Numbered from the stretch's first letter, positions 1-64,000 are shown. The stretch is DNA of 64,000 nt from an uncultured Ferrovum sp. (GCA_903863375.1 CAIPBT010000105.1:1-64000); one strand, 5' to 3'. Notes: a model not told the origin generated them from the sequence alone. Program-made: numbers and translations.

Positions 1-725
1 CCATAGCCGTTTTCGCCGTGAGAAATCAGCGCCAGCACCGGGCTCAGCACCCCCGGCACCGGTTGCGCTGAGGCCGGATCGCTGCAGGCTGTCGATCCGG
101 CTATCGCTGGCGCCACCAGGGTGCTGCCTGCCCCAAGACCATTGCACACCAGCAGGCCGCCAAGCAGGCCACTGCCGGCTTCGCGCACCGCGTACGGCTG
201 GGTGGCGGTATCCACTACCACATAACTCAGCCGCCATAACCAGCCGTCGTTGGCAGCGTCCTCCGGCAGGCCAAGGTCTAGCCATGGCACCACGCCGTGC
301 AGCACGGTCTGCTGGCCCAGGACGGGATTGAGCGACGCCAGGCTGGTGCTGTGCGACAGCGCAAGGCCGCCCACGCTGGTCAGGGAACAGGCACCAACGC
401 CCGTGGCGGCGCTGGCGCGGGCTTCATGGCCATAACCGGCTGTTCCGGGCAGGGCCCCCGGATCGGCCGGACACGGCAGATAGCCATGCTGGCCAACGTA
501 ATACACTAGGGCGGCACGCACGCCCTGCTGGCGCTGACGGGTGGCAGACAGGCGGCTGTTGGCGCTCTGGGTGGCGATCAGTGGCAGCAGCGCCCCCACG
601 ATCAGCGCGATGATGCCGAGCACCACGGCGATCTCGACCAGGGTGAAGCCGGTCTTGAGCCGGGCGGGCCTGGGTTGCCTCAGCCGCGCCGGTTGCGCAT
701 GATGCGCTGCTTTTCCCGCTGCCAT
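1..725 (-). CDS. Type IV prepilin/pseudopilin-like protein (3' end off window)
   Basis: Frame open from ATG at 725 to the left edge (absent from ORF track because it has no stop in window). Reads ...[29 protein letters not shown]..., a classic prepilin cleavage motif (G|FTLVE) plus hydrophobic helix; ends ...[10 protein letters not shown]. Confidence 0.85.
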
Positions 726-1129
726 TCGCGTTCCCGTTCCGTGTCGCGCTTGTCGTGCTGTTTCTTGCCTTTTGCCAGGCCAATCGCCAGCTTGACCCGT
801 CCGCGTGTGTAGTGCAGGTCCAGTGGTACCAGAGTGTAGCCGGCGCGCTCCACCTGACCAATCAATTTACCGATTTCCGCCTCATGCATCAGCAGCTTGC
901 GGGTGCGCACCGGGTCGGGATGGATGTGCGTGGAGGCGGTCGGCAAGGGGCTGATGTGCGAACCGATCAGCACCAGTTCGCCTTCCAGCACCACCACATA
1001 GGCTTCCTTCAGCTGGGCCCGGCCGGCGCGGATGGCCTTGACTTCCCAGCCCTCCAGCACGAGCCCGGCCTCGTGGCGTTCCTCGATGAAATAGTCATGG
1101 AACGCCTTGCGGTTTTCGATGATGCTCAT
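680..1129 (-). CDS. smpB: SsrA-binding protein SmpB
   Basis: [45 protein letters not shown]...KGKKQHDKR, typical SmpB. Confidence 0.97.
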
Positions 1130-1242
1130 TGCCGCGTGCGATTTCCTGGATGAATCGTGTATGTTACGGCATTCCGTGAAACGCTTCCCGCATCCCGTTG
1201 GCCCCGCCTGGCCGTGATGGTCGGGAAGCCTGCAGGAGTCGC

Positions 1243-1677
1243 ATGGCACAGGTTCAACAATCCGTGCTGGTGATGCATCGACCAGAGCACATGCGTGCGC
1301 TGGTGGAAGACGTGCCGGCCTATCCTTCCTTCCTGCCCTGGTGTGGCGGCGCCGCCATCCTCGAACAGCAGGGCGCTGTGACCGTCGCGTCAGTAACCAT
1401 CAATTTCCACGGTGTACGGCAGTCGTTCACTACCCGCAATACCCGCACGGCAGACGGCCACATCGAAGTTTCCCTGGTCGATGGACCGTTCCGGCGGCTC
1501 GAAGGCCACTGGACCTTCCACCCCCTCGGCGAAGATGGCTGCAAGGTGGCGCTGGTGCTCGAGTATGAGTTTGCCAACCGCCTGCTGGAGCGGCTGATCG
1601 GTCCCGTGTTCGCCCGGATTGCCGATTCGCTGGTGGATGCATTCGTGGCTCGCGCCGACCAGCTCGCCCGGACCTGA
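1243..1677 (+). CDS. ratA: RatA/Coq10-type START-domain protein
   Basis: [34 protein letters not shown]...; divergent to smpB, the usual ratA context. Confidence 0.9.
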
Positions 1678-1680
1678 CGC

Positions 1681-2031
1681 ATGGCCCCGTCCCCCGGCGC
1701 GGGTTTGCAGGACGCCCGTCGAACGGTGAATCCCGCCGTCGACCAGATCTCTGTGCGGGTCTGCGATGGCAGCAGGGTGCCGGTGCGCGAGTGGACCGTG
1801 CTGTTGCCGGCAGGCGCCACGCTGCAGCAGGCACTGCTTGCCACCGGCGAATGGCCGGCACACGCGCTGCCGGCCCTGACCGGGGTGTTTGGCGTGCAGC
1901 GGACAGCCGATGCCGTGCTGACCGATGGCGACCGGGTTGAAGTCTATCCGCCCCTGATCTGCGATCCGAAGGAGCGCCGCCGCCGCCGCGCCACGGCATC
2001 GACAGGAAGACGGCCCACCGCCTCCCGGTAA
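1681..2031 (+). CDS. RnfH family protein (RatB-like)
   Basis: Directly follows ratA; ...LPAGATLQQALLATGE...VGVF..., ...GDRVEVYPPLICDPKERRRRRA. Confidence 0.85.
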   Translation: MAPSPGAGLQDARRTVNPAVDQISVRVCDGSRVPVREWTVLLPAGATLQQALLATGEWPAHALPALTGVFGVQRTADAVLTDGDRVEVYPPLICDPKERRRRRATASTGRRPTASR

Positions 2032-2055
2032 TTTGTCCCGCCAATCCGACGGCCG

Positions 2056-3729
2056 CTAGCCGCGTTTGGCCAACACCTCAAAGCCGACCCGCTGCCACCC
2101 GTCGCCCTTGCCGACAATCCGGTTCATCTTCACGGTATAGACGGCGTTGCGGGCGGCCAGTGAGAACTGCCGTCCGGTGGAGTACATGCTGGTGTCAATG
2201 ATCAGGGAATCCGGCCGACTGGCCGTGGTGTCCCCGGGGATGAACAGGGCCCAGTGATTTTCGCGGCCCGGCGGAATCGACAGAGGGCTCGCCACATTGA
2301 GGTCGCGCGTTGCGGGCTCAATGCTGACAATCACCGGCGTGGTCGAAATCACCTCGATGCCGACAAAGATTTCACCGGTATCGCGCAGGGCCACCCGTCG
2401 GGCAACCACGCCCACGGTCCAGCGGCGACTGCCCGGCAGCCGCAGGCCGAGCAAGGTGCCGGATCGCAGCCCGGTCTCGGTGTTGGCCGGGATGATCGTG
2501 CCGAAGCCAGTGACGCTGCGGTCGAAGATCAGCCAGCGCTCAGCCCCGGACTGCTCGCCGGTCTTGTTGGCCGCCAGCCGCTCGCGGGTGCGTTCGGTGA
2601 CAAAACCGTAGATTTTCAGATCCAGCTCTTCGGCCGGCGTGAGGGTGCCGCCGGCCGGGCGGGTGGGGTCCGGACCTGCCACGTCCCGTCGCGAGGCGCG
2701 ACAGAATTCCGGCAATCCACGTACCACCTCGAGGTGCTGGTTTTCGACCCGCTCCCGTCGATGGCCGCGCTGTTCCTGGCCAATCCAGGAAATCGACCAC
2801 GCGCGCTCGAGGCGGTCCAGCAACTCGCTGAAATCAACACCGTTGAAGCCGGCACTCAGGCCGAGCAACCCAGACATCTCACCCGAACGCAGCGACGTTT
2901 TCAGGCGATCGGCCTGCACACAGACCAGTTCGGTATCGATGAAGCGGATCGAGTCGCCGTGGGGCTGCTGCATCACCCGAACCGGACCAACCGCAGAGGC
3001 AAGGTCGAACTGGTAGCGGTAGCGCGCCTCGACGAAGGCTTTCGTGATCATGTCCAGGCTGACCCAGTCGCCCAGCCAGTTGTCGGCAATCTCGATCTGG
3101 CGCGGGTTCAGTCCACTGCCATTCAGCGTATCGAGCATCAGCAGGCGGGCATACACCGCCTCGCACGTCGTCTCGATCCGTTCCGGCTGGGTATACAGGA
3201 CAACGGTGCGGCGCTCGAGGCCAGCTTCCTCGATGTAGGCATACACCTTGTGCACCAGGTGCCAGGTTCGCCCGTCGAGTAGGCGCGCCCGAAAAAATTC
3301 CAGCTTGGCGATCGCGCCGGCATGAAACAGCAGACGGCTGGAGATGGTGGCGAGATGGCTGTCGGTGGCACTGTCGTGGTCACCGTCCTTGTGGGCCATC
3401 AGGAATTTTTCGTAACCCCGGGCGAACTGGCGGTGCGCCCCTTCGAGGGCACTCCAGCCATCCTCGCTGGCAGGGCTTCCCGGGGCACGCTGCAGGCACT
3501 CGATCCGGAATTCCTGCAGCAGGTCCTGGCAACCATCGTCGGCAGTCATCAGCGCCTGCCGGCGCGCGTCACTGGCATCTTCCGGGGACTGGTTGAAGGC
3601 AAGTACCAGACGAGCCACTTCGTCAACCGCCGCCCGGTTGTCCTCGGGTTCTGGCGCACTGCGATCAGTGGGGCGCATCAGGTCACCCAGCCGCCGCGCA
3701 AGGGTCCAACTGCCGCGTTCCCGGGTCAT
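2056..3729 (-). CDS. Hypothetical protein, possible PilZ-like C-terminal domain
   Basis: 557-aa ORF, stop overlaps the start region of the upstream FimV-like gene; C-terminus RRWTVGVVARRVALRDTGEIFVGIEVIS. Confidence 0.65.
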   Translation of the reverse strand: MTRERGSWTLARRLGDLMRPTDRSAPEPEDNRAAVDEVARLVLAFNQSPEDASDARRQALMTADDGCQDLLQEFRIECLQRAPGSPASEDGWSALEGAHRQFARGYEKFLMAHKDGDHDSATDSHLATISSRLLFHAGAIAKLEFFRARLLDGRTWHLVHKVYAYIEEAGLERRTVVLYTQPERIETTCEAVYARLLMLDTLNGSGLNPRQIEIADNWLGDWVSLDMITKAFVEARYRYQFDLASAVGPVRVMQQPHGDSIRFIDTELVCVQADRLKTSLRSGEMSGLLGLSAGFNGVDFSELLDRLERAWSISWIGQEQRGHRRERVENQHLEVVRGLPEFCRASRRDVAGPDPTRPAGGTLTPAEELDLKIYGFVTERTRERLAANKTGEQSGAERWLIFDRSVTGFGTIIPANTETGLRSGTLLGLRLPGSRRWTVGVVARRVALRDTGEIFVGIEVISTTPVIVSIEPATRDLNVASPLSIPPGRENHWALFIPGDTTASRPDSLIIDTSMYSTGRQFSLAARNAVYTVKMNRIVGKGDGWQRVGFEVLAKRG

Positions 3730-5738
3730 CGCTGGGCTCCTCCGGGCTGGGGCCGTCCCGCGGGTGCCGAGGCTGCCGCCCCAAGATCGGCATCAAACTC
3801 GGACATCAGGGTGTTATGCAGGTCCTGTGCCAGGGCCTGCGGCACGAAATCCAGTTCCGGACTCAGCCAGGTCGTGCCGTCCGGCAAGACTTCCACCGTC
3901 CGCGATCCCGCCGGCCCTTTGAAATCCTCACGTCCGGGATCGAGCTGGCGGCCGACCGCCAGAATTTCGGGAATGTAGCGGCTGCCAGCGAAATGTTTGC
4001 GGAAGCGTTCCAGCAGCAGGGCGAACGGGCTGACCGCTTCGCGTTGGCGATGCACTTCAAACAACGCGAGCCACGGCCGCACATCGCCGGCGCATTTGCC
4101 CTGGATGGCGGTTTCCAGCAGTTCCTGCGCCCGGTCCGGATCGCCGTGATCGACGTAGAGTCTGGCGCCGTTCACCACGGATTCGGCGTCGTCCAGATGG
4201 ATCAGGCCGGCCCCCAGTTCCGGAAAGCGGGATGCCAGATAGGCGGTCCGGGCGGCCTGTGCATCGTCAAGGTCGGTATCGCCGTCGGCTGCGGCCGGGG
4301 TGCCAGACGTCCGTCCGCCACCAGCCCCCGGGTGTTCGGCAGGGGTCACGGGATGCACGCGGTTGCCGCGCATGAATGACTCGCTGGCGGTCTTGCCGTG
4401 GCCGGTCGCCACCGGGCGTGCGGCCGGACCGCGCTCCAGACGGTCGTCTGTGCCCGAAGCTGACCGGGTCGAGGCTCGTCCCGGACTGCGCAGGGCCGGG
4501 TTGCCGGTATCCGCCAGCAGGGCTGCGGCCAGATCCTGATCCATGAGGGCACCCTTGTCGGCACGCCGGTTGCCCGGGCGCCGGTGCCAGATCAACAGCA
4601 GGCCGGCCGCCAGCATCGCTAGCGCTGTTGCGCCGGTGGCCCAAAGCAGAAGTCCTGCCGCGTCGGTGCTGCCGGTGTGCGGTTGCAGGCTCGGCAGGGC
4701 TTTGACCGACGCGCTGCCGGCACCACCCGCCGGCACCGTCGCCGCGACGGCGCTGGCGGCAGCTGGCAGGCTATCGCCAGTGGCCGGAGCCGGGCTGCTG
4801 CTCGTGCCGTTGGTGGAAATGCTTGATCCGTTGCCGGTTGCCGGTGGCAGCGCGGCCTGGTTGTGCAACTGGCCGGTGAGTGCTCCGATCTGCCCTTGCA
4901 GGGTGGCCACACGGTTGACCGGATCATCATCGGTCAGCATCAGCGCGCGCAGTTCGCGCAATTGTTCGCGCTGGGCAGTCAGTTCGTTGGTGACGTTGCC
5001 GGTCGGGTCAAAGTTCGGATCAAGCCTGAGCAGCACCAGACCGGAACGCGGTGCGGCCAGGGCAGCGTGGGTGCCTGTCGACGTGGGCAGGCCATCCTGC
5101 GGGATGTCCAGCCGCAGCTGCGGTCCGTGACCGGGCCGTTCATCCCGGCCCGGGTGCGGCCCTGCGGTGCGCCCCGAACCCGGCGGCAGTTTGCGTGAGC
5201 GCACCGGGCCTGCCGCAGCCGCGGCAGCCGCTGTCCTGGCCGTGTTGGGGTGGCCACCGCGGGCAGGAAATCCGCTTTTACCGCTCGATTCATTGGCCGG
5301 GTCCGACGCCGCAGCAACCACCGGTGGAGCTACCGGTCCTGCCGCTGCGTTGGCCGGGTTGGGGTCGATCAGTAAGGCATATTCCCGCATCAGTGCCGTG
5401 CCGTTGCAGTCCAGCCGAATGCGCAGGGTGGCGAAGGGCTCGGTGACCGGCCGCTGTGAATCGATCACCAGGATCTTGCGAATGCCTTCCACAATCCGCA
5501 GCCGCAGCCCGAGGTTGGCCGTCCCGTCGTTGGCCGGCATCAGCATCACGCACTGCTCGTCCACCGTTTCTTCCGGGGTGGCGCGCAGATTGATCTCGAC
5601 GTGCAGCGGCGCGCCGAGGTAACTGCGCACGATCGCATCCCCCAGCCCCATCGCCCCGACCGGGCGGGAAGTCAGCAACAGCAGGAAGACAGGAACCAGA
5701 CCCAGGCACTGCAGGAAGTGCCGCTTCATTGTGCGCAT
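3726..5738 (-). CDS. FimV-like protein
   Basis: Signal peptide then AMGLGDAIVRSYLGAPLHVEINL (FimV N-terminal motif), TM segment, C-terminal TPR-like region. Confidence 0.8.
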   Translation of the reverse strand: MRTMKRHFLQCLGLVPVFLLLLTSRPVGAMGLGDAIVRSYLGAPLHVEINLRATPEETVDEQCVMLMPANDGTANLGLRLRIVEGIRKILVIDSQRPVTEPFATLRIRLDCNGTALMREYALLIDPNPANAAAGPVAPPVVAAASDPANESSGKSGFPARGGHPNTARTAAAAAAAGPVRSRKLPPGSGRTAGPHPGRDERPGHGPQLRLDIPQDGLPTSTGTHAALAAPRSGLVLLRLDPNFDPTGNVTNELTAQREQLRELRALMLTDDDPVNRVATLQGQIGALTGQLHNQAALPPATGNGSSISTNGTSSSPAPATGDSLPAAASAVAATVPAGGAGSASVKALPSLQPHTGSTDAAGLLLWATGATALAMLAAGLLLIWHRRPGNRRADKGALMDQDLAAALLADTGNPALRSPGRASTRSASGTDDRLERGPAARPVATGHGKTASESFMRGNRVHPVTPAEHPGAGGGRTSGTPAAADGDTDLDDAQAARTAYLASRFPELGAGLIHLDDAESVVNGARLYVDHGDPDRAQELLETAIQGKCAGDVRPWLALFEVHRQREAVSPFALLLERFRKHFAGSRYIPEILAVGRQLDPGREDFKGPAGSRTVEVLPDGTTWLSPELDFVPQALAQDLHNTLMSEFDADLGAAASAPAGRPQPGGAQR

Positions 5739-6328
5739 TCACCCGGCAGAAGTTGTTGCAGTTCGGCGATACGTGCACTGCGCTGCTGGTCGTCCAGGTA
5801 CTGGCGCTCACCTTGCGCGTCGACGGTGAACAGGCGGTTGTCGCTGTTCAGCGCCTGCAGTTCGGCCTGGCCGCGGGTGCAGTTTTCCTTGCGCGAGCGC
5901 GCCGCAGCCGCGTCCTCCACGCCAAGGGTCGATCCTGGTTTCAGTCCCGAGCCCTTGCTGTCCTTAGCAGTCGGTTCCTTGCCGGATGCCGGGCGCGCGT
6001 CGCGTCCGCCTGCCGGGGTGGCCGCTTCATCGCCGCCAGCGCTGCCCGCCGGCGCCTTGGGCCGCACGGTCGCCGGCACGCCAACCACCTGCGCCTTCGA
6101 ACCGTCAGTCGGCGGAACGTCGGAATAGTGGGTGCGACCGCTTGCGTCCACCCATTTGTAGACCTCGGCCGAAGCCCCACCGGGCGCCCAGCACACCACG
6201 GTAAGGCAGAGGACAACCACTCTGGAATGTGCGAACACGGCTGATATCACCCCTTGGGTCGTCGGTGGCTGAGAGCCCGCGACCAGGGCGGGCAGGCCAC
6301 AATGACCCCTTGTAAGAATTCTCATCAT
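5726..6328 (-). CDS. DUF4124 domain-containing protein
   Basis: EVYKWVDASGRTHYSDVPP motif after a signal peptide; start chosen at the Met-Met-Arg-Ile site. Confidence 0.75.
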   Translation of the reverse strand: MMRILTRGHCGLPALVAGSQPPTTQGVISAVFAHSRVVVLCLTVVCWAPGGASAEVYKWVDASGRTHYSDVPPTDGSKAQVVGVPATVRPKAPAGSAGGDEAATPAGGRDARPASGKEPTAKDSKGSGLKPGSTLGVEDAAAARSRKENCTRGQAELQALNSDNRLFTVDAQGERQYLDDQQRSARIAELQQLLPGECAQ

Positions 6329-6421
6329 CCCAAAGGCGACAAGGCATTGCAAACGATTCGATGATTTAGCTTGAAATATGCGGCGGCCGGCGCGGTCTGG
6401 TGGCGGTGCCTGCCGGCGCGT

Positions 6422-6450
6422 TTGGGCGGCGGGCTCACCTTGCGTATAAT
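6422..6450 (+). promoter_or_regulatory. Putative sigma70 promoter of guaBA
   Basis: TTGGGC (6422-6427), 17-bp spacer, TATAAT (6445-6450), 28 bp before guaB ATG. Confidence 0.65.
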
Positions 6451-6477
6451 GCGGTTTTGCAAGGGAGAGTCCCATCC

Positions 6478-7938
6478 ATGCGCGTCGTTGAAAAAGCGCT
6501 CACCTTTGATGATGTCCTGCTGGTTCCGGCGCACTCTACGGTGCTGCCCCGGGATGTCTCGCTGGCGACCCGTCTGTCCCGCCGCATCCGCCTGCAGTTG
6601 CCGCTGCTGTCCTCTGCCATGGACACGGTGACAGAATCCCGTCTGGCGATTGCCCTGGCTCAGGAAGGCGGCATCGGCATCATCCACAAGAACATGACGG
6701 CGCGCCAACAGGCAGCCGAAGTCGCCAAGGTCAAACGCTTTGAATCGGGTGTGGTGAAGGATCCGATCACGGTGCACCCAGACATGAGCGTGCGCGAGGT
6801 GATGGCCCTGACGCGCCAGCACCGCATCTCGGGTCTGCCGGTGGTGGAGCACGGTGTGGTGGTTGGCATCGTCACCAACCGCGACCTGCGCTTTGAACGC
6901 AATCTCGAGCAGCCGGTAAAGGACATCATGACCCCGCGCGACCGCCTGGTGGTGGTCCGGGAAGGCGCCACCCGGGACGAGGCGATGGGGCTGATGCACA
7001 GCCACCGGCTGGAGCGCGTGCTGGTGATCAACGATGCCTTCGAACTGCGCGGCCTGGTCACCGTCAAGGACATCCTCAAATCCAGCGAGCACCCCAGCGC
7101 GGCCAAGGACGGCCTGGGCCGGCTGTTGGTCGGAGCGGCGGTTGGCGTGGGTGAGGGTACGGAAGAACGGGTGGCCCTGCTGGTCGAAGCCGGCGTGGAT
7201 GCCATTGTGGTCGATACCGCGCATGGTCATTCCCAGGGCGTGCTCGATCGCGTGCGTTGGGTGAAGCGCAACTTCCCGGCTGTCGACGTGATTGGCGGCA
7301 ACGTGGCAACCGCTGCGGGAGCGCGTGCGCTGGTGGATCATGGTGCCGATGGCATCAAGGTGGGCATCGGTCCGGGGTCGATCTGCACCACCCGCATCGT
7401 GGCGGGGGTGGGAGTGCCGCAGATCAGCGCCGTGCACAACGTGTCGACCGCCCTGCAGGGCAGCGGGGTACCCTGCATTGCCGATGGTGGCATCCGCTAT
7501 TCCGGCGACATTGCCAAGGCCCTGGCCGCCGGTGCCGACTCCGTGATGGTCGGTGGCCTGTTCGCCGGCACCGAAGAGGCGCCTGGCGAAATCGAGCTGT
7601 TCCAGGGGCGCTCGTACAAGTCCTACCGCGGCATGGGTTCGCTGGGTGCCATGCAACAGGGCTCGAGCGACCGCTACTTCCAGGAAAACGAGGGGCAGGC
7701 CGACAAGCTAGTGCCGGAAGGCGTGGAGGGGCGCGTTCCCTACAAGGGACCGGTCACGGCGGTGATCCATCAGCTGATGGGCGGCGTACGTGCCAGCATG
7801 GGCTATCTGGGTTGCGAAAGCATTGAAGCCACCCATGCCCGCGCCGAGTTTGTCCAGATTTCCAACGCCGGCATGCGCGAATCGCACGTCCACGACGTCC
7901 AGATCACCAAGGAAGCCCCCAATTACCATGTCGACTGA
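6478..7938 (+). CDS. guaB: IMP dehydrogenase
   Basis: [20 protein letters not shown]...; CBS domains; [20 protein letters not shown] active-site loop. Confidence 0.98.
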
Positions 7939-9508
7939 GGTCGCCCCCAAGCCCCGTGTCCTGATCCTGGATTTTGGTGCCCAATACGCCCAACTGATTG
8001 CCCGACGCGTCCGCGAGGCCGGTGTTTACTGCGAACTGCATTCCTGGGATGTGGACGCTGCCTTCGTGCAGCAGTTCGGTGCCGATGGCGTGATCCTGAG
8101 CGGTGGCCCGGAGTCGGTCACCGCGGCCGATTCGCCCCGGGCACCCCAGACGGTGTTCGCGCTCGGCGTGCCTGTGCTCGGCATCTGCTACGGCATGCAG
8201 ACCATGGCCGCCCAGCTGGGCGGGACAGTAGAGGCCTCCGGCGTGCGCGAGTTCGGTCATGCCGAAATCCGTGCCCGCGGTCATTCGGCACTGTTCCGGG
8301 ACATCCAGGATCGCGCGAACGCCGAGGGTCATGGCCTGCTGGATGTCTGGATGAGTCATGGCGACAAGGTGACCACCCTGCCGCCCGGCTTCAAGGTGAT
8401 CGCCAGCAACCCGTCCACGCCCATCGCGGCGATGGCCGATGAGGAGCGGCGGTTCTATGGCGTGCAGTTCCACCCGGAAGTGACGCACACCGTGCTCGGC
8501 CAGGCTATTCTGGAACGCTTCGTGCGCGGTATCTGTGGCCTCTCGGCGAGCTGGAGCATGCCGGGTTTCCTTGAGCGCGAGATTCCGCGCATCCGCGCGC
8601 TGGTCGGTAAGGAGCAAGTCATCCTGGGTCTGTCCGGCGGGGTGGATTCGTCCGTGGCGGCGGCCCTGATCCACCGTGCCATCGGCGACCAGCTGGTCTG
8701 TGTGTTTGTCGACCATGGCCTGCTGCGACTGCACGAGTCGGAAGAAGTAATGGCCACCTTCAGCGGCAATTTCGGCATGCAGGTGATTCGGGTCGACGCC
8801 CGGGCGGCCTTCTTTCACCACCTGAGCGGGGTGTCCGACCCCGAAGCCAAGCGCAAGATCATCGGCCGTGAATTCGTCGAGGTGTTCCAGCGCGAGGCGC
8901 GCAAGCTGCCGGATGCGCGCTGGCTGGCGCAGGGCACCATCTATCCGGACGTCATCGAGTCGGCAGGTGCCAAGTCGAAGAAGGCGCACAACATCAAGTC
9001 GCACCACAATGTCGGCGGGCTGCCCGACACGCTCAACCTGAAGCTGCTCGAGCCGCTGCGCGACCTGTTTAAGGATGAGGTGCGGGCGCTGGGCCTGGAA
9101 CTGGGACTGCCGCGCGAGATGATCTTCCGCCATCCCTTCCCGGGCCCCGGCCTTGGGGTGCGGGTGCTCGGCGAGGTCAAGGCCGACTACGTCAGCCTGC
9201 TGCAGCGGGCGGATGCCATCTTCATCGAGGAGCTGCGCGCCGCCGGCTGGTACGACAAGGTGGCACAGGCCTTCACGGTGTTCCTGCCGGTGCGCTCGGT
9301 GGGCGTGATGGGCGATGGGCGCACGTATGAATTCGTGGTGTCGCTGCGCGCCGTCGAGACCACCGATTTCATGACCGCGCGCTGGGCGCATCTGCCTTAC
9401 GAACTGCTCGGCAAGGTCTCGAACCGCATCATCAACGAGGTACGCGGCATCAACCGGGTGGTGTACGACATTTCGGGCAAGCCGCCCGCTACCATCGAGT
9501 GGGAATGA
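7928..9508 (+). CDS. guaA: GMP synthase (glutamine-hydrolysing)
   Basis: [30 protein letters not shown]..., [14 protein letters not shown]-terminal PPATIEWE; overlaps guaB end by 11 bp. Confidence 0.98.
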
Positions 9509-9652
9509 GCCAAGATCGTCCCATGGTGTTTCCGGCCATCCCAGAACAATCCGATTTCGCATTGGGAACAAGGACTTAGCGTCCAAAGGCGTCCCACCCG
9601 ATCCAGCGCCGTCCCAGGCGTCCTGACGGTTGATTTGATGGTATCCGAGCAC

Positions 9653-11143
9653 CTACGCTTGCAGGCCTGCGGCGATACCGTCAGACCCCATGACGGTATC
9701 CCGGTCCTGCGACATCAGCGAACGATTCGAACTTGAAGACCGGGTGGGCAACGTCTGCCGTTTTCGGCGAGTGATCGGGCACCGCCAGCACGCGCCGATT
9801 CGGAGCGGGAGGGTTGCGCCAACCGGGGCATGCGCGGGCGCGGGCATGGGTGCGTAGAGGTCGTGACGCGTCAGCGGCAACGATGTTTCGACACCGCGCC
9901 GTGAAGCCAGTATTTGGTAGATGCCTGTGCCACCGGCTTCGAATTCCAGCGCGCACGCGGCCATGTACAGGCGCCAGACGCGGTACGTGGGCTCGTCCAC
10001 CTCGGCCAGCGCCGCGTCGCGGTTCGCTTCCAGGCGCTGCACCCAATGCCGCAGCGTCAGCGCGTAGTGCCGCCGCAGGGCCTCGACATCCTGGATCTCG
10101 AAGCCCGCGCGCTCCATGCCGAGCTGGATGTTGCTGACGCAGTCGAACTCGCCGTCCGGGAACACATAGCGGTTGATGAACTCGGTGGCGACCGTGCGGT
10201 TCCAGCCCTCCTCGTCGTGCGTGATGCCGTGGTTCAGGAACAGGCCGCCCGGGCGCAGCACGCGCTGGACGGCCGCCAGGTAGGTCGGCATGTTGGCCAG
10301 ACCCACATGCTCGAACATGCCGACGCTGGCCACCTTGTCGTAGACGGCATCGCCTTGCAGGTCACGGTAGTCGCGCAACTCGACCGTCACCAGCGCTTGC
10401 AGACCTTCGTCGGCGATGCGTTGCTGCGCAAAGTCATGCTGGGCCTTGCTGAGTGTGATGCCGTGCGCCCGCACGCCGTGGTGCCTTGCGGCCCAGCAAA
10501 CCAGGGCGCCCCAACCACAGCCGATGTCGAGCAGGCGCTCACCACGTTGCAGGCGCAACTTGCGGCAGATGTGCTCGAGCTTGTTCCGCTGTGCCTGGTC
10601 CAGCGTGTCGTCGGGCGTCTCGAAGTAGGCGCACGAGTAGACCCGCTCGGCGTCGAGCCAAAGCGCGTAGAACGCGTTCGATACGTCGTAGTGGAATGCG
10701 ATGGCCTGACTATCAGAGTGCCGCGTGTGTTGCCTGGAAAAGCGCTGTGCGAGCCGTGTCAGCAGGGTTCCGGCATTCGACGCTTCTATGCGCGATGGCA
10801 GGCGCCATGCATCCAGGAGCATTGCCAGCTTGTCACGCCACGGCAGAGCCAGCCCCTCGAAGTGGCCTTTCAGCGCGAGCGCGCTGTAGAGATCACCTTC
10901 GACGTCGATCTGCCCACGAAAGTAGGCGTCGGCCAGCAACATCGGGCCGCGCGTGGTGACAAGGCTGCGCAACAGCATCGGGTCACGCAGCACAAGCGTG
11001 AACGCCGGCGGCCCCTGACCCACGCTGTGGGAGCTGTCATTCCAAAGTCGCAGATCGGCACCGCCGGTGAAGCCGTGCAGCAGCCGCTTCAGGATGCGCA
11101 TCGCCGCATCGGCTTGCGCGTTCTGAACAACGGCAAGTGACAT
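9653..11143 (-). CDS. cfa: Cyclopropane-fatty-acyl-phospholipid synthase
   Basis: MSLAVVQNAQADAAMRILKRLLHG...; RLLDIGCGWGALVCWAA; FHYDVSNAFYALWLD. Confidence 0.93.
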   Translation of the reverse strand: MSLAVVQNAQADAAMRILKRLLHGFTGGADLRLWNDSSHSVGQGPPAFTLVLRDPMLLRSLVTTRGPMLLADAYFRGQIDVEGDLYSALALKGHFEGLALPWRDKLAMLLDAWRLPSRIEASNAGTLLTRLAQRFSRQHTRHSDSQAIAFHYDVSNAFYALWLDAERVYSCAYFETPDDTLDQAQRNKLEHICRKLRLQRGERLLDIGCGWGALVCWAARHHGVRAHGITLSKAQHDFAQQRIADEGLQALVTVELRDYRDLQGDAVYDKVASVGMFEHVGLANMPTYLAAVQRVLRPGGLFLNHGITHDEEGWNRTVATEFINRYVFPDGEFDCVSNIQLGMERAGFEIQDVEALRRHYALTLRHWVQRLEANRDAALAEVDEPTYRVWRLYMAACALEFEAGGTGIYQILASRRGVETSLPLTRHDLYAPMPAPAHAPVGATLPLRIGACWRCPITRRKRQTLPTRSSSSNRSLMSQDRDTVMGSDGIAAGLQA

Positions 11144-11151
11144 GAATCGAC

Positions 11152-11835
11152 CTATGCGGGCTGGAGTTTGGCCAGCAGCGCCTGGGCAGCAGGCTCGGAC
11201 GAGGCCGGGTTCTGGCCCGTGATCAGCAGGCCATCGACCACGACGTGCGGCTGCCAATCAGCGGCATTGGAAAACTTGCCGCCATGTTCCTTGAGCATGT
11301 CTTCCACCAGGAAGGGCACGACCTTGGTTAACCCGGCGGCGGCCTCCTCGGTGTTCGTGAAGCCGGTGACGTTCTTGCCTTGCACCAGCGGATTTCCTCC
11401 AGGCGCCCGGGCATGCCGAAGGACGCCAGGCGCGTGGCACACGGCAGCGACCGGCTTGCCTGCGGCGATCATCGCGTCGACCAGGGCGATCGACGCCGCG
11501 TCTTCTGCCAGGTCCCACAAGGGACCATGACCACCGGGATAGAACAGGGCGTCGAACCCGGTCGCCTTCATCGTCGAAAGCTTCACCGTGGCAGCCAGCG
11601 CCGACTGCGCAGCGCTGTCGGCCTTGAAGCGGCGCGTTGCATCGGTCTGCGACGCCGCATCGTCGCTCTTGGGGTCGAGCGGCGGCTGGCCACCCAGTGG
11701 CGACGCCAAGGTGAGCTTGGCGCCCGCATCCCTGAACACGTAGTAGGGTGCCGCGAACTCCTCGAGCCAGAAGCCGGTCTTGTGGCCGGTGCTGCCGAGT
11801 TGGTCGTGGGACGTGAGGACCATCAGGATGTTCAT
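11152..11835 (-). CDS. DJ-1/PfpI-type glutamine amidotransferase-like protein
   Basis: MNILMVLTSHDQLGSTGHKTGFWLEEFAAPYYVF...; FYPGGHGPLWDLAED; AAVCHAPGVL. Confidence 0.92.
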   Translation of the reverse strand: MNILMVLTSHDQLGSTGHKTGFWLEEFAAPYYVFRDAGAKLTLASPLGGQPPLDPKSDDAASQTDATRRFKADSAAQSALAATVKLSTMKATGFDALFYPGGHGPLWDLAEDAASIALVDAMIAAGKPVAAVCHAPGVLRHARAPGGNPLVQGKNVTGFTNTEEAAAGLTKVVPFLVEDMLKEHGGKFSNAADWQPHVVVDGLLITGQNPASSEPAAQALLAKLQPA

Positions 11836-11878
11836 GCGCGTTTGCCTTGGTGGGGTGGAGGGTGGACTGTTGCGAGAG

Positions 11879-12913
11879 TCACTCATGCGCAAGCTGAATC
11901 ACCAACTTGCCGAAGTTCTTGCCTTGCAGCAGGCCGATGAAGGCTTCGGGTGCGTTCCCCAGGCCGAAGACGATGTCCTCGCGGACCTTGATCTTGTCTT
12001 CCTGCACCCACTCGCCCATCGCACCCGCGAATTCACGCCAGCGCGGTGCGTAGTCGTCGAAGACGATGAAGCCCTGCATCTTGATGCGTTTGCGCAGCAG
12101 CGTGCCCATGAGCAGGCCCAGCCTGTCGGGGCCAGGCGGCAACTCGGTGGCGTTGTAGGCAGCGATCAGCCCGCACACCGGCACGCGGGCCTGGGTGTTG
12201 AGCAGCGGCATCACCGCGTCGAACACGGCACCGCCGACGTTCTCGAAGTACACGTCGATGCCCTGGGGGCAGGCGGCCGCCAGGTGGCCGGGCAGGTCGT
12301 CGGCGCGGTGGTCGACGCAGAAGTCGAAGCCCAATTCGTCGATGACGTAGCGACACTTGTCTTGGCCGCCGGCGATGCCCACCACATGGCAGCCTTTGAG
12401 CTTGGCGATCTGGCCCACCACCGAGCCGACTGCGCCGCTGGCCGCGGCCACGACGACGGTTTCACCGGCAGCCGGGCGACCGATGTCCAGCAAGCCCATG
12501 AAGGCGGTGAAGCCTGGCATGCCCAGCACGCCCAAGGCGCGCGAAGGATGACGCTCTTCGTAGGAGATGGCCGTCAGACCCTTGCCGTCGGAAAGCGCAT
12601 AGTCTTGCCAACCGTTGTAGCTCAGCACCCGTTCGCCAACCTTGAAGTCGTCGTTCCGGGATACCGCGACCCGCGACACCGTGCCGCCGACCATCACGTC
12701 GCCGATGGCCACTGGCGCGGCGTAGGACGGACCCTCGCTCATGCGTCCGCGCATGTACGGGTCCAGCGACAGATACAGCGTGCGCAACAACACTTGCCCG
12801 GCCTCGGGTTTCGGCACGGGAGCGTTCTCAAAGCGAAAGTCTTTGGCGGTCGGCGCGCCGCGCGGCCTCGCGTTCAGGACGATGCGGCGGTTGATGGTGG
12901 TGTTCTGCGGCAT
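11879..12913 (-). CDS. NADP-dependent oxidoreductase (CurA/YncB family MDR)
   Basis: MPQNTTINRRIVLNARPRGAPTAKDFRFE...LSLDPYMRGRM; VVVAAASGAVGSVVGQIAK. Confidence 0.93.
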   Translation of the reverse strand: MPQNTTINRRIVLNARPRGAPTAKDFRFENAPVPKPEAGQVLLRTLYLSLDPYMRGRMSEGPSYAAPVAIGDVMVGGTVSRVAVSRNDDFKVGERVLSYNGWQDYALSDGKGLTAISYEERHPSRALGVLGMPGFTAFMGLLDIGRPAAGETVVVAAASGAVGSVVGQIAKLKGCHVVGIAGGQDKCRYVIDELGFDFCVDHRADDLPGHLAAACPQGIDVYFENVGGAVFDAVMPLLNTQARVPVCGLIAAYNATELPPGPDRLGLLMGTLLRKRIKMQGFIVFDDYAPRWREFAGAMGEWVQEDKIKVREDIVFGLGNAPEAFIGLLQGKNFGKLVIQLAHE

Positions 12914-13315
12914 GGTGCATGTCCCTTCCATTTGATGGAACGACTTCAGGGCTTTGACCGGCGCCTCGAATCGGCCATCCATTGACTTGTCGTGAACCGA
13001 TGTCCCCTCCGACGGCGCAGGCCTTGCGTGTCGAAGTCATGGGTGCTGCTTCTTCCTGAGCGTTTCTCGCGATGGGGGCAACTCACGACAGCGTGGATGG
13101 GGGACGAGGATTGGCGTGTTCACCCGCGACACTCAACCCACACCGAACTCGGGAAGCTGCGGCCCGCAAGTTTGAAGTTAGGTGCATCGCCCATTGAGGT
13201 CGGTGCGGTAAGCAACACACGCACACGTTCGTCGGCACGAAGGCCCGTCTTCGCTGCGCCAGCATGGGTGCCGCAGCGAACAGACCGGCGAATATCGGAA
13301 AGGTAAATTCCGACG

Positions 13316-14629
13316 ATGTTCAATGCAACGACAGCACTGCCGTCGACGGGTGTGCCAGACCTACTGGCCAAGCCCACATCGGGCGGGTCTCCTGAGCCGA
13401 TACCTTCGCCGCTGCCGCCACAGCGCCGTATCTTTCTGGCAGCAATCGCGGTCGTCATCCTGCTTTGCATGGCGATTGCGTCAGTAGCACCCGCCAGGCA
13501 TGTGCTGCTGTTTCTGACGGGCACGGCCATGGGTGCGGTGCTGTACCAATCGGTTTTCGGATTCACATCCGCCTTCCGCGCTCTGCTGGCCGATAGGCAC
13601 AGCGCGGGCTTTCGCGCCCAGATCATCATGCTCGGCGTTGCCTGCGTGCTGTTCTTTCCAGTGCTGGCGAACGGTACTCTCTGGGGTCAGCCGGTTACCG
13701 GCTTCGTGTCGCCTGTCGGTGTGTCGGTCATGCTTGGCGCGTTCCTCTTCGGTATCGGCATGCAGCTGGGCGGCGGCTGTGCATCCGGCACCCTGTATGC
13801 GCTGGGCGCTGGCAGCACGCGAATGCTGGTCACCTTGCTGTTCTTCATTGTCGGATCGGTGGTCGGCGTCACTCACCTCCCGTGGTGGGAACGACTGCCG
13901 ACCTTGGGTCCGGTATCGTTGATTGCTGTCTTGGGCTGGCCGTTGGCACTCGCCTTGAATCTGGCTGTCTTTGCTGCTGCGTACGGCGTCGTTCGTCATC
14001 TGGAACGCGCGCGGTACGGCAGCGTGGTGTCCATAGGTGCCTTGCACGCCACGAGCGCTCGCGTGTGTGCCGCCCCGGGTACTCCTCGGGCTTCCGCCAC
14101 GCGTTGGTTGTGGGGTCCCTGGCCGTTGCTGGCTGGTGCATTGGCGTTGGCGCTGCTGAACTTCGTCACGCTCGCGCTCGCGGGCCGACCTTGGGGCATC
14201 ACCTCGGCCTATGGGCTTTGGGGCGGTATGCTGCTTCAATCAGCGGGCGCGCCCGTCACGGGCTGGTCGGGGTATTCGTCGCCAGAAATGCAGGACGCGC
14301 TGCGACAAGGCGCGCTGGCTGACATCACCTCCGTGATGGACTTTGGGATCATCCTGGGCGCGCTGCTGGCTGCAGGCGCTGCCGGAAAATTTAAGCCGGT
14401 CTGGCGCATCTCCGGCAGCCACTTCGCCGCATCGGTTGTCGGCGGCCTGCTGCTGGGCTATGGCGCGCGGCTGGCTTACGGATGCAACATCGGTGCCTTC
14501 TTCAGCGGCATCGCCTCAGGCAGCCTACACGGCTGGCTGTGGATCGTGTTTGCCTTGTTCGGCACCTGGGCAGGACTGCATTTGCGGCCTGTTTTCGGAC
14601 TGTCCGTCGCGCCGCCCTTGAAGCGCTGA
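13316..14629 (+). CDS. YeeE/YedE-type sulfur-compound transporter
   Basis: Two internal YeeE-like repeats: LGIGMQLGGGCASGTLYALGAGS and LLLGYGARLAYGCNIGAFFSGIASGSLHGW. Confidence 0.9.
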   Translation: MFNATTALPSTGVPDLLAKPTSGGSPEPIPSPLPPQRRIFLAAIAVVILLCMAIASVAPARHVLLFLTGTAMGAVLYQSVFGFTSAFRALLADRHSAGFRAQIIMLGVACVLFFPVLANGTLWGQPVTGFVSPVGVSVMLGAFLFGIGMQLGGGCASGTLYALGAGSTRMLVTLLFFIVGSVVGVTHLPWWERLPTLGPVSLIAVLGWPLALALNLAVFAAAYGVVRHLERARYGSVVSIGALHATSARVCAAPGTPRASATRWLWGPWPLLAGALALALLNFVTLALAGRPWGITSAYGLWGGMLLQSAGAPVTGWSGYSSPEMQDALRQGALADITSVMDFGIILGALLAAGAAGKFKPVWRISGSHFAASVVGGLLLGYGARLAYGCNIGAFFSGIASGSLHGWLWIVFALFGTWAGLHLRPVFGLSVAPPLKR

Positions 14630-14633
14630 AGGC

Positions 14634-15182
14634 ATGGCGGCGCCGCCCCACAAGCGCTCGCTGGCGCTCACCAAGGTCTACGGCTTGCTCGAGCCCGGGC
14701 CGGTGGTGCTGCTCACCACGTCTCACAAGGGCACCGCCAACGTGATGACGATGTCGTGGCACACGATGATGGAGTTCGAGCCACCGCTGGTTGGTTGCGT
14801 CGTCAGCGAAAACGACTTCAGCTTCGCGGCGCTGAATGCCACCCGGCAATGTGCGCTGAACATTCCGACTGTCGAGATGGCGGCGCAGGTGGTGGGTTGC
14901 GGCAATGAGTCGGGTGCACAGTCGGACAAGTTCGCCGATTTCGGGCTCACTCAAGCGTCCGCCAGTTTGATCGCTGCGCCGCTGATCCGTGAGTGCTACG
15001 CCAATCTCGAATGCCGTGTTGTCGATACGCGCTTGAAGAACCGCTACAACTTCTTCGTGCTGGAAGTGGTCAAGGCCTGGATTGATCCGTCCAAAAAGGC
15101 ACCGCGCACCTTGCACCACCGTGGGTATGGGGTGTTCATGGTGGCGGGCGAGACGATCAAGTTGGCCTCAAGAATGCGGTGA
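14634..15182 (+). CDS. Flavin reductase family protein
   Basis: VLLTTSHKGTANVMTMSWHTMMEFEPPLVGCVVSENDFSF. Confidence 0.9.
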   Translation: MAAPPHKRSLALTKVYGLLEPGPVVLLTTSHKGTANVMTMSWHTMMEFEPPLVGCVVSENDFSFAALNATRQCALNIPTVEMAAQVVGCGNESGAQSDKFADFGLTQASASLIAAPLIRECYANLECRVVDTRLKNRYNFFVLEVVKAWIDPSKKAPRTLHHRGYGVFMVAGETIKLASRMR

Positions 15183-16208
15183 TGCAGGTGCAGCGACTTT
15201 CCCGGCAGCGTGCGCTGCATCCTTGAGCGCCCCCGACTCAAGGTACAGGTGGAGGATGGCCGGGCAGGAAACCTTGATTGCGAGCTCCAGACGCTCGATC
15301 GCATGTTCCACTTCATCCAGGCTGAGACGACGCTGAAACCGCACCGCTGCCGTCAACAGCACACTGTCAGGACCCAAGCGCATCGTCAGCAGGTGCCCGA
15401 GGCTTTCGACCGCAGGGTCGGCAATGATGATCTTGCGCAGTTGGCCCAGTTGGTCGCGGTCGAGACTGACCCCGACCAGCAGGCTGACGCTCTTGCGGGC
15501 CAGCAGCGCCGCCGAGGCGATCAGCACGAGCCCGATCAACACGGAGGCAGCCGGGTCGAAATAGGGATTGCTGAGCGCATGGCTCAGGCCCACACCCAAG
15601 GCCGCGATGGCGATGCCGATGAGGGCGGCGGAGTCCTCGACGAACACAGTGAACACGAGTACATCCATGTCTCGCTGCGAGGCCCGCCACAGGCTTTCGC
15701 CGGTATGCCGATGCGTGTCGAGTTCCTTCTGCGACACGCGCCAGCTCAAGCCCTGGAACACGGCCGCGACGCCCAGCACCATGTAGTTCCATGTCGGGTC
15801 CGCCAGCTTCGGTGGCTCGTTCAGGCTGGTGATGCCTTCGTAGACGGAAACGCCGCCACCCACGGAAAACACCAACAGCGCCACGATCAGCGACCACACG
15901 TAAGTCGTTTTGCCGTAGCCGAAGGGATGCCACTCGTCCACAGCCCGTTGGCCGCGTCTCACGCCGTACAAGAGCAGCAATTCGTTGCCGGTATCGACAA
16001 GCGAGTGCACGCCCTCGGTCAGCATGGCCGAACTGCCAGTCACGGCCGCGACGAAGAATTTGGCCACCGCAATGGCAACGTCGCCAGCGATGGCCACGTA
16101 GAGCACCCGTCGGGAGCCTGCGCCTGGCATCAAGCCGGGGTGTAGGGGCACTTCAATGGTCACAGCGGCCAACGGGCAGCAAGCTGGGTTGGAAGTTGAG
16201 ATCAGCAA
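15168..16208 (-). CDS. Cation diffusion facilitator family transporter
   Basis: VTGSSAMLTEGVHSLVDTGNELLLLYG..., six TM segments. Confidence 0.93.
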   Translation of the reverse strand: MLISTSNPACCPLAAVTIEVPLHPGLMPGAGSRRVLYVAIAGDVAIAVAKFFVAAVTGSSAMLTEGVHSLVDTGNELLLLYGVRRGQRAVDEWHPFGYGKTTYVWSLIVALLVFSVGGGVSVYEGITSLNEPPKLADPTWNYMVLGVAAVFQGLSWRVSQKELDTHRHTGESLWRASQRDMDVLVFTVFVEDSAALIGIAIAALGVGLSHALSNPYFDPAASVLIGLVLIASAALLARKSVSLLVGVSLDRDQLGQLRKIIIADPAVESLGHLLTMRLGPDSVLLTAAVRFQRRLSLDEVEHAIERLELAIKVSCPAILHLYLESGALKDAAHAAGKVAAPASPHS

Positions 16209-16268
16209 ATTCGGGATCGAGAAAGGCGATCACGAAGAATCCCTGATGTGGCACGAAGGTGCGTGCGA

Positions 16269-17114
16269 TCAACGCTCGATGGCCCGGCCCGGGGCGCCGC
16301 TCCAATAGCCCGTCCGCCCGTAGTGCTGGTACCGGCTGGTGTCCAGCATTCGACTCCAGGGCATGTCCGGTTCGTAGGCGGGAGCGCCCTTGACATCGGC
16401 CAGGCTCAGCCCGACCGAGATGGCCTCGTCCGACCAATCGACGCCGAAGATCCACTGCGGTGCAAGCAGCACCTGGTGCCCGTTCCACCAGTGGCCAGTC
16501 TCGACCACGAGGTAGGCGATGGCCCAGGTCTGGTCGTCGACCAGGTAGCTGGCCACGGTCCCGATCTGGCCGTCGGTGGCGCGCAGCTTGTAGCCTTTGA
16601 CGGCGCTGCAGCTGCGCAGGTGCGGATCGGGGTTGCGGTGCCGCTCGCGTTCGGCTTGCAATTGGGCCTCTTCCTCCAGCCCCACCCCTGTCCTGGCCGC
16701 ACCCACAGCCTGTTCACGGCCGGGCGCCGCGCCTGCGTCCCCGGGGAACAGCGCAAATGGGTAGAGGCCTGCGCCCCACAAGCCTGATCCGGCCCAGTAG
16801 GGGAGATAGCCGTAGTAGCCCGCGTAACGCGCTTCGCCATCGCGCGTGACGGGCTTGTCGCTGTCGAATGACGGGCTGTCCTTGACCTGCTGCTTGGACA
16901 CCGAGACCGAGAAGGTCCGGTTCCCCAAGTTCGAATCGTGGACGGCGATCGGCGAGATCAAGACCTTGCGGCTGTCGAGCCAGGAGCCGGTCTCCACCAC
17001 CAGGTAGCGCACCACCCACGCGTCGTCGTCGAAATAGAAGTCCTTGACCGGCCCGATCGGCCCATCGGTGGCCAGGATGTCGAAGCCTTCCAGGGTCTTG
17101 GCGTTGCGCAGCAT
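16269..17114 (-). CDS. PRC-barrel domain protein (two repeats)
   Basis: GFDILATDGPIGPVKDFYFDDDAWVVRYLVVETGSWL and YKLRATDGQIGTVASYLVDDQTWAIAYLVVETGHWW. Confidence 0.88.
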   Translation of the reverse strand: MLRNAKTLEGFDILATDGPIGPVKDFYFDDDAWVVRYLVVETGSWLDSRKVLISPIAVHDSNLGNRTFSVSVSKQQVKDSPSFDSDKPVTRDGEARYAGYYGYLPYWAGSGLWGAGLYPFALFPGDAGAAPGREQAVGAARTGVGLEEEAQLQAERERHRNPDPHLRSCSAVKGYKLRATDGQIGTVASYLVDDQTWAIAYLVVETGHWWNGHQVLLAPQWIFGVDWSDEAISVGLSLADVKGAPAYEPDMPWSRMLDTSRYQHYGRTGYWSGAPGRAIER

Positions 17115-17349
17115 GGGGACGTCCTTTCGAGTTCTTGGACAGGGCGGACCGGTTTGCAGGTTGCCAATGTGTTCACTGTCGGCGCGGTCACGCGCCGGGG
17201 TCTGTTCGTTGCCGGACGCTGGGCCGGCAGGTGCTTCGGAAGATTCAAGCGCTTCAGGCGATGGTCCGTGCGTTGGCGCACAGAGGCCGCCGGCAAGCGC
17301 CCGCACGCTGCGCCAGCGGTGGCCTCATCGCCGAAGCGAGAAGTACTGC

Positions 17350-17997
17350 ATGGGTTCTGCTGCATCGCCGTTGAAGGTTGCCCCGCCTGGTTCTGCCGAA
17401 TCCGCAGCGCTGCTGACAGCAGCGGTGCTGGTCCGCCACGACCACGACCCACATGCCCTGGTGCAGGTCCTGCGCGAAGTGCAGGCCTCGCTCTCCTGGT
17501 TGCCGCGCAAGACGCTGGACCAGTTGGCCCGTGCACTGGGCTTGACGCTGGCGCATGTCGAAGGCGTGGCCACTTTCTACCGCTTCTTCCACATCCAGCC
17601 GGTCGGCGCCTACCGGGTCCTGTTCATCGACAACGTCACCGACCGCATGCAGGGCAGCGTCGCGCTGCTGGCCGATCTGTGCCAGCGCCTGGGCGTCGAA
17701 AAGGGCCAGTTGCGCGCTGATGTGCTGCTGGCCGCGCCTTCCACGCCCGGCGCCGCCATCGCGGCTGCGCTGGCCATGGGCGTGCCGGCGCTGCTGAACG
17801 AAATGACGGTGTCCAAACTGCGCGGTCGCGGTGGCGCGGGCTACCCGACGGCGAAGAAGTGGGCGCTGTGCCGCGCCGCCAGTGCCATCGGCCATGTCAC
17901 GCAAGACCCGCACCGCTTCGTGCGCATGCAGACGCGCGTGGGCGGACAACGCATCGTCGACTGGCTCAGTGGGGAGCCACTGCCGCGCATCTGCTGA
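17350..17997 (+). pseudogene. Remnant of HoxF-like (NuoE-NuoF fusion) diaphorase subunit
   Basis: NuoE-like part (VLREVQASLSWLPRKTLDQLARALGLTLAHVEGVATFYRFF) joined by a short linker to the NuoF/HoxF FMN-loop motif SKLRGRGGAGYPTAKKWALCR, then degenerate C-terminus and stop. Confidence 0.7.
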
Positions 17998-18024
17998 CAG
18001 CGGCGCGGCGCAGCACCGTCTGCG

Positions 18025-18771
18025 TCAGGCCGCGGGTGCCATGGCCCGCTCGGCCAGCTTCAGCAATTGCGGCAGCCCCATACCCGAAAGGTGCGTCCCG
18101 GCTTCGGTGACCACGCGCTGGTAGCTCTGGCCGTGCTGCGCCCGCAGCAACTCGCTGAGATGTCGGGCAGCAGGGTCTTGTTCGACGCCGTGGGCGACCA
18201 CGATGATCCTGCCGCCAGAAGCCACGGCGTCGGCGATGCGTCCGTAAAAGGCCACCTCTGCCGGTTGATGACCGTCCTGTTGCGCCGATTGCACCTTGCG
18301 CGCCAGGTCGTGCAGCAGGCTGTGCGGGTCATACGGACGGATGACCTGTTGGCCCACGTCCCCCGCATCGGCGTCCAGGCGGTAGATCTTCGCCCCGTGC
18401 TGTTCCATCACGACCATCAGCGTCGGTGCTGCCGGGTCGGGGTGATGGTCGGCCTGGAATGTCGTCTCCGGCTGCCACTGCACCTGCTGCAGGAAGTGCC
18501 GCAGCCCGATCACCTCGGGCTCCGTCAGGTCCTTCGTGTGCGGCTTGTGCATCCGGTGGTGCTTGCCGTCCACATGGACATCGAATTCACCGCTGCCTTG
18601 CTCGGTGATCGACCCCATGCGGCTGATCAGTTCGACGACGTCCATCCATTCCAGGTTCGCTGCCGTCGGGTGCCGGAAGATCGCTTCCAGCGTGCGCAAC
18701 GGCGAGCCGTGCAGAACGGCGCGGTGGCCGGCGTTGATGAGGTCACGTGCTACGGCTTTGTCGTGCTGCAT
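18025..18771 (-). CDS. Two-domain protein: possible HicA-like N-terminus plus eRF1-domain-3/host-attachment-like C-terminus
   Basis: N-term RTLEAIFRHPTAANLEWMDVVELISRMGSITEQGSGEFDVHVDGKHHRMHKPH; C-term MVVMEQHGAKIYRLDADAG...GRIIVVAHGVEQDPAARHLSELL. Start at MQHDKAVARDL. Confidence 0.6.
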   Translation of the reverse strand: MQHDKAVARDLINAGHRAVLHGSPLRTLEAIFRHPTAANLEWMDVVELISRMGSITEQGSGEFDVHVDGKHHRMHKPHTKDLTEPEVIGLRHFLQQVQWQPETTFQADHHPDPAAPTLMVVMEQHGAKIYRLDADAGDVGQQVIRPYDPHSLLHDLARKVQSAQQDGHQPAEVAFYGRIADAVASGGRIIVVAHGVEQDPAARHLSELLRAQHGQSYQRVVTEAGTHLSGMGLPQLLKLAERAMAPAA

Positions 18772-18974
18772 CGGGAGCTTCCTGGTCGCAGAGCGTTTTC
18801 GAGTTCGGCCGGCTGGCCGAACGCAGACTCTGCGGGCGAATGCGCACGGCATCCGTGCGGCGCCAGACACAAGACCCGGTGCAGTTGATGTCTCGCCTGG
18901 CAAGGCGTGCGCTGGCCCACAGACCCGTGCGTCGGTGCGGCGGACACTGAACACGGACTTCGGGAAACCCCAAT

Positions 18975-19337
18975 GTGTTGTGCGCCAGCAAGGACCTGCT
19001 CGGCAGTGCCGTCGAAGGCGTCGACGGCCCCATCGGCGAGGTCGTCGATTTCCTGATCGACGACGAGACCTGGGCCCTGCGCTACCTGGTCATCAACACC
19101 AGCGACTGGTGGTTCGGTCACGACGTGCTGATCGCGCCGGCGTGGATCGAGGACATCAGCTGGCTGGATGCGACCTTGTCGGTGGACCTGTCCCGCGGCG
19201 ACATCCAGGCCGCACCGCCCTATACCGCCGGCAGCTTGCCGACCCGCGAAGCGCAAAGGCGATTGCACGAACACCATGGGCGCCCGCATTTCTGGAACGA
19301 CGCCGACGCCCTCGAGACCGACATCTCGCGGGTGTGA
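18975..19337 (+). CDS. PRC-barrel domain protein
   Basis: SAVEGVDGPIGEVVDFLIDDETWALRYLVINTSDWWFGHDVLIAPAWI. Confidence 0.88.
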   Translation: MLCASKDLLGSAVEGVDGPIGEVVDFLIDDETWALRYLVINTSDWWFGHDVLIAPAWIEDISWLDATLSVDLSRGDIQAAPPYTAGSLPTREAQRRLHEHHGRPHFWNDADALETDISRV

Positions 19338-19361
19338 CCAGCACCCCACCGAAAGCCGACG

Positions 19362-19634
19362 ATGAAGTCCGACACCGAATTGCAGATCCAGATCCGCGAC
19401 GAGATCACGGCCCAGATGGGCAGCCGCGCCGACGATGTGGTCCTCCACGTGGTGAATGGCACCGTGACGCTGACGGGCAAGCTTCAGAGCGAGGTCGAGA
19501 AATGGACGCTGTGCGATGCCATCAACGGCATGCCCGGCGTCCAGCGCCTGAACGACGACACGATGGTCGTGCCCGACACCTCCGAACGCGTGCCCGATGC
19601 GGACACCGCGCGCCCCTGGTTCCCGGCCGCCTGA
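19362..19634 (+). CDS. BON domain-containing protein
   Basis: LQIQIRDEITAQMGSRADDVVLHVVNGTVTLTGKLQSEVEKWTLCDAINGMPGVQRL. Confidence 0.85.
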   Translation: MKSDTELQIQIRDEITAQMGSRADDVVLHVVNGTVTLTGKLQSEVEKWTLCDAINGMPGVQRLNDDTMVVPDTSERVPDADTARPWFPAA

Positions 19635-19800
19635 GGACCAGCCGTCGAATTGTTTCAGCTGTCTTGGTGCTGAGTGCTTCAGCCCACAGACCAAGCTGGC
19701 AGCGGCTCGCACAGTCTGCCTCACCCCTTCCTGCCGGATGCCGGTTCGATCAACCCGCCCCGGCGCAGCAGCAACTCCTAAGGCCCCCAAGGATCACGAC

Positions 19801-21183
19801 ATGACCTACCAAAGCATCAACCCCAACACCGGCAAGCTCCTGAAGAGCTACGAGCACCTGACCGCGGCGCAACTGGAGAAGTCGCTGGCCACGGCCGAGG
19901 CGACCTTCCAGACCTGGAAGCGCACCAGCTATGCGCACCGTGCCGAGATCATCAACAAGGCCGCCGCGCTGATGCACGCGCAGGCTGACGATTTCGCCAA
20001 GCTGGCCGCGCTGGACATGGGCAAGCGCATTGCCGAAGCGCGCGGCGAAGTCAATTTCAGCGCCGACATCCTGGCCTATTACGGCAAGAACGGCGCGGCC
20101 TTCCTCGCCAACACCAAGCTGCACCCCAAGCACGGCGAAGCGCACATGGAAAGCAGCCCCTTCGGCGTGATCTTCTGCGTCGAGCCCTGGAACTTCCCGT
20201 ATTACCAATTGGCCCGCGTGGCCGGCCCGCACCTGATGGCGGGCAATACCGTGGTGGTCAAGCACGCCGGCTGCGTGCCGCAATGCGCCATCGCCTTCGA
20301 GAAGCTGCTGCTGGACGCCGGCGCGCCGGTCGGGGCCTACACCAACCTGCTGATCTCGCACCAGCAGTCCGACCAGGTCATCGACGACCCGCGCATCAAG
20401 GGCGTGGCCTTGACCGGCAGCGTGGCGGCGGGCCGCAGCATCGCGGCGCGCGCCGGGCAGAACCTGAAGAAGACCTCGATGGAACTGGGTGGCAGCGACG
20501 CCTTCATCGTGCTGGACGATGCCGACCTGGACAAGGCCATCCCCTGGGCCGTCTGGGGCCGCATGTACAACGCCGGCCAGACCTGCTGTGCGGCCAAGCG
20601 CTTCATCGCCGTCGAGGCCATCGCCGACAAATTCCTGGCGCGCTTCAAGACGGCGCTGGAAGCCCTGGTGCCTGGCGACCCGATGGACCCGAAGACCACC
20701 CACGGCCCGCTGTCCACAGAAGACGCCCTGCTGCAGCTGCTCAAGCAGGTCGACGCCGCCGTCAAGGGCGGTGCCAAGCTGCTGATGGGCGGCAAGCGCA
20801 TCGACCGCCCGGGGTCCTTCATGCAGACCACGATCCTGACCGACATCGCCCCGAACAACCCCGCCTTCCGCGACGAGTTCTTCGGCCCGGTGGTGTCCTT
20901 CTACCGCGTCAAGGACGAGGCCGCGGCCATCGCCCTGGCCAACGATTCCGACTTCGGTCTGGGCGGTTCGGTCTGGACCCAGGACGAAGCCCGGGGCAAG
21001 CGCGTGGCCAGTGCCGTCGACACCGGGATGATGTTCGTCAACAACATCGACTGGTCCGATGCCGAACTGCCCTTCGGCGGCATCAAGAACTCAGGCTACG
21101 GGCGTGAACTGGGCAATATGGGGATCCAGGAATTCGTCAACAAGAAGCTCGTGCGCACGGGCCATTTCCCGGCGCCGGTCTGA
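19801..21183 (+). CDS. NAD(P)-dependent (succinate-semialdehyde type) aldehyde dehydrogenase
   Basis: MTYQSINPNTGKLLKSYEHL...; SMELGGSDAFIVLDDAD; NAGQTCCAAKRF. Confidence 0.95.
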   Translation: MTYQSINPNTGKLLKSYEHLTAAQLEKSLATAEATFQTWKRTSYAHRAEIINKAAALMHAQADDFAKLAALDMGKRIAEARGEVNFSADILAYYGKNGAAFLANTKLHPKHGEAHMESSPFGVIFCVEPWNFPYYQLARVAGPHLMAGNTVVVKHAGCVPQCAIAFEKLLLDAGAPVGAYTNLLISHQQSDQVIDDPRIKGVALTGSVAAGRSIAARAGQNLKKTSMELGGSDAFIVLDDADLDKAIPWAVWGRMYNAGQTCCAAKRFIAVEAIADKFLARFKTALEALVPGDPMDPKTTHGPLSTEDALLQLLKQVDAAVKGGAKLLMGGKRIDRPGSFMQTTILTDIAPNNPAFRDEFFGPVVSFYRVKDEAAAIALANDSDFGLGGSVWTQDEARGKRVASAVDTGMMFVNNIDWSDAELPFGGIKNSGYGRELGNMGIQEFVNKKLVRTGHFPAPV

Positions 21184-21212
21184 GCGACAACGCCCGACGA
21201 AAGGCACCAGCC

Positions 21213-22415
21213 ATGTACGTCAACGTCGCGGTCCTGACCGAGACCCACCCGCACGAACGCCGCGTGGCGCTCGTGCCTTCGGTGGTGCCCAAATTGCTGA
21301 AGCTCGGCGCCCGGCTGCACCTGCAGTCGGGCGCCGGGGCGGCCATCCAGATCGACGACGCGGCCTACCAGGACGTCGCCTGCATCGCCGACCGCAGCGA
21401 ACTGGTCAAGGATGCCGACGTCGTGTTGTGCATCCAGCCCCCCGCGCTGGCGGTGGTGGACGCGATGAAGGAAGGCGCCATCCTGGTCTGCTTCATCTAC
21501 GCCCACAACGAACCCGAACTGGTGAAGCGGCTGGTGCAGCGCAGGATCACCTGCTTCGCGATGGAGCGCGTGCCCCGCATCACGCGCGCGCAGGCCATGG
21601 ACGCGCTGTCCAGCCAGTCGGCACTGGCCGGCTACTACGCGGTGGCCTTGGGCATGTCGCACCTGGCGCGCGTGGTGCCCAAGATCACCTCAGCCGCCGG
21701 CTCCATCGGGCCGGCCCATGTGCTGGTGATGGGCCTGGGCGTGGCGGGTCTGGAGGCCGCTGCCACGGCGCACCGGCTGGGCGCGGTGGTCGAAGGCTAC
21801 GACGTGCGGCCCGACACCAAAGAGCAGGTGATGTCGCTGGGTGCGACCTTCGTCGACACCGGCGTGGACGGGACCGGCCAGGGCGGCTATGCGCGCGAAC
21901 TCAGCGCTGAAGAGAGAACCCAGGTGTCGGCCGTGCTGACCCGGCACATCCAGTCGGCCGACCTCGTCATCACCACAGCCGCCATACCAGGCAAGGCCTC
22001 GCCCAAGCTGATCAGCCATGCCCAGGTGGCGGGCATGAAGCGTGGCGCGGTGATCGTCGATCTGTCGGCCGATGGCGGCGGCAATTGCGAGGACACGCGG
22101 CCCGGCGTGACGGCACAGGTTGGGCGGGTAACTATCGTCGCGCCGTTGAACGTGCCGGCCTTGCTGGCGGAGGACGCCAGCGAGCTGTATGCGAAGAACC
22201 AATACAACCTGCTGGCGCTGTTCATCAAGGACAACGTCGTCACCATCGACTGGACCGACGAGATCCTGGACAAGACGGTGCTGACGCATGCCGGCGTCAA
22301 CAAGGGCGCCGAGACGGACAAGGCCGCCCACAAGGCTGCAGCAGACGCCAAGGCCAAGGCCGCGCCACCCGCCAAGGCAGGCGCCAAACCCACTGCCGCC
22401 CACGCGCCGGGCTAG
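21213..22415 (+). CDS. pntAA: NAD(P) transhydrogenase subunit alpha part 1
   Basis: MYVNVAVLTETHPHERRVALVPSVVPKLLKLGARLHLQSGAG... Confidence 0.93.
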   Translation: MYVNVAVLTETHPHERRVALVPSVVPKLLKLGARLHLQSGAGAAIQIDDAAYQDVACIADRSELVKDADVVLCIQPPALAVVDAMKEGAILVCFIYAHNEPELVKRLVQRRITCFAMERVPRITRAQAMDALSSQSALAGYYAVALGMSHLARVVPKITSAAGSIGPAHVLVMGLGVAGLEAAATAHRLGAVVEGYDVRPDTKEQVMSLGATFVDTGVDGTGQGGYARELSAEERTQVSAVLTRHIQSADLVITTAAIPGKASPKLISHAQVAGMKRGAVIVDLSADGGGNCEDTRPGVTAQVGRVTIVAPLNVPALLAEDASELYAKNQYNLLALFIKDNVVTIDWTDEILDKTVLTHAGVNKGAETDKAAHKAAADAKAKAAPPAKAGAKPTAAHAPG

Positions 22416-22438
22416 CGCGAACCACCAGGACATCGGAC

Positions 22439-22840
22439 ATGAACTTCACCATCGCCATCGGCGGCTTCGTCGCGCTCTACATCTTCATGCTGGCCGCCTT
22501 TGCAGGCTGGGTGATCATCGGCCGCGTGCCGGCCATCCTGCACACGCCCTTGATGTCGGGCTCGAACTTCGTGCACGGCATCGTCGTGGTCGGCGGCATC
22601 TACACCTTGCTGAACGCCAGCACCATGCAGCAGCAGGTGATCGGCTTCTTCGCCGTGCTGCTGGGGGCGGGCAATGCGGCCGGCGGTTATGCAGTGACCG
22701 ACCGCATGCTGGCAATGTTCAAGCCCAGCGCCCATCCAGCCCTTGCGGCAGGCAAGGGCGCACATGCCAAAGTTGCGGGGGCCAAGGCCAGCGGTGCCAA
22801 GTCCGCGACCGTGAAGGCCCTGCCGGCCAGGAAGCGCTGA
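22439..22840 (+). CDS. pntAB: NAD(P) transhydrogenase subunit alpha part 2
   Basis: Small hydrophobic protein with TPLMSGSNFVHGIVVVGGIYTLL, between pntAA and pntB. Confidence 0.9.
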   Translation: MNFTIAIGGFVALYIFMLAAFAGWVIIGRVPAILHTPLMSGSNFVHGIVVVGGIYTLLNASTMQQQVIGFFAVLLGAGNAAGGYAVTDRMLAMFKPSAHPALAAGKGAHAKVAGAKASGAKSATVKALPARKR

Positions 22841-22841
22841 G

Positions 22842-24305
22842 ATGGACACCACCTGGCTCGCTTCGCTGCCCGCGCTGCTCATCGGCGTTGCCGAGCTGGC
22901 TGCGGCCCTGCTTTTCATGTATGGCCTGCACCGCATGGCGTCGCCGGCGACCGCGGCTTCGGGCATTTCCGTGGCCGGCTTCGGCATGGCGGTGGCCGTG
23001 CTCGCCAGCTTCCTGTATGCCTTCAATGTCGAAGCCGCTGCACGCCCGGACCTCTACCTGAACCTGGGCCTGGCGGTCGTCGCTCTCTTGCTCGGCGGTG
23101 CCGTGGCTTGGTGGGCCGGGCGCACCGTGGCGATGACGGCCATGCCGCAGATGGTGGCGATCTACAACGGCCTGGGGGGCGGCGCGGCCGGCGCCATCGC
23201 CGCGGTCGAGTTGTTCGGCACCAAGACCCACGGCATGACGGCGCTGATCGTCACGCTGCTGGGTGCCCTGATCGGGGCGGTGTCGATGTCGGGCTCGCTG
23301 ATCGCCTGGGCCAAGCTCAATGGCGTGATCAAGAAGCCGCTGCGCTTCAAAGGGCAGCAGGCCTTCAACGGGCTGGTGTTCCTGGCCACGCTGGCGGTCG
23401 GCGCCTACCTCGTGGTGGCCAGCGAGGACAAGGCGGCCGCGCTGATGACGGTGCCCGCTGCGATCTACCTGTTCTTCGGCTGCGCGCTGGTGCTGGGCAT
23501 CCTGATGACGCTGCCCATCGGCGGCGCCGACATGCCGGTGGTCATCTCGATCTTCAATGCCTTCACCGGCCTGGCGGTCGGGCTCGAAGGCTATGTGCTG
23601 CAGAACCCTGCGCTCATGATCGCCGGCATGGTGGTCGGCGCCGCCGGCCTGCTGCTGACGCTGCTGATGGCCAAGGCCATGAACCGCTCGGTCAGCAATG
23701 TGGTGTTCACGAACTTCGGCGAGGCGTCCAAGCACAAGCCCAGCAAGATCAAGGGCGAACTGAAGCCCATGCAGGCAGGGGACGCCGGCATCGCGATGCG
23801 CTACGCCAGTTCGGTGATCATCGTGCCGGGCTATGGCCTGGCCGCGGCGCAGGCCCAGGGCAAGCTGTTCGACTTCGTCAAATTGCTGCAGGCCGGCGGC
23901 GTGAGCGTGAAATTCGCGATCCACCCTGTGGCCGGGCGCATGCCGGGGCAGATGGACGTGCTGCTGGCCGAAGCGGGCGTGCCCTACGACATGATCTTCC
24001 AGCTCGAAGACGTCAACCCGGAATTCAAGACCACCGACATCGCGCTGGTCATCGGTGCCAATGACGTCGTCAACCCGGCCGCGCGCACCGACAAGTCTTC
24101 GCCGATCTTCGGCATGCCCATCCTGAATGCCGACCAGGCCAAGCAGGTCTTCGTCGTCAAGCGCGGCGAAGGCAAGGGCTACGCCGGCATCGTCAATGCG
24201 CTGTTCTACGCCGACAACTGCCACATGGTCTATGGCGATGCGCAGGCCGTGATGGTCGAGATGATCGAGGCGGTTCGCGGCCTGGGTCTGCCGGCGGTCG
24301 CTTGA
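22842..24305 (+). CDS. pntB: NAD(P) transhydrogenase subunit beta
   Basis: GGADMPVVISIFNAFTGLAVGLEGYVL; VIIVPGYGLAAAQAQ; GANDVVNPAA. Confidence 0.96.
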   Translation: MDTTWLASLPALLIGVAELAAALLFMYGLHRMASPATAASGISVAGFGMAVAVLASFLYAFNVEAAARPDLYLNLGLAVVALLLGGAVAWWAGRTVAMTAMPQMVAIYNGLGGGAAGAIAAVELFGTKTHGMTALIVTLLGALIGAVSMSGSLIAWAKLNGVIKKPLRFKGQQAFNGLVFLATLAVGAYLVVASEDKAAALMTVPAAIYLFFGCALVLGILMTLPIGGADMPVVISIFNAFTGLAVGLEGYVLQNPALMIAGMVVGAAGLLLTLLMAKAMNRSVSNVVFTNFGEASKHKPSKIKGELKPMQAGDAGIAMRYASSVIIVPGYGLAAAQAQGKLFDFVKLLQAGGVSVKFAIHPVAGRMPGQMDVLLAEAGVPYDMIFQLEDVNPEFKTTDIALVIGANDVVNPAARTDKSSPIFGMPILNADQAKQVFVVKRGEGKGYAGIVNALFYADNCHMVYGDAQAVMVEMIEAVRGLGLPAVA

Positions 24306-24330
24306 CAACCACCCACCAAGGAACGTGATC

Positions 24331-25368
24331 ATGACCCCGAAGAAGATGCAGGCGGCCCAGGTCGTCGAATATGGCAAACCGCTGGTGTTCAAAGAATTGG
24401 ACATCCCCACGCCCGGCCCGGGTCAGATCCTGGTCAAGACCGAGGCCTGCGGCGTCTGCCACACCGACCTGCACGCCCGCGATGGCGACTGGCCGCTGAA
24501 GCCGCCGTTGCCGTTCACGCCGGGCCATGAAGGCATCGGCACCGTCACGGCCCTGGGCAGCGGCGTGACGGCGGTGAAGCTGGGCGACCGCGTCGGTGTG
24601 CCCTGGCTGTATTCGGCCTGCGGCCATTGCGAATACTGCCTGGCCGCGCAGGAGCCGGTCTGTGCCGAAGCGCAATTCGGCGGCTACACGAAGAACGGCG
24701 GCTTTGCCGAATACATCATCGCCGACCCGAATTACGTTGCGCACATTCCCGCCGGCCTGTCGGCAACGGCCGCCGCGCCGCTGATCTGCGCCGGCATCAC
24801 CTCGTACAAGGGCCTCAAGGAAACGCAGGCCCGGCCGGGCCAATGGGTGGTGATCTCGGGTATCGGTGGCCTGGGGCACCTGGGCGTGCAATACGCCAAG
24901 GCCATGGGCCTGCACGTGTGTGCGGTCGACATCGACGACGCCAAGCTTGCCCACGCCACCAAGCTGGGCGCCGAGGCGGTGGTCAATGCCGAGCACCCCG
25001 ATGCCGTGGCGGCGGTGGTGAGGGCCACCAGCGGCGGCGCCCACGGCGTGCTGATCACGGCACCTTCCTTGCCCGCCTTCGAGCAGGGCGTGCGCATGAC
25101 GCGCAAGCACGGCACCTGCGTGCTGGTCGGCATCCCGCCGGGCGAATTCCCGACGCCGCTGTTCGACGTGGTGGCCAACTGCATCACCATCCGCGGCTCC
25201 TTCGTCGGCAACCGCCGCGACATGGCCGAAGCCCTGGCTTTCGCGGCCGACGGCAGGGTCTTGGCTGACATCGAATTGCAGCCGCTGTCGGCCATCAACA
25301 AGGTTTTCGAGCGCCTGGCCAAGGGCGACGTACCCGGTCGGGTCGTGCTCGACTATTCGCCCCGGTGA
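24331..25368 (+). CDS. Zinc-dependent alcohol dehydrogenase
   Basis: MTPKKMQAAQVVEYGKPLVFKELDIPTPGPGQILVKTEACGVCHTDLHARDGDW... Confidence 0.94.
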   Translation: MTPKKMQAAQVVEYGKPLVFKELDIPTPGPGQILVKTEACGVCHTDLHARDGDWPLKPPLPFTPGHEGIGTVTALGSGVTAVKLGDRVGVPWLYSACGHCEYCLAAQEPVCAEAQFGGYTKNGGFAEYIIADPNYVAHIPAGLSATAAAPLICAGITSYKGLKETQARPGQWVVISGIGGLGHLGVQYAKAMGLHVCAVDIDDAKLAHATKLGAEAVVNAEHPDAVAAVVRATSGGAHGVLITAPSLPAFEQGVRMTRKHGTCVLVGIPPGEFPTPLFDVVANCITIRGSFVGNRRDMAEALAFAADGRVLADIELQPLSAINKVFERLAKGDVPGRVVLDYSPR

Positions 25369-25434
25369 TTCGGGGCTTTGACCCTGCGGCATTCCAGGAT
25401 GCCGCGAACTACACGCGGAAAAGAGGATTTCAAA

Positions 25435-25668
25435 ATGGCTGGCAATTATTGGAATGACTGGTATTCAGGCTGGGGCTGGTTCCTGTGGTTCGGCTTTCTG
25501 CTGCTGATGTTTTCCAGCGCCGGAAATTGGGGCTACACCTATCGCCTGCACCGCAATTACGGCCGCTTGTCGGGTCAGGATGCAAACGACATCCTGAGTG
25601 CGCGTTACGCCCGCGGCGAGATCACCCACGACGATTACAGCCGGATGAAGGCTGCCATCTCGGCTTGA
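25435..25668 (+). CDS. SHOCT domain small membrane protein
   Basis: MAGNYWNDWYSGWGWFLWFGFLLLMF...ANDILSARYARGEITHDDYSRMKAAISA. Confidence 0.88.
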   Translation: MAGNYWNDWYSGWGWFLWFGFLLLMFSSAGNWGYTYRLHRNYGRLSGQDANDILSARYARGEITHDDYSRMKAAISA

Positions 25669-25678
25669 GCACAACCCC

Positions 25679-26563
25679 ATGAAAACCAAAACCAGCAAGT
25701 CCCTCGTCACCGAACCCCCAGTGTGGTTGATCACCGGCTGCTCCACCGGCTTCGGCCTGGAACTGGCCAGGCAGGCCATCGAACACGGCTACCGGACGGT
25801 GGTCACCGCGCGTGACCCTTCGAAGCTGGAAGGCTATGGCGCGACCGACAAGGTCCTGGTGCTGAAGCTGGACGTGACCCAGCCCGCCGAAGTGGCGGCC
25901 GCGGTGAAGGCCGCGCAAGCGCGCTTCGGCGGCATCGATGTGCTGGTGAACAACGCCGGCGTCGGCTACTTCGCGGCCATCGAGGAAGGTGTCGAGGCCG
26001 AGGTCCGCAAGATGTTCGACGTGAACGTGTTCGGCCTGACCGCGATGATCCAGGCCGTGTTGCCCGGCATGCGCCAGCGCCACAGCGGCTGCATCGTCAA
26101 CGTCTCGTCCTTGTGCGGCATCCACGGCATGCCGGCGCTGGGCCAGTATTGTGCCAGCAAGTTCGCGGTGGAAGGCCTGTCCGAAGCCTTGCGGCAGGAG
26201 GTCGCCGAACTCGGCATCCAGGTGATGGTGGTCGAGCCCAGCGGCTTTCGCACCGACTGGGCCGGGCGCTCGGCCAACGAGAGTGCGCACCAGATCGGCG
26301 ACTACATGGCCACGGCAGGCAATGTGCGCATCAAGCTGCGCGCCGATTCGGGCCATCAGCCCGGCGACCCGGTGCGCGCCGTGCAGGCCATCATCAAGGC
26401 GGTGGCGTCCGGCGTGCCACCGCACCGTCTGCTGCTGGGCAATGACGCCTTCGAAGGCGCGATGGCCGAAATCGAGGCCTTGCGCAAGGTCTACGCAGCA
26501 GGCGAGGCCGTTGCGCGGGCCGCCGACTTCCCCAAGCCCGGGCGCATCGCCTTGCCCGCTTGA
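25679..26563 (+). CDS. SDR family oxidoreductase
   Basis: VWLITGCSTGFGLELARQAI...; LVNNAGVGYFAAIEEG; YCASKFAVEGLSEALRQE. Confidence 0.95.
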   Translation: MKTKTSKSLVTEPPVWLITGCSTGFGLELARQAIEHGYRTVVTARDPSKLEGYGATDKVLVLKLDVTQPAEVAAAVKAAQARFGGIDVLVNNAGVGYFAAIEEGVEAEVRKMFDVNVFGLTAMIQAVLPGMRQRHSGCIVNVSSLCGIHGMPALGQYCASKFAVEGLSEALRQEVAELGIQVMVVEPSGFRTDWAGRSANESAHQIGDYMATAGNVRIKLRADSGHQPGDPVRAVQAIIKAVASGVPPHRLLLGNDAFEGAMAEIEALRKVYAAGEAVARAADFPKPGRIALPA

Positions 26564-26577
26564 CGCTCTCGCCCGCC

Positions 26578-28152
26578 ATGTTGAATTGCGACACCGCACT
26601 GCTGAATGCCAAGCAGATGGCGCAGGCCGACCAGCTGACGGTGGCGTCCGGCATCAGTGGCAATGCCTTGATGGAGAACGCCGGCCGCCCGGTCGCGCTG
26701 GCCATCCAGCAGCGCTGGACGCCGCGGCCGGTGCTGGTGCTGTGCGGCCCGGGCAGCAATGGCGGCGACGGCTTCGTGGCCGCGCGGCGCCTGGCCGAGG
26801 CCGACTGGCCGGTGCGCGTGGCGCTGCTGGTGCCGCGTGACAGCTTGCGAGGTGAAGCGGCCCACCACGCCAGCCTGTGGCGCGGGGCTGTCGAGCCGCT
26901 GACGCCGACCGCGCTGGATGGCGCCGAACTCATCATCGATGCCATCTTCGGTGCCGGCTTGAGCCGCCCCTTGACCGGCGTGGCCTTGCAGACGCTGGCC
27001 GCGGCAGCCGAGCGGCGGCTGACCATCGTGGCCGTCGACGTGCCCAGCGGCCTCATGGGCGACACCGGCGTCAATGTGGGTGCCGTACCTTGTGTGCTGA
27101 CCGTGACCTGCTTCCGCAAGAAGCCGGGCCACCTGATGCAGCCCGGCCGCAGCCTGTGCGGCGAGTTGGTCGTGGCCGATATCGGCACGCCGGGTTCGGT
27201 GTTTGAGCAGGTCAAGCCCGACACCTTTGAGAACGACCCGCGCTTGTGGGCCGACGCCTTGCCGCAGCTGCAGGGCGCCGGCAACAAGTACACCCGCGGC
27301 CATGCGCTGGCCTGGGGCGGCTGGCCCACGACCGGCGCAGCACGCATGGCCGCCCGCGCAGCGGCGCGCCTGGGCGTGGGCCTGACCACCGTGGCCGTGT
27401 CCGAACAAGCCTTGCCGGTCTACGCCGCGGCACTGACCAGCGTGATGGTCAGCCCTGTTGCTCGGCCTGAAGACCTGGGCCAACTGCTGGCCGACCGCCG
27501 CTACACCGGGCTGTTGATCGGCCCCGGCGCGGGCATCGGACCGGACACGCGGGCCCGCGTGCTGGCGATGCTGAAGGCCGACCGTGCGACGGTGCTGGAC
27601 GCCGATGCGCTGTCCACCTTCAAGGGCGACCCGCAGACCCTGTTCAAGGCCATTGCCGGCAAGAGCAACCCGGCCTGCGTGCTGACCCCGCACGAAGGCG
27701 AATTCAAGCGCCTGTTCGAAGGCGTGGTCGACCTGCAGGCCGACAAGCTCGCACGCGCCCGCGCGGCGGCGCGAGCCAGCGGGGCCGTTGTCCTGCTGAA
27801 GGGCAGCGACACGGTGATCGCTGCGCCCGACGGCGGCGCCATCGTCAACGCCAACGCGCCGCCGACGCTGGCCACGGCCGGTGCTGGCGATGTGCTGTCC
27901 GGCATGGTGCTGGGCCTGCTGGCGCAGGGTATGGACGCCTTTCTTGCCGCGGCAGGGGCGGTCTGGCTGCATGGCGCGGCAGCCGCCCGTTTTGGGCCGG
28001 GGCTGCTGGCGGAGGACCTGCCTGACCTGCTGCCTAGCGTGCTCCAGAGCCTGGAGGGCACGAACGATAAAGCCATCCTGTCGCCCGCCGCGCCGGTGCC
28101 TCCTGCGCCCGGATCCTTTTGCACAAACCTCACCAGGTTCAGATCGTCATGA
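26578..28152 (+). CDS. nnr: Bifunctional NAD(P)H-hydrate epimerase/dehydratase
   Basis: YjeF_N motif (LCGPGSNGGDGFVAARRL) plus carbohydrate-kinase-like C-domain (LTPHEGEFKRL; TLATAGAGDVLSGMVLGLLAQG). Confidence 0.93.
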   Translation: MLNCDTALLNAKQMAQADQLTVASGISGNALMENAGRPVALAIQQRWTPRPVLVLCGPGSNGGDGFVAARRLAEADWPVRVALLVPRDSLRGEAAHHASLWRGAVEPLTPTALDGAELIIDAIFGAGLSRPLTGVALQTLAAAAERRLTIVAVDVPSGLMGDTGVNVGAVPCVLTVTCFRKKPGHLMQPGRSLCGELVVADIGTPGSVFEQVKPDTFENDPRLWADALPQLQGAGNKYTRGHALAWGGWPTTGAARMAARAAARLGVGLTTVAVSEQALPVYAAALTSVMVSPVARPEDLGQLLADRRYTGLLIGPGAGIGPDTRARVLAMLKADRATVLDADALSTFKGDPQTLFKAIAGKSNPACVLTPHEGEFKRLFEGVVDLQADKLARARAAARASGAVVLLKGSDTVIAAPDGGAIVNANAPPTLATAGAGDVLSGMVLGLLAQGMDAFLAAAGAVWLHGAAAARFGPGLLAEDLPDLLPSVLQSLEGTNDKAILSPAAPVPPAPGSFCTNLTRFRSS

Positions 28153-28241
28153 CCTCATCTGTCGAAAAGCCGAAGGCGGCCGCGCCGCCGCTGTCGCCCC
28201 GCGTCGCGCCACCGGTGCAAGCGCCTGCAAGCACCGTCTGA
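28149..28241 (+). pseudogene. Truncated 30-codon ORF at a recombination junction
   Basis: [30 protein letters not shown]; stop lies at the point where LdhA-like homology begins in another frame. Confidence 0.4.
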
Positions 28242-28644
28242 CATCGTCACGCTCCATGGCCCCCTGACACCGCAGACCCGACACCTGATCGACGTTGCTG
28301 TGGTCACCAAAATGAAGCGCGGCGCGATGCTGATCAACACGAGTCGCGGCGGCATCGTCGACACGAAAGTCGTGGTGGCCGGCATGAAGAGCGGTGCCAT
28401 CGGTCACCTGGGTCTGGACGTCAACGAAGAGGAAGCCGCGCTGTTTTTCGACGACAAGTCGGACCAGATCATCCGCGACGACGTGTTCGAGCGCCTGCTC
28501 ACCTTCCCCAACGTGCTGGTCACGGGGCACCAGGCCTTCTTCACCGCCGATGCATTGAAGGCCATCGCCGACACGACCATGGCCAACATCGATGCCTTTG
28601 CGAAGACCGGCAAGCCTGCCTACGCAGTCACCGAAGCCACTTGA
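28240..28644 (+). pseudogene. 5'-truncated D-lactate (2-hydroxyacid) dehydrogenase
   Basis: In-frame [42 protein letters not shown]...[15 protein letters not shown]; the N-terminal ~2/3 is absent. Confidence 0.82.
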
Positions 28645-28662
28645 TCAGAAAGAGGGACGTCC

Positions 28663-29646
28663 ATGCATGCGATGGTCTTGAATGCCTTGCACACGCCCCT
28701 GGTGTGGACCGAACTGCCGGACCGGCAACCCGGGCCGGGCCAGATCCGCGTCAAGGTGGCGGCCTGTGGCGTCTGCCGCACCGACCTGCACGTTGTCGAT
28801 GGTGATTTGCCGCACCCGCAGGTGCCCATCATCCCGGGCCATGAGATCGTCGGCCACATCGACGCACTGGGTTCCGGCGTGGCCGACCTGAAGCTGGGTC
28901 AGCGCGTCGGCATTCCTTGGCTGGGACACACCTGCGGCGTGTGCCCCTACTGCAAGATGCAGCAGGAGAATCTTTGCGACCACCCGATCTTCACCGGCTA
29001 CACCCGCGATGGCGGCTTCGCGACGGCCACGGTCGCCGATGCGCGCTTTGCCTTTCCGCTGGGCGACACGGGCAGCGACGCGTCGATGGCACCCCTGCTG
29101 TGCGCAGGCCTGATCGGCTGGCGCGCACTGACCATCGCCGGGGAGGGCAGGAAGCTGGGATTGTACGGCTTCGGCGCCGCTGCCCATATCCTGGCGCAGG
29201 TGGCGAAGTGGCAGGGCCGGCAGGTATACGCCTTCACCCGGCCGGGTGACCACAAGACGCAGGACTTTGCGCGCACACTGGGAGCGACCTGGGCTGGCAG
29301 TTCCGAAGCATTGCCGCCCGAGCCGCTCGATGCGGCCATCCTCTTCGCCACCGTCGGTGCCCTCGTGCCGCTGGCGCTGAAGGCCGTGCGCAAGGGCGGC
29401 CGCGTGGTGTGCGCCGGCATCCACATGAGCGACATTCCCAGCTTCCCGTACAGCATCCTGTGGGAAGAGCGCGAACTGCTCTCGGTGGCCAACCTCACGC
29501 GCAAGGACGGGCTCGACTTCCTGGGTCAGGTGCCGAAGATGGGCATCGTGACCAAGACCACGCCTTACCCTTTGCAGCAGGCGAATCAGGCCCTGTCCGA
29601 TCTGCGCGCCGGCCGCTTCGAAGGTGCGGCCGTGCTGATGCCCTGA
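28663..29646 (+). CDS. Zinc-dependent alcohol dehydrogenase (paralogue of 33320-34315)
   Basis: MHAMVLNALHTPLVWTELPDRQPGPGQIRVKVAACGVCRTDLHVVDGDLPHPQVPIIPGHEIVG. Confidence 0.93.
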   Translation: MHAMVLNALHTPLVWTELPDRQPGPGQIRVKVAACGVCRTDLHVVDGDLPHPQVPIIPGHEIVGHIDALGSGVADLKLGQRVGIPWLGHTCGVCPYCKMQQENLCDHPIFTGYTRDGGFATATVADARFAFPLGDTGSDASMAPLLCAGLIGWRALTIAGEGRKLGLYGFGAAAHILAQVAKWQGRQVYAFTRPGDHKTQDFARTLGATWAGSSEALPPEPLDAAILFATVGALVPLALKAVRKGGRVVCAGIHMSDIPSFPYSILWEERELLSVANLTRKDGLDFLGQVPKMGIVTKTTPYPLQQANQALSDLRAGRFEGAAVLMP

Positions 29647-29649
29647 AGC

Positions 29650-29763
29650 TCAGGTCAAACCGAGTTTGGCGCGCCGTTCGTGCAGGGCCTGACAGCCGGC
29701 ACAGCGCAAGACCTGCGGCTCGATCTGAAGGCGGTCGTCACCGGTGGCTGAATGGATAGACGC
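29650..29763 (-). pseudogene. Possible C-terminal remnant of a DksA/TraR-type zinc-finger protein
   Basis: MASIHSATGDDRLQIEPQVLRCAGCQALHERRAKLGLT*; the RLxxxPxxxRCxxCQ pattern resembles the DksA/TraR C-terminus. Confidence 0.35.
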
Positions 29764-29789
29764 CATCAGTTTAAAGAGAGGGACTGTGC

Positions 29790-30041
29790 ATGCCCAAGTT
29801 GTCCACGCAGGAGCGCAATGCCCTGCCTGCACGTCAGTTCGCATTCCCAACGCAACGCAAGCAACCCTTGGAAAACGCCAGCCACGTCCGCAATGCCATC
29901 GCGCGCTTCGATCAGGTGCAGGGCGTGAGCGACGACGAGCGCGACGCGGCTTGGCAGCGCATCGTGGCGGCTGCGGCGCTGTATGGCGTTGAACTGCATG
30001 AGGCGGGCTGGCGCGAGCTGCGCGCTCGACATCCACGGTAG
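29790..30041 (+). CDS. Small hypothetical protein (DUF6582-like)
   Basis: MPKLSTQERNALPARQFAFPTQRKQPLENASHVRNAIARFDQVQGVSDDERDAAWQRI. Confidence 0.65.
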   Translation: MPKLSTQERNALPARQFAFPTQRKQPLENASHVRNAIARFDQVQGVSDDERDAAWQRIVAAAALYGVELHEAGWRELRARHPR

Positions 30042-30171
30042 CCGCCTCTTTGCGATCGCGAGCGGGGCGCGACGAATCTAACCTTGTTCGGTCCGCCAGC
30101 AACCCCGATCACCACCAGCCGCGCGGTACGCAAGCGCACCAACTCCAGGTTCGCAGCGGACCACACTCCAT

Positions 30172-30327
30172 TGGGGCTACACGTACCGTGTGCATAGCTC
30201 CTATGGTCGAGCGCCGCAACAGGAGGTGCTTGACATTCTGAATCGACGCTATGCTCGTGGCGAAATCACCCATGCGGAATATGGTCAGATGAAGTCCGCG
30301 ATGTCGGAAGAACCGAAGGCGGCTTGA
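30172..30327 (+). pseudogene. 5'-truncated second copy of the SHOCT-domain protein
   Basis: In-frame WGYTYRVHSSYGRAPQQEVLDILNRRYARGEITHAEYGQMKSAMSEEPKAA* aligns with WGYTYRLHRNYGRLSGQDANDILSARYARGEITHDDYSRMKAAISA of 25435-25668. Confidence 0.8.
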
Positions 30328-30483
30328 CGCGTGTGCGTTGATGGCGGCCGATCGGGCTTACTCAAGCCGCAACGCGATGCCGTCTACGGCCTGGGTACCC
30401 CCAAGGCCATGGTCGCGAATGATGTCCAGCAGCCACTCGTAAACCGTGCTGCCCTTGTGGGACAGGGCCCTCCTATGGGTTTC

Positions 30484-31578
30484 TTAGGCAACGCCGATGA
30501 GATGAATGAGCCCAAAGCTGATCAATCCGAGGACGATGAGCGATAGGGTGACGGCAGTCGTCACGCGCAGCCCCGCCTTCGCCACGACGCGGATGTCGAC
30601 GCCGAGGCCGAGAGCTGCCATCGAGACGGTTGTCAGCAGGTTGGCGATCAGCGCGGTCGGTTGTAAAGCGGGGCTCGGGATCAATCCCGCTGTGCGTATG
30701 CCGGCGATGACAAGAAAGCCGATGATGAACCATGGCACGAGTTGGTGAAGAGCGGGTTTGCAGGGCTTCGGTCGATCGCCAGCCGTCACCTCCGGTGCAG
30801 GCTCGTCCGTTTCGTCGCGTAGCTTTGAAGCGAGTACGGACATCAGCAGCACGACGGGGCCGAGCATCAGGACACGAACCAGCTTGACGACCGTACCCAC
30901 TTGGTTGCTGAGTGCGCCGATCGGCAATGTCGCGGCCAGAACCTGCGGCACGGCGTAAACGGTCAGTCCGGCCATGACGCCATATTGCGTCAATGACATC
31001 TGCAAGAGCGGCACAAGCAGCGGCAGGACAAGGACGACGATTACGCCGAGCACGGCGGTGAACGCGATTGATGAGGCGACATCCTCTCCGTCCGCCCCGA
31101 TGATGGGGGCGACGGCCGCGATCGCGGAGTTGCCGCAGATCGAGTTGCCGCAAGCAACGAGGATCGCCATGCGTTGGGGCAGTCCGAGCGCCCGGCTGAT
31201 GCCGTAGCTGGTTGCAATCGCCACGACGACAACGATCGCAATACCGCCGATCAACGCCGGCCCGATGGCCAATACCGCACGGACGCTGACCGATGCGCCC
31301 AAAAGTACGACGGCGATCTCCAGCAGGGTCTTGGCGCTGAACTCGATGCCCGCATGCCACTTGGATGCCGGTGTCCAGAGGCTGCGTATCGCCACGCCGA
31401 GCAGGATGGCAAAGACCAAAGCCTCAAGCCAGGGACGCCCAATGCGGTCGATCTCGATCTCCTGAAGCAGGTAAGCGACAGCCGTGACCAGAATGCAGAG
31501 GCCCATGCCAGGAAGCAGGCGAGCGAGCGGCGGGATAATAGGACGGGGGTGAACGGTGTTTTGATCGAGCATGGTCAT
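30484..31578 (-). CDS. YeiH family putative sulfate exporter
   Basis: Multi-TM protein; VACGNSICGNSAIAAVAPIIGADGEDVASSIAFTAVLG motif. Confidence 0.92.
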   Translation of the reverse strand: MTMLDQNTVHPRPIIPPLARLLPGMGLCILVTAVAYLLQEIEIDRIGRPWLEALVFAILLGVAIRSLWTPASKWHAGIEFSAKTLLEIAVVLLGASVSVRAVLAIGPALIGGIAIVVVVAIATSYGISRALGLPQRMAILVACGNSICGNSAIAAVAPIIGADGEDVASSIAFTAVLGVIVVLVLPLLVPLLQMSLTQYGVMAGLTVYAVPQVLAATLPIGALSNQVGTVVKLVRVLMLGPVVLLMSVLASKLRDETDEPAPEVTAGDRPKPCKPALHQLVPWFIIGFLVIAGIRTAGLIPSPALQPTALIANLLTTVSMAALGLGVDIRVVAKAGLRVTTAVTLSLIVLGLISFGLIHLIGVA

Positions 31579-31664
31579 TCCTCACTGAGAGCAACCTTGC
31601 GTGAGAACGACCGTTCAGTCTATCTTAACGTTATTGATATTTCATTCGATAAAACTGGACAATC

Positions 31665-32588
31665 ATGACGCTGGACCAACTTCGCATTTTTATAGCTGTG
31701 GCTGAGTGCGAACACCTTACGCGCGCTGCGAAGGCCTTGAACCTGACCCCGTCTGCGGTGAGCGCCGCGATCCATACTCTGGAAAGCCGATATGGCGTGC
31801 ATCTCTTCCATCGCATTGGGCGCCGGATCGAACTGAGCCAGACTGGGCATCTGTTTCTCGTCGAAGCCAAAGCAACACAACGCAGCGCGAAGTTTGCCGA
31901 GCAGGCGTTGATCGAACTAGGCGGCCTTCAGCGCGGAACTCTGACGATACAGGCCAGCCAGACTATTGCTAGCTATTGGCTTCCGCTGTTCCTGGTTGGC
32001 TTCAAGGCGGCGCATCCAGCGATCGGCGTGGTACTCCGCGAAGGCAACTCCGCCGATGTAGCGACCGCCGTCCTCGACGGCGCAGCCGATCTCGGATTTG
32101 CCGAAGGGGCAATCAATGACCCCGGACTGACTCTCGTTACCGTGGCGCGCGATCGTCTTGTGGTGGTTGGTTCGCCCGATCATCCCCTGGCCAAACGGCG
32201 AAGGGTGTCGCCGAGGAACCTGATGGAAGCGACATGGATCTTGCGGGAGCCCGGCTCCGGAACTCGATCCGCATTCGAGGCGGCGCTTCTTGCACGCGAC
32301 ATAGATGCCGCTTTGCTGACATCCGCCCTCGAGTTGCCAACCAACGAAGCCGTCTGCACGGCGGTACGCTCCAGTGACCATCTTACGGTGGTCTCCGACC
32401 TGGTCGCTCGCCCTCACGTCGATGCGGGGCGTCTCGCATTGATCGCAGTCGATCTCGGCACACGCGCCTTCAGTCTAGTGCGCCACAAAGAGCGTTATCG
32501 CACGCGAGCATCCGAGGCCTTCGAAGCACGCCTCCCAAGCGCGACGGAAATCGATCAGTCGAACGCGCCAGCGTCACTTGCCCTCTAA
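31665..32588 (+). CDS. LysR family transcriptional regulator, divergent to yeiH-like gene
   Basis: MTLDQLRIFIAVAECEHLTRAAKALNLTPSAVSAAIHTLESRYGVHLFHRIGRRIELSQTG. Confidence 0.95.
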   Translation: MTLDQLRIFIAVAECEHLTRAAKALNLTPSAVSAAIHTLESRYGVHLFHRIGRRIELSQTGHLFLVEAKATQRSAKFAEQALIELGGLQRGTLTIQASQTIASYWLPLFLVGFKAAHPAIGVVLREGNSADVATAVLDGAADLGFAEGAINDPGLTLVTVARDRLVVVGSPDHPLAKRRRVSPRNLMEATWILREPGSGTRSAFEAALLARDIDAALLTSALELPTNEAVCTAVRSSDHLTVVSDLVARPHVDAGRLALIAVDLGTRAFSLVRHKERYRTRASEAFEARLPSATEIDQSNAPASLAL

Positions 32589-32724
32589 ACGATTATTGTT
32601 CACGTACTGTGCTTGACGCCGAATCGTCCGCTGCGGTCAGATCGTCAGCGTTGCCGCGAACAGAAGAGAAAGTGCGGTCTGCTCCGGACTTCCTCACGCA
32701 GAACTTCCTCCATAGTGGAAAATC

Positions 32725-32991
32725 CTAGATCTGGCTCCACCGGATTGCAGGGGGATTACCGCTTCTCATGCCGTAGAGCAGCAGCAGTTCATTGCCGGTA
32801 TCCACCAGCGAATGCACGCCCTCGGTGAGCATGGCCGAACTTCCGGTGACGGCTGCAACAAAGAACTTCGCCACGGCAATAGCCATGTCACCTGCGATGG
32901 CCACGTAGAGCACCCGCCGGGAGCCCGCGCCGGGCTTCAACCCAGGCTTCAATCCAGGCTCACCGGGCGCCTCAACGGCGACGGGGGCCAC
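32725..32991 (-). pseudogene. 3'-truncated copy of CDF transporter
   Basis: PGAGSRRVLYVAIAGDMAIAVAKFFVAAVTGSSAMLTEGVHSLVDTGNELLLLYGMR near-identical to the N-terminus of 15168-16208; homology ends abruptly. Confidence 0.85.
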
Positions 32992-33088
32992 GGGCCAGCG
33001 CCGTTTCGGCCAGCGTCGACAACTGCGGCAGCATCATGCCCGCCCCATTCCCGTTCCCATTTCCGTTCCGTTCGTTGACCACGCGTTG
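32972..33088 (-). pseudogene. C-terminal remnant of the 18025-18771 family protein
   Basis: QRVVNERNGNGNGNGAGMMLPQLSTLAETALARGPRRR* aligns with QRVVTEAGTHLSGMGLPQLLKLAERAMAPAA*. Confidence 0.65.
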
Positions 33089-33319
33089 GTTTGGTTACGC
33101 GTTTGATCCTTGTCGATCTGCATGGGGCTGTTCCTGGTTGGTGGGCGTGAGACTCCGACTCTGACCTCGATTTCGTTTTGCCTCGGTGCGGCAGCAGGAC
33201 AACCGTCGGACCGCAGGCAGGACCGAACGGGATACGCCGTGCGTTGGCCGACAGACCCCTGGGCTCGCAAGTCACAGACTGCGCCAGGATTTCGCGAAAT
33301 GCTGTAACGGGGGGCACGC

Positions 33320-34315
33320 ATGCACGCCATGATCTTGAACGCGCTGCACACGCCGCTGGAATGGACCGAACTGCCCGACCGGCCACCCGGGCCAGGCCAG
33401 ATCCGCATCAAGGTGGCGGCGTGCGGTGTCTGCCGCACCGACCTGCATGTCATCGACGGCGAGCTGCCGCATCCGCAGGTGCCCATCATCCCGGGCCACG
33501 AGATCGTCGGCCGCATCGAGGCGCTAGGTTCGGGTGTGACCGACCTGAAGCTCGGCCAGCGCGTGGGCATTCCCTGGCTGGGTCACACCTGCGGCGTCTG
33601 CCCCTATTGCAAGATGCAGCGCGAGAACCTGTGCGACCACCCGATCTTCACCGGCTATACGCGTGATGGCGGTTTCGCGACGTTGACGGTCGCTGACGCG
33701 CGCTTTGCCTTTCCTTTGGATGAACCGCTGGACGACTCGGGCAGCGATGAATCGATGGCGCCCTTGCTCTGCGCGGGGTTGATCGGCTGGCGCGCACTGA
33801 CCATCGCCGGTGACGGCAGGAAGCTGGGTCTGTACGGCTTCGGCGCTGCCGCCCACATCCTCGCGCAGGTGGCGAGGTGGCAGGGCCGGGAGGTATTCGC
33901 TTTCACCCGGCCAGGTGACCACAAGACGCAGGACTTCGCCCGCCTGTTGGGTGCCACCTGGGCCGGTGGCTCGGACAAGCGGCCGCCCGAGCCGCTCGAT
34001 GCGGCCATCCTCTTTGCCACCGATGGCGCACTGGTGCCGCTGGCGCTGAAGGCCGTGCGCAAGGGCGGCCGGGTGGTGTGCGCCGGCATCCACATGAGTG
34101 ACATTCCCAGCTTCCCCTACAGCATCCTATGGGAAGAGCGTGCCCTGCTCTCGGTGGCCAACCTGACGCGCCAGGACGGGCTCGATTTCCTGGGCCTGGT
34201 GCCGAAGATGGGCATCGTCACCAGAACCACCCGCTACCCGCTGCAGCAGGCGAATCAGGCCCTTGCCGATTTGCGCGCCGGCCGCTTCGAAGGCGCGGCC
34301 GTGGTGATGCCCTGA
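33320..34315 (+). CDS. Zinc-dependent alcohol dehydrogenase (paralogue of 28663-29646)
   Basis: MHAMILNALHTPLEWTELPDRPPGPGQIRIKVAACGVCRTDLHVIDGELPHPQVPIIPGHEIVG. Confidence 0.93.
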   Translation: MHAMILNALHTPLEWTELPDRPPGPGQIRIKVAACGVCRTDLHVIDGELPHPQVPIIPGHEIVGRIEALGSGVTDLKLGQRVGIPWLGHTCGVCPYCKMQRENLCDHPIFTGYTRDGGFATLTVADARFAFPLDEPLDDSGSDESMAPLLCAGLIGWRALTIAGDGRKLGLYGFGAAAHILAQVARWQGREVFAFTRPGDHKTQDFARLLGATWAGGSDKRPPEPLDAAILFATDGALVPLALKAVRKGGRVVCAGIHMSDIPSFPYSILWEERALLSVANLTRQDGLDFLGLVPKMGIVTRTTRYPLQQANQALADLRAGRFEGAAVVMP

Positions 34316-34333
34316 CGCTTCCGGAGCACCGCA

Positions 34334-35341
34334 ATGACGCCAGACACGACAACGGCCGGCCGCGCTTTGCAACGACGAGGGCGATTCTCGAGGTCCTTGC
34401 GCCGTCACCCCGAACACCACCACAGCGACAGCATCGGTTGGCTGCGGGCGGCAGTGCTGGGTGCCAACGACGGCATCGTGTCGACCGCCAGTCTGGTACT
34501 GGGCGTGGCGGCGGCCGGTGCCGGGTATCGGGTGATCCTGCTGACCAGTGTCTCGGGCTTGATCGCCGGTGCCATGTCGATGGCCGCCGGTGAGTTCGTC
34601 TCCGTTCACTCTCAGGAGGACACCGAAAATGCAGACCTGGCGCAAGAGCAAGCCGAGCTGGCGCAGGACCCCGCAGGCGAGCAACGCGAGCTGAAGGCCA
34701 TTTATGTCAGCCGCGGCCTGGACCAGCCGCTGGCCGACCTGGTTGCGGCCAAGTTGATGGCACATGACGCACTGGGTGCACATGCCCGCGACGAGTTGGG
34801 GCTCTCTGACACGACAGCAGCGCGCCCGATCCAGGCCGCACTGGCCTCGGCGGCCAGCTTCTCGGTCGGCGCGGTATTGCCGATTGTGGTCGTCGCCGCA
34901 GCGTTGCCCGCGCAGCTGATTGTCTGGGTCTCTGTGTCGTCGCTGGTTTTTCTGGCGGGTCTGGGGGCCATTTCGGCGCGGGTGGGTGGCGCACCGGTAT
35001 GGAAGGGCGCCTGGCGTGTCTCGTTCTGGGGAGCAGTGGCGATGGCGGTCACCGCCGGCGCCGGAGCGCTGTTTGGAGCGGTCGCTGCAGAACAGGCCGG
35101 TTTCCCGCTCCCTGCGTCATTGTCAGCACCAAATCCCCGAGATCGAGACAAACCAGCCCTGTGCGCCACGGTAGAATGTTGCGTTAAAGGTGTCGGTGCG
35201 GAGGCTGTTTCGATTCAGCCCGCCGTCCGCTCGCGCGCCGAGCGGCACCCGCCTGTTGACAATCGCGTGGGAATGACGGGAATCCCCTATGGAAATTCAG
35301 GTCCGGTTTCTCGACAAGCTTCGTCTGGAAGCCAAGTTTGA
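34334..35341 (+). CDS. VIT (CCC1-like) family protein with abnormal C-terminal extension
   Basis: GWLRAAVLGANDGIVSTASLVLGVAAAGAG...GLIAGAMSMAAGEFVSVHSQ...TAGAGALFGA, then ~80 aa of non-family sequence overlapping the next gene. Confidence 0.85.
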   Translation: MTPDTTTAGRALQRRGRFSRSLRRHPEHHHSDSIGWLRAAVLGANDGIVSTASLVLGVAAAGAGYRVILLTSVSGLIAGAMSMAAGEFVSVHSQEDTENADLAQEQAELAQDPAGEQRELKAIYVSRGLDQPLADLVAAKLMAHDALGAHARDELGLSDTTAARPIQAALASAASFSVGAVLPIVVVAAALPAQLIVWVSVSSLVFLAGLGAISARVGGAPVWKGAWRVSFWGAVAMAVTAGAGALFGAVAAEQAGFPLPASLSAPNPRDRDKPALCATVECCVKGVGAEAVSIQPAVRSRAERHPPVDNRVGMTGIPYGNSGPVSRQASSGSQV

Positions 35342-37556
35342 TGACTTCACGGTCATTTCCGACCAGCCGATCCGCTACAAGGGCGATGGCTCGGCGCCCG
35401 GACCGTTCGACTACTTTCTCGCATCGTCGGCGCTGTGTGCCGCCTACTTCGTCAAGCTGTACTGCGATACCCGCAAGCTGCCGACCGACCAGATCCGACT
35501 GGCGCAGAACAACATCGTCGATCCGGAAAACCGCCACCGTCAGCTCCTGAAAATCCAGGTGGAACTGCCGGCCGGCATGTCCGACAAGGACCGGCAGGGC
35601 ATCCTGCGTTCGATCGACCGCTGCACGGTCAAGAAGGCTATCCAGGCCGGTCCAGCCTTCGTGATCGAGGCCGTGGACAATCTCGATGCCGACGCCCAGG
35701 CGCTGCTGATGCCGGGTGCAGGGGCGGTGGCCACCAGCGAGGCAGGCGGCGCTACCAGCACCGGGACCGTCGCAGGCACCCGCATTCCTGGCAAAGACCT
35801 GCCGCTGGAGCAGACCATTGCCAACATGGCGGCGGTACTGGCCGATCTCGGCATGAAGATCGAGATCGCCTCCTGGCGCAACCTGGTGCCGAATGTCTGG
35901 TCGTTGCACATCCGCGATGCCCATTCGCCGATGTGCTACACCAATGGCAAAGGCGCGACCAAAGAGAGCGCGCTGGCCTCGGCGCTCGGCGAATTCATCG
36001 AACGGTTAAGCTGCAATCACTTCTACAACGACCAGTTCTGGGGCGATGATCTCAGTGCGGCGCCCTTCGTGCATTACCCGGAGGAGCGCTGGTTTCAGCC
36101 GGGCCCGCATGACGCCGTGCCTGAGGGCTTGCTCGACGCGCACTGTCTCGAGATCTACAACGTCGATGGGGAGCTGCGTGCCTCGCACCTCTACGACACC
36201 AATTCCGGCAATCCCGAGCGCGGCATCTGCGCGCTGCCCTTCGTGCGCCAGTCCGATGGGGCAGAGGTGTATTTCCCGACCAATCTCATCGACAACCTCT
36301 TCCTCAGCAATGGCATGAGTGCCGGCAATACGCTGGCCGAGGCGCAGGTGCAATGCCTGTCGGAGATCCTGGAGCGGGCGGTCAAGCGCGACATCCTCGA
36401 GGGAGAGCGCTGTCTGCCCGACGTGCCGCCGGCCGTGCTGGCCCAATATCCCGGCATCTGTGCCGGTATCGCCGAGCTGGAAGCCCAGGGGTTTCCGGTG
36501 CTGGTGAAAGACGCCTCCCTGGGGGGCCAGTTTCCGGTGATGTGCGTCACCCTGATGAATCCGCGCACAGGGGGCGTATTCGCCTCCTTTGGTGCGCATC
36601 CCAGTTTCGAGGTGGCGCTGGAGCGCAGCCTGACCGAACTTCTGCAGGGGCGCAGCCTGGAGGGGCTGAATGACCTGCCTCGGCCGACCTTCTCCGCCCA
36701 TGCCGTGACCGAGCCCAACAACTTCGTCGAGCACTTCATCGACTCGAGCGGGGTGGTGTCGTGGCGCTTCTTCAGCGCCCGTCCCGATTTTTCCTTCGTG
36801 GAATGGGACTTCACCGGTCAGGGCCAGACCAGCAACGTCGATCAGGCGGCTGCCTTGTTCGACCTGCTGGCGGGGCTGGGCCACGAATGCTACCAGGCCG
36901 TCTACGACACCCTGGGGGCGCCCGCCTGCCGTATTCTGGTGCCCGGCTACTCGGAAATCTATCCCGTGGAAGACCTGGTGTGGGACAACACCAACAAGGC
37001 CCTGCAGTTCCGCATCGACATCCTCAATTTGCACCGGCTGGAGGATGACGCGCTGGCCGCGCTGCTGGATCGCCTGAATGACAGCGAACTGGATGACTAC
37101 ACCGACATCATCACGCTGATCGGGGTGGAGTTCGACGAAAACACCGTTTGGGGACAGCTCACCATCCTGGAGCTGAAGCTGCTGATCTGCCTTGCCCTGC
37201 AGGACCTTGAGGCGGCGCACGAGCATGTTCAGGCCTTCCTGCAGTACAACGAGAACACCGTTGAGCGAGGGCTGTTTTACCAGGCGATGCACGCCGTGCT
37301 GGAGGTGACGCTAGACGATACCCTTGCCCTCGCCGATTACGAGCACAACTGGCGGCGCCTGTTTGGCGACGCGCGCATGGATGCCGTACTGGGCTCGGTG
37401 GACGGCAGCGTGCGGTTTTACGGGCTAAGCCCCACCAATACCCGGCTGGAGGGGCTGGACCGCCATCAACGCCTGCTCGACAGCTACCGCAAGCTGCACC
37501 AGGCCCGATCGGCCAAGGCGGGCCAGCCACCGGCTGCCAGGACGGCAGCGGTCTGA
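35289..37556 (+). CDS. OsmC-domain/YcaO-domain fusion protein
   Basis: OsmC-like N-term (DFTVISDQPIRYKGDGSAPGPFDYFLASSALCAAYFVKLYC), YcaO C-term (GKGATKESALASALGEFIERLSCNHFYND; AEAQVQCLSEILERAVKR). Confidence 0.92.
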   Translation: MEIQVRFLDKLRLEAKFDDFTVISDQPIRYKGDGSAPGPFDYFLASSALCAAYFVKLYCDTRKLPTDQIRLAQNNIVDPENRHRQLLKIQVELPAGMSDKDRQGILRSIDRCTVKKAIQAGPAFVIEAVDNLDADAQALLMPGAGAVATSEAGGATSTGTVAGTRIPGKDLPLEQTIANMAAVLADLGMKIEIASWRNLVPNVWSLHIRDAHSPMCYTNGKGATKESALASALGEFIERLSCNHFYNDQFWGDDLSAAPFVHYPEERWFQPGPHDAVPEGLLDAHCLEIYNVDGELRASHLYDTNSGNPERGICALPFVRQSDGAEVYFPTNLIDNLFLSNGMSAGNTLAEAQVQCLSEILERAVKRDILEGERCLPDVPPAVLAQYPGICAGIAELEAQGFPVLVKDASLGGQFPVMCVTLMNPRTGGVFASFGAHPSFEVALERSLTELLQGRSLEGLNDLPRPTFSAHAVTEPNNFVEHFIDSSGVVSWRFFSARPDFSFVEWDFTGQGQTSNVDQAAALFDLLAGLGHECYQAVYDTLGAPACRILVPGYSEIYPVEDLVWDNTNKALQFRIDILNLHRLEDDALAALLDRLNDSELDDYTDIITLIGVEFDENTVWGQLTILELKLLICLALQDLEAAHEHVQAFLQYNENTVERGLFYQAMHAVLEVTLDDTLALADYEHNWRRLFGDARMDAVLGSVDGSVRFYGLSPTNTRLEGLDRHQRLLDSYRKLHQARSAKAGQPPAARTAAV

Positions 37557-37578
37557 AACACCTGCACCGCCGAACGCC

Positions 37579-37700
37579 AGAGGTCTGAGGGACTAGAGGT
37601 CTGAGGGACTAGAGGTCTGAGGGACTAGGGGTCTGAGGGACTAGGGGTCTAAGGGATCAGAGGTCTAAAAGACCAGAAGACCAAAAGACTAGAAGACAGG
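37579..37700. repeat. 16-bp tandem repeat, ~7.6 degenerate copies
   Basis: agaggtctgagggact x3, aggggtctgagggact, aggggtctaagggatc, agaggtctaaaagacc, agaagaccaaaagact, agaagacagg. Confidence 0.95.
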
Positions 37701-37911
37701 AGGGCAAAGCCGATCTGTCAGGGTACAATGGGGTTACGGATCGCGCTTGCCGCGGTCCTGATGGCCATGTCATCCGGGCGCGTCCGCCCGAATCTGTCCC
37801 GTGCCGGGAGGCGACTGCGTTCGGCCGCCTGCCTGGCTGCTGTTGATTCCCGATGGGTGGATCGAAGCAGGTCGCGGGACAGGAATTCACCGACGATTTT
37901 CTTAGAGGAAC

Positions 37912-39534
37912 GTGATGTTCGCGCAGTTACTGACTCCGATCGGAGGCAGCCTCGGGCTGTCTTTTGCTGTGGCCATGGTGCCCATCCTGGCGGTGCTGAT
38001 CCTGCTGGGCCTGCTACGCCGTCCCGCCTGGCAGGCCGCCCTGGTGGGGCTTGTCCTCGCCCTGGGGATTGCCGTGACGGGCTGGGCCATGCCAGCAGGC
38101 CTCGCTGTCAACGCGATTGCCAACGGAGCCGTATTCGCGCTCTGGCCGGTGATGTGGATTGTGGTGAACGCCCTGCTGCTCTACAACGTGGCGGTTCGCT
38201 CAGGCCGTTTCGAGGCATTCCGCAACTGGGTGGCACGCCATCTGCCCAATGATCGTCGCGTGGTGCTGGTGGTGGTCGGTTTCTGCTTTGGAGCCCTGCT
38301 GGAAGGTGTTTCCGGTTTTGGCACCCCGGTGGCAATCACCAGTTCGCTGCTGATCCTGGTGGGCTATCCGCCGCTGGAGGCACTGGTGTACGTGCTGATC
38401 TTCAACACTGCTCCGGTGGCGTTCGGGGCGCTTGGCGCGCCCGTCACGGTGCTGGGGGCGGTGACCAACCTGCCGGCGCCGGTGCTGGCTGCCATGATCG
38501 GTCGGCAACTGCCGGTGCTGGCGGTGATCCTGCCCTTCTATGTGATGGGGATCTACGGTGGTTGGCGCTCGATCCGGGCGCTGTGGCCGGTACTGCTGGT
38601 AGCTGGCGGCAGTTTCGCCGTGTCGCAGTTCATCGCGTCGAACTATATCGACTATGCCCTTACGGACGTCCTGTCGGCCTTGGGTTCGCTGGTGATCACC
38701 CTGCTGTTCCTGCGGGTCTGGAGCCCGGTGCCGGATGCCGAATTCGCACTGGCGAAGGCGCCGGAAGGCAACAGTGCCGCCGCCACTGGCGTACCGGACT
38801 GGCAGGGCTGGTTGCCCTGGGTGGTCGTATCGGCTGTGGTGATCGCGTGGACCAGCTTCAAGATTCCCAGCATCGCGGCCCAGAAAATCCAGTGGCCGGG
38901 CCTGCACCACGCCATTTCGATCACCCTCTACAAGGGCAAGGCCTACGATGCAATCTGGCAGTTCCAGCCGCTCTCGACCGGCACGGCCATCCTGATGGCC
39001 ACGATCCTGACCGCGCTGCTGGTACGCCTGTCGCCGGCCGGATTTTTCGCCTGCATCGGCCAGACCATCCGCCAGTGCTGGCTGGCTGTAGTCACAGTGA
39101 TGCTGATCGTGGGTTTGGCCTACCTGATGAACTATTCGGGCATGGCCTACACCCTGGGACTGGGGGTTGCCTCGACTGGCAACTGGTTTGTGCTGCTGTC
39201 GCCGTTCCTCGGCTGGGTGGCGGTGATGCTGTCCGGCAGCGACACGTCCGGCAACGCCCTGTTTGGCAACCTGCAGGTGGTGGCAGCCCGCCAGTTGCAG
39301 CTCAACCCGGTACTGTTCGCCGCCACCAACTCGTCCGGGGGCGTGATGGGCAAGATGATTTCGCCACAGAACATTGCCACTGGGGTATCGGTGACGGGTA
39401 TGGCCGGCCGCGAAGGTGAGGTGTTTGCCCGCACGTTCTGGCACAGCATCATCCTCACCATCATCCTGGGGGCGCTGGTGGCCTTGCAGCAGTTCGTGAT
39501 TCCGGGCGTAATCCCGCTGCTGCCTGGTCAGTAA
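37912..39534 (+). CDS. lctP: L-lactate permease family transporter
   Basis: GVSGFGTPVAITSSLLILVGYPPLEA; SGSDTSGNALFGNLQVVAA; LFAATNSSGGVMGKMISPQNIA. Confidence 0.95.
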   Translation: MMFAQLLTPIGGSLGLSFAVAMVPILAVLILLGLLRRPAWQAALVGLVLALGIAVTGWAMPAGLAVNAIANGAVFALWPVMWIVVNALLLYNVAVRSGRFEAFRNWVARHLPNDRRVVLVVVGFCFGALLEGVSGFGTPVAITSSLLILVGYPPLEALVYVLIFNTAPVAFGALGAPVTVLGAVTNLPAPVLAAMIGRQLPVLAVILPFYVMGIYGGWRSIRALWPVLLVAGGSFAVSQFIASNYIDYALTDVLSALGSLVITLLFLRVWSPVPDAEFALAKAPEGNSAAATGVPDWQGWLPWVVVSAVVIAWTSFKIPSIAAQKIQWPGLHHAISITLYKGKAYDAIWQFQPLSTGTAILMATILTALLVRLSPAGFFACIGQTIRQCWLAVVTVMLIVGLAYLMNYSGMAYTLGLGVASTGNWFVLLSPFLGWVAVMLSGSDTSGNALFGNLQVVAARQLQLNPVLFAATNSSGGVMGKMISPQNIATGVSVTGMAGREGEVFARTFWHSIILTIILGALVALQQFVIPGVIPLLPGQ

Positions 39535-39573
39535 ACCGGGTCTGGCTGCTGCGGGATGACACGCGCGGCCAGG

Positions 39574-39717
39574 GTGGTACCGCTGTCGGCCCGGGCACGC
39601 TTGGGCATAGTGGTATCACTGTCAGCCAAGGTAATGGCGGACATTGTGGTACCACTGTCAGCCAGGGCACTGCCGGTCATTGCGGTACCACTTTCAGCCA
39701 GGGCACGGTGCAGGTGG
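39574..39717. repeat. 36-bp tandem repeat, 4 copies
   Basis: Units at 39574-39609, 39610-39645, 39646-39681, 39682-39717, e.g. gtggtaccactgtcagccagggcactgccggtcatt. Confidence 0.93.
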
Positions 39718-40198
39718 GAACCGTCGGGTAATAGGCGTTGCTGGTGCGACAGTAGTAGCGGTAGAGCACGTCAGATCCCGCTGGTGCCGTGCCCGCCACC
39801 GGCGGGGCCAGAAGTGTCACGGGCGGCTCTCCGGCAGGCACGACATACAGTGGGTCGAACGGCTGCCAGAACCACGGGTCGTAAAATCCAGCGTAGTAGA
39901 AGCCGACCCCGTAGAAGGGTGCGCCCCAACCATAGCGGTAGAAACCGTAGCCCGGCCGCAGCGGATGGCCGACCACGCGACCGATGCCACCAACCCCTGC
40001 AATGCCGCCGGCGGCCAGATGTCCGGCCGCGGGGGCACGTGCCACCGCACTCCGCGCAGCATGCGCGCTGCCGGCATGGCCGCCAGGACTGTGCGCCTGT
40101 GCCACCGGGGTGATCAGCGCCAGCGAGATGGCCAGCAACCGGGAAACACGATATCGGGTCTGGTGCAGGGACATGGTAAGGGTCTCGGGATCGGTCAC
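39677..40198 (-). CDS. Exported Gly/Tyr-rich hypothetical protein
   Basis: Signal-peptide-like N-term, GRVVGHPLRPGYGFYRYGWGAPFYGVGFYYAGFYDPWFWQPFDPLY; stop TGA lies within the 36-bp repeats. Confidence 0.6.
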   Translation of the reverse strand: MTDPETLTMSLHQTRYRVSRLLAISLALITPVAQAHSPGGHAGSAHAARSAVARAPAAGHLAAGGIAGVGGIGRVVGHPLRPGYGFYRYGWGAPFYGVGFYYAGFYDPWFWQPFDPLYVVPAGEPPVTLLAPPVAGTAPAGSDVLYRYYCRTSNAYYPTVPTCTVPWLKVVPQ

Positions 40199-40219
40199 CG
40201 CGGCGGCAGGCTTGGCGGC

Positions 40220-41014
40220 TTACTGGAAGGTCAGCGCAACACCGTTGATGTTGAGGGTGGCTACCAGCCCCAGTATGGCGCCGGCCGTATTGATACGGAA
40301 GCAGGAGGCGCTTGGAAATGGGTTCAGGCCATCGCTGACGCCGGTTGCCGTGAGTTGCACGGCATCATTCATGCACAGCAGCGCTGTGGACGCAGTATCG
40401 GCGTTCACTGCCAGGGTCTCTACCAAGGTACCATCGCTGACCGTGAGGGTACTGTCGTGGTAAATCGTTTCCGTGAACGACGGGAAGGTTTGCCCAACCA
40501 CCGCCGTGGCCGGCGCCGGCGTGTTGGCAGTCACCACCGTGAAACTGCCTGGTGTGGCCCCCGTCGATCCCAGCAGGGCCGTGCCGGTGGGATCGTAAAA
40601 ATTGGTGAATTGCTGGACGTTCACCAGCACCCCGTTCTGGTAAAGGCTCTGGTTGACGGTGGTACTGATCGCGCTGGCGCCGCTGAAGGTGGTTGCGGGT
40701 CCGGGAGTGATCGTCAGGTTCAGGGTGTAGGCATTGCCGAACCCGTCCACGCTGTGAACGGCATAGTTCTGTGCCGTAGTCGCCGACGCCGTCAGGGCGG
40801 GAGCGATGGCAAAGGTACTGGTGGAAGCCACTGGCGGAACAACCGCAGGAGCCACGTAGTTGGAGCAGTTTGGCCCGGGGCCGCAATAGCCATAACCGCC
40901 GTCGCCGCCACAACCGGACAGTGCAACCAGTCCGACAACCATGCCAATGCTGAGCAGGCCATGCTGCAGCAAACTCGATGGGCGAGTGTCACGCATCGTG
41001 AGCCAGTGCATCAT
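40220..41014 (-). CDS. Putative lipoprotein
   Basis: Lipobox-like VGLVALSGCGGDGG; approximate start at MMHWLTMRD. Confidence 0.65.
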   Translation of the reverse strand: MMHWLTMRDTRPSSLLQHGLLSIGMVVGLVALSGCGGDGGYGYCGPGPNCSNYVAPAVVPPVASTSTFAIAPALTASATTAQNYAVHSVDGFGNAYTLNLTITPGPATTFSGASAISTTVNQSLYQNGVLVNVQQFTNFYDPTGTALLGSTGATPGSFTVVTANTPAPATAVVGQTFPSFTETIYHDSTLTVSDGTLVETLAVNADTASTALLCMNDAVQLTATGVSDGLNPFPSASCFRINTAGAILGLVATLNINGVALTFQ

Positions 41015-41192
41015 ACGATCCTCCGAGTGCGGTTTGAGAAGTCTGCTGATCAATGCCAGTTGGAGCGCACGGGGCGGCTCTGGTTCGGATGGCAAGTGAT
41101 AAAACCTGTGATCGCGTAGGCTTTTTTGTAACAAACTATATGCAGCGTGCCTTCGTCATCTCTCCGCCCGTCAAGCGTCCAGGTCATCGCCC

Positions 41193-42659
41193 TTGAACAT
41201 TGTCTGGAAGTTCGGTCACTGCCCGACCCCGGAACCGGCGCGACGCCGTGCCGCCAATCCATCGCCACCGCCACTGCCATCGCCAGGACCATCGCCAGGA
41301 CCATCGCCCGGAATGGCTGGCCAGCCGGCCGGCGCAGCGAGCAAAGCCGCGCGACGCTTGCAGGCCCTGCTGGGCCGGATCGCCCTGCAACGGGACTTGC
41401 TGGCGCAGTGGGAGAGGTTTGCCGATGCCTATCAGGCCCGCTGTCTGCGCGATCTGGTGCCCTTGCAGGCGCGCCACCGCGATGCGCGGATTGCGGTCGT
41501 GCAGGCGCTGGACCGTGCTGCCCGCCACGCCGATCTCAGCACGGTGCAGCGCGGCATGGTGCGTGACATCCTGCTGGGCTATCTCGACAGTCTGCTGCGG
41601 GAATCGCGCAGCCCGGAACTGCTGGCGCTCTTTTTGCATCACGCGCAGCAGGACTACGAAACGGTTCTGGCAGACCGCATCGCGTATCTGCGGCGCATGG
41701 CCCAGCATCGTACCGGCGTTGACCTGAGGGATCTGCCACCGATGGAGTCGGTGGAAGCCTGCGCCGAGGCCATCGAGGCTCGCCTGCGCGCGGCTGGTCA
41801 GAAGCCGGCGAAGGCAACAGACGACGAGGCCGCCGCTGACGGGGACAACGTGGGTCCGGACTACACGGCGCCGGACAACGTGGATTCGCATGCGACACAT
41901 CCCCACGACCGTCGGGCGCGCAAGCGGGCGGCGCGCGCCGCCCGCCGGCAGCAGGCTGCAGACAGCGCGACCAGCCCGCAGGCCGCTGGCGCCCCTGCGC
42001 AGGATGCCCCCGAAATCGATTCCGGCCACGCTGGCCGGCACGCCCGTGCCGGCGGGACCAGCCAGCTCACCCAGGCGCTGCTGCGCCGTCAGGCGGAAGA
42101 GGCTGCCGTATTGGCGCTGCGTGCCCTCTACCGCAAGCTCGCGTTCGCCCTGCATCCCGACCGCGAGCGCGACCCGCAGGAGCAGGCGCGCAAGACCCGC
42201 TGGCTGCAACAGGCGAATGCAGCGTACGCCCAACGGGACCTTCCGGCACTGCTGGCCATTCAGGCGGAGCTGTCCGCCGATCAGCGCGCCCGGCTGGGCG
42301 GCAACGTCAGCCTGCTGGATGGGCTGCCACCCGAGCGCATGACCGCACTGCTGGTGGTGCTGGAAGACCAGGCGGAGCGCCTGCGCGCAGCGGTCGCCTC
42401 CGCCATGGCGCCCTTCGAGGGCATGGCATCGGTGCGGCAACGCGGCAAGCTCACCCCGGAGGCCGTGCAGGCGTCACTGGATGAAAACCTGCAGCACCTG
42501 CGCGAGAGCATCCGCGTGCTGCAGGCCGAGGCCCGCCGCCTGGCCGACCTCGATGATCTGCAGCGGCGCCTGAAACAGCACCGCAAACAGTGGCGAGGCC
42601 GGTCCGAATGGTCGAGCCTGGACGATCTGGACGATCTGGTCGCGGGCTGGCAAACCTAG
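41193..42659 (+). CDS. J-domain (DnaJ-like) protein
   Basis: C-terminal half ALRALYRKLAFALHPDRERDPQEQARKTRWLQQANAAYAQRDLPALLAIQAEL (HPD motif). Confidence 0.78.
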   Translation: MNIVWKFGHCPTPEPARRRAANPSPPPLPSPGPSPGPSPGMAGQPAGAASKAARRLQALLGRIALQRDLLAQWERFADAYQARCLRDLVPLQARHRDARIAVVQALDRAARHADLSTVQRGMVRDILLGYLDSLLRESRSPELLALFLHHAQQDYETVLADRIAYLRRMAQHRTGVDLRDLPPMESVEACAEAIEARLRAAGQKPAKATDDEAAADGDNVGPDYTAPDNVDSHATHPHDRRARKRAARAARRQQAADSATSPQAAGAPAQDAPEIDSGHAGRHARAGGTSQLTQALLRRQAEEAAVLALRALYRKLAFALHPDRERDPQEQARKTRWLQQANAAYAQRDLPALLAIQAELSADQRARLGGNVSLLDGLPPERMTALLVVLEDQAERLRAAVASAMAPFEGMASVRQRGKLTPEAVQASLDENLQHLRESIRVLQAEARRLADLDDLQRRLKQHRKQWRGRSEWSSLDDLDDLVAGWQT

Positions 42660-42681
42660 CTGACAACGCCAGCCTGCAAGC

Positions 42682-44913
42682 CTACAGGTCTGCCACCAGC
42701 GACAGGATCAGGCTGCGACGGGGCAGGGTGTTCAGCAGGTTGCCCTCGGCGGCGACGGCGGCTGGCCCGCCGTTGTCGGTCACCGAAGCCTGATCCTGCA
42801 GATTGCGCACCGCAAGGCTCAGCCGCACGTGCTGCAGTCCGATGGTGTCGCCCAGCTGCCGCGTGACGGTGAGGTCAGCGTAATGGTAGGGCTCCACCCG
42901 GCGCGCCGGACTGGCGCTGCCGCCCGCGCCCTGGTAGGCCACGCCGACAAACTTGGCAAGCAGACTGGCTTTCCAGGCACCCTCGGCAAAGACCAGGCCG
43001 GCAAGGCCCGTGTAGGAGGGCACCAGGGGCACGTCCTGCCCCACCTGCTGATTGGCCGCGGCAATGCCGGCGGTCTGGTACTCGGCACGGATCAGGCTGG
43101 CGTTGGCGAGGGTTCCAAACCCCGCCCCCAGATCCACCCGTCCCTCCAGTTCCAGGCCGCGGTAACGCACGTCCCCATGGTTGGCCGATACCGTCACACC
43201 GTTGGTGGTGGTGGTGTCGATGTAGTTGGAAAAATTGACCAGATAGGCGGTCAGGCCAAGATCGTAGGCCGTGGTCTCACGCACCAGGCCGACCTGCCAG
43301 GCAACGGCACTCTGCGCTTGTGCCTGGTTCGATTGGGCCGGCGTATTGGTGTTGTAGAACAGCGCCTGGCCGGGCACTTCGGTGCCGCGCGCCACCTGTA
43401 ACAGCAGGCTGGTGTCGCCATCCAGCTTCAGGGTGGCATCCACGCCCGGCAGGGTGGAACTCACGGTACGGGTGAGTTCCTGCGACGTCCCCGGCCGAAA
43501 GTTCTGGTTGACCAGGGCATCGTAGCCGCGCCGGACCTGCTGGTGGCGCACGCCGGGTCGCACGCTGAGGGCATCGGTGACGATCCACTGGTACGAAACA
43601 TAGGGCTGCAGCGTGTCGAGATGGCTCGTGAACGCGTAGTAGCTTGGGCTGTTGTTGTTCCGGTTGGCGTTGTAGAACTGGCCATTGCTCAGGTCGATGG
43701 CGTAACGGCTGGCCTGTTCCCGGCTGTGGTCCACCCAGATGCCGGCCTGGAAGAAACCGTTGCGATCTTCGTGGCTGGTTCGCACCACGGCGCCGGTGGT
43801 GCGGTAATCCTGGTTGCTCAGGCGCCCGGCGATGTCGGTGGTGGGCGGGCCGAAGCCGCCCGGCATTGGCGATGCCGTTTCGTCGCCGTTCAGACCCAGG
43901 CCCGTCGTGGCGTAAAGGTAGGTGTAGACCGTGGTTTCCAGCAGCCAGGCGCCATCCAGCGGCGCGTGCCAGCGCACGTAGCCGAAATCGGCCCGCCGGT
44001 CGGTGGTGGCATAACCGTAGAAGTCGGCCCGTTGCGGATCTGCGCTGAAACCATAGGCGGATCCGGCCGTCGCCAGCCGCAGGGTGGTGCTGTTGGGTGG
44101 ATTGTTGAAGTGATAGCGGTCGAAGGTGTACAGCGCCGTGAGCTGCGCTCCGCCCGCCAGCCTCCATTCCGCTTTCACCAGCACGTCATCCTTGCGGCCA
44201 TCGGCATTGCTCAGCACCCCGGCGCTTTGCAGGTGTTCGACATTCAGCAGGGCGCCGCCGTCGCCCGCAGCCTGCGGCCGGCCGGTACTCACCGTTGCGC
44301 CGACCAGCGAGGTGGCAAAGCTGCCAGCACTGGCCATCAGCCGGGTACTCGCCACACGGGGTAGTTCGAGGGTCGACAGATGGATCGTCCCGCCCAAATT
44401 GGCATAGCCTAGGTCGGCTGCCCCGCCTGGACTGCGGTCGACGATCACCCGGCTCAGGGTGGCCGCCGGAAAATACGAGGTGCTGTGGTGGGCGAAGGTG
44501 TCGGGATCCTGCACCGGAATGTCATCCACCAGCAGGTTGAACTGGGTATCGGTGAAACCCCGCAGCGACTGGTTCTTGGCGGCATCAAAACCTTCACCGT
44601 TGGGAGCGCTCTCGACGTAACTCGGCGTGAGCTTGGCGAGCGAGCCATAGTCGCCGAAGGGCGTTGCCACCTCGTGAATCGCCTCTTCGCCCAGCAGCGA
44701 GCGTGGGGTGCCTTGGTCGCGCAGGGCCTCGCTGACGGGCAGGGTACGCGGCTCGCTAGTGCCCACTGCCAGGATCGGCTCCAGGGATTCGAGGGGGGCG
44801 GCCCGCGCCATGGCGGGTAGCGCGATGGCTGCCAGCGCCTGGCAGATCGGCACCAGGCAGGCAGTGCGCCTCGCCGAGACGCTGCGCGAAATCCTGGCGA
44901 CCGATGCGGACAT
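42682..44913 (-). CDS. TonB-dependent receptor
   Basis: Plug domain (NQSLRGFTDTQFNLLVDDIPVQDPDTFAHHSTSYFPAATLSRVIVDRSPG) and outer-membrane barrel. Confidence 0.93.
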   Translation of the reverse strand: MSASVARISRSVSARRTACLVPICQALAAIALPAMARAAPLESLEPILAVGTSEPRTLPVSEALRDQGTPRSLLGEEAIHEVATPFGDYGSLAKLTPSYVESAPNGEGFDAAKNQSLRGFTDTQFNLLVDDIPVQDPDTFAHHSTSYFPAATLSRVIVDRSPGGAADLGYANLGGTIHLSTLELPRVASTRLMASAGSFATSLVGATVSTGRPQAAGDGGALLNVEHLQSAGVLSNADGRKDDVLVKAEWRLAGGAQLTALYTFDRYHFNNPPNSTTLRLATAGSAYGFSADPQRADFYGYATTDRRADFGYVRWHAPLDGAWLLETTVYTYLYATTGLGLNGDETASPMPGGFGPPTTDIAGRLSNQDYRTTGAVVRTSHEDRNGFFQAGIWVDHSREQASRYAIDLSNGQFYNANRNNNSPSYYAFTSHLDTLQPYVSYQWIVTDALSVRPGVRHQQVRRGYDALVNQNFRPGTSQELTRTVSSTLPGVDATLKLDGDTSLLLQVARGTEVPGQALFYNTNTPAQSNQAQAQSAVAWQVGLVRETTAYDLGLTAYLVNFSNYIDTTTTNGVTVSANHGDVRYRGLELEGRVDLGAGFGTLANASLIRAEYQTAGIAAANQQVGQDVPLVPSYTGLAGLVFAEGAWKASLLAKFVGVAYQGAGGSASPARRVEPYHYADLTVTRQLGDTIGLQHVRLSLAVRNLQDQASVTDNGGPAAVAAEGNLLNTLPRRSLILSLVADL

Positions 44914-45037
44914 GGCGTCTTCCCTGGTGAACGGAAGATCGACAGTAACAAGTGGTGGTGACAGTTTTACTCAATCTGGATGGCAACCCGGTTTCCTGTC
45001 ATCCTGATGCTCCAGCCACCTTGATGAGGAAGCACCC

Positions 45038-45322
45038 ATGCCGCGAGCCATCTGGAACGATGCCGTGATCGCTGAAAGCACCGCCTGCCATACGGTGGAG
45101 GGCAACACCTACTTTCCCCCGGAAGCGTTGAAAGCCGACTATTTCCGGCCGAGTGACCATCACAGCACCTGCGGCTGGAAAGGCGAGGCGAGCTACTACC
45201 ATGTCGAGGTGAATGGCAAGACCAACGCCAATGCGGCGTGGTTCTATCCCACGCCAAAGGCTGCGGCGGCCGAAATCACTGGCTATGTCGCGTTCTGGAA
45301 GGGCGTGCAGATCGAGCCCTGA
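45038..45322 (+). CDS. DUF427 domain-containing protein
   Basis: AIWNDAVIAESTACHTVEGNTYFPPEALKADYFRPSDHHSTCGWKGEASYYHVEV. Confidence 0.93.
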   Translation: MPRAIWNDAVIAESTACHTVEGNTYFPPEALKADYFRPSDHHSTCGWKGEASYYHVEVNGKTNANAAWFYPTPKAAAAEITGYVAFWKGVQIEP

Positions 45323-45370
45323 GGCCTCCCGGCGGCTGAGGTCGGGCCGCCAGCCGGGGTGAGGCTGTCC

Positions 45371-46684
45371 TCAGCGAGCGGCATCGCGCGCCAGACGTAC
45401 GCCGGTGTACTGCCAGCGCGCCCCGGTCGGAAAGAAGTTGCGATACGTGTCACGGGCGTGATCCGGCGGTGTGGCGGCACTGCTGCCACGCAGCACATAC
45501 TGGTTGACCATGAACTTGCCGTTGTACTCCCCAACGGCGCCGGCGGCCGCCTGAAATCCAGGGTAGGGTGCGTAGCTTGACGATGTCCACTGCCATGCCA
45601 CGTCATGCAGCTGGTACAGGGAGCCTGCCGGTGCCTGACGAGCGCCATGTTCCCATTCCGCTTCCGTCGGCAGCCGCGCGCCGGCCCAGCGCGCGTAGGC
45701 ATCGGCCTCGTAGTAGCTTAGATGCAGCACCGGGTCTTCCGCCTGCAGGGGTTGGCGGCCCTGCAGGGTGAACAGGCTCCAGCCGCCCGCGTCAGGTTGC
45801 CAATACAGGGGAGCGCTGTATCCGCCCGCCTGCAGCCAGTCCCAGCCTTCGGCCAGCCACAGGCCCGGGTCCTGATAGCCACCCGCTGCCAGAAAGGCGG
45901 CGTACTCGCCCTGGGTCACCAGCCGGCGGGCCAGGGCAAAGGGCGCAAGGTAGACGCGGTGCCGGGGCCGTTCGTTGTCGAAATGAAACCCCTCGCCGGT
46001 GTGGCCGATTTCCTGCAGGCCCCCGGCAAATCCGGCCCAATCCGGATCCTGCTGCTGCTGCTGCGGTTGCAGCTGCTGTTGCTGCTGTTGCTGCCGTTTC
46101 TGCAGTTGCTGCGCAGCGTCGCTGGAAGCATGCCGGCCGGTTGCGGCGGGGGCGCAGGCGGTTGTGCCAACCAGCGGCCCATACACTGGCATCAGCGGAT
46201 TGCAGGACAACAGGAACTTGATGTCGGTGACAATCAGTTCCTGGTGCTGCTGCTCGTGGTGCAGGCCCAGTTCCAGCAGCGACCAGAGGGCCGCCTGTTC
46301 GGGCGCCGGCCAGTCACGCGCAGCGGCACACAGGCGCTCCAGGCGCGCGTTGACGCTGGCGCGATACTGGTAAACCTCCGCGAGCGGCGGCCGGGTCAGC
46401 AGGCCGCGTTGTGGCCGCGGATGGCGCTCGCCAACCTGCTGATAATACGAGTTGAAGAGCACGCGGAACGCAGGATGCACCGGCACGTAGTCGGATTCGA
46501 AGCGCTCGAGCACGAACGTTTCAAAGAACCAGGTGGTATGACCCAGATGCCATTTCACCGGGCTCGCGTCGGGCATCGCCTGTACACAGCAGTCTTCCGC
46601 GCTCAGCGGCGCCGCCAGCGCCTCGGTGCGGCTGCGGACGGCGCGCAGACGCGCCAGAAGGTCGACCACCAGGGTACCGGTCAT
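45371..46684 (-). CDS. egtB: Ergothioneine biosynthesis protein EgtB
   Basis: DinB-like N-term (KWHLGHTTWFFETFVLE) and FGE-sulfatase domain (RLPTEAEWEHGAR; FMVNQYVLRGSS). Confidence 0.94.
   Translation of the reverse strand: MTGTLVVDLLARLRAVRSRTEALAAPLSAEDCCVQAMPDASPVKWHLGHTTWFFETFVLERFESDYVPVHPAFRVLFNSYYQQVGERHPRPQRGLLTRPPLAEVYQYRASVNARLERLCAAARDWPAPEQAALWSLLELGLHHEQQHQELIVTDIKFLLSCNPLMPVYGPLVGTTACAPAATGRHASSDAAQQLQKRQQQQQQQLQPQQQQQDPDWAGFAGGLQEIGHTGEGFHFDNERPRHRVYLAPFALARRLVTQGEYAAFLAAGGYQDPGLWLAEGWDWLQAGGYSAPLYWQPDAGGWSLFTLQGRQPLQAEDPVLHLSYYEADAYARWAGARLPTEAEWEHGARQAPAGSLYQLHDVAWQWTSSSYAPYPGFQAAAGAVGEYNGKFMVNQYVLRGSSAATPPDHARDTYRNFFPTGARWQYTGVRLARDAAR
46048..46107. repeat. CAG/CTG-rich microsatellite encoding poly-Gln inside egtB
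   Basis: Encodes QKRQQQQQQQLQPQQQQQDPD on the minus strand. Confidence 0.85.
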
Positions 46685-47607
46685 GGCTGCGCCAGCACCA
46701 CGGCAAACCAGTCCAGCGGATCCGTCCAGACCTGGCAGGCGTGAAATCCTGCGCGCGCCAGCAGTGCGGTGAATCCGGCCGGCGTGTGCTTGTAGCTGTT
46801 TTCGGTATGGATGCGCTCACCGGCCCGGAAATGACGGCCACCACCCGGCCACCGCACCCACTGGTCGCTGAGTGCCTGCAGGTGCATCTCGATGCGGGCC
46901 AAGGCTGGGTCGTAGAGCGCGACGTGGCCCCACTGCAGGGGATCGAAGTCGGTCTCGATCAACCGGTTGAGATGGACCAGGATGTTGCGGTTGAATTCGG
47001 CGGTGATGCCACTTGCGTCATCGTAGGCCTGCTGCAGCACCTCACTGTCTTTCACCAGATCGACGCCGATCAGCAGCGCCCCGTCGTCGCCAATCAGGCC
47101 GCGCACCCGTTGCAACAGGGCCAGCGCCTCCTCCGGATCAAAATTGCCAATCGACGAGCCCGGATAGAACACCAGGCGATGGTTACGCGGCAGGTCTTCC
47201 GGCAGCGTGACGGTGTCGTGCAGGTCTCCCGCCACCGCAATGGCCTCCATGCCGGGAAATTCTGCCCGCAGACCAGCCACTGCCAGTTCCAGGAAGTCGG
47301 TTGCAATGTCCACGCCAACAAACCGCGCTGGCTCGATCAGGCGGCACAGCAGGCGCGCTTTTTCACAGCTGCCGGCGCCCAGTTCGATCAGGGTCCGCCC
47401 CGTGCCGATGGCCGCCGCGATCTCGCCCCCGGCCCGCTGCATCACGCTGCGTTCGGTGCGTGTCGGGTAGTACTCCGGCAGGCGGGTGATTTCCTCGAAC
47501 AGCGTAGACCCTCGTGTATCGTAAAAATACATCGGCGAGATCCGGGCTGGCTGGTCCAGCAAACCCTGAACCAGGGCAGGAAAGGCGGCGTGGTGCTGCT
47601 GGGGCAT
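46681..47607 (-). CDS. egtD: L-histidine N-alpha-methyltransferase EgtD
   Basis: YFYDTRGSTLFEEITRLPEYYPTRTERSVMQ; TLIELGAGSCEKARLLCRLI; 4-bp overlap with egtB. Confidence 0.95.
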   Translation of the reverse strand: MPQQHHAAFPALVQGLLDQPARISPMYFYDTRGSTLFEEITRLPEYYPTRTERSVMQRAGGEIAAAIGTGRTLIELGAGSCEKARLLCRLIEPARFVGVDIATDFLELAVAGLRAEFPGMEAIAVAGDLHDTVTLPEDLPRNHRLVFYPGSSIGNFDPEEALALLQRVRGLIGDDGALLIGVDLVKDSEVLQQAYDDASGITAEFNRNILVHLNRLIETDFDPLQWGHVALYDPALARIEMHLQALSDQWVRWPGGGRHFRAGERIHTENSYKHTPAGFTALLARAGFHACQVWTDPLDWFAVVLAQP

Positions 47608-47782
47608 GCGCAAGATCCGAAATGCAGGTTCTGGAAGTCCGGTCGGGGTGCGAGGTAACTCCGGGAAGCAAGGCCACCCGGGGACAACCCTGCAACCCGG
47701 CCAGTGCGCCCTGACCGATCGCACCGCCGGAAGGCTACCACTCCCGACACTGCCACTGCCAGCACGCGTCTCCGGTCGACGC

Positions 47783-47918
47783 CTGTCCCGGGTCAGGGCA
47801 CGTCCATGGCCAGGGACTGTCCCCGGTCAGGGCGCGTTTATGGCCATGGCCTGTTCCCGGTCAGGGCGCGTCCATGGCCAGTGCCTGTCTCGGGCCAGCG
47901 CGCGTTCGTGGCCGTGGC
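47783..47918. repeat. 34-bp tandem repeat, 4 copies
   Basis: ctgtcccgggtcagggcacgtccatggccaggga / ctgtccccggtcagggcgcgtttatggccatggc / ctgttcccggtcagggcgcgtccatggccagtgc / ctgtctcgggccagcgcgcgttcgtggccgtggc. Confidence 0.93.
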
Positions 47919-47949
47919 GTGTCTTGGTGGCGCTGGTGTCACGCGGTAA

Positions 47950-51950
<4,001 letters not shown>

Positions 51951-52036
51951 GCCGGCGGCCCGCCGCCTGCTGCCCCTGCCTGCTGCCTCGCAGCGCCGGG
52001 CCACAGCAAGCGTGCCGGCACTGTCGCGTCGCTCGA

Positions 52037-52396
52037 TCAGTCGTGATCGCGGGCAGACCGGCCTTTTTTGATGACGGCGTCACGCCGCTTCGACTCAAGC
52101 CGGCGCTCCTTCGAGCCACGGGTGGGTCGGGTGGCGTAGCGCTTGGGCGCGACATAATTCAGCAGTTTCAGCTTGCCGATCAGGCGCTCGAAGGCCAGCT
52201 CGCGATTGCGGTGCTGCGAGGGCGTGTCGTCGCATACCAGCACCACCCCACTCGGCAGATGGCGTAGACGTACGGCCGAGCTGGTCTTGTTGACATGCTG
52301 ACCGCCCGGGCCGCTGGCGCGAAACGCCGACATTTCCACCTCGCGATCCAGCACGCTGCGGTCGAGACTGTAGGGAGGTGGAACGGCGGCAGCCAT
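52037..52396 (-). CDS. arfB: Alternative ribosome-rescue factor/peptidyl-tRNA hydrolase ArfB
   Basis: VEMSAFRASGPGGQHVNKTSSAVRLRH (GGQ motif), basic C-terminus. Confidence 0.92.
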   Translation of the reverse strand: MAAAVPPPYSLDRSVLDREVEMSAFRASGPGGQHVNKTSSAVRLRHLPSGVVLVCDDTPSQHRNRELAFERLIGKLKLLNYVAPKRYATRPTRGSKERRLESKRRDAVIKKGRSARDHD

Positions 52397-52418
52397 GGAG
52401 CGGTGGGCGGACGGCGGC

Positions 52419-54500
52419 TTACTTGATGCGCATACCAGGGGTGGCACCGCTGTCCGGCGACAGGATGAACAGGCCGTTGCCGTCGCCGGCCGCCAGTACC
52501 ATGCCCTGCGATTCCCCAAAGCGCATCTTGCGCGGCGCGAGGTTGGCCACCATCACGGTCAGGCGACCCTCCAGCTGCTCGGGCGTATAGGCCGATTTGA
52601 TCCCCGCAAATACCTGTCGGGTTTCGAAGCCCAGGTCGAGGGTCAGGCGCAGCAGCTTGTCGGCTTCCGGCATGGCTTCTGCCTTGACGATGCGTGCCAC
52701 GCGCAGGTCGATACGGCTGAAGTCGTCAATGCCGATGGTCTCGGCAATCGGCGGCGGGGCTTTCGGGGTCTCGGCAACCGGCGGTGGGGCTTTCGGCGGC
52801 GTGGCGGCCGGCGTCGCGGCGGCTGGTGTTGGCGCTGCTGCCAACGCTGCGGCGGCGCCTGCCGCGACCGCAGTCAGGAGCGCCTGCACCTGTATCGGCT
52901 CGATACGTTGCATCAGGTGCTGGTAGTCGGCGATCGGCTGATCGAGCAGGGTGGCATCCAGCGCTTCCCAGGTCAGGGCTGGTACGCCGAGCAGCGCCTC
53001 GACCTTCGTCGCCACGGCAGGCAGCACCGGTTTGAGGTAGAGCGTCAGCAGGCGGAACAGCTCCAGACAGGCTGTGCAGACGGTGTGTAGTTCTTCCTGA
53101 CGCGCGGCATCGCGGGCGATTTCCCAGGGCTTGTTGCCATCCACATACTGGTTGGCCAGATCGGCCAACGCCATGATCTCGCGCATGGCCCGGCTGTATT
53201 CCCCGTTCTCGTAGGCCTGCGCGATGGTGTCGGCCTGGCTGCGGAACTGGGCCACCAGCGCTTCGGCGGCAGGCGGCAGTGCCCGTGCGGTTCGTCCACC
53301 ACAGCGCTTGCGGATGAAGCCGGCGGTGCGGCTAGCCAGGTTGACATACTTGCCGACCAGGTCGCTGTTGACCCGCGCCGTGAAGTCTTCCAGGTTCAGG
53401 TCGATATCGTCGAGACCTGCGTTGAGCTTGGCCGCATAGTAATACCGCAAGTGTTCCGGGCTCAGGTGCGCCAGGTAATCGGCCGCCGTGATGAACGACC
53501 CACGGCTTTTCGACATCTTCGCGCCGTTCACGGTCAGAAAACCGTGCACGTGCAGCTGGGTCGGCGTGCGGTAGCCGGCACGCGCCAGCATGGCAGGCCA
53601 GAACAGGCTATGGAAGTACAGGATGTCCTTGCCGATGAAGTGATGCAGTTCGGCCGTCGAATCGACGCCCCACCAGTCGTCAAAGGCAAGGCCTTCGCGC
53701 TGGGCGAGGTGCTGGAAGCTGCCCATGTAACCCACCGGGGCATCCAGCCAGACATAGAAATACTTGTCGGTGGTGCCGGGAATGGCGAAGCCGAAATACG
53801 GTTTGTCCCGGCTGATGTCCCAATCGCTGAGACCGGCCTCGAACCATTCCCCCATCTTGTTGGCGGCCGCCGGTGGAATGGTGCCGGAGCGGGTCCATGC
53901 CTGCAGGAAGCTGCTGCATTCGCCCAGCCGGAAAAAATGGTGGTCGGAACTCCGGCGCTCCGGGGTTGCCCCAGTCACTGCCGAGTACGGCGCGATCAGT
54001 TCGGTCGGGGCATAGGTGGCGCCGCAGACCTCACAGGAGTCGCCGTACTGGTCTTTGGCGTGACAGCGCGGACACTCACCCTTCACGAAGCGGTCGGCCA
54101 GGAACATTTCGCGCTTGGGGTCGTAGAACTGTTCGACCGGTCGCACGGAGATCAGGCCGGCGTCTTTCAGGCGCAGATAGATCTGTTCCGCGAACTGCCG
54201 GGTTTCTTCGGTGTGGGTGCTGTAATAGAGGTCGTAGCTGATGTCGAAGCCCTGGAAATCGCGCAGGTGCTCGTTGCGCGAGCGCTCGATCAGCGTTTCG
54301 GGGCTGATCGCCGCTTTTTCCGCGGCCAGCATCACCGGGGCACCATGGGTGTCGTCGGCACAGACGTAGTACACCTCGTGTCCGCGCATGCGCTGGAAGC
54401 GCACCCAGATGTCGGTTTGCACGTGCTCCAGCATGTGCCCCAGATGGATGCTGCCGTTGGCGTAGGGAAGGGCACTGGTGACAAGGATCTGGCGGGACAT
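52419..54500 (-). CDS. metG: Methionyl-tRNA synthetase
   Basis: [42 protein letters not shown]-terminal tRNA-binding domain. Confidence 0.97.
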
Positions 54501-54604
54501 GGTGGAAAAGGCCGGGTTCTGTACAGTTGTCAATTGTAGCAAAGCCGCACGCCGAGCCTGTCTGGCGAAGGGGTATATAATCTGCGGCAACTCAAGGAGA
54601 ACGC

Positions 54605-55693
54605 ATGGAAATCACGCAAGCCACGGTGCAGGCCCTGTTGGGTGACCTGGTGGATGCCAACACCGGACGCACGTTTAACGCCGACAAGGCAATCAGCTCG
54701 ATCCGCATCCAGGGCGCCGATGTCGTTGTCGATGTGTCGTTGCGCTACCCGGCACGCCGCACGGCTCCACAGGTCAGCGAGCGCCTGCAGAAAGTGCTGG
54801 CCGGTTTGCCGGACATCGGTTCGGCACAGGTCAACGTCGGCTGGAAAGTGGTATCGCACACGGTGCAGGGCGGCCTCAAACCGCTGACCGGCATCCGCAA
54901 CATCATTGCGGTGGCGTCTGGCAAGGGCGGGGTGGGCAAGTCGACCACCTCGGTCAACTTGGCCCTCGCGCTGCTCGACGAAGGGGCGCGGGTGGGTCTG
55001 CTGGACGCCGACATCTACGGTCCTTCGCAGCCTGCCATGCTGGGCATCCAGGAACGGCCGAGCAGTCTGGACGGCAAGACCATGGAGCCGATCATGGCGC
55101 ATGGCCTGCAGACCATGAGCGTGGGCTTTCTGGTGTCGGACGACACGCCGATGGTCTGGCGGGGGCCCATGGTCACGCAGGCCCTGCAGCAGCTGCTGAC
55201 GGAAACCCGCTGGCAGGATCTGGATTACCTGATCGTCGACATGCCGCCCGGTACCGGCGACATTCAGCTCACCCTGGCGCAGAAGGTGCCGGTCACCGGT
55301 GCGGTGATCGTCACCACGCCGCAGGACATTGCCCTGCTCGACGCCCGCAAGGGCCTGAAGATGTTCGAGAAGGTTGGCGTACCGATCCTCGGCATCATCG
55401 AAAACATGAGCACCCACGTGTGCACGGCCTGCGGTCACGAAGAGCATATCTTTGGCAGCGGCGGAGGCGCGCGGATGTGTGCGGATTACGGTGTCGACCT
55501 TCTCGGCGAACTGCCGCTTGACCTGCGCATCCGTGAACACACGGATGCGGGTGCGCCCACCGTGGCCGTCGACCCCCAGGGCAAGATCGCCGATGCGTAC
55601 CGCACCATTGCCCGCAAGGTGGCAGTCAAGGTGGCGGAACGCGGCGAGGATCACAGCGCCAAGTTTCCGAAGATCGTCATCAAGAACGGCTGA
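54605..55693 (+). CDS. apbC: Mrp/ApbC Fe-S cluster carrier ATPase
   Basis: [55 protein letters not shown]. Confidence 0.96.
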
Positions 55694-55701
55694 TCCCCGC
55701 C

Positions 55702-56310
55702 ATGGCAGGCGATGACGGCCGGCAGGGGGCGCCCGGCCAGGCGCGGCCGGTACCCGGCACCGGCACGGAGACGGATGGCGTGGTGATCCGCGCCGCCTCG
55801 CTCACCGAGGCGGGTGCTGTCGCGCGCATCTACATCGACTGCTGGCATTCCGGGTATCACGGCATCCTGCCGGCGGCCTTTGCCGAGCGGCTCGACCTGG
55901 CCGACCAGACCGAAATCTGGCACGCGGCCATCCGAACCCCGGGCAATGCCACGTTGGTGGCGGTCTCGGCGACTGGCGAGCTGGTCGGCTTTGTGTGTGG
56001 CGGCCCCGAGCGTTCGGGCAGCACCGCGTTTTTTGCCGAAATCTATGGTCTGTACGTGCTGCCGGAGCATCGTGAGCGGGCGGTTGGTCGCCGGCTGTTC
56101 CTGGGGTTTTGCCGCCAGCTCACGGCGATCGGTCTGCGCTCGCTGCTGGTGCGCGTCCTCGAGGCCAATCCGATCTGCGGGTTCTACGAACGGCTCGGAG
56201 CCAGCGAGCAGGAAAACCGGCTCGTCCGCGTGGCCGGCCGGTCGCTCAACGAAGTGGCGTATGGCTGGCGCGACATCTCGCCGGCCACCCGCAAAAGCGA
56301 CCGCGCCTGA
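55702..56310 (+). CDS. GNAT family N-acetyltransferase
   Basis: VIRAASLTEAGAVARIYIDCWHSGYHGILPAAF...YGLYVLPEHRERAVGRRLFLGF. Confidence 0.88.
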   Translation: MAGDDGRQGAPGQARPVPGTGTETDGVVIRAASLTEAGAVARIYIDCWHSGYHGILPAAFAERLDLADQTEIWHAAIRTPGNATLVAVSATGELVGFVCGGPERSGSTAFFAEIYGLYVLPEHRERAVGRRLFLGFCRQLTAIGLRSLLVRVLEANPICGFYERLGASEQENRLVRVAGRSLNEVAYGWRDISPATRKSDRA

Positions 56311-56370
56311 GGCCCGGTTGCACGGTTTCAGCCTTCATCCGTCCATTCCCCCTTAACGAGTATCCGGGAC

Positions 56371-56940
56371 ATGAGCATCAAATCCGACCGCTGGATCCGC
56401 CAGATGGCGCGGGAACACGGCATGATCGAGCCCTTCGAGGCCGATCAGGTCAAGCACGTGAACGGTCAGCGTGTGGTGTCCTTCGGCACGTCGAGCTACG
56501 GCTACGACATCCGCTGTTCCGACGAATTCAAGCTGTTCACCAACCTGAACTCGACGATTGTCGATCCAAAGAATTTCGACCCGAATTCCTTCGTCGACGT
56601 GAAGAGTGACGTCTGCATCATCCCGCCCAACTCCTTTGCCCTGGCGCGCACGGTGGAGTACTTCCGCATTCCGCGCAACGTACTGACCATCTGCCTCGGC
56701 AAAAGCACGTACGCCCGTTGCGGCATCATCGTCAACGTCACACCGTTCGAGCCGGAATGGGAGGGCTTCGTCACGCTCGAATTCAGCAACACCACGCCGC
56801 TGCCCGCCAAGATCTATGCGAACGAGGGGGTAGCCCAGGTGCTGTTTTTTGAATCGGATGAGCCTTGCGAGGTCAGCTACGCCGATCGTGGCGGCAAATA
56901 TCAGGGCCAACGCGGCGTGACCCTGCCGCGCATGGGCTAA
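56371..56940 (+). CDS. dcd: dCTP deaminase
   Basis: [23 protein letters not shown]...[14 protein letters not shown]...[10 protein letters not shown]. Confidence 0.97.
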
Positions 56941-56967
56941 GGGCGCTGCGGCAGGAGGGCCACCGCG

Positions 56968-57339
56968 ATGATCCTGCATCACCTGCACCTGAATGTGCGT
57001 GACCGCGCCCGTTCGGAGGCGTTTTACCAGCGATGGTTCGGGCTGCAGTTGGACCGCCGCACCGACGCCCTGAGTTTCCTGCTCGATACCCAGAATTTTC
57101 TGCTGGTGCTGAAACAGGACCCGGCGCCCGAGCCGCTGCCGGACTGGTTTCATTTTGGCTTTCCCCAGCCGGATGGGGAAACCGTCGCCGGCCGGTTCGC
57201 CGAGATGGTGGCGGCTGGGGTGCCGGTGGTGCAGCCTTATGTGGTGCAGGACAGCATCACTGCCTGCCGCCTGGCCGATCCCGATGGTCACGTGTTCGAG
57301 CTGTATTGGCTCCCGCTCGGACACCGCTCGGCGGTATAG
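56968..57339 (+). CDS. VOC/glyoxalase family protein
   Basis: LHHLHLNVRDRARSEAFYQRWFGLQ...DPDGHVFELYW. Confidence 0.9.
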   Translation: MILHHLHLNVRDRARSEAFYQRWFGLQLDRRTDALSFLLDTQNFLLVLKQDPAPEPLPDWFHFGFPQPDGETVAGRFAEMVAAGVPVVQPYVVQDSITACRLADPDGHVFELYWLPLGHRSAV

Positions 57340-57409
57340 TGAACGCTGGGTTGCCGGGCTGCTGCGCGGTGCGTCAGCGAGGTGATCCAGGCGACAGGAG
57401 AAGCCTGCG

Positions 57410-57691
57410 ATGACTTCACACATAGAAGATTCGGAAGTGGCATTGCTGCGCCAGGAACTCGAGATGCTGATGCGGGAACGCGATGCCCTGCTGCGCGTGG
57501 CCGGTGCGGCCGCCGGGTTCGTTGCCAATCTCGAGGAAGCGCGCCTGCCGCAGTTTTCCTACGAGGCAGCCGATTTGCTGGGCCATGCCATCAACGGCCT
57601 GGCGGAAGAAACCCTGCAGGACGCGCTGCTGTCGGTGAACGCGGCCGTGGCTGTCGACGGCCCGGAACGACGTCAGCAGCCGCGCGCCTGA
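57410..57691 (+). CDS. Hypothetical protein
   Basis: 93-aa ORF with coding-like composition: MTSHIEDSEVALLRQELEMLMRERDALLRVAGAAAGFVANLEEARLPQFSYEAADLLGHAINGL. Confidence 0.55.
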   Translation: MTSHIEDSEVALLRQELEMLMRERDALLRVAGAAAGFVANLEEARLPQFSYEAADLLGHAINGLAEETLQDALLSVNAAVAVDGPERRQQPRA

Positions 57692-57725
57692 AGCACACCC
57701 TGCCGGCGCTGCTGGAGCTGTCGGT

Positions 57726-58736
57726 TCAGCGCAGCACCCGCTGGATCGCCACCACGCGGCCGGTCACGAGCAGGCTCTGGCCATCCGCCGGGCCGGCCAG
57801 CGCGGCGCCTGCCGCACCCTGTTCGGGCACTGACCAACGGTAGTCGCCGGGCGGGTAAGTCACCGCTGGCGTCCGCGACAGCAGCAGTGACGGCCTTGGC
57901 ACCCCGCCTGGCGACCCTCCGGGCCCCGCCTGAACCGGGTTGGCGCACCACCAGCCTTCGTCCAGTTGGGCAAGCGGATTGTCGCAACGGACGACGATCC
58001 GTCCATCCACGCTGCGCACCAGGCGGCGCACCAGCGGTTCGTGCGCGATGGCCTGACTCCGCCAGGCAGGGGCGGTCGGCTCCTGGTTCACCGCCTGCAG
58101 GCAGAAGATGCCGTCCCGCCACGGCAGGGGCGGAGCCTGTTGCAGCGCCACCCAGTCGCCGGGTTGCAGGGTGGGAGACATGCTGTCCCCGTCAATGCGA
58201 TGCCAGTGGACTTCGCCTGGCGGCCCTCCGGGGGGTTGCGGCCCCGCCTCGCCCAACCGGCCAGGGTCCAACCGGCCAGGATCCAGCCCGCCAACGTGGG
58301 CAGCGCCGCCAATTCCGGCATCCCCGCCAACGTGGGCAGCGCCGGCCGCGTTGCCGGGCGCAACCGTGTGCAACGCATCTCCTTCTGACCCGCCAGCGGC
58401 GGCCTCGCGACCCTCAGCCCAGCCCGGGTAGCGGTCAATCGGGATCGCTCCGGCAGCCGGACCGCCCGCCGTGGCGGTCCGACCGGTCGCCGGGACGGCA
58501 AGCCGGCCAAACAGCAGCCAGTCGGCGCCACAACGCACGGTATCCATGATCTGGAGCAGCTTGTCGACGCTGGGATAGCTGTTGCCTTCGCACCAGTCGC
58601 GTGCGGCCACGGGGGATACCGAAAAAAGCCGCGCGATCGCGGTGAACCTGCCGCGTTGCTTGGGCGGAATGTCGAGGGCATCAAATGCCTCATTCAGCCT
58701 GCGCGCAAAGCCAGCCTTGCCTTCCTGGACGTCCAT
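57726..58736 (-). CDS. XRE/CI-like repressor with S24 (LexA-like) C-terminal domain
   Basis: HTH N-term (FTAIARLFSVSPVAARDWCEGNSYPSVDKLLQIMD), S24 motif HRIDGDSMSPTLQPGDWVALQQ; divergent from the activator operon. Confidence 0.88.
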   Translation of the reverse strand: MDVQEGKAGFARRLNEAFDALDIPPKQRGRFTAIARLFSVSPVAARDWCEGNSYPSVDKLLQIMDTVRCGADWLLFGRLAVPATGRTATAGGPAAGAIPIDRYPGWAEGREAAAGGSEGDALHTVAPGNAAGAAHVGGDAGIGGAAHVGGLDPGRLDPGRLGEAGPQPPGGPPGEVHWHRIDGDSMSPTLQPGDWVALQQAPPLPWRDGIFCLQAVNQEPTAPAWRSQAIAHEPLVRRLVRSVDGRIVVRCDNPLAQLDEGWWCANPVQAGPGGSPGGVPRPSLLLSRTPAVTYPPGDYRWSVPEQGAAGAALAGPADGQSLLVTGRVVAIQRVLR

Positions 58737-58770
58737 GCGGACCTCTCTGGTCCCGGTGAAGAATTAAAAG

Positions 58771-58783
58771 TAAGTGAAACTTA
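58771..58783. promoter_or_regulatory. Operator-like palindrome TAAGTgaaACTTA in the divergent intergenic region
   Basis: Perfect 5-bp arms with 3-bp spacer, 35 bp upstream of the repressor start in an AT-rich region. Confidence 0.35.
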
Positions 58784-58971
58784 TATTTGTTCGCGATTTT
58801 TGGCAAGTTTTCTGCCGCCCGCCAGACGTTAAAGCAGAAATTTACGCTCTTACTTGGTTTTTGCCCGCCAGTCATCCCCCGTTAGTCTATGACCTATGGC
58901 CAATTGCCAAGCAATGCCTACGTAATAAAATAAGCAACGCCTATTTTTTTCTGGTCCAGGAGGGTTGTGTC

Positions 58972-59286
58972 ATGCCAAGAATTGATCCATCGATTGCTGA
59001 ACTGAACCTGAATTTCCTGCATCTTGTCCGCGAATCCTTGCTGCGTAACCGTCTGCTGGCCCTGAGCGAATTCCAGCTCGAGGCGCGGACGGCTGACCGG
59101 CTGCTGGCCCTGTCGCACGACCAGTTGCGACGCCTGGCAGAGGCCCATGTCCTGCTGGTCGGCCTGCGCTGGCGTCGCGCGGCGGTCTGGACCTGCCTGA
59201 CCGAATTCGCGTCGGGGCGCGCAAGCGCGCTGCCTCAGGCCCTGGTTGTCGCCGAAACGGAGGTGCAGGATGGCTACCAGGCGTGA
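58972..59286 (+). CDS. FlhD-like transcriptional activator subunit (SetD/AcaD-like role proposed)
   Basis: MPRIDPSIAELNLNFLHLVRESLLRNRLLALSEFQLEARTADRLLALSHDQLRRLAEAHVLLVGLRWR matches the FlhD pattern (LNLxxLxLxRxxL...LxxLxxxQxxxLAExxxLxxxxRw); AGGAGG upstream. Confidence 0.8.
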   Translation: MPRIDPSIAELNLNFLHLVRESLLRNRLLALSEFQLEARTADRLLALSHDQLRRLAEAHVLLVGLRWRRAAVWTCLTEFASGRASALPQALVVAETEVQDGYQA

Positions 59287-59839
59287 GCTGAGCCAGGAAA
59301 TCCAGCGTTATCGTCAGGCCGAGGCCCTGTTACGTCTGGGGCTGCGCGTGCCGGTGGTCTGCGAAATGACGCGGCTTTCGCACTGGTTCCTGCGCAAGCT
59401 GGCACTGGAAATCTCTGGCGAGGCGCCGGCCAAGGGGCAGGTGCCCAATTCCGAACTGTGGTATCTGCGCGGCCGCAACAATCTGCATGCCTCGTTGTTC
59501 CTGTCGCTTTACCGGCCGCTGCAGCAGGTCGCGGATGATGCGGTTGAGCCCGCCGAGATGCTGATCGTGGCCTTTCAGCGATACCGCGAAATCATTGAGG
59601 CGGCGGGCCTGCCCGAGGTTCTCACACCCGACCGGGCCTGGTGGTTGCTCAAGTCGGTGCGCATCCCGAGTCTCAAGGCCATCGAGTGCCAGCAGTGCGG
59701 CGGGCGGTATCTGATGCATCAGGAAGATCTGCCCGGCCCCTATCGCTGCGTGTGCTGCCTGGCCCGGCCGTCGTTGCCGGATGCCGCGCTGGCCGATGCG
59801 AGCCGGCCGGATGCTGCCCGTTCCGTGTCCTTCCGGTGA
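59270..59839 (+). CDS. FlhC-like transcriptional activator subunit (SetC/AcaC-like role proposed)
   Basis: MATRRELSQEIQRYRQAEALLRLGLRVPVVCEMTRLSHWFLRKLALEISGEAPAKGQVPNSELWYL...; zinc motif CQQC-x16-CVCC has the C-x2-C-x16-C-x2-C spacing I recall for E. coli FlhC; 17-bp overlap with the FlhD-like gene. Confidence 0.85.
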   Translation: MATRRELSQEIQRYRQAEALLRLGLRVPVVCEMTRLSHWFLRKLALEISGEAPAKGQVPNSELWYLRGRNNLHASLFLSLYRPLQQVADDAVEPAEMLIVAFQRYREIIEAAGLPEVLTPDRAWWLLKSVRIPSLKAIECQQCGGRYLMHQEDLPGPYRCVCCLARPSLPDAALADASRPDAARSVSFR

Positions 59840-59845
59840 TCGGTC

Positions 59846-60730
59846 GTGCCATTCCGTCCCGCTCTGCTGCCATCGGTGCCATCGGTACCAACCGCCGGGT
59901 CTGCCAAGGCCGCAGCGACCGCGTCGCAACGGCTGTTGCTGGCACCCCTTCGGCCGACCGAGGTGGTGCTCGCAGGCCATCATGGCGCCCTACGGGCCTT
60001 GTTCCACGCCTTGGGAGAACCCATGCCCTGGTTCCGCCGCCACGCCATGCCGCTGGTGCAGCAATGGGAATCCTGGAGCGCGGAACTGGCACCTTCTGGC
60101 GTGCCCCGGGTGGCAGCCCGGCGCTCTCCATCACCCGCGCTACCGGGTCCGGCGGGAGCGCTGCCGCTGCAACTGGATCACTTCCTGCAGCTGGCCGTGG
60201 TGGCGGCGCGGCAGGTTCCGGCCACCTCCGGTGATGCGCCCTGGCCGCGCCTGCGCGCCGCGCATCTCGCCGTGCTGGAGGCGCAATGGCGCGGTGTCGA
60301 GGCCGCCACCATCCAAAGTGCCGGTGCCTGTTGGTCCCCGACGCGCGGTTCGCTGCGCGGCTGGCGCCGGTGTCATCCTGGTCCGGCCCATCTGGTGCTG
60401 GAAGACGCAGCCCTGCGGGCAGACCCCTGGCGTCGCGCCAGTCAGACGCTGGCAGCGCGTGGTATCTGGCGGCCCGGACATTGCGACCGCTGGTTGCGTG
60501 AGACCGAGGGCTGGGCCCTGTTGTGGCCCTTGGCAGGACGCGATCTGCTGACCACCCTGGCCGCCGCTGACCTGCATCTGCCCGATGTCGAGGCCGTCCG
60601 CCAGGGGCTTGCCCACTGGGGGCATCTGCGTCCTGGCCGGCATACCTGTCATGACTGGGTGCGGGCGGATGGCCGGGTGCTGCAGGGCCTGTCGGTTGCC
60701 AACAGCCTGCTGCCGGTGGAGCTGGACTGA
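59846..60730 (+). CDS. Hypothetical protein in conjugation-like operon
   Basis: 294-aa ORF, 6 bp after the FlhC-like stop and 1 bp before the TraD-like start. Confidence 0.65.
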   Translation: MPFRPALLPSVPSVPTAGSAKAAATASQRLLLAPLRPTEVVLAGHHGALRALFHALGEPMPWFRRHAMPLVQQWESWSAELAPSGVPRVAARRSPSPALPGPAGALPLQLDHFLQLAVVAARQVPATSGDAPWPRLRAAHLAVLEAQWRGVEAATIQSAGACWSPTRGSLRGWRRCHPGPAHLVLEDAALRADPWRRASQTLAARGIWRPGHCDRWLRETEGWALLWPLAGRDLLTTLAAADLHLPDVEAVRQGLAHWGHLRPGRHTCHDWVRADGRVLQGLSVANSLLPVELD

Positions 60731-60731
60731 G

Positions 60732-62369
60732 ATGCCGGGCGGCGCATCGATTCCCTGGCCGGCGTTTGCCTGGGCCATCGGCCTGGTCTGGCTGGCCGGC
60801 CTGCCTGCCGTGCCGGTGGCCGCGCTGCTGGTCTGTCTGACCACAGAAATCCTGATCCACAGCCTGGGTGCCGCCGGCCGGTCGCACCGCTCCGACCGTC
60901 TGCCTTTCTCGGCCAGCGCCCTGGCCAGCCTGATGGCGCGCCGTCCGTCAGGGCAGGTACTGCTGGGACGGGGTGGACCCTGGCTGCCACACCACACGGC
61001 GGCCCTGCTGGCAGAAACCGCGCCTGTGGCGGGATTGCGGGAGGGCCCGGCACGTCAGCGCAGCGCCCCCTGGGTGGATTGCGCGGCAGGACTGATGGCC
61101 CGTCATGTGCTGGCGGTGGGTGCCCCGGGCAGCGGCAAGAGCAGCCTGCTGGTTCTGCTGGCCTGGCAGGCGCAACGGCGGGGCGAGGCGCTCCTGGTGC
61201 TCGATCCGAAGGGCTCGCGGATATTCTCTGCCCAGTTGGCGGCGGGTGCCCGCCAGGCGGGTGTGCCCTTCCTGGCCCTGCTGCCGGGTCAGCCCGGACA
61301 GTCGGTGACCTACGATCCCTTGCAGCATTGCGCCGATGCGGCTGCCGTGGCCAGCCGTCTGTGCGGCCTGCTCGGCGCAGGTCGTGAGGATCCGTTCCGT
61401 ACGTTCTGCTGGGGCGCCCTCGCCACGCTCACCGAGGCCCTGCTGGTGCGCGGCTTGCCGGTCAGCATCGGGCTGCTGCACCACCATCTCGCCGATGCCG
61501 GCAGCGCGCTGCTGCAGCAGCCGGCAACCACGGAAGACGACGTTGACCCGGCGCGCTGGTCGGCCGCACAGGCCGCGCTCATACTGCTGGCAGGCCATGA
61601 TCGCACCCACTATCGCAAGATGACGGCTGGCCTGCTGCCGCTGTTCACGCTGCTCGACAGCGGTCCAGTGGCCAGTGTGCTGCAGTCTGCCGCCGCACCT
61701 GCCCGGGCGGACATGGTCGCCGATCTGCAGGATGCGGTCCTGCGTCCGGCCCTGGATCTTGCCCATCTCGCCCGTCAGTCCATCACGGTCTACGTCGGCC
61801 TCGACGCGTTGGCCAATCCGGTACTGGCGCGTGCCCTGGCCCATCTGCTGCTGGAAGACCTGGCTGCCCTCGCTGCGGTCCGGATGACGCAGGCTGGCAG
61901 GGTGCCAAACCTGCACCTGGTGGTCGACGAGGCTGGCGAGATCGCGTGCGAACCCCTGCTGCAGCTGCTCGGCAAGGGCCGTGAGGCGAATCTCCAGATC
62001 CTGCTCGCCGTGCAGACCCTGGCCGATCTCGAGTGGCGCCTGGAAAGTCGTGCGGCCGCCCGCGTTGCGGAAGGCAATGCCGGGGCCTGGTTTCTGTTCC
62101 GGCAGCTGGATGCGGAAACCCGGCGCGCGTCGGAGGCCCGGCTCGGCTCCCTGCCGACGGCGCGGCCGACCGCCAGCAGCAGCTCCGCCAAAAGTGTCGG
62201 ACCGCATGGTCTGCAGCGCGCGAACACCCAGGCGGCTTCGGTCACCCGCGAATATCTGCCGCGCGTGCCCGAGGCGGTTTTTGCATCCCTCGCCGATCTG
62301 GAGTGTCTGGCCCAGCTGCCGGATGGCCAGTTGCTGCATCTGCGGCTGCCCCGGCCGGAGGTGCGGTGA
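60732..62369 (+). CDS. TraD/VirD4-type conjugative coupling protein
   Basis: N-terminal TM segments, Walker A AVGAPGSGKSSLLVLLAWQAQRRGEALLVLDPKGSR, LHLVVDEAGEIACEPLLQLLGKGREANLQILLAVQTLADLE. Confidence 0.88.
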   Translation: MPGGASIPWPAFAWAIGLVWLAGLPAVPVAALLVCLTTEILIHSLGAAGRSHRSDRLPFSASALASLMARRPSGQVLLGRGGPWLPHHTAALLAETAPVAGLREGPARQRSAPWVDCAAGLMARHVLAVGAPGSGKSSLLVLLAWQAQRRGEALLVLDPKGSRIFSAQLAAGARQAGVPFLALLPGQPGQSVTYDPLQHCADAAAVASRLCGLLGAGREDPFRTFCWGALATLTEALLVRGLPVSIGLLHHHLADAGSALLQQPATTEDDVDPARWSAAQAALILLAGHDRTHYRKMTAGLLPLFTLLDSGPVASVLQSAAAPARADMVADLQDAVLRPALDLAHLARQSITVYVGLDALANPVLARALAHLLLEDLAALAAVRMTQAGRVPNLHLVVDEAGEIACEPLLQLLGKGREANLQILLAVQTLADLEWRLESRAAARVAEGNAGAWFLFRQLDAETRRASEARLGSLPTARPTASSSSAKSVGPHGLQRANTQAASVTREYLPRVPEAVFASLADLECLAQLPDGQLLHLRLPRPEVR

Positions 62370-62968
62370 AGCGCGCCTGGGTCTGGCCGCGCCAGGTGGT
62401 GTGCTGGCTGGTGACAGGACTTGCGCCGGGGCTGTTCCTGCCGCACGCCAGCGCTTGGCATCGCGCCCTGGTCGCCGCCGGGCCAGAGCTGCAGGCAACA
62501 CTCGGAGCGGCCCTGGCGGGGCTGGTCGGGCAAACCGCGAACGGGCTGCTGCGCGCCAGTGAATTGATCCTGCTCGATGGCGACGGCCGGTACTGGCTGG
62601 TCCGCCTGCGTCCCTGGTTCGCGGATGCGTGGATCCAGGGCTGGCAGCTGGCGCCCCTGTACAGTTTTCTGCATCTGACCGCGCTGGGTCTTTGGTTGGG
62701 CCTGTTGCTGCCGTTGGCGTGGCTGGTGGGTCGCCGGCACGGGTCATCTGGTCTGCTTCCGACGCCAGCGCAGGGCGGCTGGAGTGCCCTGTACGGCACG
62801 CCCTGGTGGCAGCGCGCCATGCCGCTGCTGCCCCTGTTTACGCTGCTCTGGAGCCTGCAGGGCGGTGCCTGGGAATGGACGCCCCTGGTGGCTGCAGCGT
62901 GGCTGTATGCGGCCCGCTGGCTGTGGCAGGTTCCGGGCAGAGGGATGGGCGGCCATGGCAGGGGATGA
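62366..62968 (+). CDS. Multi-pass membrane protein of conjugation-like operon
   Basis: GTG start overlapping the TraD-like stop; VKRAWVWPRQVVCWLVTGLAPGLFLPHASAW..., at least four hydrophobic segments. Confidence 0.7.
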   Translation: MKRAWVWPRQVVCWLVTGLAPGLFLPHASAWHRALVAAGPELQATLGAALAGLVGQTANGLLRASELILLDGDGRYWLVRLRPWFADAWIQGWQLAPLYSFLHLTALGLWLGLLLPLAWLVGRRHGSSGLLPTPAQGGWSALYGTPWWQRAMPLLPLFTLLWSLQGGAWEWTPLVAAAWLYAARWLWQVPGRGMGGHGRG

Positions 62969-64000
62969 GACCGGTACCGCCGATGGCCATGCCGAACGGC
63001 TGCTCGCGTACTTGCTCAGACCCCTGTCCGCGCTGCTGGCCGATCCGGCCGTCACCGAAATCCTGGTGAATGGACCTCAGGCGGTCTGGCAGGAGCGGGC
63101 AGGGTGCCTGCAGGCCGTACCGATTGTTCTCGCACCATCCCTGGTGGCGACGCTGGCCCGGGCTCTGGCAACCCTCGCCAGACAACCGGGTTTTGCCGTC
63201 CATGGCATTCTCGAAACCGCGTGGCAGGAATGGCGGGTGACGGCAGTCCTGCCACCGGTTGCACGCGACCACGCGCTGTTGTGCCTGCGTAGGCACCGCG
63301 CCGCAGCTCTGCCATTGCAGGCCTGGGGGGTATCGCCCGGCGCGCGCGCCGGCGATCGCGCAGCGCGAGCCGTCGACGATGCCCGCACCGCTCTGTATCG
63401 CCGGCCCCCGAGCGACCTGCCATCGCTGCTGACGGCGGTGGTTGCCAGCCGCTGCAATGTCCTTATCTCCGGGGGGACCGGCACGGGCAAGACCAGTCTG
63501 CTCGCCAGCCTGATGGCGCAAATCGGCGCCGGCGAACGCCTGCTGACGCTGGAGGACACCCCGGAGTTGCCGGTCGCCTGCGCCCATCAGGTCCGTCTGC
63601 TCGCGTCGGCGGGACAGGACCTGCGCGCCCTGCTGCGCCTGGCCTTGCGCCTGCGCCCCGACCGCCTGGTGGTGGGAGAAGTGCGCGGCAGTGAGGCGTT
63701 TGACCTGTTGCAGGCGATGGCCACCGGACATGCCGGCAGCATGGGCACCCTGCATGCCGATCATGCCATGGGAGCGCTGGCCCGTCTGGAGCAGCTGGTC
63801 CTGACCACCGGCCTGGCCTGGCCGGTGTCGGCCGTACGTCAGCAGATCGCCTCTTGTATCGAGGTGCTGGTGCAGGTGCAGCGCACCGGCGGGGGGCGCC
63901 AGGTCACCGCCGTGCATCAGCTGACCGGTCTGTCTGGCGATGGCGAATATCGGCTGGTACCGCTCTGGCCCCGGGTCGGTGCCCGACCGGGACAACGGCC
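62955..64000 (+). CDS. VirB11/TrbB/CpaF-like secretion ATPase (3' end off window)
   Basis: ATG at 62955, frame open to window end (absent from ORF track). LISGGTGTGKTSLLASLMAQIGAGERLLTLEDTPEL; LRLRPDRLVVGEVRGSEAFDLLQAMATGHAGSMGTLHAD. Confidence 0.9.
   Translation, partial: MAGDETGTADGHAERLLAYLLRPLSALLADPAVTEILVNGPQAVWQERAGCLQAVPIVLAPSLVATLARALATLARQPGFAVHGILETAWQEWRVTAVLPPVARDHALLCLRRHRAAALPLQAWGVSPGARAGDRAARAVDDARTALYRRPPSDLPSLLTAVVASRCNVLISGGTGTGKTSLLASLMAQIGAGERLLTLEDTPELPVACAHQVRLLASAGQDLRALLRLALRLRPDRLVVGEVRGSEAFDLLQAMATGHAGSMGTLHADHAMGALARLEQLVLTTGLAWPVSAVRQQIASCIEVLVQVQRTGGGRQVTAVHQLTGLSGDGEYRLVPLWPRVGARPGQR

Follow-up and report, generated by a model that had tools for sequence, protein, structure and literature searches.

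An FlhDC-headed, probably domesticated type IV secretion region of conjugative ancestry in the chromosomes of Ferrovaceae

Our analysis of a stretch of DNA from an uncultured Ferrovum sp. suggests, with a probability, whatever the substrate, that we put at about 0.6, that an ancestor of the Ferrovaceae domesticated an FlhDC-headed MOBH/MPF_T transfer region, which then served as a type IV secretion system (T4SS) no longer used for conjugation. That region would have come from an ancient conjugative plasmid or ICE of the MOBH/MPF_T kind and would already have included an FlhDC-type master activator; the T4SS proper (VirB1-like, B2-B6, B8-B11 and TraD) would have stayed intact under selection, while its relaxase degraded to a companion protein, X. 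FlhD and FlhC would form the usual heteromeric activator and switch on their own operon, and probably activate a separate VirB8-B10 operon as well; a divergent repressor, where present, would hold flhDC off; and the TraD-gated machine would export a substrate other than a plasmid nicked by a relaxase, with protein effectors the likeliest candidates and DNA a less likely one.

The window, i.e. the whole stretch of 64,000 nucleotides that was analysed, covers positions 1-64,000 of a contig 104,884 bp long, from an assembly of 226 contigs that is 97.1% complete, and its host is an uncultured Ferrovum-like clade (genus g1) of the iron-oxidising, betaproteobacterial family Ferrovaceae. The locus at its right-hand end comprises the following features:

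54605-56940, plus strand: chromosomal flank with Mrp/ApbC (54605-55693), a GNAT-like ORF and Dcd (56371-56940; 127.8 bits), synteny by phmmer
57726-58736, minus strand: divergent S24-like repressor with a P22 C2-like helix-turn-helix (sub-threshold Pfam S24 match; alignment with P22 C2)
58771-58783, no strand: dyad TAAGTGAAACTTA near the repressor start, read from the sequence, candidate operator
58879-58908, plus strand: 30-bp element upstream of FlhD, candidate regulator or promoter site (alignment of three repressor-bearing genomes)
58972-59286, plus strand: FlhD-like subunit, 104 aa (Pfam FlhD 37.6 bits, cut-off 27)
59270-59839, plus strand: FlhC-like subunit, 189 aa (Pfam FlhC 107.8-108.1 bits, cut-off 27)
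59846-60730, plus strand: X, degenerate MOBH (TraI_2) relaxase homologue (hhalign profile against TraI_2 profile; motif loss)
60732-62369, plus strand: TraD/VirD4-type coupling ATPase, SXT_TraD-like (top NCBIfam match SXT_TraD, TIGR03743, 250.7 bits; Pfam TrwB_AAD_bind 39.2 bits, cut-off 20.5; TraG-D_C 27.1, cut-off 22)
62366-62968, plus strand: membrane protein, by position only in the DUF4400 place of MOBH elements
62955-64046, plus strand, running past the window end at 64000: VirB11/TrbB-type ATPase (Pfam T2SSE/VirB11 138.3 bits, cut-off 24.9; NCBIfam TrbB_P 181 and VirB11 175 bits)

From FlhD to VirB11, neighbouring genes overlap or abut, with starts read from overlaps and motifs. A sequence-only reading of this DNA had described the same arrangement in a betaproteobacterial host, a VirB11-type T4SS operon opening with FlhDC-type activators, and both the gene order and the Pfam matches uphold it; FlhC, FlhD, VirD4/TraD-type and VirB11 score above their cut-offs, whereas the S24 match of the repressor falls below (16.7 vs. 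23.3 bits). To the right, where that reading had proposed to look for the remainder of a conjugative element, VirB4/TrbE and other T4SS genes were indeed found, but no relaxase or integrase. The contig continues with VirB2 (64096-64509), VirB3 (to 64838; 24.9 bits), VirB4 (64835-67456; CagE_TrbE_VirB 58.1 bits, NCBIfam TrbE 437 bits), TrbJ/VirB5 (67434-68300), VirB6 (68297-69289; profile match of 60.1 bits) and a 132-aa ORF (69279-69677), followed by an opposite-strand ORF, a CoA transferase, XdhC, a MobA-like transferase and further housekeeping genes. A second operon, on contig C97 next to sodB and a chemotaxis-receptor-like gene, encodes VirB8 (101.5 bits), VirB9/CagX (166 bits), VirB10 (167.4 bits) and, after VirB10, a VirB1-like transglycosylase-type protein with a weak SLT match. 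VirB7 was not found; the T4SS gene set is otherwise complete.

The apparatus belongs to the P-type VirB11/Trb class rather than to the F-type. Of the marks of a MOBH/MPF_T system, VirB11, B2-B6, B8-B10 and a coupling protein are present, whereas a relaxase with 3H and HD motifs, a variable position, an integrase and a replicon are missing: no integrase occurs among the main flanking ORFs, no replication function was found beside the T4SS locus, and neither the 64-kb window nor the two following 20-kb stretches contain a tRNA. The membrane protein at 62366-62968 occupies the position of DUF4400 in IncC, Azonexus and pTK9001, and its comparison with DUF4400 by hhalign was not significant (E=0.08). 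We also considered a defence system and rejected it, as PADLOC gave weak generic ATPase matches (mad8) alone.

The relaxase ancestry and motif loss of X are the main finding beyond the sequence-only reading. An initial comparison of X with the TraI_2 profile was weak (38%), and became strong once the alignment was deepened: a profile of 19 Ferrovaceae X proteins matched TraI_2 with 99.8% probability (hhalign, E=2.3e-28), against E values of 0.4-0.9 for three column-shuffled control profiles. Judged by these profiles X is TraI_2-derived, and it sits in the traI position. Canonical MOBH relaxases are marked by the 3H and HD motifs (PMC4036041). IncC, pTK9001, B. glumae and one Burkholderiales genome have both; neither X nor its counterpart in genus g20 retains any of these residues. 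An AlphaFold2 model of X (mean pLDDT 77) gave no PDB match below E=0.001 in Foldseek, its weak list including 2ipq, a DUF1528 domain, and the predicted fold adds nothing decisive. In other FlhC-linked systems and in pHG1, too, the TraI_2 proteins lack most or all 3H/HD residues (L094, L095, L087, L088, L083, L125, L175).

Nor did the 97.1% complete genome contain a match to any of the four relaxase families searched (TraI_2, i.e. MOBH, at E<=0.001; PF03432; TrwC; MobA_MobL), which argues against the conjugation that had been proposed, although a relaxase may have been missed because the assembly consists of 226 contigs. Given that none was found, plasmid DNA is probably not what the system exports. 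Relaxase-less chromosomal T4SSs are usually read as protein exporters (PMC3158045), and domesticated conjugation machines that move cellular DNA are known in archaea (Ced/Ted; PMC9905601); the present system resembles both in being a conjugation-type machine fixed in the chromosome with no relaxase, and it shares with the former VirB4, a coupling protein and stable chromosomal inheritance. Among the relaxase-less T4SSs in the papers searched, we found none that combines an FlhDC regulator with a degenerate relaxase in its operon. Nor did the analysis turn up an effector, an immunity gene or a substrate.

It is possible, albeit unlikely, that the system still transfers DNA, X processing DNA by another route or together with an unrecognised relaxase, and FlhDC triggering the transfer or release of chromosomal DNA. 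The retention of both TraD and X under selection would fit such a role, as would the loss of 3H/HD residues in the Azonexus plasmid and in pHG1, which is typed conjugative: in both, every TraI_2 protein found is degenerate, and searches for PF03432, PF07514 and proteins related to a few of the MOBP, MOBF and MOBQ classes gave no further relaxase. The megaplasmid pHG1 is self-transmissible, so a system may have lost these motifs and still transfer DNA. However, no former catalytic residue is left in X, which is among the faster-evolving genes of the locus (dN/dS 0.16-0.32); neither an integrase nor a replication gene was found next to the locus, and FlhDC-X-TraD is fixed at one site family-wide.

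VirB4 of the window type is present in 25 of 32 Ferrovaceae genomes (44-67% identity in full-length matches), that is, in 25/28 genomes outside genus g4 and in 0/4 within it; T4SS-type FlhC is present in 26/32, all four g4 genomes included, and most also have a separate flagellar FlhC. By phmmer synteny, Mrp-Dcd precede FlhDC at one chromosomal site in every Ferrovaceae genus examined, and in most genera FlhDC lies directly upstream of X and TraD. The other parts of the system likewise have recurrent neighbours: sodB adjoins VirB8-B9-B10 in g1, g7 and g8, and VirB11-B2-B6 follow alr (named by reading the protein) in g2, g3, g5, g7 and g8. In g1 VirB11 follows TraD; because the same order is found in the Azonexus plasmid and in genus g20, g1 probably keeps the older arrangement. 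The Ferrovaceae do not fall strictly on one side of a branch in the VirB4 tree, owing to one long, weakly placed plasmid row.

All genes tested are, by their pairwise dN/dS of <=0.49, under purifying selection, with the lowest values in the closest pairs for FlhD, FlhC and VirB6; FlhD and FlhC span 0-0.18, the value of 0.18 being that of FlhD against its nearest relative. Taken together with the conserved position, these ratios indicate that the region is a fixed, selected chromosomal system rather than a decaying ICE. The sequence-only reading had seen an independent mobile element, an active ICE or plasmid governed by a SetR/SetCD-type switch. The divergent repressor beside FlhDC and the T4SS operon, and the existence of mobile relatives, speak for that idea, but the fixed position next to dcd largely disproves it, and with no relaxase or nearby integrase found, the repressor absent from most relatives and no clear Ser-Lys dyad in it, we regard it as highly improbable.

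A role as a helper, kept for mobilising other elements that bring their own relaxases, appears quite improbable too. MOBP and MOBF relaxases do occur sporadically in other Ferrovaceae genomes; yet the relaxases searched are lacking from the host genome and from most of genus g1, and long-term selection benefiting another element is unlikely.

FlhC of the window conserves the zinc-ligand cysteines C140, C143, C160 and C163 in alignment and matches the solved FlhC structure 2avu (E=1.6e-17). A separate flagellar FlhC is encoded elsewhere in the same genome (Pfam FlhC 276.6 bits), and in a tree of 43 rows flagellar FlhC proteins form one group (SH-aLRT 97) and Ferrovaceae T4SS FlhC proteins another (86); on this phylogeny the window FlhC is not flagellar, as had been expected of a transfer activator. 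In a scan of named genomes, window-type FlhC was found at 21 loci, the informative names being Ferrovum, Ferrovum myxofaciens P3G and Ferrovaceae. A fused or tandem two-domain FlhC occurs in genus g20 (L040:14952-16127, L077, L079) and on the Azonexus plasmid (L125:9028-10221), which suggests a covalent FlhC dimer.

A search for a shared FlhDC box (10-mers with 1 mismatch, 12-mers with 2 mismatches) found no common word in the regions upstream of FlhD, VirB8 and VirB11, nor in controls, and has low power. Control of the whole system by FlhDC is unproven, because these regions share no word and because VirB11-B6 follows alr outside g1.

The N-terminus of the repressor aligns with the helix-turn-helix of P22 C2 and its serine motif, GDSM, is kept, whereas the lysine position is apparently Arg (a column read by eye, with no solved-structure alignment over the domain); the serine is not conserved in the counterparts from g20 and Azonexus. 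The repressor was found in three of the five g1 genomes and in genus g20, and is absent beside FlhDC at the other Ferrovaceae loci examined, i.e. in most relatives. The dyad at 58771-58783 is partly conserved in two relatives that retain the repressor, and the 30-bp element upstream of FlhD is at least partly conserved among the three repressor-bearing genomes and has no word in common with the VirB8 upstream region; both are candidate regulatory sites only. SetR is an SOS-cleaved repressor (PMC4542580). With no repressor in most relatives, and no clear self-cleavage dyad in the one found here, there is no support for an SOS switch like that of SetR; of the SetR/SetCD-like switch proposed earlier, the FlhC/FlhD-type activator pair stands and the repressor half is weak.

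FlhDC could instead be mainly a host regulator for which the T4SS is one dispensable target, a possibility to which we give a clear minority weight and which is compatible with the domesticated T4SS, so that the two weights are not exclusive. It draws on the four genomes of genus g4, which lack a flagellar FlhC, X, TraD and window-type VirB4 and keep FlhDC at the dcd site with dN/dS of 0-0.12; against it, X and TraD lie directly behind FlhDC in most genera.

The g4 loci (L140:8096-8906, L141:8133-8946, L142:8822-9632, L143:9313-10123) have an EamA transporter as the gene after FlhDC and, in their lack of flagellar FlhC, are like the non-motile Ferrovum group 2; FlhDC presumably regulates something else there. 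In another genome (G008; L144:8592-10596, L034), VirB11-B6 and FlhDC are present and an EamA transporter follows FlhC; FlhDC has no TraD next to it there, nor did TraD give a match at E<=1e-40.

A more elaborate version of the domestication, in which a family-wide, vertically inherited T4SS uses the dead MOBH relaxase as a coupling-protein adaptor for non-conjugative export, and FlhDC, turned into a host regulator, persists in non-motile species after the T4SS is lost, is put forward tentatively, at somewhat less than even odds.

FlhDC-type activators are known for SXT/R391, IncA/C, Rts1 and SGI1-like elements, which own or depend upon an F-type apparatus. As would be the case in the window, FlhC/FlhD-type activators control the transfer region in SXT/R391 (SetR-SetCD), IncA/C (AcaCD) and Rts1 (SetCD); IncC also has the TraI-TraD-DUF4400 order, and SXT_TraD is the TraD family of the window. 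These elements differ in their F-type mating apparatus, a relaxase with 3H and HD motifs, mobility and an SOS-cleavable SetR, and SetC/AcaC are very weak FlhC relatives (PMC4542580), in contrast to the 108 bits of the window FlhC to Pfam FlhC. A more distant analogue is BisDC of ICEclc, a complex resembling FlhC that activates transfer competence (PMC7423338), in which BisC is a DUF2857 protein, BisD a ParB-domain protein, and no FlhD domain was detected.

Among the closest counterparts is a 318-kb plasmid of Azonexus hydrophilus (NZ_CP151407.1) with an FlhC-traI-traD-VirB11 order like that of the window, a MOBH-like TraI and a VirB11-type T4SS: a LexA-type regulator is divergent from a short ORF, followed by FlhC, mobH, traD, a hypothetical gene, DUF4400, VirB11, B2, B3, B4, B5, B6, B8, B9 and B10. 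It differs in being plasmid-borne, in its two-domain FlhC and in the type IVb pilus region that follows; its TraI_2 protein is full length (619 aa) and annotated as a MobH family relaxase, yet lacks the 3H and HD residues. The Cupriavidus necator megaplasmid pHG1 shares a VirB11-type T4SS, TraD, DUF4400, a degenerate TraI_2 and an FlhC-family regulator, but is a plasmid with another gene order and has its FlhC gene ~20 kb from the VirB11 operon. The combination of FlhC-family and VirB11-type genes recurs in several Burkholderiales genomes, and the same architecture in another Burkholderiales genus; the new architecture claimed from the sequence was thus overstated, as the combination is not new in nature. 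We found no literature describing an FlhC-family gene with a VirB11-type system, and these loci place an FlhDC-type regulator on such a system, beyond the F-type elements.

The stages of domestication are documented by a plasmid with the same order, by lost relaxase motifs and by an operon split over fixed chromosomal loci. Several questions become testable: the role of a relaxase-less T4SS in free-living iron oxidisers, the purpose of a relaxase without catalytic residues, and the takeover of FlhDC as a non-flagellar host regulator. Papers on Ferrovum from 2016 took the T4SS as a sign of conjugation, reported VirB1 and VirB7 as absent and VirD4 as missing in F. myxofaciens, and made no mention of FlhDC (PMC4886054); our results extend them with the VirB1-like SLT protein of the window's genome and with a gene for a TraD-type coupling protein, which follows FlhDC at the dcd locus of Ferrovum myxofaciens P3G (L114:12305-13078). 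By eye, the N-terminal part of the VirB1-like SLT protein (L027:7243-8301), for which Pfam gives no such match, resembles a thermonuclease (SNase).
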